This document shows, piece by piece, positions 1 through 36,426 of a DNA stretch of 36,426 nt. Made by a program: the position numbers and the translations under genes. Position 1 is the first letter of the stretch. Each line of letters starts with the position of its first letter. This DNA comes from Oscillatoriales cyanobacterium PMM_0019 (GTDB lineage Bacteria; Cyanobacteriota; Cyanobacteriia; Cyanobacteriales; CASBRB01): assembly GCA_949127975.1 (NCBI GenBank), contig CASBRB010000251.1, forward strand, positions 1 through 36,426, given 5' to 3'. The notes beneath the pieces are model-generated. The model ran no database searches, was not told the DNA's origin, and saw only the letters and a list, made by a program, of their open reading frames with translations.

Positions 1-3
1 AGC

Positions 4-56
4 GTTGTAGGTTGGGTTGAGGAACGAAACCCAACAAAAAGGTGTGAAAACCTTGG
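4..56. repeat. Dispersed repeat family C, copy 1
   Basis: Palindrome built on GTAGGTTGGGTT...AACCCAAC followed by a small AAGG/CCTT hairpin. It matches 1410-1462 at all but two of 53 positions, in the same orientation, so the two copies bracket the nuclease gene at 392-1324. The palindromic part alone recurs at 20955-20986. No coding content. Confidence 0.8.
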
Positions 57-170
57 GTTTCCCTCTGTTAAAGCGGAGAGCCAATTGATTAGTAAAATTT
101 ATCATACCTAAGTGTTGGAGATCCGTCCTGATTATGTTAAATTCACGGATACCCAAACCCTCAAATATAT

Positions 171-312
171 CAGGACTTACCCACACTGGCATATATAGGG
201 GCAATCATAGGGTAAGGGTAAGGGAAAGGGTGAATTCTTATCAATCCCAGTCCCTCTCCCTCTCCCTATGATTGCCCCTACTCACCCGCTATATATAGTG
301 GCAGTGCTACAG
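171..312. repeat. Dispersed palindromic repeat family A, copy A1 (expanded centre)
   Basis: Starts with the family end CAGGACTTAC and the ACACTGGCATATATAGGGGCAA segment, and ends with CGCTATATATAG...GCAGTGCTACAGT. The centre differs from other copies: perfect 15-bp arms at 198-212 and 264-278 flank a purine-rich then pyrimidine-rich stretch, so the transcript would fold into one long hairpin. The rest of 1-391 holds no gene that I can support. Confidence 0.75.
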
Positions 313-391
313 TACTGTGTATATGGTACGATCGAATAGAGTCTGTAATATATCTGCTAGAACTAGCCTGCACTACCTGGGGTAACTGAAA

Positions 392-1324
392 ATGATATTC
401 ATCAATCCTAAAACTGATTTTGCCTTTAAAAAAATCTTCGGCTCTGAACAAAGTAAGGACATTCTCATCAGTTTTTTGAATGCCCTTCTTTATAACGCTC
501 AACCTATTATACAAGATTTAGAAATCCTCAACCCTTATCTAGCTCCCAGGATTAGGGGTGTCAAAGATACCTACTTAGATATCAAAGCTAAACTAAATGG
601 AGGCACAACGGTAATTATTGAAATGCAAGTATTGAATCTGAAAGGGTTTGAGAAACGGATTTTGTACAATGCCGCAAAATCTTATTCAATCCAACTAAAT
701 ATAAATGAAGGTTATACACTTTTAAAGCCAGTAATTGCTTTAACTATAACTGATTTTGAGATGTTTGATAATTCTCCAGAAATGATTTCCCGCTTTATTT
801 TGAAAGAAAAAGATTTTCTGTTTGACTATCCTATTTATGATATAGAGCTAGTTTTTGTGGAATTACCCAAATTTAAGAAAGAGCTAAGCCAGTTAGAGAC
901 GCTAACCGATAAGTGGATTTATTTTCTGAAATCTGCTAGAAGTTTACAGAATGTGCCAGAAAAAATGAGGGTGGTACCGGAAATCGAGAAAGCATTTGTT
1001 ATAGCTAATGAAGCTAACCTAAATCGGGAAGAATTAGACGACTTGAGCCATCAGGAAATGTTTATACACGATCAAAGAAATGCTATCATAAAAGCTACCG
1101 AACAAGCTACCGAACAAGCTACCCAACAAGGCATAAAACAAGGTATTGAACAAGGCATAAAACAAGGCATTGAACAAGGTATTGAACAAGGCATTGAACA
1201 AGGTATAAAAGAAACTCAGATCGAAATTGCTAAGCGACTTCTTGATGTATTAGATGAAGAAAGTATTAGTCAAACTACTGGACTGAGTCTGGAAGAAGTT
1301 CACAATCTTAAGTTGGATAACTAA
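392..1324 (+). CDS. Rpn family recombination-promoting nuclease / PD-(D/E)XK transposase-like protein
   Basis: A 310-residue protein of the PDDEXK_2 (Rpn/YhgA-like) family. It opens with the typical INPKTDFAFKKIFGSEQSKDIL segment. The nuclease core is visible as D...LDIKAKLNGGTTVIIEMQ, where D and E-x-Q are the expected metal and DNA-cleavage residues at about 60-80. Family members are DNA endonucleases that promote RecA-independent recombination; in cyanobacteria they are multicopy. The C-terminal region (about residues 236-273) is a tetrapeptide repeat of the EQGI/KQGI type, followed by a short helix that resembles the usual family tail. ATG at 392 is the only sensible start. Family A and C repeats lie on both sides, and the copy at 1331 starts 6 nt after the stop. 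Family assignment is secure; catalytic activity is inferred. Confidence 0.85.
   Translation: MIFINPKTDFAFKKIFGSEQSKDILISFLNALLYNAQPIIQDLEILNPYLAPRIRGVKDTYLDIKAKLNGGTTVIIEMQVLNLKGFEKRILYNAAKSYSIQLNINEGYTLLKPVIALTITDFEMFDNSPEMISRFILKEKDFLFDYPIYDIELVFVELPKFKKELSQLETLTDKWIYFLKSARSLQNVPEKMRVVPEIEKAFVIANEANLNREELDDLSHQEMFIHDQRNAIIKATEQATEQATQQGIKQGIEQGIKQGIEQGIEQGIEQGIKETQIEIAKRLLDVLDEESISQTTGLSLEEVHNLKLDN
1094..1210 (+). repeat. 12-bp in-frame tandem repeat in the nuclease gene
   Basis: About nine imperfect 12-bp units, first of the type GAACAAGCTACC and then CAAGGCATTGAA or CAAGGTATTGAA, encode EQAT and then EQGI/KQGI tetrapeptides. The unit length is a multiple of three, so gain or loss of units changes only the length of the helical tail. 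Confidence 0.85.
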
Positions 1325-1330
1325 TTCAGT

Positions 1331-1411
1331 ACTGTAGCAGACTGGCATATATAGGGGCAACCACAGGGGATTGCCCCTACCACCCGCTATATATAGACGC
1401 AGTGCTACAGT
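1331..1411. repeat. Dispersed palindromic repeat family A, copy A2
   Basis: Core GGGGCAACCACAGGGGATTGCC with flanking TATATA arms. Here the terminal inverted repeat is ACTGTAGCA (1331-1339) against TGCTACAGT (1403-1411), a variant of the CAGGACTTACGCA end seen in other copies. It begins 6 nt after the nuclease stop codon and could serve as its terminator. Confidence 0.85.
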
Positions 1412-1462
1412 TGTAGGTTGGGTTGAGGCACGAAACCCAACAAAAAGGTTTGAAAACCTTGG
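1410..1462. repeat. Dispersed repeat family C, copy 2
   Basis: Same orientation and nearly the same sequence as 4-56, with two mismatches in 53. It joins copy A2 directly to the compound copy A3. Confidence 0.8.
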
Positions 1463-1578
1463 CGCTATATATGTAGGGGCAACCACAGGGGGATTGCCCC
1501 TACCACCCGCTATATATAGGGGGCAACCACAGGGGGATTGCCCCTACCACCCGCTATATATAGAGGCAGTGCTACAGT
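1463..1578. repeat. Dispersed palindromic repeat family A, copy A3 (tandem core)
   Basis: Two family A cores follow each other (around 1475-1520 and 1520-1561), ending in TGCTACAGT at 1570-1578 as in A2. The translated ORF across this block is only repeat sequence and is not a gene. Confidence 0.8.
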
Positions 1579-1599
1579 AGTGTAATTGCTATCGGAACT

Positions 1600-1955
1600 G
1601 AAAATTTCAATGAGCCTAGTCAGGGGACTAGGCTCATCTGAAGAGGAAAATTTTATTGTTCAACGATCTAATTTTCCAGGTTTAAACAATCAACAACTAA
1701 GGGTTTACACGTTTCGCAGCTTTTCTTTTCTCATCTCCTACATAGACGCATCATTCCAGATCTAAGTTTGGCTTGCTCCACAAGAGAGCTTTTTGCCACT
1801 TTTTGCTATGTTTAAGTTTTTGCTGCGATTGAGCCTTCGACCGGGGACACCACGTCTTGGCTCTCTGGTTAACCGTTTTCTCTATCGGTTTGGTGTCCAC
1901 TATTAAACTAACACAGTGGTTCTGGGCTGTCACCATTTATTTACAAAACTTTACA
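1600..1955. other. Duplicated hairpin-bounded module, copy 1; no gene supported
   Basis: Opens with a perfect 12-bp hairpin (1610-1621 against 1626-1637, loop AGGG). Further on, TTTTTGCTGCG (near 1818), GACACCACGTCT (1846-1857), a 23-nt block (1891-1913) and TTTACAAAACTT (1940-1951) recur in the same order in copy 2 at 2019-2295. The GGACACCA and TGGTGTCC parts can pair with each other. A 61-codon minus-strand frame at 1751-1936 is broken in copy 2 and is not supported. Candidates are tandem small RNAs on either strand or the remains of a mobile element. Confidence 0.5.
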
Positions 1956-2018
1956 AGAAACTTTTTTTGGCATTTTTGGAGTTATACCCATTCCCAGTAA
2001 TTACTTTTATAAAAACTT

Positions 2019-2295
2019 TTTGGGTCTAGTCAAGGTTGACTAGACCCATTTTACGCAAACAACTAGGTTAGTAAACAATTAAATTTCAACTAAGGTGGAC
2101 CATTTCTGCAGCTTTACTTTAAGCGCGATCGCTTTTTGCTGCGTTTGGGCTATATACACAGACCGAAGACACCACGTCTGAAGTCGCCCATCAGACTCTT
2201 CATTTTCCTCCTTCTTTCTCTCACTTCTTGGTGTCCACTATTAAACTAACATGGCATTTATTGGTCGATCGATTCAGTTTACAAAACTTGATGAA
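2019..2295. other. Duplicated hairpin-bounded module, copy 2
   Basis: Begins with a perfect 13-bp inverted repeat (2021-2033 against 2036-2048) sharing the CTAGTC/GACTAG core with the hairpin of copy 1. GACACCACGTCT is at 2168-2179 and the 23-nt identical block at 2229-2251. Spacing between conserved blocks differs from copy 1, so only short segments and the pairing potential are kept. It lies just upstream of alaS, whose possible -10 TATAAT is at 2352-2357. Confidence 0.5.
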
Positions 2296-2405
2296 AGTAT
2301 ATAGAACGCAATTTTTGGTAAAGACTAAACACAATTAGGGTATGACGGGCCTATAATGGTAATAAAAACGCCAATTCACGACAAGCTAGAACCTTCTAGA
2401 AACCC

Positions 2406-5051
2406 ATGCCTTCTTCCCCCCAGTACCTCAGCGGTAACGAAATTCGACAAAAATTCCTCGACTTCTACGCTTCGCGGGGACATCAAGTCCTGCCCAGTGC
2501 CTCATTGGTGCCGGAAGATCCCACAGTGCTGCTGACGATCGCAGGGATGCTGCCATTTAAACCCATATTTCTGGGACAGCGTGAACCGGAATTTTCCCGC
2601 GTCACCACATCCCAAAAATGCATCCGCACCAACGATATTGAAAACGTGGGACGCACCGCACGGCATCACACGTTCTTTGAAATGCTCGGTAACTTCAGCT
2701 TCGGAGATTATTTCAAAGAACAAGCCATCGCCTGGGGTTGGGAACTATCAACAGAAGTCTTTGGCTTGCCCCCAGAACGCCTAGTTGTCAGCGTGTTCCA
2801 TGAAGATGAAGAAGCTTTAGCCATCTGGCGGGACAAAATTGGCATCCTGCCACAACGCATCAAACCTATGGGAGAAGAAGATAACTTCTGGGTATCTGGT
2901 TCTACAGGTCCTTGTGGTCCCTGCTCAGAAATATATTACGATTTCCATCCGGAACGCGGTAACGACAATATTAACTTAGAAGACGACACCCGGTTCATCG
3001 AGTTCTACAATCTGGTGTTCATGCAATACAACCGGGATAGTGAAGGCAACCTCACACCGCTGCAAAAAAAGAACATTGACACCGGAATGGGCTTGGAACG
3101 GATGGCGCAAATCCTGCAAAAAGTGCCCAATAACTACGAAACCGACCTGATTATCCCAATTATCAAAACAGCAGCCGAAATTGCTGGCATTGACTACGCC
3201 AAGAGTGACGAGAAAACCAAAGTATCCCTCAAGGTGATAGGGGATCACATCCGGGCAGTAGTTCAGATGATTGCTGATGAAATTCGGGCGTCGAACGTCG
3301 GGCGGGGTTATGTGGTGCGGCGCTTGATTCGGCGGGTAGTGCGACATGGGCGGTTAATCGGTATTCAAGGACCATTTACCCCTCAAGTGGCAGAAACGGC
3401 GATCGCTCTAGCGGAATCAGCCTATCCCAACGTCCGCCACCGCGAAGCCGCCATTAAAGCCGAGCTAGAGCGCGAAGAATCCCGCTTCCTCAAAACTCTG
3501 GAACGAGGCGAAAAACTGCTTGAAGAAATTATTTCGCGAGTAAAGCAGCAAGGCACAGGTCTGATAGACGGGCGAGATGCCTTTATACTTTACGATACCT
3601 ATGGCTTCCCAATAGAACTAACTCAAGAAATTGCTGCCGAACTGGGGCTGGCAGTAGAACTGGCAGGCTATAAACAAGCAATGGAGGAACAAACCAACCG
3701 CGCACGGGAAGCACACGAAACGATCGATCTAACCGTGCAAGGTTCCCTGGATAAGCTGGCAGAAAATATCCACGCTACCGAGTTCCTCGGCTATACTCAA
3801 GTTTCTAGCTCGGCTGTAGTTGAAGTAATACTTGTAGGTGGTAAATCGGTAGAGGAAGCTGAAGCAGGCACAGAGGTGCAAATTGTCCTGGATAAAACTC
3901 CATTTTATGCCGAATCAGGCGGACAAATAGGCGATCGCGGCTATATCTCTGGTGATGCCGTCTTAGTGCGGATTGAAGATGTCTTGAAAGAATCTGATTT
4001 CTTGGTTCATTTCGGACGGATCTCACGCGGCACGTTGCGAGTGGGCGATCATGTCACGGCTCAGATCGATCGCTCCTGCCGCAGTCGCATCCAAGCTCAC
4101 CACTCAGCAACTCACCTGTTGCAAGCCGCGTTGAAAAAGATAGTCGATGAGTCGATTTCTCAGGCTGGTTCCTTGGTGTCTTTCGAGAGGCTGCGCTTTG
4201 ACTTTAACTGCCCTCGCCCGCTAACAGCAGAAGAGGTGCGACAAGTTGAGGAGCAAATCAATACTTGGATTGCTGAAGCCCATGAAGCTCACATTTCAGT
4301 GTTACCATTGGCAGAAGCCAAGGCAAAGGGCGCAGTTGCTATGTTTGGCGAAAAGTATGGCGAACAAGTGCGGGTATTAGATTTCCCTGGCGTTTCTATG
4401 GAACTGTGTGGTGGTACTCATGTGAGCAACACGGCTGTTATTGGAGTATTTAAAATTATCTCAGAGTCCGGTGTTGCTTCCGGGGTGCGACGGATTGAAG
4501 CTGTTGCTGGGGCTGCGGTTCTGGATTATTTGAATGTTCGGGATGCTGTAGTTAGGGAACTGAGCTCTAGCTTTAAAGCCAAACCTGAAGAATTACCCTC
4601 TCGGATCGCTAACCTCCAAAACGAACTCAAGGCAACCCAGAAACAACTCGAAGCGATGAGCGCAGAACTCGCCATTGCTAAATCCGATCGGTTGCTCAGT
4701 CAAGCTGAGACTGTGGGCGATTACCAAATTATCGTCGCTCAGTTGGATGCTGTCTCACCAGAATCTTTGAAGACAGCAGCGGAACGGTTATTGCAAAAAC
4801 TGGGAGAAGGCGCTGTGGTGCTGGCGTCGATTCCTGAGCCAGATAAGGTTAGCTTTATAGCAGCTTTTAGCCCATCTGTCAATAAAAAAGGGTTACAAGC
4901 CGGGAAATTTATTGGAGCGATCGCCTCTCTTTGTGGCGGTGGTGGCGGTGGACGCCCCAACTTAGCTCAAGCAGGTGGACGCGATCCCAGTAAGTTAAAA
5001 GAAGCTTTGGCAAGTGCTAGAACTCAGTTGCATTCAACTTTGAGCAAGTAG
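2406..5051 (+). CDS. alaS: Alanyl-tRNA synthetase
   Basis: Charges tRNA-Ala with alanine in the cytosol. At 881 residues it is full length for the bacterial enzyme. The class II catalytic domain starts with the typical [15 protein letters not shown] and includes the RTNDIENVG and [13 protein letters not shown] segments. The editing domain carries the zinc ligands HHSATH (from residue 564) and CGGTH (from residue 668). The C-terminal part has a coiled coil (about 720-760) and the C-Ala domain ending in the glycine-rich [18 protein letters not shown] at 2406 matches the family N-terminus. A TATAAT hexamer at 2352-2357 may be its -10, but the -35 is weak. A small same-strand gene follows 59 nt later. 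No anomalies seen. Confidence 0.98.
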
Positions 5052-5065
5052 GCACTACAATCTAT

Positions 5066-5082
5066 GGTGGGCAGTGCCCACC
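5066..5082 (+). terminator. Hairpin between alaS and the next gene
   Basis: Perfect 7-bp stem GGTGGGC/GCCCACC with an AGT loop, 15 nt after the alaS stop. No T-run follows, so it may attenuate or stabilise the 3' end rather than terminate fully. Confidence 0.4.
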
Positions 5083-5110
5083 CTACAATCCAAAAATCTA
5101 AAATCTTCTT

Positions 5111-5371
5111 ATGGCACGATACGAACCCTATACCCTCCAGATGCAAATTACCCGGATGTACCAGGAAGGGCAGTCCTTATTCGCCAAGACAAAAGTGGCT
5201 GATTGGTTGCGGGAGCGCAATGAAGATCCAGCCGCCTACGATGTTATTTTCCATCAAAAACCAGCACCACCTGGGTCAAAAGAAGTGATGGTAGTCGAAA
5301 TTGAACTGCGCCGTCGAGATGGGCAGCCTGTAGAGGCATGGCTGCAACAGCAAGTTAATCACCACGCCTAA
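5111..5371 (+). CDS. Small conserved-looking hypothetical protein
   Basis: An 86-residue soluble protein starting MARYEPYTLQMQITRMYQEG, with a helical N-terminal half and a charged beta-like segment (VMVVEIELRRRDG) near the C-terminus. No known domain recognised. Codon use resembles alaS, and it lies 59 nt downstream on the same strand, so it may be cotranscribed. A competing overlapping frame from 5064 has no coding character. The function is unknown. Confidence 0.65.
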   Translation: MARYEPYTLQMQITRMYQEGQSLFAKTKVADWLRERNEDPAAYDVIFHQKPAPPGSKEVMVVEIELRRRDGQPVEAWLQQQVNHHA

Positions 5372-5389
5372 TTTTTCGTTCTCAAACTC

Positions 5390-5445
5390 GGTGCCTGGGG
5401 GCGCTTTACTGAGAGGCTCTCCCCCTTGACAGGTTTACTGGCACC
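5390..5445 (+). other. Nested inverted repeats downstream of the small gene
   Basis: Outer arms GGTGCC (5390-5395) and GGCACC (5440-5445) enclose GGGGG (5397-5401) against CCCCC (5421-5425), with GAGAG-G-CTCTC inside. Pyrimidine-rich CTTCTTTT follows. It could be a terminator for the alaS unit or a structured RNA. The remainder of 5372-5663 has no gene that I can see. Confidence 0.4.
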
Positions 5446-5621
5446 TCCCCTTCTTTTAAAGTTTGCCACCTTAACTAAGTGCCATGCCGATATAAACCAT
5501 TCCGAAGATAGATTTTACGAAAAAAAGTTTTCTGTTTCCGGAATGTTTCTTTTTGTTGTGTGGATATTGATCTAGACAATGATACAATCCTACGCAAGAC
5601 AGTTGGCATACGAAGATTACA

Positions 5622-5645
5622 GGAGTAGCGAAAAACCGCTCCTCC
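5622..5645 (+). other. Hairpin in the leader of the glycosyltransferase gene
   Basis: GGAG-T-AGCG and CGCT-C-CTCC pair around an A-rich loop, 19 nt upstream of the first possible start codon. The only strong Shine-Dalgarno-like sequence in the leader (AGGAG) is inside this stem, so the structure might influence translation. This is inference from position only. Confidence 0.3.
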
Positions 5646-5663
5646 TTAGATTCGAGTACAGGT

Positions 5664-6503
5664 ATGCCCTGTAACTATATGGTGAGGGTGTCGGAAAACA
5701 TAAATATGCTTGATATTGAACAATGTGGCGTACTTGAGCCTTCGGGTTATGTGAAGGAGAACGAAAACTTTTTGGTGTTGGGACTCCCAGTTCACCTGTT
5801 GGATGATTATTGCGGTTGGCTAATGTCTCGCCAAAGGAGAAAACTAGGCGCTCAGGTGGTGACGCTTAATTCAGAAATGGTGATGCAGGCAGATGTCAAT
5901 CCTGATTTGGCTAAAATTATCCGGCGGGCGGAACTGGTGATCCCAGATGGCTCAGGTATAATATTCTATCTGTGGCTCCAAGGTAAAAACCAACTGCGCT
6001 GTCCGGGGATTGAATTAGCAGAATCTCTGTTGCAGAAAGTGGACTTATTGGGCGAATCATTCCCGGTTTTTTTCTATGGCGGCAAACCGGGGATAGCTAA
6101 CAAGGCAGCGGCTTTTTGGCAGAAGAAATTACCTTCTTTAGCCATCGCTGGCAATGAGTGCGGTTACCTCACGTCAAATCAAGAAGAAGAATTGCTCAAC
6201 ACCTTGAAAAAACTTCAGCCCCAACTAATTTTAGTCGGATTAGGGGTTCCCCGTCAGGAGTTGTGGATTGCCAAACACCGCCACCTGTGTCCCCATGCCA
6301 TTTGGATGGGGGTTGGGGGCAGTTTTGATATCTGGGCAGGAGTCAAATCCAGGGCTCCGCTATGGATGCGGGAAAATAATCTGGAATGGCTGTATAGATT
6401 TTCTAAAGAACCGCAACGTTGGCAGCGGATGCTGGCTTTGCCAAGGTTTGCTTTACGCGCCTTGGCAGTTAAGTTTGGATTGCCAGTTAAGGTTGTCAAA
6501 TAG
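5664..6503 (+). CDS. WecG/TagA/CpsF family glycosyltransferase
   Basis: A GT26 family enzyme; members transfer N-acetylmannosamine or a related sugar from a UDP donor to a lipid-linked acceptor during surface polysaccharide synthesis, at the cytoplasmic face of the membrane. The family pattern is clear: VTLNSEMVMQAD...ELVIPDGSGI, then FFYGGKPG, LILVGLGVPRQELWI, and the C-terminal VGGSFDIWAG..SRAPLWMRENNLEWLYR..KEPQRW. The 279-residue length allows about 15-25 extra N-terminal residues; ATG at 5679 or 5706 are alternative starts. It is convergent with the ABC gene, with only 2 nt between stop codons. The exact sugar cannot be read from sequence. Confidence 0.9.
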   Translation: MPCNYMVRVSENINMLDIEQCGVLEPSGYVKENENFLVLGLPVHLLDDYCGWLMSRQRRKLGAQVVTLNSEMVMQADVNPDLAKIIRRAELVIPDGSGIIFYLWLQGKNQLRCPGIELAESLLQKVDLLGESFPVFFYGGKPGIANKAAAFWQKKLPSLAIAGNECGYLTSNQEEELLNTLKKLQPQLILVGLGVPRQELWIAKHRHLCPHAIWMGVGGSFDIWAGVKSRAPLWMRENNLEWLYRFSKEPQRWQRMLALPRFALRALAVKFGLPVKVVK

Positions 6504-6505
6504 CA

Positions 6506-8428
6506 TTAGTAGCTCAAAGTTGAAGGCTGAGAACGCCCTGCTTGTAGTTCTGCAATCCGCTCCAAACTGCCAGTGGGGATAGATTTAATTAGTTGCTGGG
6601 TATAGGCTTGTTGAGGTTCTCGATAAATAGTCTCAGCAGGACCGATTTCTTCAATTTTGCCTTGGTTCATCACCATAATTCGATCGCTCATAAATTTTAC
6701 TACGCTCAAGTCGTGGGAAATGAAAATATAAGTCAAATTAAAATCTGACTGCAACTCCTTTAACAGATTTAGTACCTGGGCCTGTACTGAGACATCTAAC
6801 GCCGAAACCGATTCGTCGCAAATGATAAACTTGGGATTGAGGGCCAAAGCACGAGCAATGCACACCCGTTGCCTTTGCCCGCCCGAAAGTTCGTGGGGAT
6901 ATCGATGCATCCATTGAGGATTTAAGCCTACGCGCTCTAACAGGTAAGCCACGCGCTTGTGACGTTCTCGGCGATTTTTGTTGACACCATGAATTACCAG
7001 CGGCTCCATTACTGCGTCTCCAATCTTCAGGCGCGGATCGAGAGAACTAAACGGGTTTTGGAAAACAATTTGCATCTGCTGCCGCAATCTTCGCAGACGT
7101 TCCCCAGTAAAATTGGTGATGTCTTGCTCTTCAAATATGATTTTTCCCTGCATCGGTTCAATCAACCGCAGCAAGGTGCGAGCCAAGGTTGATTTACCAC
7201 ATCCTGATTCCCCTACCAGTCCCAGCGTTTCACCTTTATAAACATCGAAAGAAATATCATTTACAGCCCAAACATAGCGTTTAGTTTGACCAAAAACTCC
7301 TCGTTCTGGAAAGCCAACCCTTAAGTTGCGAACACACAAAAGGGGAGCTGTGGGAGGTGGGATTGTCGCCAGAAGTCGATCGTTACTTTCCGTTTCATCT
7401 AACGGCTGATGACTGATGCCGGGTTTTTCCCGAATTTCCACCTCGCCAGCGGCAGTAGTTACCACCTCCATAAAGTCAGAGACAGTAGGCAGATATTTCT
7501 TCTTCACATTTGGGCGGGGGCGGCAGGCTAATAAACCCTTAGTATAAGGATGCTTGGGATTGGAGAATATTTCCAACACTGGGCCATACTCAACTACTTT
7601 TCCTTGGTACATCACCGCTACCACGTCGGCAATTTCCGCAATCACGCCAAAATCGTGAGTGATAAACAGCATCGACATCCCACGGTTATCGCGCAACTGC
7701 CGCAGCAGCTTAAGTATTTCCGCCTGCACTGTGACATCGAGAGCTGTAGAGGGTTCATCGGCAATCAACAATGTTGGGTTACAAGAAATCGCCATCGCAA
7801 TCATTACCCGCTGCAACTGTCCGCCGGAAAGTTGATGGGGATAGCGCTCCAGCATTGCCAATTTCTGGCGGTTGATATAATGGTTGATTTCCTTGTCATT
7901 GACATTCACCGCCCCAGATATTTCTCGTCTGCGGGATTCTATGTAGCCTTCCCGCAATTCGGCATCGCTAGGAATCAGCTTAACTTCTTGGAGTCCGGCA
8001 ATTGCCAGAGTGCGAGCTTCTCGCTGTTTAACCTTTTGGTGCATCCGAATTGCCTCTGTAAGCTGAAACCCAATGTTGTAGACTGGGTTGAGCGATGTCA
8101 TTGGTTCTTGGAAAATCATGGCAACTTGACTGCCTCGGTATTCCTGCATTCTATCTGGAGGCAGTTGTCGGAGATTCACGGGTGGCAGTATATTGCTAGA
8201 GGCATCGATGCCGCTAAACCAGATATCACCGCTAACCCTACCAGGGCTAGGCACCAAATTCATCACAGCGAGAGAAGTTACCGATTTACCCGATCCTGAC
8301 TCGCCTACAATTCCTAAAGTTTGTCCTCGCTTCAGTTGAAGGGAGATGCCATCAACAGCTTTGATGAGCTTCTCATGGGTTGGAAATACTACCTGTAAGT
8401 TGTAGATGTCTAAAACTGTGTCAGTCAT
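6506..8428 (-). CDS. Peptide-type ABC transporter with two fused ATPase domains (DppD-DppF/GsiA-like)
   Basis: Energises uptake of oligopeptides, dipeptides or similar substrates through a permease encoded elsewhere. Two complete NBDs are fused. NBD1 has Walker A GESGSGKS (residues 42-49), LSGGQLQRV and LLIADEPSTALD. NBD2 has GESGCGKS (about 400), LSGGQRQRV and FIICDESVSALD. Each domain ends with the oligopeptide-type C-terminal extension (KHPYTKGLL; QQAYTQQLI). NBD1 holds an insertion of about 40 residues before its signature. The ATG at 8428 is preferred over an in-frame TTG at 8437. No permease or binding protein gene is adjacent, which is common in cyanobacteria. The substrate is undetermined. 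Confidence 0.93.
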   Translation of the reverse strand: MTDTVLDIYNLQVVFPTHEKLIKAVDGISLQLKRGQTLGIVGESGSGKSVTSLAVMNLVPSPGRVSGDIWFSGIDASSNILPPVNLRQLPPDRMQEYRGSQVAMIFQEPMTSLNPVYNIGFQLTEAIRMHQKVKQREARTLAIAGLQEVKLIPSDAELREGYIESRRREISGAVNVNDKEINHYINRQKLAMLERYPHQLSGGQLQRVMIAMAISCNPTLLIADEPSTALDVTVQAEILKLLRQLRDNRGMSMLFITHDFGVIAEIADVVAVMYQGKVVEYGPVLEIFSNPKHPYTKGLLACRPRPNVKKKYLPTVSDFMEVVTTAAGEVEIREKPGISHQPLDETESNDRLLATIPPPTAPLLCVRNLRVGFPERGVFGQTKRYVWAVNDISFDVYKGETLGLVGESGCGKSTLARTLLRLIEPMQGKIIFEEQDITNFTGERLRRLRQQMQIVFQNPFSSLDPRLKIGDAVMEPLVIHGVNKNRRERHKRVAYLLERVGLNPQWMHRYPHELSGGQRQRVCIARALALNPKFIICDESVSALDVSVQAQVLNLLKELQSDFNLTYIFISHDLSVVKFMSDRIMVMNQGKIEEIGPAETIYREPQQAYTQQLIKSIPTGSLERIAELQAGRSQPSTLSY

Positions 8429-8524
8429 TAGTGTCAAATGTAACTAATTGGATTTTAACAAGCTCAAGCACGTCACCCATCATCCATCATAAGTAGTGTA
8501 GTTGTGTAAATCCTGGAACTGTAA

Positions 8525-8615
8525 CAGGACTTACGCACACTGGGCATATATAGGGGCAACCACAGGGGGATTGCCCCTACGAACCGCTATATATAGAGGC
8601 AGTGCGTAAATCCTG
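8525..8615. repeat. Dispersed palindromic repeat family A, copy A4 (full length, 91 bp)
   Basis: Ends CAGGACTTACGCAC and GTGCGTAAATCCTG pair over the whole tip with one mismatch; the core is GGGGCAACCACAGGGGGATTGCCCC. The 9 bp GAACTGTAA sits directly on both sides (8516-8524 and 8616-8624). The direct repeat extends further left as GTAAATCCTGGAACTGTAA at 8506-8524. The right end is 18 bp from the stop of the convergent-side gene at 8634. Confidence 0.9.
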
Positions 8616-8633
8616 GAACTGTAATTTTGGGCA

Positions 8634-9554
8634 CTACTTTGGTGGCGACTGTACCAGATGAGAACCAGGGGGGCATTGAATTTCTGACGAGCCATTGTTG
8701 GGAAGTTGTGGCATTGTCGGTGGTGAGGTAGAAGGTTGATTAGTGGCACATATTCCTGCAACTGTGGTGGCTTTACCGTTAATTTTACTGACAAAAACAG
8801 CACCAATGTAGCTAGGCATTTCAGATATCTTAGCTTGAGCTGTGATTATCGCGCTTGAGCCCTTTTCCCCCTGCAACACCATCTGATAGCGATAAGACTC
8901 ACTATCCAAGTTAGTAATAATACCTAGTTCTTCCAGATTCGCCGCCAACTTTCCGGTTTTTAGGTAATAAGCTTGCTGATATCTGTTTAATATACTAATA
9001 AACTGTTCTGCAATGTTTTGTCTCGGCTTATCTTTTGGCTTTTCCGGTTCAACCACCTGAACATTTTTCGGCAAGGTTGTCACATCAGAAATTTTACTCA
9101 ACAGTACGGCTTTAGCGGTAAAATTATAAGGTCTGGTGTTCCCTGGGGTAATCCCATCTAACTCAAGGCGCAACTTTCCCTGACTGGTAAACTCAAAAAT
9201 GGTCATGGCTTTGCTGCCACTAAGGATCATGTCTAGTTGCATTGGTTGAGTTGTCAAATTTACTTGGTATCCCATTTTGATGGCAACAGAAGAACCATCG
9301 CGAGCAGGTAAGACAATAAATAATTTGTTTTCTGGAGTGAAAATGAGCGTGATTATCTTACCCGAAGATGGATCTTTTGCTTGCCACTGCCCCAACAACT
9401 GATTGACAGCCACTCGGTTTGGTGAAATTGGTTGAGTTGTCAAACCTGCCATTGCCCTTGCAGGCTGGGTACTTATTGCTGTTCCCAACATACCCAGCAG
9501 GGCTAAAAGTAAGCTGGATGCGAGTAATCTGCCGACGGGATGGAATCGATTCAT
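8634..9554 (-). CDS. Secreted protein with a type IV pilin G/H-like domain
   Basis: A 306-residue predicted secreted protein. The N-terminus MNRFHPVGRLLASSLLLALLG...STQPARA is a classical signal peptide with a likely cleavage after ARA. About 55-110 is a beta-rich segment (LGQWQAKD...LIFTPENKLFIVLP). About 175-260 resembles the cyanobacterial pilin G/H domain (FISILNRYQQAYYLKTGKLAANLEELGI...YRYQMV). The tail is Pro/Ser/Thr rich. Unlike a true pilin it lacks the short prepilin leader and the hydrophobic N-terminal helix attached to this domain. ATG at 9554 is preferred to an in-frame TTG at 9569. Similar cyanobacterial proteins are uncharacterised, so the role is unknown. Confidence 0.75.
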   Translation of the reverse strand: MNRFHPVGRLLASSLLLALLGMLGTAISTQPARAMAGLTTQPISPNRVAVNQLLGQWQAKDPSSGKIITLIFTPENKLFIVLPARDGSSVAIKMGYQVNLTTQPMQLDMILSGSKAMTIFEFTSQGKLRLELDGITPGNTRPYNFTAKAVLLSKISDVTTLPKNVQVVEPEKPKDKPRQNIAEQFISILNRYQQAYYLKTGKLAANLEELGIITNLDSESYRYQMVLQGEKGSSAIITAQAKISEMPSYIGAVFVSKINGKATTVAGICATNQPSTSPPTMPQLPNNGSSEIQCPPGSHLVQSPPK

Positions 9555-9611
9555 TAGCTTTATGCCCAAATATATCTTACCAGTATAAAATATGTGTAGT
9601 TGTTCTAGGAT

Positions 9612-10181
9612 GTGAGTGTGAAACTATCGGACTACGCAAAAAAGGCGGGTGTCACTTACAAAACTGCATGGCGGTGGTGGAAAGCAGGCGCACTCAAAGG
9701 CTACCAGCTTCCTTCCGGCACAATAATTATTGAAGCTGCCGATAGCCCGGTTGTTGGGGGAGATATCGCTTGTATTTATGCTAGAGTCTCTAGTTACGAA
9801 AATCAGGACAATTTACAGCAACAAGCGGAACGCTTAACCCAGTATGCCATTGCTCGTGGCTACATGATTCAGAATGTTGTTAAAGAAGTGGGCAGTGGAT
9901 TGGATGATAACCGCAAAAACTTGTTAAGTATTCTCAATGATAATGCTTATACAGTTCTAGTCGTGGAACACGAACACAGGCTAACCCGCTTTGGAGCTAA
10001 CTACATCAAAGTTTTGTTTCAGGGGCAGGGCAAGCGTGTGGAAATAGTGAATCAAGTGGAGGATAATAAAGAGGAGTTAAAAACCGATTTTGAAGCTGTA
10101 ATTACCAGTTTTTGCAGTCGGATATACGGTATTAAAGCAAAACTTAAGGCTGAAAAATTGATTGCTGAACTAAAAGAGTAG
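9612..10181 (+). CDS. IS607-type serine recombinase (TnpA)
   Basis: A 189-residue recombinase of the IS607 family. The N-terminal MerR-like helix-turn-helix (LSDYAKKAGVTYKTAWRWWKAGALKG) is followed by the resolvase fold with the catalytic-serine motif IYARVSS (about residues 58-64), then QADRL-like QQAERLTQYA and the EHEHRLTRFG segment typical of this group. These enzymes cut and rejoin short IS DNA through a serine-linked intermediate and usually precede a tnpB gene. No tnpB follows here, and the only tnpB in the window is about 15 kb away on the other strand. GTG at 9612 is the start that keeps the full HTH. A hairpin follows the stop. Confidence 0.9.
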   Translation: MSVKLSDYAKKAGVTYKTAWRWWKAGALKGYQLPSGTIIIEAADSPVVGGDIACIYARVSSYENQDNLQQQAERLTQYAIARGYMIQNVVKEVGSGLDDNRKNLLSILNDNAYTVLVVEHEHRLTRFGANYIKVLFQGQGKRVEIVNQVEDNKEELKTDFEAVITSFCSRIYGIKAKLKAEKLIAELKE

Positions 10182-10204
10182 GGGGAAGATTGCCCTCTTC
10201 CCCC
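10181..10204. terminator. Bidirectional hairpin between convergent genes
   Basis: 9-bp stem GGGGGAAGA/TCTTCCCCC with a 6-nt loop, placed immediately after the recombinase stop and 8 nt from the stop of the convergent gene at 10213. It can serve both strands. Confidence 0.55.
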
Positions 10205-10212
10205 CTACCCCT

Positions 10213-10587
10213 TTAGACACCCACTAGCTCTAGGGATTCTGAGCCGGTTAGTTGTCGGGCGATCGCTAGTCGCGTTTCCAACTTGGCTACGCTAAACTGG
10301 TTACGGAGATATTCTAGACGAGCCCCTGCATTTGCTCTGTCAGCAGTTAAGCGCATTAAGGTATTAATTGCTTGTTGGTACTCTAAATTCACCTGAAGCA
10401 TTTCAAACCGACGCGCTCGACGTTGATTGTCATTTTTCAAATCTGACTCAAAAGCTGCTACGTTATCAGCATTGCCTTCAATCCGATTAATCAATAACTG
10501 CACTGCCGCAATTTGGGATTCTAATTCATTAACCGATTGAGCCGCTTGGGAAATGGCGGCTGGGTATTGATTCAATTTCATCAGCAT
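10213..10587 (-). CDS. Coiled-coil hypothetical protein, second gene of a predicted LexA-box operon
   Basis: A 124-residue protein (122 if the ATG at 10581 is used), almost wholly helical and charged: SVNELESQIAAVQLLINRIEG, then FESDLKNDNQRRARRFEML and LEYLRNQFSVAKLETRLA. It looks like a small coiled-coil or DNA-recombination accessory protein, but no family is recognised. It lies 25 nt downstream of the 95-residue gene on the same strand, so the two probably form an operon read from the promoter at 10943. Known: cyanobacterial LexA boxes often control repair genes. Inferred: a DNA-related role. Confidence 0.7.
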   Translation of the reverse strand: MLMKLNQYPAAISQAAQSVNELESQIAAVQLLINRIEGNADNVAAFESDLKNDNQRRARRFEMLQVNLEYQQAINTLMRLTADRANAGARLEYLRNQFSVAKLETRLAIARQLTGSESLELVGV

Positions 10588-10612
10588 ATTTCTGTTAACA
10601 ACTATTAACTAC

Positions 10613-10900
10613 TTAGGCAACTAATTCTTTCAGTTGCGGTGCTGGCATCACAACTGGCATCTCAAAGTGTATTCGCTCTGACTGAGAAATAGGTGCTTGC
10701 TCTAACACTTTGATTTCAATATTGACAGCAACCAAATAGGAACCACCACACTCACCCACTGCTTCAGCTATCAAGCTTGCTAAGTCTGGGCGTTCAGCGG
10801 TGATGGGGTTGCGTAAAGTGCAGCGCTCCCAGTCGTGCTGGGCATGGGGATTGAGGCTGAGGACGTAGTGCTTAGTCATGGGCTGAAATCTTGCCTCCAT
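10613..10900 (-). CDS. Small hypothetical protein, first gene of a predicted LexA-box operon
   Basis: A 95-residue protein with MTKHYVLSLNPHAQHDWERC, a central ITAERPDLASLIAEAVGECGG segment and a beta-like C-terminal half (YLVAVNIEIKVLEQ). No known domain recognised. The start could be ATG at 10900 or at 10879 (MTKHYVL); a GGAGG at 10893-10897 lies 13 nt before the second, which is rather far. The predicted LexA box lies about 48 bp upstream of the first ATG. The following coiled-coil gene starts 25 nt after its stop. Function unknown. Confidence 0.7.
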   Translation of the reverse strand: MEARFQPMTKHYVLSLNPHAQHDWERCTLRNPITAERPDLASLIAEAVGECGGSYLVAVNIEIKVLEQAPISQSERIHFEMPVVMPAPQLKELVA

Positions 10901-10942
10901 CTAGGGTTCAGGCGTTTGCTCTCTTCAAGAGCCTACCCTTTC

Positions 10943-10961
10943 ATTATAGTACAAATGTACT
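10943..10961 (-). promoter_or_regulatory. Predicted LexA box overlapping a -10 element
   Basis: AGTACAAATGTACT at 10948-10961 fits the cyanobacterial LexA consensus RGTACNNNDGTWCB at every constrained position. On the minus strand a perfect TATAAT (10943-10948) abuts it, so a bound repressor would cover the promoter. The same arrangement stands before ssb at 29084-29102 (18 of 19 bases identical). Confidence 0.75.
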
Positions 10962-10988
10962 GGTTTGCCTAGGTAGCACCGATATTAT

Positions 10989-11018
10989 TTTCGGGGCGGG
11001 GTATACCCCGCCCCGAAA
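10989..11018. other. Perfect 30-bp GC-rich palindrome
   Basis: Arms of 15 bp (TTTCGGGGCGGGGTA and its complement) meet with no spacer. As RNA it would form a hairpin followed by an AAAG run rather than U. It stands alone between the LexA-box promoter and family B copy B1. The rest of 11019-11318 apart from B1 holds no gene. Confidence 0.7.
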
Positions 11019-11071
11019 GCCACCGGAACGAGGATACCCTCAGGCGGGAGCCTGCTTACTCCCTTCCCACC

Positions 11072-11187
11072 TACTCCCTTCCCGCTCTAAGATTATGTAT
11101 TAAGCCAGCAATCTTCGAGCAATCTTCGAGCAATCTTCGAGCAATCTTCGAGTAGAAAATACAAAATCTTCTGGCGGGAAGGGAGTA
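11072..11187. repeat. Inverted-repeat element family B, copy B1
   Basis: A 116-bp element with perfect 14-bp terminal inverted repeats TACTCCCTTCCCGC (11072-11085) and GCGGGAAGGGAGTA (11174-11187). Inside are TAAGATTATGTATTAAGCC and four tandem copies of the 11-bp unit AGCAATCTTCG (11107-11150). A partial extra left end (TACTCCCTTCCCAC) precedes it at 11057. A reverse-oriented copy lies at 12739-12843 and a fragment at 21266-21293. No coding capacity. Confidence 0.85.
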
Positions 11188-11318
11188 AAAAAGTCCGGGA
11201 GTGTGGGAGGAATATTATAAATTTTTAGAAATTCCTGATATTGTTTTTTATGGCAATAGTACAATAGATAAATAAAATAGAAATTGTGAAATAATCACAA
11301 TTTAGCCATTTTGTCAAT

Positions 11319-11705
11319 CTATTCAGTTTTGGATACCGTATCTAAAGGTTCACAAAACTCCTTCACTCCCTGTTTAAGCACATACATCAGAACTGGTGTT
11401 ACTAGGAGGGCAGGGCAAACTTTAGTTGCTATCAAGTGTTCCATCATTGGAGCGATATTGCCAATTACCAAATCTTCCCGATATTCCAATTGGCAGATGA
11501 CAGCACGACATTTTTTTGCTAGACTATCTAACCATAGTGAGTTGGCTATATCTGGTTGTTGCCCGACTCGAATTGCCAACGCGATCGCCGCATCTTCTAA
11601 ATCACCCTCGCAATCCTCTATTTCGTCTAGAGCTACTAAGGCATCTGGATAATCTGCCAATTGGGTCTTCAACTGGGTAATATCGTCTGGTGTAACTTTA
11701 GTCAT
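11319..11705 (-). CDS. Hypothetical protein
   Basis: A 128-residue helical protein starting MTKVTPDDITQLKTQLADYPDALVALDEIEDCEGDLEDAAIALAIRVGQQPD. No family recognised; no signal peptide and no convincing membrane span. ATG at 11705 is chosen because AAGGGGGA lies 8 nt upstream, whereas the longer frame uses TTG at 11729. It is divergent from the ATPase gene that follows and has no partner gene. Composition and codon use match the chromosome, so it is likely a real gene of unknown function. Confidence 0.65.
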   Translation of the reverse strand: MTKVTPDDITQLKTQLADYPDALVALDEIEDCEGDLEDAAIALAIRVGQQPDIANSLWLDSLAKKCRAVICQLEYREDLVIGNIAPMMEHLIATKVCPALLVTPVLMYVLKQGVKEFCEPLDTVSKTE

Positions 11706-11901
11706 GGCGTAGTCCCCCTTGTCTGCCAAGTCTCACCCCATTATAGCTTTAATGTTAAAAACCTACCCTTGTAAGAGGGGGCTAGGGGGTGGGGTAGAAT
11801 TGCTGATGGAGGCGTCAGTAACCTCGTGGGATACATTGGAAAGGCAAATACGTCTAAAATAGAAGCGCGATCGCTTAGTAATTATACTCAGTTACCTATT
11901 G

Positions 11902-12576
11902 ATGCTCTATCTCAAAAACCTGGTTTACCACCCCCCCGCAACCCCAACTGCCATCCTCAAAGGCATTAATTTAGAACTACCAACCCAGAAGTTAGGGCTT
12001 GTGATTGGTCCCAGCGGCTCTGGTAAAAGCACTTTCTTAGAAATTATGGCAGGACTGGCAGAGAAAACTTCCGGTTCTGTATACTGGAGAGACCAAGACC
12101 TCGCTTCCGAACACCTGCAACAGCTATGCGGATTAGTGTTTCAGTTTCCAGAACGACATTTCTGTGGTGGCACTATTTTAGAAGAACTGCGGCTAGGGCA
12201 TCCAGAGTTAGGATCTGAGCGAATCCACGAAGCCTTAGAAGAAGTTGGACTTTCTCATCTATCCCTGCAAACCTCCCCCCACTCTTTAAGCGGTGGACAA
12301 CAGAGACGCCTAGCTTTAGCAGTACAGTTGATTAGACAACCTCATTTACTATTATTAGATGAACCGACGGCTGGGTTAGACTGGTCGATGCGGCGTCAGT
12401 TAGTTAATTTACTAGGTAGATTGAAAACACATTGGACGTTGTTGATTGTTACCCATGATGCGGGTGAGTTGTTACAAATTGCCGATAGTTGCTGGAGTAT
12501 CAATCACGGTGAATTAAAATCAGTCGATCCCCGTAGCCTTGAAAAAGCAGATGCCCAGCCGCAACCAGTTGCTTGA
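11902..12576 (+). CDS. CbiO/EcfA-like ABC transporter ATP-binding protein
   Basis: A 224-residue single ABC ATPase, most like the A subunits of energy-coupling factor or cobalt-type transporters. Visible: Walker A GPSGSGKST (36-44), Q-loop VFQFPERHF with the characteristic QFPE of EcfA/CbiO, signature LSGGQQRRL, Walker B LLLLDEPTAGLD, and switch histidine in VTHD. It would sit on the inner face of the cytoplasmic membrane and drive vitamin or metal uptake with a transmembrane T component encoded elsewhere. ATG at 11902 is preferred to the TTG one codon upstream. A HIP1 site is at 11868. Substrate unknown. Confidence 0.88.
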   Translation: MLYLKNLVYHPPATPTAILKGINLELPTQKLGLVIGPSGSGKSTFLEIMAGLAEKTSGSVYWRDQDLASEHLQQLCGLVFQFPERHFCGGTILEELRLGHPELGSERIHEALEEVGLSHLSLQTSPHSLSGGQQRRLALAVQLIRQPHLLLLDEPTAGLDWSMRRQLVNLLGRLKTHWTLLIVTHDAGELLQIADSCWSINHGELKSVDPRSLEKADAQPQPVA

Positions 12577-12613
12577 CATACTCCCCACCGTCCATCAAAG
12601 CCGATATTGTAGG

Positions 12614-12740
12614 GTGCGTTAATGAAATGTAACGCACCATCTATATGCTAATTTTCGGTGCGTTACGCTAACGCTAACACACCCTACACAATGCTACCAA
12701 TTAGTGCGTTAATGAAATGTAACGCACCATCTATATGCTA
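12614..12740. repeat. Direct repeat pair with internal palindromes (family D)
   Basis: The same 37-nt block occurs at 12614-12650 and 12704-12740. Each carries GTGCGTTA...TAACGCAC arms, and the stretch between them has further copies of GGTGCGTTACGC and CACACCCTACA. The last two bases of the second block are the first two of element B2. No coding content. Confidence 0.75.
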
Positions 12741-12843
12741 CTCCCTTCAGGCCAGAAGAATTTGTATTTTCTGCCTCCCCCAGCTCGAAGATTGCTCGAA
12801 GATTGCTGGCTTAATACATAATCTTAGAACACCGAAGGGAGTA
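12739..12843. repeat. Inverted-repeat element family B, copy B2 (reverse orientation)
   Basis: Ends TACTCCCTTC and GAAGGGAGTA. The inside is the reverse complement of B1 with only two copies of the 11-bp unit (read here as CGAAGATTGCT at 12785-12806), followed by GGCTTAATACATAATCTTA. It ends 39 bp before the rsmG start, so the rsmG leader includes it. Confidence 0.8.
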
Positions 12844-12882
12844 AATAGGAACGAGAAACGAGAAAGGGAATAAAAACAGATA

Positions 12883-13632
12883 ATGGTGCAAGATGTAAAT
12901 TTACCTGAGATGACTCAACTCTGGCAGCAAACACTCAATTGGCAGCCAGATGCCCTTCAACAACGGCAATTTCAACTGCTTTATGAACTGCTTGTCTCAG
13001 CTAATCAGCATTTGAATTTAACCCGCATTACTACGCCGATCGATTTTTGGGAAAAACACCTGTGGGATTCTATACGGGCAGTAACATTGCTATTAAATTC
13101 ACCAGCAATAACTAACCCCTCACCTATGGGCGTTATAGATATAGGCACAGGAGCTGGATTCCCTGGATTGCCAATAGCTCTAGCTTTTCCCCATTGGCAC
13201 ATCACCTTACTCGATTCTACCCGAAAAAAGGTCGCCTTTATTGAAACCTTACTACCCCAGTTGGAAATAGATAACGCCACCCCCTTAACAGGCAGAGCCG
13301 AAGAATTAGGGCAACAACCACAGCATCGCCAAACTTATGACATTGCCTTACTCAGAGCAGTTGCACCAGCCTCAGTTGGTGCTGAATATTCCCTACCTTT
13401 GTTAAAAGTAGGCGGTTTAGCCATACTTTATCGCGGGAAATGGACAGATGAGGAGACGCTAGCCTTAAACCCAGTAGTGAAAAAGCTGGGCGCTAAGATT
13501 GAATCAGTGGAGAGATTTACCACACCAGTTACTAATAGTCAGCGTAGCTGTCTGTACCTGCGGAAAGTGGCAACAACGCCTGCTGAGTTTCCTCGTCCTA
13601 TTGGTGTACCTGCCCAGAACCCGTTGGTATAA
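12883..13632 (+). CDS. rsmG: 16S rRNA (guanine-527 N7) methyltransferase
   Basis: Methylates G527 of 16S rRNA using S-adenosylmethionine. The 249-residue length fits. The SAM-binding motif VIDIGTGAGFPGLPIA is at 84-99. Upstream is the family segment HLNLTRITTPIDFWEKHLWDS (43-63), and downstream are LLDSTRKKVAFI and the LLRAVAPA loop. ATG at 12883 matches the family N-terminus. It is convergent with the aldo/keto reductase gene, with only 10 nt between the stops. In other bacteria loss of this enzyme gives low-level streptomycin resistance. No anomalies seen. Confidence 0.95.
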   Translation: MVQDVNLPEMTQLWQQTLNWQPDALQQRQFQLLYELLVSANQHLNLTRITTPIDFWEKHLWDSIRAVTLLLNSPAITNPSPMGVIDIGTGAGFPGLPIALAFPHWHITLLDSTRKKVAFIETLLPQLEIDNATPLTGRAEELGQQPQHRQTYDIALLRAVAPASVGAEYSLPLLKVGGLAILYRGKWTDEETLALNPVVKKLGAKIESVERFTTPVTNSQRSCLYLRKVATTPAEFPRPIGVPAQNPLV

Positions 13633-13642
13633 TATAACTACC

Positions 13643-14824
13643 CTATTGCTGCGACAAACGCTTAACTGATTCACTCCCCAACAGTTGATGAGCTTCTGCG
13701 AGGAAAGCTGGAATTTTGTCAGCGTGGGGGCTGTGGGTGAGGCATTGCCGGAAATTTAGTTCTTTTACTCCCTCTGCCTTGCTACCTGGAAACCAGTGAC
13801 TACCATTGCCGAGCAGGTTGTAGCGCATTTTAGCGTAGTCAATCATATCGTAGGCTAAAGCTAAATTCCTCAGCCACAAAATTATTGGTATATTCACCTT
13901 ACTGGGCGTCTGCTCATAGGTGGGTAAGCCGATGTGCCAAGTCTTTACCCAATCTGAACCTAAACGTGCGATCGCTTCAAATTCCAAACGCTCTATAATT
14001 GGTGGTAAAATATCCTCAGCCTGTTCTAGAAATTCTAAAGTCTTCAGGTGTTCGTCAAAATCCTGGGGTTTTGACGCTCCCAGACTCAGGGTATGCACCT
14101 GGGGATGACTCAGACAAAACAAATCATTAAACACCATTGGGCTCAGAGGCTGACAAAGTTGCACCAACTTTGCCGATGGTTTATACAACATCCCCCCTTT
14201 ATCGGATGGGCTGATAATAAATACCCCCATATCGTGGCGGCATGCTGCTTCTATTGCTGCCCAGTTCGACTGATTAATGTAGTACCAGTGTAAGTTAACG
14301 TAGTCAAACTGATTCGTTTCAATAGTCTTTACAATCGATTCTGTCGCTCCGTGAGTGGAAAAGCCGATAAACCGCACTTTTCCTTGTGCTTGCAGCTTCT
14401 GTGCCACCTCCAGACAACCACCTGGGCGGATACTATTGTGCAGCACCTCGTCGTTATTAATACCATGCAGCGAAAACAAATCAACATAGTCTAGCTGCAA
14501 AAATGCCAAAGACTGCTCAAACTTAAGCCGGAATTCTTCAGCATCTGGCTTAGGGCTGATTTTAGTTTGGACAATTAATTGCTCTCGCGGCAAGGTTGGC
14601 AGAATCCGCCCTAACTGCATCTCTGATGTGCCGTAGCCGCGAGCGGTTTCAATGTGATTAATGCCAACTTCTACAGCCCGACGAATCGTAGCTTCCAGAT
14701 TACGCTGATTGTCTGCCGGGATTTCCCCTGCCGAAACATCCTGCCATTTAAACTGGTATCTCATGCCGCCGCAGGAAAACACCGGCATTTGTAATTCTGT
14801 ACGTCCAAATCGTCGATACTGCAT
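13643..14824 (-). CDS. Aldo/keto reductase
   Basis: An NAD(P)H-dependent oxidoreductase of the AKR superfamily, 393 residues, longer than the usual 320 because of a C-terminal extension after about 280. The N-terminal LQMPVFSCGGMRYQF and the active-site regions NHIETARGYGTSE (Tyr at about 63), VQTKISP and DLFSLHG are visible. The usual Asp of the tetrad (DTA) is Glu here (ETA), as in some relatives. Cofactor-binding TLSLGASKPQDF follows. It lies 43 nt downstream of rpiA on the same strand, separated by a 9-bp hairpin. The substrate is not predictable. Confidence 0.9.
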   Translation of the reverse strand: MQYRRFGRTELQMPVFSCGGMRYQFKWQDVSAGEIPADNQRNLEATIRRAVEVGINHIETARGYGTSEMQLGRILPTLPREQLIVQTKISPKPDAEEFRLKFEQSLAFLQLDYVDLFSLHGINNDEVLHNSIRPGGCLEVAQKLQAQGKVRFIGFSTHGATESIVKTIETNQFDYVNLHWYYINQSNWAAIEAACRHDMGVFIISPSDKGGMLYKPSAKLVQLCQPLSPMVFNDLFCLSHPQVHTLSLGASKPQDFDEHLKTLEFLEQAEDILPPIIERLEFEAIARLGSDWVKTWHIGLPTYEQTPSKVNIPIILWLRNLALAYDMIDYAKMRYNLLGNGSHWFPGSKAEGVKELNFRQCLTHSPHADKIPAFLAEAHQLLGSESVKRLSQQ

Positions 14825-14833
14825 CGTGACACT

Positions 14834-14863
14834 CCCCCACTAACAATCGCGGTATAGTGGGGG
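14834..14863 (-). terminator. Hairpin between rpiA and the aldo/keto reductase gene
   Basis: Perfect 9-bp stem CCCCCACTA/TAGTGGGGG with a 12-nt loop, starting 4 nt after the rpiA stop. No U-run follows on the minus strand, so partial termination or 3' protection is likelier than a full stop. Confidence 0.5.
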
Positions 14864-14867
14864 CTTT

Positions 14868-15578
14868 CTAGAACTCCCGCACCAAAGGCTGCCCATCTTT
14901 GATTTCGCCTACCAGCACTAAATCGGTAACGCCAACAAACAAGCCGTTGTCTAAGACACCGGGAATGTTATTCAGTGTCTTTTCTAGTTCAGCCGGGTTG
15001 TCAATCGAGTCAAATTTGACATCAATTACCATATTACCTTGATCGGTAATCACTGGGCCAGCTTTTTTGACTGCCATCCGCAGTTGTGGCTTGCCACCTA
15101 GCTTTTCTAACGCCCGCATCACTGGCGTCATCGCCATTGGCAGCACTTCTACTGGCAACAAAAAGGTGGAACCTAGTTTGTCAACTAGCTTTCCACTGTC
15201 TACCACCACAATGAACAGTTCTGCCAGTGTATCTACTATTTTCTCACGGGTATGAGCAGCACCGCCACCTTTAATCAAATTTTTTTGGGGATCTACTTCA
15301 TCAGCTCCATCAATGGCAATATCAATGTGGTCAACTTCATCTAGGGTAGTTAAAGGTATCCCGTACTGTTTAGCCAGCACAGATGCCTGAAACGATGTGG
15401 GAATGCCTTTGATGTCTTTGATTTCCCCTGACTTGAGGCGTTCTCCCAGATATTCTATAGCATACGCCGTTGTTGACCCCGTGCCTAGTCCCACAATTGA
15501 ACCTGATTTTACACGGGCGGCTGCCGCTTTACCAACTTCCTGCTTCATTACCTTAACGACGTCATTTTCTGTACTCAT
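14868..15578 (-). CDS. rpiA: Ribose-5-phosphate isomerase A
   Basis: Interconverts ribose 5-phosphate and ribulose 5-phosphate in the pentose phosphate and Calvin cycles, in the cytosol. Family motifs are complete: [10 protein letters not shown] (30-39) binds phosphate, [19 protein letters not shown] (80-98) and [11 protein letters not shown] (103-113) include the catalytic Asp, Lys and Glu, and [11 protein letters not shown] follows. The 236-residue length is typical. ATG at 15578 gives the expected N-terminus. The preceding gene (15741) is divergent, so the roughly 160-bp gap must hold both promoters. Confidence 0.97.
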
Positions 15579-15740
15579 GACACTAGCTCAACAAAGTTCC
15601 TTATACGTTCATGGTTGATTTTCTCAGAAGTTATGCCAATTGATCCTAGGACTTATTACCATGACTGAAGATCGCACTTATCTTGGACTATTATAGATTT
15701 TAACGCCTTTTGTGCTGCAATTACCTCTACTGAATTTGAC

Positions 15741-16175
15741 ATGACTGAACTCAATCCCGATCGGATCGCTGAGATCCTTACGATTACTGTGCTGCCTCAA
15801 GGGAATGGGCAGTATGTTTGCCAGATATCAACCAACCTTCCCGATCGCAACCGGGAGAACATCCCGTGCTACGGTCAAACGCCAGAACATGCTATCGCAA
15901 TTGCTCTAGAACAATTAGCCGATGAGTATCGCCGGATCGCGGAAGAAAGTCAAAATATCGATTGGAGAGCGGTGGAGCGATCGGACTCTGGAGAACCGAT
16001 TGAAAAACAATATCATGTGATGTTGCACTACGAAGACATCATTACAGCAGAATCAAAGTTTGAGGCGATGCACAATACGATTATTGGCAATACAGTGGTT
16101 GAAAATGCCAAAATTATAGTGATTGAGGTTGCAAAGGATTTGCCAATTGAGCCATTAACGAGATCGTGGTTTTGA
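15741..16175 (+). CDS. Hypothetical protein
   Basis: A 144-residue soluble protein starting MTELNPDRIAEILTITVLPQGNGQYVCQIS. An N-terminal segment of about 70 residues resembles a small alpha/beta fold with a helix TPEHAIAIALEQLADEYRRIAEE; the second half begins EKQYHVMLHYEDIITAESKFEAMHNTI. No family is recognised. It is divergent from rpiA, and codon use fits the chromosome. The function is unknown. Confidence 0.7.
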   Translation: MTELNPDRIAEILTITVLPQGNGQYVCQISTNLPDRNRENIPCYGQTPEHAIAIALEQLADEYRRIAEESQNIDWRAVERSDSGEPIEKQYHVMLHYEDIITAESKFEAMHNTIIGNTVVENAKIIVIEVAKDLPIEPLTRSWF

Positions 16176-16218
16176 GCGATCTATACCTTGGCTTAAAAAG
16201 CCAGTTCAATAAAAGAGG

Positions 16219-16247
16219 TTGACAAAAAGCACAAAATATAGTAATAT
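16219..16247 (+). promoter_or_regulatory. Strong sigma70-type promoter upstream of the Phd-like gene
   Basis: -35 TTGACA (16219-16224), 17-bp spacer, -10 TAATAT (16242-16247). The leader that follows contains a GGCGCG/CGCGCC stem (16276-16281 and 16293-16298) around a HIP1 site, and the gene starts about 100 nt downstream. Confidence 0.6.
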
Positions 16248-16349
16248 ACCGAGAAAATCATGTAGGAGAAGACATGGCGCGGGCATAGCGATCGCGCCGT
16301 CATCAGCCGACAGGGGATAAGGATTGACAAACATAAAATAAGACGATAT

Positions 16350-16580
16350 ATGAAAATAGTTGACAAGAATCAATTAAAAGCTAACTTACTAGAATTATTG
16401 CAATTTGTAGAGCTAGAAGGTGAAGATATTTTAGTGACTGATGGCAGTAAACCAGTTGTGATAATTTCCCAGTATGAACAAAGTCCTACAACGGAAGACT
16501 TATTTAAAAATATGCGAGGGAAAGTCAAATATTTTGAAGATTTAACTACCTCGACTACTGAAGAATGGCCGGAAGTATAA
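16350..16580 (+). CDS. Phd/YefM-family antitoxin (toxin not found)
   Basis: A 76-residue protein. The first 45 residues (IVDKNQLKANLLELLQFVELEGEDILVTDGSKPVVIISQYEQ) have the Phd/YefM pattern of an N-terminal DNA-binding dimer: helix, then two strands around G-KPVVII. The remainder is the acidic flexible tail that would neutralise a toxin. Known: such antitoxins bind their own promoter and pair with a toxin gene downstream. Here an overlapping ATG at 16565 opens a frame of only 12 codons before a stop, so the partner seems lost or never present. A good promoter stands at 16219. Confidence 0.75.
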   Translation: MKIVDKNQLKANLLELLQFVELEGEDILVTDGSKPVVIISQYEQSPTTEDLFKNMRGKVKYFEDLTTSTTEEWPEV

Positions 16581-16665
16581 AAATAGTTTCTATTCTTCAG
16601 TAACTTGGTAAAGTGACTGGCATCACATCTGTCCATGAATCATAGTTATCAAGGAGAAATAGAAT

Positions 16666-16989
16666 ATGAAGAAAACAACTGATGCCTTAGAAATTATCAA
16701 TAATCTAATTGGTCAAGATACTCAGATGCAGCAAATGGTAATTGAGTCTTATTTGAATGCAGAAGTCGGTCAATTGATTTATGATGCTCGTAACCAAGTA
16801 GGATTAACCCAACAACAATTAGCTGAAATGATTGGTGTAGAGCGATCTATTATTGATGACTTAGAAGCAGGTGACTACGAGGACAATGCTTTGATAATGC
16901 TTCAGAAAGTTACAGTTGTTTTCAAGCAACGAATCAAGATTGAGTTAATTTCAGATTATTCTGATCGAGCTATAAAAACAACAGCTTAA
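16666..16989 (+). CDS. HTH (XRE) domain protein, probable antitoxin
   Basis: A 107-residue protein. Residues about 1-35 are helical (KKTTDALEIINNLIGQDTQMQQMVIESYLNAE), followed by a Cro/C1-type helix-turn-helix at about 40-70: IYDARNQVGLTQQQLAEMIGVERSIIDDLEAGDY. The C-terminal strand VFKQRIKIELI resembles the antitoxin half of RelE/HigB-type pairs. A clear Shine-Dalgarno AAGGAGA (16651-16657) stands 8 nt before ATG. A toxin gene normally lies just upstream; here 85 nt upstream is the end of the Phd-like gene and no toxin is visible. A weak hairpin follows at 16990-17012. Confidence 0.75.
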   Translation: MKKTTDALEIINNLIGQDTQMQQMVIESYLNAEVGQLIYDARNQVGLTQQQLAEMIGVERSIIDDLEAGDYEDNALIMLQKVTVVFKQRIKIELISDYSDRAIKTTA

Positions 16990-17098
16990 AACTCCAGGAC
17001 TCTCCCGGAGTTCTGGTTCTTACCACGAGTCATATCAACTTGCGTGCCTTAAACAACAGGATAAGATTAGTTTGATACCTTACTGAGTCAAAAATGTT

Positions 17099-20000
17099 AT
17101 GGATAATCGCTGGAAATTTTTTGCCGATCGCGGTGGCACGTTTACAGATATAGTAGCCATAACACCAGACGATCGAGTAATTATTCACAAGCTACTCTCA
17201 GAAAACCCGGAGCGTTATCAAGATGCTGTAATCCAAGGGATTCGGAATATCTTAGGGATTGCCAGTGACGCTCCTATCCCATCAGAACAAATAGAAGTTG
17301 TTAAGGTGGGGACGACAGTGGCAACAAATGCCTTATTGGAAAAAAAAGGCGATCGCACCGTCTTACTCATCACCAAAGGTTTCCGAGATGCCCTGCGTAT
17401 CGGCTATCAAAACCGCCCCGATATCTTCGCTCTGAAAATTGTACTGCCAGAACTCCTCTATGAGGAGATCGTAGAAGTAGAGGAACGCTACAACGCCAAA
17501 GGGGAAGAATTACTTCCCGTACAGCCAGGATATATCCCCTCTTTACAACAAGCATACCATGATGGGATTCGTAGCTGTGCTCTAGTATTCATGCACGGCT
17601 ATCTCTATCCAGAACACGAACAACAAGTAGCCAAGGTAGCGCGAGAAATTGGTTTTACTCAAATTTCAGTATCTCACCAAGTCAGCCCCTCGATCAAATT
17701 AGTCAGCCGAGGGGATACCACAGTAGTTGATGCTTATTTATCACCCATCCTGCGGCGCTATGTGGAAGAGGTGGCTTCCCAGCTAGGTGGAGTGCGCTTA
17801 ATGTTTATGCAATCTAGTGGCGGTTTAGTGGAAGCCCAACAGTTTAAAGGGCGAAACAGTATCTTATCGGGGCCTGCTGGTGGGATAGTCGGTGCAGTAC
17901 AAACCAGCAAGAGGGCTGGTTTTGACCGAATTATTACCTTTGATATGGGGGGAACTAGCACAGACGTTGCCCATTTTAAGGGCGAATACGAACGGCAATT
18001 TGAATCGGAAATTGCTGGAGTAAAAATGCTCTCGCCTCAGATGGCAATTCACACTGTAGCAGCAGGTGGCGGTTCGATTCTATTTTATGATGGTGCGCGT
18101 TATCGGGTTGGCCCAGAGTCAGCCGGAGCAAATCCCGGCCCTGCTTGTTATCGCAAAGGTGGCCCTTTAACGGTAACGGATGCCAATGTGATGATGGGCA
18201 AATTGCAGCCCGAGTATTTCCCTGCATTGTTTGGGTTAAATGCAGATTTACCTTTAGATGTAGAGGTGGTGCGGCAGAAATTTACTCAGTTAGCGGCGGA
18301 AATTGGCGATAATCGGACACTAGAACAGGTGGCGGCGGGATTTATCTCTATTGCTGTGGAAAATATGGCGAATGCGATTAAAAAAATCTCGCTGCAACGG
18401 GGTTATGACCTATCAGAATATACCCTATGCTGTTTTGGTGGCGCGGGAGGGCAGCACGCCTGTTTAATTGCTGACTCTTTGGGAATTAAGCAGATTTTTA
18501 TTCATCCTTTAGCTGGGGTGTTATCTGCTTATGGAATTGGGTTGGCGGATGTGCGAGTAATTAAAAAACGGTCAGTTGAAGCCGAGTTAACTCCTGAATT
18601 ACTGCTGGATATCCGGCATTTGATCGATCCTCTAGAGGCAGAGGCTATGTCTGAAATTAACAGCGAAGATGGTGTAGTAACAGTGTCGTACAAGGTAAAT
18701 TTGAAATATGCAGGAACTGATTCTGCTTTGACAGTTAACTTGGCTGACGCTCCAGACATGAGGAGGGAATTTGAGTCACAACACTCTACCCGCTATGGCT
18801 TTATTCAGGCGAAAAGCTCGTTAATTGTTGAATCAATTATCCTGGAACTGGTACAGGGAATGCACGCTCCTGCTGAACCGATAAAAAACCGTTTCCATGA
18901 TACCCCACCTACTGCTTGTGCCACAGTGCAAATCTACACTGCTGATAACTGGCATGATGCCCCGGTTTTTCAGCGAGATGACTTACAGCCGGGAGATTGT
19001 ATTATTGGCCCAGCCTTGATTATCGAACAGACTGGCACTAACGTCATCGAACCAGGTTGGCAAGCAGAATTGACAAACCACAATCATCTGATTTTACGGC
19101 ATTGTTTAAGTAGAACAGGACTTACGCACACTGGCACACTGGGCACACACAGGGGGATTGCCCCTACGAACCCACTATATATAGAAGCAGAAATGTTGAC
19201 TAACTGCGACTCTCAACCAGATCCAGTGCGGCTGGAAATCTTTAAAAATTTCTTCCAATTTATTGCCGAAGAAATGGGAATTGCTTTGCAAAATACCGCA
19301 GCTTCAGTGAATATTAAAGAGCGGCTTGATTTCAGTTGCGCTATCTTCGATCGCTTGGGTAATTTAGTCGCCAACGCACCTCATATCCCTGTACACTTGG
19401 GTAGTATGAGCGAAAGCATCCGCAGTTTAATTAGCGATCGCGCTGGCACCATTCAACCAGGAGATGTATATATATCGAATAACCCCTACAATGGAGGAAC
19501 ACACCTACCTGACGTTACCGTAATCACCCCAGTTTTTGATGAAGCTGACGAACAAATTCTTTTTTACGTTGCTTCTCGCGGACACCAAGCAGACATCGGC
19601 GGAATTGCCCCCGGTTCTATGCCTCCCAATAGTACCACCCTGGAAGAAGAAGGTATTTTGCTGGATAATTTCCAACTGGTTTACCAGAATCAGTTCCGGG
19701 AAAAAGAACTGCGGGAACTCCTATCAAGTAGTGCTTATCCTGCCCGTAATATCGACCAAAATCTCCAAGACTTCAAAGCCCAAATTGCTGCTAATGCCAA
19801 GGGAATGCAAGAACTACATAAAATGGTAGCCCAATATGGACTTTTAACAGTTCAAGCTTATATGGCTCACGTACAGGATAACGCGGAAGAGGCAGTTCGT
19901 CGCGCTATTGCTGTATTGAGCAATGGGGAATTTACTTACCCAATGGATGGGGGAGGAGTAATTAAAGTAGCAATTACCATCCATCGCGCCAACCGTAGCG

Positions 20001-20749
20001 CTAGAATTGATTTTACCGGGACTTCCCAACAATTGACCAGCAATTTTAACGCGCCTAAAGCAGTCTGCCAAGCTGCCGTACTTTACGTTTTCAGAACTTT
20101 AGTTTCTGACAATATCCCCCTGAATGCTGGTTGCCTTAAGCCTTTGGAAATTATTATTCCTGAAGGTTCGATGTTAAATCCTCGTTACCCGGCGGCTGTG
20201 GTGGCGGGTAATGTTGAGACTTCTCAGGCGATAGTAGATGCTTTATATGGGGCACTGGGGGTGATGGCAGCTTCTCAGGGAACGATGAATAATTTCACAT
20301 TCGGGAACTCGCGCTACCAATATTATGAGACGATCGCAGGTGGTTCGGGAGCGGGAGCAACTTGGGATGGTACAACAGCCGTTCAGACGCACATGACTAA
20401 CTCCAGACTAACCGACCCCGAAGTGCTGGAGGGACGATTCCCAGTTTTGCTAGAAGAATTTAAAATTCGTCACGGTAGTGGTGGAGCGGGGTTGCATCAA
20501 GGTGGGAATGGGGTTATCCGTCGCATCCGTTTCCTCGAACCGATGACGGCAGCAATTTTATCAAATCATCGTGTTATTCCTCCTTTTGGATTGAACGGCG
20601 GTAGTGTGGCGGCTGTTGGGAAAAACTATGTTCAGCGTGGCGATGGAAGTGTAGAGGAATTAGGCAGCACTGCTGTCGTGCAAATGCAACCTGGCGATGT
20701 GTTTGTAATTGAAACACCTGGGGGAGGGGGCTTTGGCTTAGAGCGATGA
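17099..20749 (+). CDS. Fused hydantoinase A-B / 5-oxoprolinase
   Basis: ATP-dependent hydrolysis of 5-oxo-L-proline to glutamate, or of a hydantoin, by a single polypeptide as in OPLAH-type enzymes (1216 residues against roughly 1290). The HyuA half (1 to about 670) starts FADRGGTFTDIVA and has KVGTTVATNALLEKKGDRT, SGPAGGIVGA and TFDMGGTSTDVA. The HyuB half (about 705 to 1216) has AASVNIKERLDFSCAIFD, NNPYNGGTHLPDV (from about 794), SRGHQADIGG and the C-terminal TPGGGGFG. The residues between them, about 673-697, are encoded by a dispersed family A repeat (19116-19190) that is open in this frame. The substrate is inferred. A nearby YcsI-like gene fits pyroglutamate metabolism. Confidence 0.92.
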   Translation: MDNRWKFFADRGGTFTDIVAITPDDRVIIHKLLSENPERYQDAVIQGIRNILGIASDAPIPSEQIEVVKVGTTVATNALLEKKGDRTVLLITKGFRDALRIGYQNRPDIFALKIVLPELLYEEIVEVEERYNAKGEELLPVQPGYIPSLQQAYHDGIRSCALVFMHGYLYPEHEQQVAKVAREIGFTQISVSHQVSPSIKLVSRGDTTVVDAYLSPILRRYVEEVASQLGGVRLMFMQSSGGLVEAQQFKGRNSILSGPAGGIVGAVQTSKRAGFDRIITFDMGGTSTDVAHFKGEYERQFESEIAGVKMLSPQMAIHTVAAGGGSILFYDGARYRVGPESAGANPGPACYRKGGPLTVTDANVMMGKLQPEYFPALFGLNADLPLDVEVVRQKFTQLAAEIGDNRTLEQVAAGFISIAVENMANAIKKISLQRGYDLSEYTLCCFGGAGGQHACLIADSLGIKQIFIHPLAGVLSAYGIGLADVRVIKKRSVEAELTPELLLDIRHLIDPLEAEAMSEINSEDGVVTVSYKVNLKYAGTDSALTVNLADAPDMRREFESQHSTRYGFIQAKSSLIVESIILELVQGMHAPAEPIKNRFHDTPPTACATVQIYTADNWHDAPVFQRDDLQPGDCIIGPALIIEQTGTNVIEPGWQAELTNHNHLILRHCLSRTGLTHTGTLGTHRGIAPTNPLYIEAEMLTNCDSQPDPVRLEIFKNFFQFIAEEMGIALQNTAASVNIKERLDFSCAIFDRLGNLVANAPHIPVHLGSMSESIRSLISDRAGTIQPGDVYISNNPYNGGTHLPDVTVITPVFDEADEQILFYVASRGHQADIGGIAPGSMPPNSTTLEEEGILLDNFQLVYQNQFREKELRELLSSSAYPARNIDQNLQDFKAQIAANAKGMQELHKMVAQYGLLTVQAYMAHVQDNAEEAVRRAIAVLSNGEFTYPMDGGGVIKVAITIHRANRSARIDFTGTSQQLTSNFNAPKAVCQAAVLYVFRTLVSDNIPLNAGCLKPLEIIIPEGSMLNPRYPAAVVAGNVETSQAIVDALYGALGVMAASQGTMNNFTFGNSRYQYYETIAGGSGAGATWDGTTAVQTHMTNSRLTDPEVLEGRFPVLLEEFKIRHGSGGAGLHQGGNGVIRRIRFLEPMTAAILSNHRVIPPFGLNGGSVAAVGKNYVQRGDGSVEELGSTAVVQMQPGDVFVIETPGGGGFGLER
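19116..19190 (+). repeat. Dispersed palindromic repeat family A, copy A5, inside the 5-oxoprolinase gene
   Basis: Starts with the full family end CAGGACTTACGCACACTGG, continues through CAGGGGGATTGCCCCTACGAACC and ends at TATATATAGAAGCAG. The right terminal repeat has decayed. It is read as TGLTHTGTLGTHRGIAPTNP and then LYIEAE at the junction between the HyuA and HyuB halves, with no stop or frameshift. Confidence 0.9.
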
Positions 20750-20794
20750 ATTTATTTTGGTTCTGACTAAGAGAGATCTCGTTGACACCAGCCC

Positions 20795-20816
20795 GCCACC
20801 GGTTCAACCCGGTGGC
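20795..20816 (+). terminator. Hairpin after the 5-oxoprolinase gene
   Basis: GCCACC/GGTGGC arms extended by GG and CC pairs, 45 nt after the stop codon. A second small hairpin, GTAGGGG/CCCCTAC, follows at about 20825-20841. The rest of 20842-20954 shows nothing. Confidence 0.4.
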
Positions 20817-20954
20817 TAATAGCGTAGGGGCACCCCCTACCCCCGTGGTTGCCCGTTAAAACGGACTCAAAAATCAACTCACCTCACCCCTCTCTCAAAC
20901 TCAGAGAAGTATTTTGTCTCTCTACTAATATTCAAGCCGATAACATAGTTTTTT

Positions 20955-20986
20955 GTAGGTTGGGTTGAGCGATAGCGAAACCCAAC
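20955..20986. repeat. Dispersed repeat family C, copy 3 (short)
   Basis: GTAGGTTGGGTTGAGCGATAGC and then GAAACCCAAC, the palindromic part of family C without the trailing hairpin. It ends about 40 bp before the DUF433 gene. Confidence 0.75.
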
Positions 20987-21028
20987 ATTACCATATAATT
21001 GGAAGTAATAGCTGTGAGGGAAATGGCA

Positions 21029-21238
21029 ATGACTCATGAAGAATTACTAAATCGCGTTACCGCAGAGCCGACAGTTTGTGGTGGTCAACCTTGCATTCGA
21101 GGCACTAGGATCTATATTGCGATTATTCTGGATGCTTTAGCTGAAGGGTTAACGCCAGAGCAAATTATCGATCACTATCCGTTGCTAACTTTAGAGGATG
21201 TACGTCTCGTTAAGGATGAGGATAGGGAACAATTCTGA
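21029..21238 (+). CDS. DUF433 family protein, C-terminally altered
   Basis: A 69-residue protein with the DUF433 signature VTAEPTVCGGQPCIRGTRI and ILDALAEGLTPEQIIDHYPLLTLEDVR. This family has a small winged-HTH fold, and many members lie directly before a PIN-like DUF5615 gene, as a proposed antitoxin. Here the usual alanine-rich final helix after LTLEDVR is replaced by LVKDEDREQF and a stop, which suggests a frameshift or a recombined 3' end. No DUF5615 gene follows. ATG at 21029 has GAGGG 8 nt upstream; ATG at 21023 is also possible, while the TTG at 20999 is less likely. Confidence 0.75.
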   Translation: MTHEELLNRVTAEPTVCGGQPCIRGTRIYIAIILDALAEGLTPEQIIDHYPLLTLEDVRLVKDEDREQF

Positions 21239-21265
21239 TTTTTTATAAAATATAGAACTTAAAAC

Positions 21266-21293
21266 AATACATAATCTTACGGCGGGAAAGGAT
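21266..21293. repeat. Inverted-repeat element family B, fragment B3
   Basis: AATACATAATCTTAC followed by GGCGGGAAAGGA matches the right part of B1 (reverse complement) with small changes. Left end and tandem units are missing. Confidence 0.55.
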
Positions 21294-21316
21294 TAAAGAA
21301 ATCGGTTTTTTTGATG

Positions 21317-21466
21317 TCAGGCTGGTAGCGGTTCGACCAATTGTTCAACGTTCGCTGAAAGTAGTTGCGTAATTTTCTGACGTGCGTTAAGTCCCGTCAA
21401 TGAAATATCGGCATAAGCTAAAAATAGCAGGTTGTGAACCTTCTGCATTTCCTCTAGGGCACGGGC
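21317..21466 (-). pseudogene. 3' fragment of an unrecognised gene, copy 1
   Basis: On the minus strand an open stretch of 49 codons reads ARALEEMQKVHNLLFLAYAD and then ISLTGLNARQKITQLLSANV before a proper stop. It is preceded in frame by a TGA and has no start codon near its beginning. It looks like the C-terminus of a lost gene. A diverged copy lies at 22535-22656. The family is not recognised. Positions 21480-21637 show no gene. Confidence 0.55.
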
Positions 21467-21637
21467 TCAAGAGAGGCTGTCCCCACCATCAATGTAAAGA
21501 ATTGTAAAGAAATCGCAAAAACACGTCACACACGCCTGATTACCTAAGTAGAAGTCAATCTTTTGGCAGGGCGAAGGGCAAGTTTACCGCTTGCTGTCCG
21601 ACTGCCGCCACCCCGCGCGTTATCCATCTATCAGGAG

Positions 21638-21728
21638 CAGGACTTACGCACTTCCTCTATATATAGCGGTTCGTAGGGGCAATCCCCCTGTGGTTGCCCC
21701 TATATATGCCCAGTCTGCGTAAGTCCTG
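21638..21728. repeat. Dispersed palindromic repeat family A, copy A6 (full length, 91 bp, inverted)
   Basis: Perfect terminal inverted repeats CAGGACTTACGCA and TGCGTAAGTCCTG. The core is in the opposite orientation from most copies. AGGAG sits immediately on each side (21633-21637 and 21729-21733), a possible 5-bp target duplication. The length equals that of A4. Confidence 0.9.
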
Positions 21729-21865
21729 AGGAGCTTGAATCCATAACGGGGAGGTGATGTGAGTTGTAGCACCGCTAGTTTCTATGAATGTACAACCTAC
21801 CTTATCGGGATACGAGTTCGTACCGATGCAACGTTTTCAACTTTAACTATGAGGATGAAAAACTG

Positions 21866-22372
21866 ATGAAATCTACAACTGTAATCTTATTAGGACTATT
21901 AGTTGGATTTTCCAGCATTAAACCTGTAGAAGCTACCTCTGTAGCAGCTACCAGAGCCATAGTAACTCAAACAGATACAGCTAAACACCCTAATTCATCA
22001 TTTACCATAGCACAGTTCAGTAGACCTAACAGCGGTCTTTACGGCTTATGGCAACTTACTTACAGCGTTGATGGGCTTCTTTATGAAAGCCGGCTTTACA
22101 TGAATGGCTATTCAGGAATAATGAGAACTCGCTATTTCGATCCAAGAATAAATCAGACTCAAGTTGTAGATCAAACAATGCGTTTAAGATCTTCTTCACA
22201 AGGATTAGTTTTGTTAGGATATAACCCAGTTTATGCTGGAACTAATATCCCACATCCTACCTACAGTGCAGACAACTTTCTGTTTCAAATCAGACCTAAT
22301 GGTTCGCTAGTAGTTGTGACTTGCGATCGTGACCGTCGTTGTTCAAATGTAGATATGCAGAAACTTCGCTAG
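21866..22372 (+). CDS. Predicted secreted hypothetical protein
   Basis: A 168-residue protein starting MKSTTVILLGLLVGFSSIKPVEA, a signal peptide with probable cleavage after VEA. The mature part is beta-rich (SGLYGLWQLTYSVDGLLYESRLYMNG; NFLFQIRPNGSLVVVTCDR) and has two Cys near the C-terminus (CDRDRRC) that may form a disulfide. No family recognised. ATG at 21866 is preferred because it begins the signal peptide and has GAGGA 10 nt upstream; the longer frame from 21788 has no signal character. The gene lies alone between repeats; its function is unknown. Confidence 0.7.
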   Translation: MKSTTVILLGLLVGFSSIKPVEATSVAATRAIVTQTDTAKHPNSSFTIAQFSRPNSGLYGLWQLTYSVDGLLYESRLYMNGYSGIMRTRYFDPRINQTQVVDQTMRLRSSSQGLVLLGYNPVYAGTNIPHPTYSADNFLFQIRPNGSLVVVTCDRDRRCSNVDMQKLR

Positions 22373-22457
22373 AAATATAGGCTCTCTCGTACTTAGCGTG
22401 ATAACTTTTACTAATCAATTGGCTTGTAGCTTGAGCAGACCAAAACCCAATGGTTAA

Positions 22458-22528
22458 AGCACATATAGGGGCAACCACAGGGGGATTGCCCCTACGAACC
22501 GCTATATATAGGCAGTGCGTAAGTCCTG
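22458..22528. repeat. Dispersed palindromic repeat family A, copy A7 (left end lost)
   Basis: Core and right end (GCAGTGCGTAAGTCCTG) are intact; the left end is cut within the TATATAGGGG arm. It abuts the second pseudogene fragment directly. Confidence 0.85.
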
Positions 22529-22534
22529 TTGATG

Positions 22535-22656
22535 TCAGACTGGTAGCGGATCGACCAATTGTTCAACGATCGCTGAAAATAGTTGCACAATTTTCTAACG
22601 TGCGTTAAGTCCCATCAATAAAATATCGGTATAAGCTAAAAATAGCAGGTTGTGAA
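22535..22656 (-). pseudogene. 3' fragment of an unrecognised gene, copy 2
   Basis: Aligns with 21317-21438 base for base apart from scattered substitutions. The frame now has an internal stop (NAR-stop-KIVQLF), so it decays separately from copy 1. Homology ends at about 22656, where the HIP1-like AGCGATCG begins. The remaining 22657-22730 is the leader of the next gene. Confidence 0.6.
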
Positions 22657-22730
22657 AGTAAGCGATCGAACCAGCTTCTTAAACAGATATCGACAGGTGA
22701 CAATGTTTTACCAACTAGGAGGATTAAACA

Positions 22731-23522
22731 ATGGGCAAATTTACCAATCTAACTCTCCCATCTGAAGTACGTCAACTTTGTCGAACCGGAGAATTAGATA
22801 GCCCTACGCCTGGATTAGCCCCAGGATATGTTCAGGCTAATTTAGTTGTACTACCATATTCCTTGGGTTTTGAATTTCTGCTTTTTTGTCAACGTAATCC
22901 AAAACCTTGTCCAGTCCTTGACGTACTAGAAGGCAATCCCGATCCGAAAATTATTGCGCCCGGTGCTGACATTAGAACGGATCTTCCTCGCTATAGAATC
23001 TTTAAGTATGGAAATCTAGTTGAAGAAACCACCGATATTAAAGCATTTTGGAGAAGCGATCTGGTAGCTTTTCTTATTGGTTGTTCTTTTACCTTTGAGA
23101 ATGCCATGATTAACGCTGGGTTACCAGTAAGGCACATAGAAGAAGGAAAAAATGTGCCCATGTACAAAACAAATATTGAATGCGTATCAGCAGGAATATT
23201 TTCCAGTCCTTTGGTCGTTTCTATGCGCCCCCTTGCTTCCAAGCATATTGTTCGTGCAGTAGAAGTAACCAGTCGGTATTACAAAGCACACGGCTCTCCT
23301 ATCCATATTGGAAACCCACAAGCTATAGGAATCCAAGATCTAGGAAAACCCGACTATGGGGATGCTGTCACTATTCATGATGGGGAAGTGCCGATTTTTT
23401 GGGCTTGCGGTGTAACTCCCCAAGAGGCAATACTTCGGGCAAAGCCTGAATTCGCCATAACTCATGCGCCTGGACATATGTTTGTCAGCGACTTGAAGGA
23501 CGAATCTCTCACATTTAACTGA
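22731..23522 (+). CDS. YcsI/DUF1445 family, D-glutamate cyclase-like putative hydro-lyase
   Basis: A 263-residue protein of the DUF1445 (YcsI) family, which includes the domain of mammalian mitochondrial D-glutamate cyclase that converts D-glutamate to 5-oxo-D-proline. Family signatures are visible: LAPGYVQANLVVLP, RNPKPCPVLDVLEGNP, DIRTDLPRYRIFKYG, FLIGCSFTFENAM, VSMRPL, GSPIHIGNP..IGIQDL and the C-terminal FWACGVTPQEA and ITHAPGHMFVSD. The length is typical. The Shine-Dalgarno TAGGAGGA (22717-22724) is excellent. Known: in Bacillus subtilis ycsI lies with 5-oxoprolinase genes. Here a 5-oxoprolinase lies about 2 kb upstream on the same strand. Activity is inferred from family only. Confidence 0.88.
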   Translation: MGKFTNLTLPSEVRQLCRTGELDSPTPGLAPGYVQANLVVLPYSLGFEFLLFCQRNPKPCPVLDVLEGNPDPKIIAPGADIRTDLPRYRIFKYGNLVEETTDIKAFWRSDLVAFLIGCSFTFENAMINAGLPVRHIEEGKNVPMYKTNIECVSAGIFSSPLVVSMRPLASKHIVRAVEVTSRYYKAHGSPIHIGNPQAIGIQDLGKPDYGDAVTIHDGEVPIFWACGVTPQEAILRAKPEFAITHAPGHMFVSDLKDESLTFN

Positions 23523-23533
23523 ACTAGAACGAT

Positions 23534-23614
23534 CGCAGACTGGGCATATATAGGGCAACCACAGGGGGATTGCCCCTACGAACCGCTATATGTAGTGTAG
23601 CTGCGCCAGTCCTG
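23534..23614. repeat. Dispersed palindromic repeat family A, copy A8 (diverged ends)
   Basis: Core GGGCAACCACAGGGGGATTG with TATATA arms; the ends have changed to GCAGACTGGGC and GCGCCAGTCCTG. It starts about 11 nt after the stop of the YcsI-like gene. Confidence 0.8.
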
Positions 23615-23702
23615 TGAACATCTTAATTATATATAAAAAAAAATTATGAATTTGACGTGATGGAATGTGAGAAGCTGTGGCGGGAAAAAACCGCTTGATG
23701 GA

Positions 23703-23727
23703 TACCAAAATATAATATATATTGGTA
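23703..23727 (+). promoter_or_regulatory. Candidate operator and -10 of the parD-higA unit
   Basis: TACCAA (23703-23708) and TTGGTA (23722-23727) form an AT-rich dyad that covers a TATAAT at 23711-23716. This is the expected layout for an antitoxin-autoregulated promoter. No convincing -35 at standard distance. Confidence 0.45.
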
Positions 23728-23749
23728 CATCATCGGCGGGGAGGTTATA

Positions 23750-23992
23750 ATGCAAAAAAATACGAGTGTCACGCTAGGGGAGCATTTTGAATCGTTTATT
23801 GCCAGCCAGATTGACAACGGACGTTTTGCCAGTGCCAGCGAAGCGATCCGTGCCGGACTGCGTTTGCTGGAAGAACATGAAATAAAACTGGCGGTTCTAC
23901 GACGGGCATTAGATGAGGGCGAAAACAGTGGCTTAGCCGACTATTCCTTGCGGAGGTTGCTGGAAGAACTAGATCGGGAACAGATAACCTAA
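23750..23992 (+). CDS. ParD-family antitoxin
   Basis: An 80-residue ribbon-helix-helix protein: TSVTLGEHFESFIASQIDNGRFASASEAIRAGLRLLEEHE is the diagnostic ParD N-terminal half, and the remainder (LRRALDEGENSGLADY) is the toxin-wrapping tail. Antitoxins of this family bind ParE, a gyrase-directed toxin, and repress their own promoter. The Shine-Dalgarno GGGGAGG is 5 nt before ATG. No ParE gene follows; the next gene, 29 nt downstream, is another antitoxin type. It may be an orphan, or it may regulate a toxin elsewhere. Confidence 0.88.
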   Translation: MQKNTSVTLGEHFESFIASQIDNGRFASASEAIRAGLRLLEEHEIKLAVLRRALDEGENSGLADYSLRRLLEELDREQIT

Positions 23993-24021
23993 TATTGACG
24001 AAAGTTTCTACTGATTTAACT

Positions 24022-24351
24022 ATGTCTACCAAACCATCGCTGACTCAAACCCATCCAACAGATCGCTTGCCTTTAATTCATCCAGGAGAAATTCTCCAGC
24101 TCGACTTTCTCGAGCCAATGGCAATCACAGCTTATCGACTGAGTCAAGACATAGGCGTTACTCAAGCTCGAATTGGAGAAATATTGGCGGGTAAACGCAG
24201 CATTACCGCCGATACAGCATTGCGACTTTCACACTACTTTGGCAACAGCGCTGAATTTTGGCTGAATCTACAGATTCAGTACGATCTCCGTCAGGCAAGG
24301 TTGGAACATGCCGATGCATACGATCGGATCTCCCAAGCAGTAGTGGGTTAA
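24022..24351 (+). CDS. HigA-family antitoxin
   Basis: A 109-residue HTH protein of the HigA type: RLPLIHPGEILQLDFLEPMAITAYRLSQDIGVTQARIGEILAGKRSITADTALRLSHYFGNSAEFWLNLQIQYDLR is the full family pattern. HigA normally follows the RNase toxin gene higB and represses the pair. Here parD precedes it and higB is absent. ATG at 24022 is chosen over TTG at 23995, since the family motif begins after it. Codon use matches neighbours. Function as a plain regulator or as an anti-addiction antitoxin are alternatives. Confidence 0.88.
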   Translation: MSTKPSLTQTHPTDRLPLIHPGEILQLDFLEPMAITAYRLSQDIGVTQARIGEILAGKRSITADTALRLSHYFGNSAEFWLNLQIQYDLRQARLEHADAYDRISQAVVG

Positions 24352-24403
24352 ATTAAGCATACCCAGTACGAAAAAGTAAACTCCCTACCCTACCTGAGGT
24401 AAG

Positions 24404-24826
24404 ATGCAAACCGTTACCGATAGGCAAATGTCCATGCAGCTCGAATTTATTCCTATTGAAGACTTTTACTTTGCTCTTACTTTAGCTGTGCGCACTCTGG
24501 AGGAGTTAGATGCTCCAGGTTTAGCAGAGCAAGTACACAAGCGTCTTGAGCAAGAATGCGGTGAACCTTCAACCATTGCCGCAGCCAGCCAGAATAGCTT
24601 TAACTATGTGTTTCGCGTTCATGGGCTAGAACACAGCCCCGCTAAACAACTAATAGTCTCAATCGCAGACTGGCAAGAAAAATTGCGCTTGAGTAGTGAT
24701 TATGGTTGGACTCTAGATGAAGAGCGTAAACCTATTCGCACCGAAAAATTTCACCAGCGATCGGAATTCGCAAAGCTCTTGCGGTTACACCTGCAAGACT
24801 GGCTGCAAGTTCCTCTCTTCCGCTGA
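24404..24826 (+). CDS. Hypothetical protein downstream of the antitoxin pair
   Basis: A 140-residue protein (132 from ATG at 24428) with FIPIEDFYFALTLAVRTLEELDAPGLAEQVHKRLEQECGEPS and a C-terminal WQEKLRLSSDYGWTLDEERKPIRTEKFHQRSEFAKLLRLHLQDWL. It is mixed helical and has no known domain or obvious nuclease residues. GAGG stands 4 nt before the ATG at 24404. It is on the same strand as parD-higA, 52 nt downstream, so it could be a third cistron and an atypical partner, but nothing in its sequence shows toxicity. Function unknown. Confidence 0.65.
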   Translation: MQTVTDRQMSMQLEFIPIEDFYFALTLAVRTLEELDAPGLAEQVHKRLEQECGEPSTIAAASQNSFNYVFRVHGLEHSPAKQLIVSIADWQEKLRLSSDYGWTLDEERKPIRTEKFHQRSEFAKLLRLHLQDWLQVPLFR

Positions 24827-24849
24827 AGGTTAAAGATAACGGAAAACAC

Positions 24850-25010
24850 ATTACCAATAACTCGTGGCATTCCTGCTCCGAAATTCTTAGGCATTATTAG
24901 GCTTTGAACTCGGTTTTTCGCTCTCCGTTGATACAGGTTGTCCCGTACAACTGGAGTCCTGGCTGGACAGCCTGGGCCGACGACGCTGACGTTCTAACAG
25001 GATGGACTTC
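24850..25010 (-). ncRNA. Candidate omega RNA / right end of the tnpB element
   Basis: The 3' end of tnpB and the bases after it hold several short pairings (CCAGGCTGTCCAGCCAGG; GGACAACC/GGTTGTCC-like) and a segment GGGACAACCTGTATCAACGG that resembles the 3' part of tnpB-associated guide RNAs. Known: omega RNAs overlap the tnpB 3' end and extend into the element's right end. Boundaries here are approximate and I have not predicted a full fold. Confidence 0.3.
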
Positions 25011-26278
25011 ACTTTTTGGTATGGAGTCCAACGGCTAATCTCCGGGTCGTTAAGTCTTGCTAATACGTTTCGCGCTGCGTTCATGTCAGCATGCAATACC
25101 ACCCTGCACTCTGTACAGTAAAACGCATCCCCCTGACGATCCCCTAGAGAACCACAGCAGGAACACGCTTGCGAGGTATATGCAGCATTAACTAGAACTA
25201 CCGACGCACCGCGTCGGGGAGATACTTGTTCGAGAGCGTCAGCCATCAGTCCTTTTACCCAACCTGATAGCCGACGATTTGTATTCTTGCCTCGATTCTT
25301 TTTTGCCTTAATTGGCACTGCCAAATCTTCACAGACAATTTCAAAAGCTTTATCTAAAACTGAGTGAGTGCCTTGATAAATTTTGGTTTTTACCTTGGCA
25401 GTATGTTTAATGCGACGGCGCTCTAATTTTTTTCGCCCTAGATTATTTAGCTTTATCCGATGTCGTTTACTTTTGTTAGATTTCTTGGCAATTGCTTCTA
25501 TCTTTTGACGATTCTGATATTTGACTTTGAGGTAATCAGACTCAGCTATCAGAATCTCACCCAATCCCTCACCGTGAGCCTCACCATCAGAATCTACAAA
25601 AGCTTCTGTGTAACCTTTATCAATGCCTATTATGGCTTGACCACATGGCGACGTATTGCAACCACATTTTGACGGTTCCACTGTATAATGTACTTCTACC
25701 CGACCATTTCTAAGCAGCAGTCTTATAGTGCCTTTTATGGGGTATGTTGTGTTGAGCGGAATCGCTATCCGTTGACGAGGTATCAGACTCGTAACTTCTA
25801 TCCAACACTTACCGCCATGCTGAAACCACTTGTAACATTGGGAATCTAGTATGATTTGATTTTTTACCTGAGTGTGTCCATGTTTAAAATGTTTACGCAT
25901 TACACGACGCAAGTATGAATCATTAATCCACGTCCCATCCTGAAGAGATGACCACAGTTTTCTTCTCGTCTCTTCGTCTGATGTCCGTCGATAAACTGCC
26001 CCCTTTGCTTTAGCTATAGCGGCAGCACGGTATAACTCAATATCTGCAAAAACATCTCTGAGGGTTTCTTTCCAGAGTCTTGCAGGTACATCAAACTCAC
26101 GTTTTGATGCTAACCAGCTATCTCTAACCGCACGATGATTAGTCCTGACTCCTTGCAGGCTGCCATATTTATCCCACACTTCAGTTCGCATTCGCCCCAG
26201 TCGAGACGCTATCTCCTCTAGCGCCGCCAGTTTTGAGGCAGTTATGTTCTTACTGTATGCGATGCGGGTGACTATCAT
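24887..26278 (-). CDS. tnpB: TnpB, RNA-guided endonuclease of an IS200/IS605 or IS607 element
   Basis: A 463-residue TnpB (ATG at 26278; 470 from TTG at 26299). RuvC catalytic residues are in place, numbered from the ATG: D220 in GIDKGYTEAF, E317 in IVCEDL, D398 in HADMNAARN. The zinc finger is C372-C375 and C388-C391 (CSCCG, CTEC). The N-terminal half is the helical WED/REC part. Known: TnpB cuts DNA next to a TAM under the guidance of an RNA from the element's right end, which keeps the transposon in place. No tnpA is adjacent. The gene is intact, so it is either solitary or mobilised in trans. The C-terminal tail after about 410 is unusually basic and Ser-rich, being read through the right-end RNA. 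Confidence 0.92.
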   Translation of the reverse strand: MIVTRIAYSKNITASKLAALEEIASRLGRMRTEVWDKYGSLQGVRTNHRAVRDSWLASKREFDVPARLWKETLRDVFADIELYRAAAIAKAKGAVYRRTSDEETRRKLWSSLQDGTWINDSYLRRVMRKHFKHGHTQVKNQIILDSQCYKWFQHGGKCWIEVTSLIPRQRIAIPLNTTYPIKGTIRLLLRNGRVEVHYTVEPSKCGCNTSPCGQAIIGIDKGYTEAFVDSDGEAHGEGLGEILIAESDYLKVKYQNRQKIEAIAKKSNKSKRHRIKLNNLGRKKLERRRIKHTAKVKTKIYQGTHSVLDKAFEIVCEDLAVPIKAKKNRGKNTNRRLSGWVKGLMADALEQVSPRRGASVVLVNAAYTSQACSCCGSLGDRQGDAFYCTECRVVLHADMNAARNVLARLNDPEISRWTPYQKVKSILLERQRRRPRLSSQDSSCTGQPVSTESEKPSSKPNNA

Positions 26279-26335
26279 TTTGGCAAGGCTTAGACTCAAT
26301 GGCAGCTTTTGTACGTCGAAAGAAGGGTAGTGAGT

Positions 26336-26358
26336 AATCCAGGTAGCCTACCTGGATT
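26336..26358. repeat. Perfect hairpin upstream of tnpB
   Basis: AATCCAGGTAG (26336-26346), one base, CTACCTGGATT (26348-26358), 57 bp upstream of the preferred tnpB start. TCCAGGTATAC follows at about 26383. A second hairpin, GGCATAAT/ATTATGCC, is at 26431-26451. Either could be part of the element's left end; no gene is seen in 26279-26540. Confidence 0.55.
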
Positions 26359-26540
26359 GTCCCACAGTCGTTGAGTCCAGGTATACTTACCTAAAAGTTG
26401 CAGCTTGCTTCGTGAGGGCGATATTTATTTGGCATAATACTTAATTATGCCTAACTCTTCCTAAGAAGTCAAGCCCTTAACTCAAGCTCCCCGTACAAAC
26501 GAAGGTTTGGGCGGGGAATCCTGCCCAAGTTCAGCTAAGG

Positions 26541-27146
26541 TTAAGAATTACTGGCTTGAGCCGCCAACATTTCTTTGAGCTTGGCTAATTCGCCCGCCCA
26601 CCGGGGGTCAGGTTGAAAGCCTTCTGAGTTGCTAGCACTTGTACTGGCAGGACTGGGGGCACGTCGAGATTTCTTGTTACGACGCCCAGAAGAACTACCG
26701 CCGCCACCGCTGCCGCCACCTGGGCTAGGACTACCGCCACCACCTGCACTAGGACTACCGCCACCACCTGCACTAGGACTACCGCCAGTATTGCTGCTGG
26801 TGGTGCTGGTAGCCGTATTGATTATAGGGCTGCTAATGGTAGTGCTACTGGTGGTGTCGCTATCTGGGCGTGGCTCCTCATCCCCTTTACCTTTAGCCCG
26901 TGGTAATGCCTTTTCTATTTTGATCGGGGCGTCCTTGAACATATGGCCGTTGAATTTTTCAATAATTTCATCAGCCTGTTCCTCGGTTGGCACGGTAACA
27001 AAGCCAAAACCACGGCATTTACCCGTTTTCCGGTCTTTAATCACCTTGGTGGTAACAAAATCACCTGCTTCGGCGAATACCGCTTGCAGATCTTGCCGAT
27101 CTACTTCTTCTTTAGGCAGATTACCCACATAAAGACGAACAGTCAT
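26541..27146 (-). CDS. RNA-binding protein with one RRM and a long Gly/Ser/Pro tail
   Basis: Cyanobacterial Rbp-type protein. Residues 1-82 are one RRM with RNP2 LYVGNL (5-10) and RNP1 RGFGFVTV (45-52). Known: such proteins bind mRNA, are often cold-induced and affect localisation of photosynthetic mRNAs. The usual tail is short and glycine-rich; here it is about 120 residues with Thr/Ser-rich segment TTSSTTISSPIINTATSTTSS, three GGGGSPSA-type repeats and a basic stretch RRNKKSRR, ending in a helix GELAKLKEMLAAQ. The Shine-Dalgarno GGAGG is 9 nt before ATG. A leader of up to a few hundred bases stands upstream. The tail may promote condensation or protein contacts (inference). Confidence 0.9.
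   Translation of the reverse strand: MTVRLYVGNLPKEEVDRQDLQAVFAEAGDFVTTKVIKDRKTGKCRGFGFVTVPTEEQADEIIEKFNGHMFKDAPIKIEKALPRAKGKGDEEPRPDSDTTSSTTISSPIINTATSTTSSNTGGSPSAGGGGSPSAGGGGSPSPGGGSGGGGSSSGRRNKKSRRAPSPASTSASNSEGFQPDPRWAGELAKLKEMLAAQASNS
26725..26786 (-). repeat. 24-bp in-frame tandem repeat in the RRM gene
   Basis: Unit CTAGGACTACCGCCACCACC plus TGCA (plus-strand reading) at 26725-26748 and 26749-26772, then a partial third. It encodes GGGGSPSA on the minus strand and can vary in number without breaking the frame. Confidence 0.85.
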
Positions 27147-27619
27147 AAAAAATACCTCCAGACTCGGATTGCTAAAAACTTGCTTGCAGGCGTCAACATG
27201 ATGTTAGCTAAGCAAAGACTGGATTGACTAACCGTTGTCAAACCCGTCAACTTCGTACTTTCCAATGCCTTCCTCAACAACATCAATCTCTGAATTAAAA
27301 CCAGGATACTCTGTATCCTATGTCCAACGCTAAAGCTCACACCTTTCAATTGTATGGTTTAAACACAGCAACCATATCGCGTCAAAGCGTTTTCTAGTAG
27401 TCTTGCTCACAGAAAAATGTTCACGCCATTTTTAAAGGTATCACGGTCTCACGTCTATAGCTACTACAACAGAAAAATTTTAGTCCTTAACTATGCTTAG
27501 CCTTTGCTTAGCCTTTGTACCTCGTTGATTGGAGCGTTAAGCTCACACCAGTCAGCCCAACTGCACCCAGTAAAATTGTACCATTCCTTGTCCGGGATTA
27601 AAATCCCTCTTTCACACAC
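27147..27619. other. Gene-free leader of the RRM gene
   Basis: No supported ORF. It holds a perfect 7-bp hairpin AGGATAC/GTATCCT (27303-27319) and several A/T-rich runs. Cyanobacterial rbp genes often have long 5' leaders involved in cold regulation; that role here is only inference from position. Confidence 0.35.
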
Positions 27620-27761
27620 GGGACTTACGCAGACTAGGCATATATAGGGGCAACCACAGGGGGATTGCCCCTACGAACCGTTATATTGGGCACATATAGC
27701 GGCAACAACAGGGGGATTGCCCCTACTAACCGCTATATATAGAGGCTGTGCGTAAGTCCTG
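27620..27761. repeat. Dispersed palindromic repeat family A, copy A9 (tandem core)
   Basis: Full outer ends GGGACTTACGCAGACTAGG and GTGCGTAAGTCCTG enclose two cores in a row, joined at TTATATTGGGCACATATAG. A HIP1 site follows at once. The end lies 28 bp from the stop of the gene at 27789. Confidence 0.85.
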
Positions 27762-27788
27762 CGATCGCTAAATAGCACCCAGTGCCTC

Positions 27789-28067
27789 CTAGCGGATGTT
27801 GATTTGGCGATAGTCAGGGCAGTTAATTGCCGCCTCGGAATTGGCGATGAGGGGATGCACCGTACACTTGAGGCGGTAGTCATTGGTGAAAAATTGACAC
27901 CCAGTGCAGGGGATTTCGTGCATTTGTTTTGCCCTTCCTACAGAGTCTCTGAACGCGCTCCACAGACTCCAAAACAGCAAAGCCATCAATACCCAGGCAC
28001 AAAAAAAACACACAGGCACCAAAAAAGGTCCGATCTCTTTTACTAAAGAATATAAAATTTGGCACAC
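27789..28067 (-). CDS. Small membrane protein with a Cys-rich C-terminal motif
   Basis: A 92-residue protein. Residues about 12-38 (GPFLVPVCFFCAWVLMALLFWSLW) form one membrane span. The C-terminal half reads MHEIPCTGCQFFTNDYRLKCTVHPLIANSEAAINCPDY, with four cysteines and a histidine arranged like a small metal or Fe-S site. I recall similar cyanobacterial hypothetical proteins with this C-x2-C-x2-FFT-DY-LKCTVHP pattern, but no function. The start is GTG at 28067; a start further in would remove the membrane segment. Overlapping frames on both strands are shadows. Confidence 0.7.
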   Translation of the reverse strand: MCQILYSLVKEIGPFLVPVCFFCAWVLMALLFWSLWSAFRDSVGRAKQMHEIPCTGCQFFTNDYRLKCTVHPLIANSEAAINCPDYRQINIR

Positions 28068-28152
28068 GGTTCATCCCTTGAACAAAACTCAACTACCGAA
28101 TATTATTGACTAAGTGGATATATAATGGCAGTATTGGCTCGTATTTGGTGGC

Positions 28153-28503
28153 GTGGGTCGCTATAGCCGCGTTTCCTGGATGCACAGCATGTTTATTTCT
28201 TCATCTAGCGACGACCGTAATGGCTACCCTACAGAGCTAATTCGTTATAGCTTGCGGATGGCTGCTGCCAAATCTGCGGCACCAGCACGGGAAGACACTG
28301 GCATCATCAAAGGCTATCAATTGGGCAACTATGCACCAACGCTGATGCCACTAAATGAGCGAGACACTAAGGAACTGGGGGCGCTATTTGAGCGGGAAGA
28401 TATCGATGAGATTGAAGCGGATATTACCAAAAATCTCTTTTGGCTATCCCCCGCTCTCTGTTGGGAAGACAACCCCTTTGACTTTTTACAAGAGTATCTA
28501 TAG
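28153..28503 (+). CDS. Hypothetical protein
   Basis: A 116-residue protein with PTELIRYSLRMAAAKSAAPAREDTGIIKGYQLGNYAPTLMPLNERDTKELGALFEREDIDEIEADITKNLFWLSPALCWEDNPFDFLQEYL. It looks coding (acidic, balanced) but matches no domain. The start is uncertain: GTG at 28153, or ATG at 28192 (MFISSS). A short frame from ATG at 28125 points into this gene and stops, which would fit a frameshift at about 28150. It ends 5 nt before the convergent ssb stop. Confidence 0.5.
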   Translation: MGRYSRVSWMHSMFISSSSDDRNGYPTELIRYSLRMAAAKSAAPAREDTGIIKGYQLGNYAPTLMPLNERDTKELGALFEREDIDEIEADITKNLFWLSPALCWEDNPFDFLQEYL

Positions 28504-28508
28504 AAGTT

Positions 28509-29042
28509 TCAGAATGGGATGTCATCCAAATTTTGTTGCCCCTCGACGTGTGTAGGAGTTGGAGCTGATGGTGGGGTGGTATTGTAGGGGTACTGTGGTG
28601 TTTCCTCCTCGGTAGACATCGGACTATAGGCTTGTTCAGATGTAGATGCTCCTGCCCGACGTGCCCCTAAAGGTACGACGTTGTTAGTTGTCGTGGTAAA
28701 AGCTGGTGCGGCTGTCACTAGGCTACCGTTGTTATTTGAGCTGGCTAGAGGGTAAATTCTCGAAGCCGTCAATTCGGCCCGTTTTTCTTTTAAATTATCT
28801 GGGCGAGTAATCACATTCATACTCAACGAACCCTCAATCACCACCCGATCGCCCTTATGATATTGTTGATGAATTTCTTGAGCCAGTTTATTCCAACCTA
28901 TCACCTTCAACTTGGCTGGTGGATCTTCATCCCGCCAACCAGGAAACTGTACCAGCATCTCGGCAATCTGTTTTTGGTTGTCAGCAGTGTAACGCAGTTC
29001 CGGCTCTGTAATAATTTCCGCCATTAAAATAAAGCTATTCAT
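28509..29042 (-). CDS. ssb: Single-stranded DNA-binding protein
   Basis: An OB-fold SSB of 177 residues. It starts MNSFILMAEIITEPELRYTADNQKQIAEM, continues with KLKVIGWNKLAQEIHQQYHKGDRVVIEGSL and TASRIYPL, has a Gln/Pro/Thr-rich linker and ends in the acidic tip LDDIPF that recruits repair and replication partners. Known role: coats single-stranded DNA in replication, repair and recombination. The Shine-Dalgarno AGGAGGAGG (29050-29058) is very strong. A predicted LexA box overlaps the -10 at 29084-29102. The sequence is divergent from the main housekeeping SSB, so a second SSB elsewhere in the genome is possible. Confidence 0.9.
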   Translation of the reverse strand: MNSFILMAEIITEPELRYTADNQKQIAEMLVQFPGWRDEDPPAKLKVIGWNKLAQEIHQQYHKGDRVVIEGSLSMNVITRPDNLKEKRAELTASRIYPLASSNNNGSLVTAAPAFTTTTNNVVPLGARRAGASTSEQAYSPMSTEEETPQYPYNTTPPSAPTPTHVEGQQNLDDIPF

Positions 29043-29083
29043 CTTGAGGCCTCCTCCTGTGGTAGCGATCGATCCTACCTATA

Positions 29084-29102
29084 ATTATAGTACAAATGTA
29101 CC
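29084..29102 (-). promoter_or_regulatory. Predicted LexA box overlapping the ssb -10 element
   Basis: AGTACAAATGTACC at 29089-29102 fits RGTACNNNDGTWCB; the minus-strand -10 TATAAT is at 29084-29089. The transcription start would lie about 10 bases later and the leader carries the strong ribosome-binding site. Confidence 0.75.
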
Positions 29103-29185
29103 AGAACTTGACATAGCACCTATTGGTAGGGTGGGCTCTCTTGGCGTCACCCACCACCCACCATCTCTTGGTGTAGATTTTAAGC

Positions 29186-31729
29186 CTACACGGTTATTGG
29201 TGCAACAGCTTCTAATTCTACATCCTCATCCTGATCTACAAACGCTTGAACGCGAGTGCGATACTCTCTCAAGGTTTCATCAACCCAATCTCGATCGTTA
29301 CTATTGGCAAAGATATGCACCAGTGGTTCACTAGCGTCGGGCAAAATTAACACCCAGCTTTCATTTTGATAGTTGCAAATTTTTACTCCATCTAATAACT
29401 CCAGGTTTTCGGCTGGGTGGGTTTCCACCAGATGGCGCATTAATGCCCCCTTTGCTGTCCAGGGGCAGCGCACGGTATAGGTTTTGTGGTAAAAACGCGG
29501 TAGCTCTGAGCGAATCATGCCTAGGGTGCGTTCTTGCAACGACAGTATCTCCATGAGTTTAGCAATGCAGAACATGGCATCGAACCCTGGGTGCAGTTGC
29601 GGGAAAATAAAGCCCATTTCGCCACTGCCTCCTAAAACCACATTAGGATTAGTGTGACACGCCTCCATTAACGCCGTGGGATTCGCCTTAGTCCGAATCA
29701 CCTTACCATCATGGCGGCGGGCGATTTGTTCCACCGCACTGGAAGCATGCACGGGCACTACCACCGTGCTTCTGGGGTAAGTAGTGAGAATCATGTTAAC
29801 CATCAAAGCCGTCAACAATTCGCCTCGAATGGCAATTCCCGATTCATCCACCAGAATCAACTGCTCTCCGTGGGCTGACACCTGCACCCCAAAATTAGCT
29901 TTCAGCGCCTCCACCACATGACCTAACTGGTTCAGCAGAGCATCCCGCTCGGAACCTGACAGAGCTGCTTGATTCAGACTGGCATTTAGCACTACCGCAT
30001 CACAGCCAAACTTCGCCAACAAAATTGGCAGCACTGCCCCAGAAACCGCGTAAACATAGTCAATAACTACCTTCGCACCGCTGTTACGAATTGCCTTAAC
30101 GTTAAGTTGTTTTTCAAAAGCAGTGCTGTACATATCAATTGCATGAGAGACATAGATAACATTGCCAATCTCATGAATTTGCGCCCGCCGCAGGTCTTCT
30201 TTGAAATAAGCACCCTCAATTTTTTTCTCTTGAGCTTTCGAGATATTGATGCCCTTGGGATTGAATATTTCGATCAAAATGTAATCAGGGCGATCGGGAT
30301 GCACCCGCACATGGATTCCGCCAGCAACCGAAAGAGTGGGCACAATTGTACGTGCTACTGGAATGGCAGTTGCTTCCAGGTTTTGGACATTTATCCCCAC
30401 TGACATCAGACCAGCAATCAGAGACCGCGAAACCATACGGGAGATGCTCCGTTGGTCGCGAGAGACAGTTACGGTGGAATCTTGTTTTAAGGTGGAACCG
30501 TAAGCGGCTCCTAACTTAACGGCAAATTCTGGGGTAATGTCAATATTTGCCAAGCCTTGAACGCCGCGCTGACCAAATAAATTACGGTGAGCTGTATGCC
30601 CCCAAATCAAGTTTATGTTCAAAATGGCACCGGATTCAACTTCTTTGCTTGGCCAGACACGAACAGTAGGACTAACTTGAGCTTCTTCACCCACAGTTGA
30701 CAGGGAACCTACCACAGCACCTTCCAAAACTTGGGCACGGCGGTTGATCCGGGCACCGCGAGCAATCACACAAGCTCTGAGATTCGCTTCCTCACCAATA
30801 ATTGACCCGTTCCAAATAATTGGATGCTTCAGGTTAGCGTCAGCCCCAATCGTGACATTATCACCAATCACGGTTCCCCCATCAATTTTCACTCGTGCCC
30901 CGATGCGGCAGTTGTGTCCAATCATGGCAGGGGGTTCAATCTTAGCAGTCGAGTCAATATAAGTATTCTGACCTACCCATAAACCAGGAGCCTGCTGGTG
31001 ATATGAAAGGTCTAGCTTTACCTTTTCCTGTAGAGCATCGTACTGCGATTCGCGATAAGTGTCCAGATTACCTACATCACACCAGTACCCATCAGCGATG
31101 TAGCCGTAAATCGGTTCACCCTTTTGCAGGAGTAAGGGGAACAAATCTTTGGAAAAGTCCGTTTCGGTGTTGGCAGGCAGATATTCTAGAACTTCTGGTT
31201 CTAAAATATAGGTGCCTGTATTGACGGTATCAGAGAATATTTCGCTTGTGGAAGGTTTTTCTAAAAACCGAGTAATGCGATGGTTCTCATCCGTAATCAC
31301 CACTCCGAATTCAATCGGGTTGGGAACGCGGGTTAAAATCAAGGTGGCTTTTGATTGCTTTTTTTTGTGAAATTGAATCGCGGCGCTTAAATCAAAGTCG
31401 GTGATACTATCGCCGCTGATCACTAAAAAGGTTTCATCCAGTAACTCGGCAATATTTTTGACGCAACCTGCGGTACCTAAGGGCTGGTCTTCCTCGACAG
31501 CATAAGTGATCTGGACTCCAAAGTCACTGCCGTCCTGAAAGTAGTCTCGCATGGAATCAGGCAGATAGTGCAGTGTGGCAATAATCTCTGTAATCCCATG
31601 CCGCCTAAGCAGGTTGATAATGTGTTCTGCGATCGGCTGGTTCAATACGGGTACCATTGGTTTGGGAAGTTCGCAGGTTAACGGTCTCAATCGTGTACCC
31701 GACCCGCCTGCCATCAGCACTGCTCGCAT
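29186..31729 (-). CDS. Mannose-1-phosphate guanylyltransferase fused to a phosphohexomutase-like domain
   Basis: An 847-residue fusion known in cyanobacteria. Residues 1 to about 235 are a nucleotidyltransferase with [22 protein letters not shown] and the ISGDSITD and FLEKPSTSE segments, which would make GDP-mannose (or a related NDP-sugar) from GTP and sugar phosphate. About 250-370 is a left-handed beta-helix ([29 protein letters not shown]). About 380-847 has the phosphoglucomutase fold, but the phosphoserine loop (TASHNP type) is replaced by [10 protein letters not shown] and the DGDGDR metal loop by ILVDESGIA. The mutase domain is therefore probably inactive or regulatory (inference). 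The ATG at 31729 has AAGGAGG upstream. The product feeds exopolysaccharide synthesis. Confidence 0.9.
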
Positions 31730-31969
31730 AAGTCCTCCTTAGTTAATTGCATTATTTACGGCGGTTACTCTCGATACGCCGCTGTGGCTCTGTTATTTAA
31801 GTTTCCTTTGAGTCTGAAAATTAAGCTATACCTCATCAGACATGCTTGGCTGGCGGCGCTGTCGCTCTGGCACTGCTACCAGTTTAGACCTAAAACTAGC
31901 ATACAGCGCTTGTCAAGGCAAGCATTGTTAACCTGTGGTTAGACCGGCAGGTGGAAAATTAGTTTATCA
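31730..31969. other. Gene-free divergent intergenic region
   Basis: Lies between the divergent guanylyltransferase and small-protein genes. Apart from the promoter at 31970-31998 I see only GC-rich short repeats (GGCGGCGCTGTCGCTCTGGC at about 31853) and no ORF. Confidence 0.4.
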
Positions 31970-31998
31970 TTGACTTAGTGGCTTTATTCACGTAATTA
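31970..31998 (+). promoter_or_regulatory. Sigma70-type promoter of the small membrane protein and cobK
   Basis: -35 TTGACT (31970-31975), 17-bp spacer, -10 TAATTA (31993-31998). The transcription start would be near 32005, about 32 nt before the start codon at 32037. Confidence 0.5.
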
Positions 31999-32036
31999 AA
32001 AGTTTAAACCAGTTAGTTTATTAGGGAGTGGATTAA

Positions 32037-32228
32037 ATGAGTACATTAATCACCATTCTGTTGCTAGGCGTCTATGGTACAGGTGCCTGGAAGTTCTGGA
32101 GTGGCTTCGATCGCACCAATTTCAACCGGAGTTTCAGCAATCAGTTGGTTCTAAGTGGGTTGTGGCCATTCTTGCTGTTCAGCAAATCCTACCGTAAGAA
32201 CTTTACCAAGGCGTTTAAGGATCAATAG
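32037..32228 (+). CDS. Small membrane-associated hypothetical protein
   Basis: A 63-residue protein: hydrophobic N-terminus (STLITILLLGVYGTGAWKFW, one membrane span), a polar middle (SGFDRTNFNRSFSNQL), a second weakly hydrophobic segment LVLSGLWPFLLF and a basic tail SKSYRKNFTKAFKDQ. Proteins of this form recur in cyanobacteria but their role is unknown to me. A GGGAG Shine-Dalgarno precedes ATG. The cobK gene starts 12 nt after its stop, so they share a transcript. Confidence 0.75.
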   Translation: MSTLITILLLGVYGTGAWKFWSGFDRTNFNRSFSNQLVLSGLWPFLLFSKSYRKNFTKAFKDQ

Positions 32229-32240
32229 CATCTGCTGTGG

Positions 32241-33029
32241 ATGACCCAACAAATGCCAGACCGACGCATGTGGTTGATTGGCGGCACGTCGGAAAGTAGG
32301 CAACTGGCTGAAGCTCTAGCACTGCTTAAGTTGCCCTGTACTGTTACCGTAACAACAGAATCGGCCCGATCACTCTATCCGTCGGTGCCTACTCTGCGCG
32401 TTCTGGTGGGACGTCTCCACCCTGAACAAGTGGGGCAATTTTTGCAGCAGGAGCAGATTGTTGCTATTTTGGACGCCTCCCATCCCTATGCTAGGGATAT
32501 TTCTCAGGTGGCGATCGGTGCGGCGGGCTCTAGGCAAATTTCTTACCTGCGCTACGAAAGAGCAGCGATCGATTTAACTTTTGAAGACGCCAAGGTAATT
32601 TACCTTGACAGTTTCGATACCCTGATATCTGGTGACTACCTGCACGGGAAGCGGGTAATGTTGACAGTCGGGTATAAACCTTTAGCCCTTTTGGGGCAGT
32701 GTTCTAATCGCTCTACTCTATTTGCTCGCATTCTCCCCTCCATCGCCTCAATAGATGCAGCTATAGCGGCAGGGATAAAACCAGAACGCATCATTGCTAT
32801 CCGCCCGCCAGTCAATGCTGAGTTAGAACGTGTACTCTGGCGGCAGTGGGAAATTTCTCTGGTAGTCACAAAAGCTTCTGGTGCGGCTGGTGGAGAAGAC
32901 ATCAAGCGAACCGTGGCGGCAGAGTTAGGGATTCCTTTGATAGTTATTACCCGCCCCAACATTGATTACCCCCAACAAACCAGTGATTTTTCAGTTGTTT
33001 TGGAGTTTTGCCGCCAGCACTTTTTTTGA
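32241..33029 (+). CDS. cobK: Precorrin-6A (cobalt-precorrin-6A) reductase
   Basis: Reduces precorrin-6A or its cobalt form with NAD(P)H in corrin ring (cobalamin or pseudocobalamin) synthesis. The family pattern is clear: MWLIGGTSESRQLAEAL, ILDASHPYARDIS, SYLRYERAAI, VMLTVGYKPLALL, FARILPSIASIDAAIAAG and the C-terminal VVTKASGAAGGEDIK..AAELGIPLIVITRP. The 262-residue length fits. The start may be ATG at 32241 or 32253. Cotranscribed with the preceding small gene. Other cobalamin genes are not in the window. Whether the pathway uses the early-cobalt route cannot be told from this gene. Confidence 0.92.
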   Translation: MTQQMPDRRMWLIGGTSESRQLAEALALLKLPCTVTVTTESARSLYPSVPTLRVLVGRLHPEQVGQFLQQEQIVAILDASHPYARDISQVAIGAAGSRQISYLRYERAAIDLTFEDAKVIYLDSFDTLISGDYLHGKRVMLTVGYKPLALLGQCSNRSTLFARILPSIASIDAAIAAGIKPERIIAIRPPVNAELERVLWRQWEISLVVTKASGAAGGEDIKRTVAAELGIPLIVITRPNIDYPQQTSDFSVVLEFCRQHFF

Positions 33030-33145
33030 GTTTCAATATGGTATATAAGCTTACAAGATCGGCAAAAAGATCGGCAAAAATCTGAACCTGAAACAAATAA
33101 AAGCTATAATAGATAAAGACTCCGTAGATTTTAAATATCGGCAAA

Positions 33146-34336
33146 ATGTCCAGTTCAACCGAATTCATTGAATCCGTTGATTTGATGGAGCCGATGCTTC
33201 CAGGAGCAGGTTCCCAGTTGCTCGAAGATTTAGCCATCGAGCTGATTGCCGTTAGCAGCGCTCTGAATGCACAAGTTCAACTAAGTGTCGCTGTCAGTAT
33301 GGGAGATCTCGTTCGTTCAATGAATTGCTACTACAGCAATCTGATCGAGGGACACCACACTCACCCTAGAGACATCTCTAGAGCATTGGCTAATGACTTT
33401 TCTGCTGAGCCAAAAAAACGCTCGCTACAACTCGAAGCTAAAGCTCATATCGAAGTTCAACGAATGATTGACAAAAGGGAAGCTCCAGTTAATGTAGTAA
33501 CAGCTGATTACCTGATTTGGGTTCATCGTGAGTTTTGCACGCAACTCCCCCCTGACTTACTCTACATTGAAAATCCCCAGGCTACAAAACGTGTTGAAGT
33601 CAAAGCAGGAGAATTGCGAACTGGGGATGTAATTGTGGGTAGTCATATCCCTATTAGCGCCAAAGCAATCCCACGTTTTTTACGGCGGTTTGAAGAAGCT
33701 TATAAGCCCGAACGTTTAGCTAAACTCCAGCAAGTAATTGCAGTGGCTGCTTCTCATCACCGACTACTTTGGATTCATCCTTTCTATGATGGTAATGGTC
33801 GCGTAACGCGGCTGTTTTCCCATGCTTTTTTAAAGCAAATCGGAGTAGGTAGTAGTTTATGGTCAGTCTCCCGTGGTCTAGCCAGGAATATTGAAAAATA
33901 TCGAGATTTACTGATGGCAGCCGATCGACAACGATGGAACGATTTAGACGGGCGTGGCAATTTAACCGCCGCTGGTTTGCAAAAGTTCTGTCAATTCTTT
34001 TTAGAGATTTGTATCGATCAAATCAAATTCATGCGAGAGCTACTAGAACCCTGCCAACTGTTAAATCGCATCGAACTCTATGTTTCCGAGCAGATCCGCG
34101 CTAAAAGTTTGCCGGAACGCTCCTTCCTTTTACTCAAAGAAGCACTGCTAGCAGGAGATTTTCAGCGAGGAAAGGCTGCTGCCATAACAGGCTACAAGGA
34201 ACGACAAGCTAGATCTGTACTAAACTACCTAGTTAAGGCTGGTCTTTTAGTTTCAGACAGTCCAAAGGGAACTGTCAGTTTAGGATTCCCTACTGATGTT
34301 GTCGATCGCTACTTCCCGAGACTCTATTTGACATAA
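33146..34336 (+). CDS. Fic domain protein, class II type
   Basis: A 396-residue protein. The Fic motif HPFYDGNGR (211-219) is complete, so AMP (or other NMP) transfer to a Ser, Thr or Tyr of a target protein is expected. An inhibitory-helix motif (S/T)xxxE(G/N) is seen at S64-NLI-E68-G69, N-terminal to the Fic core, as in self-inhibited class II proteins. About 310-390 looks like a winged helix (ERSFLLLKEALLAGDFQRGKAAAITGYKERQARSVLNYLVKAGLL), which may bind DNA. No antitoxin-like partner is adjacent, in line with built-in inhibition. The target is unknown. The 33030-33145 leader has a short direct repeat AGATCGGCAAAA, nothing else. Confidence 0.92.
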   Translation: MSSSTEFIESVDLMEPMLPGAGSQLLEDLAIELIAVSSALNAQVQLSVAVSMGDLVRSMNCYYSNLIEGHHTHPRDISRALANDFSAEPKKRSLQLEAKAHIEVQRMIDKREAPVNVVTADYLIWVHREFCTQLPPDLLYIENPQATKRVEVKAGELRTGDVIVGSHIPISAKAIPRFLRRFEEAYKPERLAKLQQVIAVAASHHRLLWIHPFYDGNGRVTRLFSHAFLKQIGVGSSLWSVSRGLARNIEKYRDLLMAADRQRWNDLDGRGNLTAAGLQKFCQFFLEICIDQIKFMRELLEPCQLLNRIELYVSEQIRAKSLPERSFLLLKEALLAGDFQRGKAAAITGYKERQARSVLNYLVKAGLLVSDSPKGTVSLGFPTDVVDRYFPRLYLT

Positions 34337-34392
34337 CTAAATATAATTGTAGGCTGCGCACTGCCCACTATTCCCCTCGGTAAGTAGTTAAT

Positions 34393-34605
34393 TTATTGGT
34401 TGGTTTTCATTTGCTGGACTTTTTGCTGAATCAATTTTGTGACTTCCTCGATTTCAGCCTGCTCGCGGGGCATACTGAAGGTTCCAGGGGATGCTTCAGA
34501 TGTGAAGCGATCGACAAAAGCATCAAATGCTGCTTGCGAGTCTGGGTGGGCAACGACATAGGCTCGTAGCTCAGCTTTCGTCATCTTGCTAAAGTCAGGC
34601 TTCAT
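34393..34605 (-). CDS. Small hypothetical protein (DUF6887-like)
   Basis: A 70-residue helical protein starting MKPDFSKMTKAELRAYVVAHPDSQAAFDAFVDRF. The first 30 residues resemble a small cyanobacterial family (I believe DUF6887) often found near other small genes. The C-terminal half EQAEIEEVTKLIQQKVQQM is an amphipathic helix. ATG at 34605 is chosen because TTGGAGG stands about 9 nt upstream; the longer frame starts with TTG at 34620. It lies 39 nt downstream of the mntH stop on the same strand, so the two could share a transcript. Function unknown. Confidence 0.7.
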   Translation of the reverse strand: MKPDFSKMTKAELRAYVVAHPDSQAAFDAFVDRFTSEASPGTFSMPREQAEIEEVTKLIQQKVQQMKTNQ

Positions 34606-34644
34606 TCCAAAAACCTCCAACGACCATTACGATAGATCTGTATC

Positions 34645-35994
34645 CTAATGCTTAAGCAAATCTGAAAAAGTTTGCCAAACCAGCCAAATATTGAGTCCTG
34701 CAATCGATATCGCAATCCCCCAAGAGAGTAATTTTAACCACAATGGATTGACAAATTCACCCATCAATCGAAGATTACTGGTAAACATGACTAAGGGGAT
34801 TGTGGCAAACGGCAGTTGGAAACTTAAGACCACTTGGCTAAAAATCAATAATTTAGTGGTTCCGTGTTGACCGAAAATAATAATACAAATAATCGTGGGG
34901 ATAATCGCCGCTAATCTACTGAGCAGACGGCGTAACCAGGAAGCGATGCGCAGATTTAAAAAGCCTTCCATGACTATTTGCCCAGCTAGAGTGGCTGTCA
35001 GGGTTGAACTTTGACCGGAAGCTAGTAAAGCTAAAGCAAAGAGCAAACTGGCAACCTTCACCCCTAATAAAGGGGATAGCAACTTGTATGCCTCTTGAAT
35101 TTCTCCTACCTCCTGATGACCAGAAAAATGAAAAGCGGCAGCAGCGACTATCAAGATGGCAGCGTTGACAAATAGTGCCATCGTCAGCGCGATCGTAGAA
35201 TCGATAGTCCCAAACTTGATAGCTTCCCGTTTTTTTTCAGGTGTGCGCTGCCAAGCCCGTGTTTGCACAATTGCTGAGTGTAAATATAAGTTATGAGGCA
35301 TAACGGTGGCACCCAAAATGCCGAGAGCCACATATAACATATCATGTTGTTGAAAAATAACTGCTTGAGGCACAAAACCCAGCACGATGCTGCTAAAATC
35401 TGGGCGCGAAAAGATTACTTCCAGCACAAAACACAGTCCAATGCTGGAAACCAGAGTGATAACTAACGCTTCAAGGTACCGAAAGTTTAAACGCTGTAGC
35501 ATCAGTAAGAGTAGGACATCTAAGCTAGTGAGGCACACGCCCACAATCAGGGGAATATGAAATAATAATTCTAGAGCGATCGCACCGCCGACTACCTCTG
35601 CTAAGTCACAGGCTACAATCCCAATTTCAGCCAGTATCCACAGGGTGATATTGATTTTCCGGCTGAATTGATTTCGACAAGACTTAGCCAAATCGGTGTC
35701 TGTGGCAACCCCCAGACGCACGCACAAAGTTTGTAACAAAATAGCGATAAAGTTGGAAACCAGAATGACACTGAGCAGGGTATAGCCAAACTGGGCTCCA
35801 CCGGAGATGTCAGTCGCCCAGTTACCAGGGTCCATGTAACCTACAGAAATCAGATAGCCTGGTCCTAGGAAAGCTAAAAGCTTACGCCAAAAGCCCTTAG
35901 CTGAAGGAATGGGTATAGTGCGGTAACTTGGCGGGAGACTGGGCTGTGTTTCCTTATTCGTAAGCTGGGGCATAACTTTCCGAAGTATTTTCAT
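34645..35994 (-). CDS. mntH: NRAMP family divalent metal transporter (MntH type)
   Basis: Proton-coupled uptake of Mn2+ and Fe2+ across the cytoplasmic membrane. The 449 residues have about 11 hydrophobic segments. Metal-site motifs: DPGN (55-58) in helix 1 and MPHNLYLHS in helix 6. The conserved QTLCVRLG and GQSSTLTATLAGQIVMEGFL segments are also present. ATG at 35994 or 35973 are both possible starts; the N-terminus is a variable cytosolic tail. Mn2+ is in high demand for photosystem II in cyanobacteria. The gene lies upstream of the small protein at 34393. Regulation cannot be read with confidence. No anomalies. Confidence 0.95.
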   Translation of the reverse strand: MKILRKVMPQLTNKETQPSLPPSYRTIPIPSAKGFWRKLLAFLGPGYLISVGYMDPGNWATDISGGAQFGYTLLSVILVSNFIAILLQTLCVRLGVATDTDLAKSCRNQFSRKINITLWILAEIGIVACDLAEVVGGAIALELLFHIPLIVGVCLTSLDVLLLLMLQRLNFRYLEALVITLVSSIGLCFVLEVIFSRPDFSSIVLGFVPQAVIFQQHDMLYVALGILGATVMPHNLYLHSAIVQTRAWQRTPEKKREAIKFGTIDSTIALTMALFVNAAILIVAAAAFHFSGHQEVGEIQEAYKLLSPLLGVKVASLLFALALLASGQSSTLTATLAGQIVMEGFLNLRIASWLRRLLSRLAAIIPTIICIIIFGQHGTTKLLIFSQVVLSFQLPFATIPLVMFTSNLRLMGEFVNPLWLKLLSWGIAISIAGLNIWLVWQTFSDLLKH

Positions 35995-36034
35995 AATTGT
36001 CTCATAATTTGCCCGTTTCTTCAGCAGCTTGGAA

Positions 36035-36426
36035 TTAACTTCTTACCTTGGTATTAGGTTTATTGGTAGGATGTTGGGGACGTGGCTTGAAGCGAGCGCG
36101 TATGGTGCCGATCGCGATATATAATACTGGCACCACCAACAGACTCAAGAAAGTTGAGACAATCATCCCACCAAAGACAGCCGTACCTAGAGATTGGCGG
36201 CTGGCTGCCCCTGCCCCGGTGGCGATTACTAGGGGCACAATACCCAAGATAAAGGCGATCGCAGTCATTAAAATAGGGCGCAAACGCTCTTGTGCCGCTT
36301 CAAGGGCTGCCTTAGTAATTGACAGATCTTTTTCTTGCATTTGGTTGGCAAATTCCACAATTAAAATGGCATTTTTACTAGACAAACCAATTAGCATCAC
36401 TAGACCGATTTGGGAATAGACATCAT
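36035..36426 (-). CDS. RND multidrug efflux permease (HAE1/AcrB type), C-terminal part, cut by the window end
   Basis: The reading frame runs past the window edge; visible residues begin DVYSQIGLVMLIGLSSKNAILIVEFA, the canonical motif of transmembrane helix 10-11 of AcrB-like pumps. ALEAAQERLRPILMTAIAFILGIVPLVIATGAGAASRQSLGTAVFGGMIVSTFLSLLVVPVLYI completes the final helices before a short basic tail (RARFKPRPQHP). It is the inner-membrane proton-driven subunit of a tripartite efflux pump; the adaptor gene would lie beyond 36426 on the upstream side. The ATG-like start inside the window is not the true start. The substrate is unknown. Confidence 0.93.
   Translation of the reverse strand, partial: DVYSQIGLVMLIGLSSKNAILIVEFANQMQEKDLSITKAALEAAQERLRPILMTAIAFILGIVPLVIATGAGAASRQSLGTAVFGGMIVSTFLSLLVVPVLYIAIGTIRARFKPRPQHPTNKPNTKVRS

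Follow-up and report, generated by a model that had tools for sequence, protein, structure and literature searches.

A remnant of an abundant ~90-bp MITE is read in frame in the HyuA-HyuB linker of a predicted cyanobacterial 5-oxoprolinase

Introduction

Nezha and the MITEs of Anabaena PCC 7120 are short cyanobacterial elements with terminal inverted repeats and many copies, and the STRR of cyanobacteria are tandem repeats of seven bases. REPs, to our knowledge, are without 5-bp target duplications of the MITE kind. The in-frame insertion of palindromic or MITE-like repeats into genes is established, as documented in the available parts of reports on the Rickettsia RPE and other MITE fusions (PMC10969869, PMC2229807). 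In the same partial sources, nearly half of RPEs are said to lie within ORFs (PMC10969869), and the copies in genes are said to occupy non-structured segments (PMC2996958). ERIC, RU-1 and other enterobacterial MITEs are described, in the portion of the source at hand, as having open frames and in-frame fusions to protein genes (PMC2229807). According to the accessible sections of another report, GTAG/CGTC-tagged REPs, 20-40 bp in length, are palindromic repeats found within ORFs, GTAG repeats are known in cyanobacteria, and flexible linkers or loops are proposed as neutral insertion sites (PMC3733652). Of the 147 MITEs of Anabaena sp. 90, 15 are reported to lie in disrupted ORFs and to be tied to pseudogenes (PMC3542288).

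Here, we analyzed a stretch of 36,426 nucleotides (hereafter the window) from the genome of Oscillatoriales cyanobacterium PMM_0019 (5.74 Mb in 512 contigs), in which a MITE remnant lies within a predicted 5-oxoprolinase gene. As in the RPE case, a short dispersed element sits in frame inside a conserved enzyme gene. However, the host differs and the likeness is drawn from descriptions of the elements; the window MITE is depleted in ORFs, with 3 of 133 copies in large conserved ones, as against the nearly half of RPEs placed in ORFs by the partial source; and the gene copy has lost its hairpin (z -0.48). Among the traits of RPE, the in-frame position in a conserved gene was found here, while a palindromic form of the gene copy and frequent occurrence in ORFs with frames kept open were not. 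The resemblance to Nezha and the PCC 7120 MITEs is likewise drawn from descriptions, and, unlike the MITE-disrupted ORFs of Anabaena sp. 90, the window gene stays open. ERIC and RU-1 are different elements in different hosts, and the emphasis in the available text is on new fusions or fusions at ends, whereas that of the window is internal to a large enzyme. The core of the window MITE contains, on the opposite strand, GTAGGGGCAA, which recalls the GTAG REPs in a comparison made apart from REP consensus sequences, but the element measures ~90 bp and not the 20-40 bp given for REPs in the accessible sections. Among the literature matches listed, no paper concerned repeats, an insertion or a linker in 5-oxoprolinase; for the ends of this element, none of the listed matches dealt with these ends and none with cyanobacteria.

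Results

The gene at 17099..20749 (+ strand) encodes 1216 aa with zero internal stops. Its HyuA part (17099..19102, +; Pfam Hydant_A_N, Hydantoinase_A and Hydant_A_C) runs until aa 668, where Hydant_A_C ends, and its HyuB part (19220..20746, +; Pfam Hydantoinase_B, aa 708-1213) begins at aa 708 and reaches the end of the ORF. With both Pfam halves in a single chain, the product is by its domains a fused 5-oxoprolinase of predicted activity, and it is probably made as one chain. We refer to this protein as P0001 and use its residue numbering across orthologues.

A MITE remnant of 75 bp occupies 19116..19190 (+) between the two parts. It begins with the left 13-bp terminal inverted repeat CAGGACTTACGCA (19116..19128, +), which is preceded by TAGAA, carries the core GGGGNTTGCCCCTACNNACC (19153..19172, +) and ends ...GAAGCAG; the right terminal repeat is absent, and no second TAGAA follows. 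An earlier note on this DNA, in which the remnant is copy A5, had read it as lying in frame at the HyuA-HyuB junction, adding about 25 residues and free of stops in the gene's frame. Our analysis bears this out: the 1216-aa ORF is open, the length of 75 bp preserves the reading frame, and the remnant codes for aa 673-697 (TGLTHTGTLGTHRGIAPTNPLYIEA; codons at 19115..19189, +), between the domains and in the frame of both halves, without a stop. The rest of the linker, 3' of the remnant (19191..19219, +), holds GAAATGTTGACTAA.

Compared with its own genome, the 3651-bp gene matched itself and at least 59 other places, the best of them at 96-97% identity (40 of 605 candidates scored). All 59 listed places map to query bases 2003-2092, an interval made up of the repeat (2018-2092) and, in front of it, no more than 15 bases; none is identical to the gene copy. 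The rest of the gene, taken as an internal control, had no match elsewhere in the genome among the 40 of 605 candidates scored. The gene segment is a repeat copy, far from a chance likeness.

The core occurs at 457 exact places in the genome (226+231), and the pattern of left end plus core at 142; reversed-pattern controls gave 0 in both cases. Aligned copies place the ends of the element at CAGGACTTACGCA and TGCGTAAGTCCTG. In sampled own-genome DNA, which comprised the window, 40 stretches from contigs C1-C73 and a further 38 that surround the best gene matches, we found 51 elements with both 13-bp ends (at most two mismatches each) and the core. Their length was 88-92 bp in 46 of 51, and a 5-bp flanking duplication was exact in 28, had one mismatch in 7 and at least two in 16. 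When left and right flanks were paired at random, 0.5% of the pairs were identical, and duplications of any other size between 2 and 9 bp were seen in at most 4 of the 51. On the basis of its 13-bp terminal inverted repeats, 5-bp target duplications and size, the repeat family is a ~90-bp MITE, a non-autonomous transposon. A search of the sampled own-genome DNA for elements of 0.5-3 kb that share these ends, have an exact 5-bp duplication and offer room for a transposase found none, and an Rfam scan of the window gave zero matches at the gathering score.

Three fuller copies fold as strong hairpins (z -4.46, -6.55 and -5.05). The last value belongs to a full 91-bp copy at 8525..8615 (+), which has both terminal repeats and lies outside ORFs, as do a copy at 21638..21728 (-), 97% complementary to 8525-8615, and one at 27687..27761 (+), which adjoins another at 27621-27686. 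At 1337-1572, several copies of the core of this family (family A of the earlier note) overlap or are closely spaced. Across genomes, the MITE is matched at E <=0.001 in at least 28 of 148 genomes, the window's own included (6 candidates per genome scored). The best match outside the own genome among those scored, in G097, reached 87% over 61 bp, and most others were short and core-only. G097 and G095 are the best MITE-matching genomes, and the linkers of their orthologues (L181 and L216, respectively) lack the MITE.

The window also holds repeats of other kinds. A perfect 46-nt inverted pair (11086-11131 / 12783-12828) with further arms, within 11071-11187 and 12738-12828, encloses ~1.65 kb and may represent the ends of an insertion element. 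Identical 37-bp direct repeats (GTGCGTTAATGAAATGTAACGCACCATCTATATGCTA) lie 90 bp apart at 12614-12650 and 12704-12740, and a 128-bp direct repeat at 21311-21438 and 22529-22656, 92% identical, flanks the ORF at 21788-22372.

The gene copy itself is no longer palindromic, and this part of the earlier description has to be given up: its folding is no better than that of its own shuffles, and its right terminal repeat is gone. With the right end missing and no hairpin, this copy is truncated and has probably lost its mobility. It has the left end only, with no visible 5-bp target duplication. Insertion is not proven by the termini of this copy, which has neither the right terminal repeat nor a second target duplication. 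We also considered whether GAAATGTTGACTAA, which is the start of the post-repeat linker plus one repeat base, could prove the presence of an older linker, and rejected it in that role. As it is common to one other linker (L178), as the sister linker L203 keeps 8 nt of it and as shuffled tails reach up to 16 nt (mean 8.5, 300 trials), it offers at most a faint hint of the old linker.

The earlier note had proposed that residues 673-697 should be missing from aligned relatives, and the MITE-derived residues are present in 0 of 109 orthologue rows (L010-L118, of which L040 is HyuA only and some are near-identical to each other). The span between two conserved blocks measures 46 residues in 57 of 59 non-cyanobacterial rows, 47 to 76 in cyanobacterial-side rows except L040, and 71 in the window protein. 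The nearest of the compared genomes belong to the same order as the source, none to its genus or family; because the searched genomes come at closest from this order, the empty site is unseen and the net gain of 75 bp is a deduction.

An AlphaFold2 model of aa 480-1216 (32 aligned sequences, mean pLDDT 81.4) has three segments with pLDDT <50. The longest, fragment residues 192-225, corresponds to aa 671-704, the repeat-bearing linker that includes all MITE-derived codons, and this linker is predicted to be disordered. In PDB 6yra_A/B, the two halves, named 5-oxoprolinase and hydantoinase, are on separate chains; in PDB 7hk5, an N-methylhydantoinase, both are on one chain. The predicted disorder, together with the separate chains of 6yra, suggests that the linker is a tether, in which extra length would be easily borne. 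The residues might instead have been domesticated as a spacer that aids the geometry, regulation or stability of the enzyme. The linker is indeed longer than most, at 40 aa against a median of 23 aa among 101 fused cyanobacterial-side linkers (the window's included), 10 of which reach at least 40 aa, and long repeat-derived linkers occur in several lineages. However, neither sequence nor length of the linker is evidently conserved among cyanobacterial orthologues, the segment is predicted to be disordered, and the copy is still ~96% like the others, so that selection on it is hardly apparent. We therefore regard domestication as highly improbable.

The history of the fusion bears on a second alternative, raised in the earlier note, in which hyuA and hyuB were once two genes with the repeat lying between them, and read-through of the repeat let them fuse. 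Among 110 cyanobacterial-side loci, in a count that mostly left out genomes with HyuA and HyuB far apart, 100 are fused, 9 consist of adjacent separate genes, and one is a stretch in which HyuA alone was found. A phylogeny of 119 rows groups the nine split forms in a single clade (support 100) nested among fused forms, and fused versus the rest requires two changes. Proteobacteria, methanogens, a Binatota MAG and an Obscuribacterales row are among the fused, although the outgroup rows were taken from full-length matches and are hence fused by choice. The clade to which P0001 itself belongs has 15 rows, the others being all nine split forms and five that are fused. Such proximity, and the fact that a spacer in a split genome can hold repeats (that of L162 carries GGACTTTAGTCC repeats of a kind seen in the linker of L013), would suit fusion by read-through. 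In contrast, the split forms are a clade of their own, and the five other rows of the P0001 clade, the other cyanobacterial rows and the outgroups are fused, so that P0001 has by parsimony always been fused; re-fusion in its lineage would be the costlier history and is unlikely. Fusion by the repeat, which demands additional changes, lacks support and appears very unlikely. The other route named in the earlier note, entry into the linker of a fusion that already existed, agrees with both the absence of the repeat from the 109 rows and the nested position of the split clade, and is the most likely course on this phylogeny. Among the split loci, L157 (G128) stands out with ~2.1 kb between HyuA and HyuB, exceeding the others.

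An assembly artefact in the form of a misjoined repeat copy, or a pseudogene, is barely credible: the assembly is fragmented into 512 contigs and rich in the MITE, but the flanks belong to one gene in one frame with 1216 aa and all four Pfam domains, a misjoin would need in-frame joining of two halves of one gene, and none of the 59 listed other places is identical to the gene copy.

How often the MITE enters coding sequence was assessed in 557,553 bp of own-genome DNA, namely the window and 40 contig stretches picked for holding listed cores, which contained 133 copies. Ten of these lie wholly and 11 partly within ORFs of at least 100 aa, with ~107 expected at the ORF cover of 80.4%; the MITE is strongly depleted in ORFs. 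The three copies in large conserved ORFs, in the 5-oxoprolinase linker and at two NRPS sites, are all interdomain. One NRPS (L149, 177-3596, -; 1140 aa) has a full copy at 2005-2095 with the target duplication TTGCA on both sides, between a condensation domain (to aa 486) and an AMP-binding domain (from aa 537), read in the same frame as the window gene copy. The hairpin predicted for this NRPS copy has -44 kcal/mol. The second NRPS (L254, 16340-19981, -) carries a right-truncated copy at 16905-16971, between a methyltransferase domain and a carrier domain, in a reading frame different from the window's. The earlier statement that the repeat is intergenic elsewhere therefore stands for the window, where none of the other 10 copies lies within an ORF of at least 100 aa, and falls genome-wide with the two NRPS copies.

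The repeat had also been called a protein-building insertion. We examined the 306 frames of the 51 full copies: 53 are open, against 26% in simple shuffles, and 20 are readable, meaning both open and of frame-preserving length. The '+1' frame, that of the window gene and the L149 NRPS, accounts for ten of the 20. An element built for readability was accordingly rejected, open frames being no commoner than in shuffles, and together with the ORF depletion this speaks against a protein-building nature of the MITE. Such a distribution is in keeping with purifying selection, which would spare the rare readable copy at a tolerant site.

We then compared linkers of other cyanobacterial 5-oxoprolinases with their own genomes, each with 300 bp of flanking gene per side as control; four were picked by eye (G054, G086, G075, G089) and three drawn at random (G125, G109, G049). 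Dispersed repeats unrelated to the MITE were found in five of the seven. G054 gave 62 match rows, all in query 308-381 (linker 301-387), one of them the gene's own inverted match, with palindromic places counted on both strands. G086 gave 33 rows within 284-363 (linker 301-375), and G089 gave 51 within 297-475 (linker 301-513), covering two distinct repeats and including one self-match. The 20 rows of G075, with some places counted on both strands, fall in two linker stretches and one upstream HyuA stretch, and include three self-matches among the copies. Among the random linkers, one of three held a repeat, in few copies (G125, two rows at 428-466, inside the linker). In G109, whose linker spans 301-369, nine rows fell at 209-290, within the loop that immediately precedes it, and a tenth, at 367-401, was weak and lay at the linker's end and beyond; G049 had a single weak row at 277-317, spanning the linker start (linker 301-366). 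The low copy number in G125, the empty linker proper of G109 and the weak match of G049 count against a general hot spot in this random draw.

Tandem arrays overlap 30 of the 101 linkers. With overlapping reports of one array entered separately, 43 arrays fall in 8,205 bp of linker and 142 in the other 369,942 bp, a ~14-fold difference; 26 of the 43 have period 7, which likens the linker arrays of these relatives to STRR, whereas the window element is not an STRR. Outside linkers, arrays cluster at P0001 residues 220-239 (21 genes), 520-539 (19) and 820-839 (15). Insertions of at least 8 aa occur at residues 232-233, 523-528 and 814-820 in 44, 24 and 22 of 100 sequences, respectively, the largest counted at 523-528 in any row being 249 aa. 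Like peptides were seen near residue 232 and in the linker (NPKSKIQN in L029, NYQLPITNYQLP in L202). In genus g33, a repeat VGAGS...EPA(L/P)T lies, whole or in part, at residue 613 in L195 and L212-L215 and at residue 661 in L192, where the likeness to the other g33 copies was judged on translation; the linker of L213 holds two related copies. As further observations, L166 (G039) has a very long HyuA insertion at residues 523-528 made of ~45-bp tandem units (PPDLGDLGGASHQAPPTPQPWGEKNQQAT-like), and in L045 about seven 18-bp units at residues 814-820 give GNPGGR repeats in a HyuB loop.

Discussion

Our analysis indicates that a ~90-bp MITE very probably inserted into an existing, flexible and hypervariable HyuA-HyuB linker, adding ~25 codons, most likely without effect on fitness. 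That the linker belonged to an existing fusion is well supported. In the course of events that we infer, a copy of this abundant MITE would have inserted into the linker of an already fused 5-oxoprolinase; ~75 bp (25 codons) would have been gained either in this step alone or in this step together with small deletions in which the right terminal repeat was lost. A full element that later lost its right end and a truncated element that inserted as such are both possible routes. The outcome would be an open frame with a truncated copy that lacks the long hairpin. The added residues would be tolerated because the segment is an unstructured tether joining parts that are separate in some other organisms, and they are most likely neutral. 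As a single event, this insertion is a further instance of the known in-frame capture of repeats; what is new is the element, the host and the possible role of one enzyme as a recurrent sink.

With respect to the latter, we consider it somewhat more probable than its opposite that cyanobacterial 5-oxoprolinase has absorbed unrelated repeats, dispersed and tandem, in frame many times at about five fixed places, namely P0001 residues 232, 523-528, 613, 661-707 and 814-820. On balance, the repeats also seem to come from each lineage's own genome, a single repeat at times occupying two or three places within one enzyme or genus. The window gene's linker would then be one member of this series of events. 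Recurrent occupation of the same positions in a single enzyme, each time by other repeats, is the aspect most worth following. In-frame capture tends to be reported one element at a time. The same linker and loops, filled differently by lineage in 100 fused cyanobacterial-side sequences (a few of them near-identical), amount to a replicated natural experiment, in which the growth of linkers via selfish DNA can be tested, as can the extent of insertion that an enzyme bears and the positions at which it does so. It can likewise be tested whether hairpin loss favours the survival of coding copies; the right end is absent from two of the three found here.

What the gene copy reveals is a site at which selfish DNA can be taken up by a protein, not a route by which new proteins are built. 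It is also a warning that linkers of cyanobacterial proteins may be repeat-derived without having a conserved function. If the sink proves general, repeats would map the tolerant loops of enzymes, and the interdomain linkers of cyanobacterial enzymes would grow by the capture of mobile repeats.
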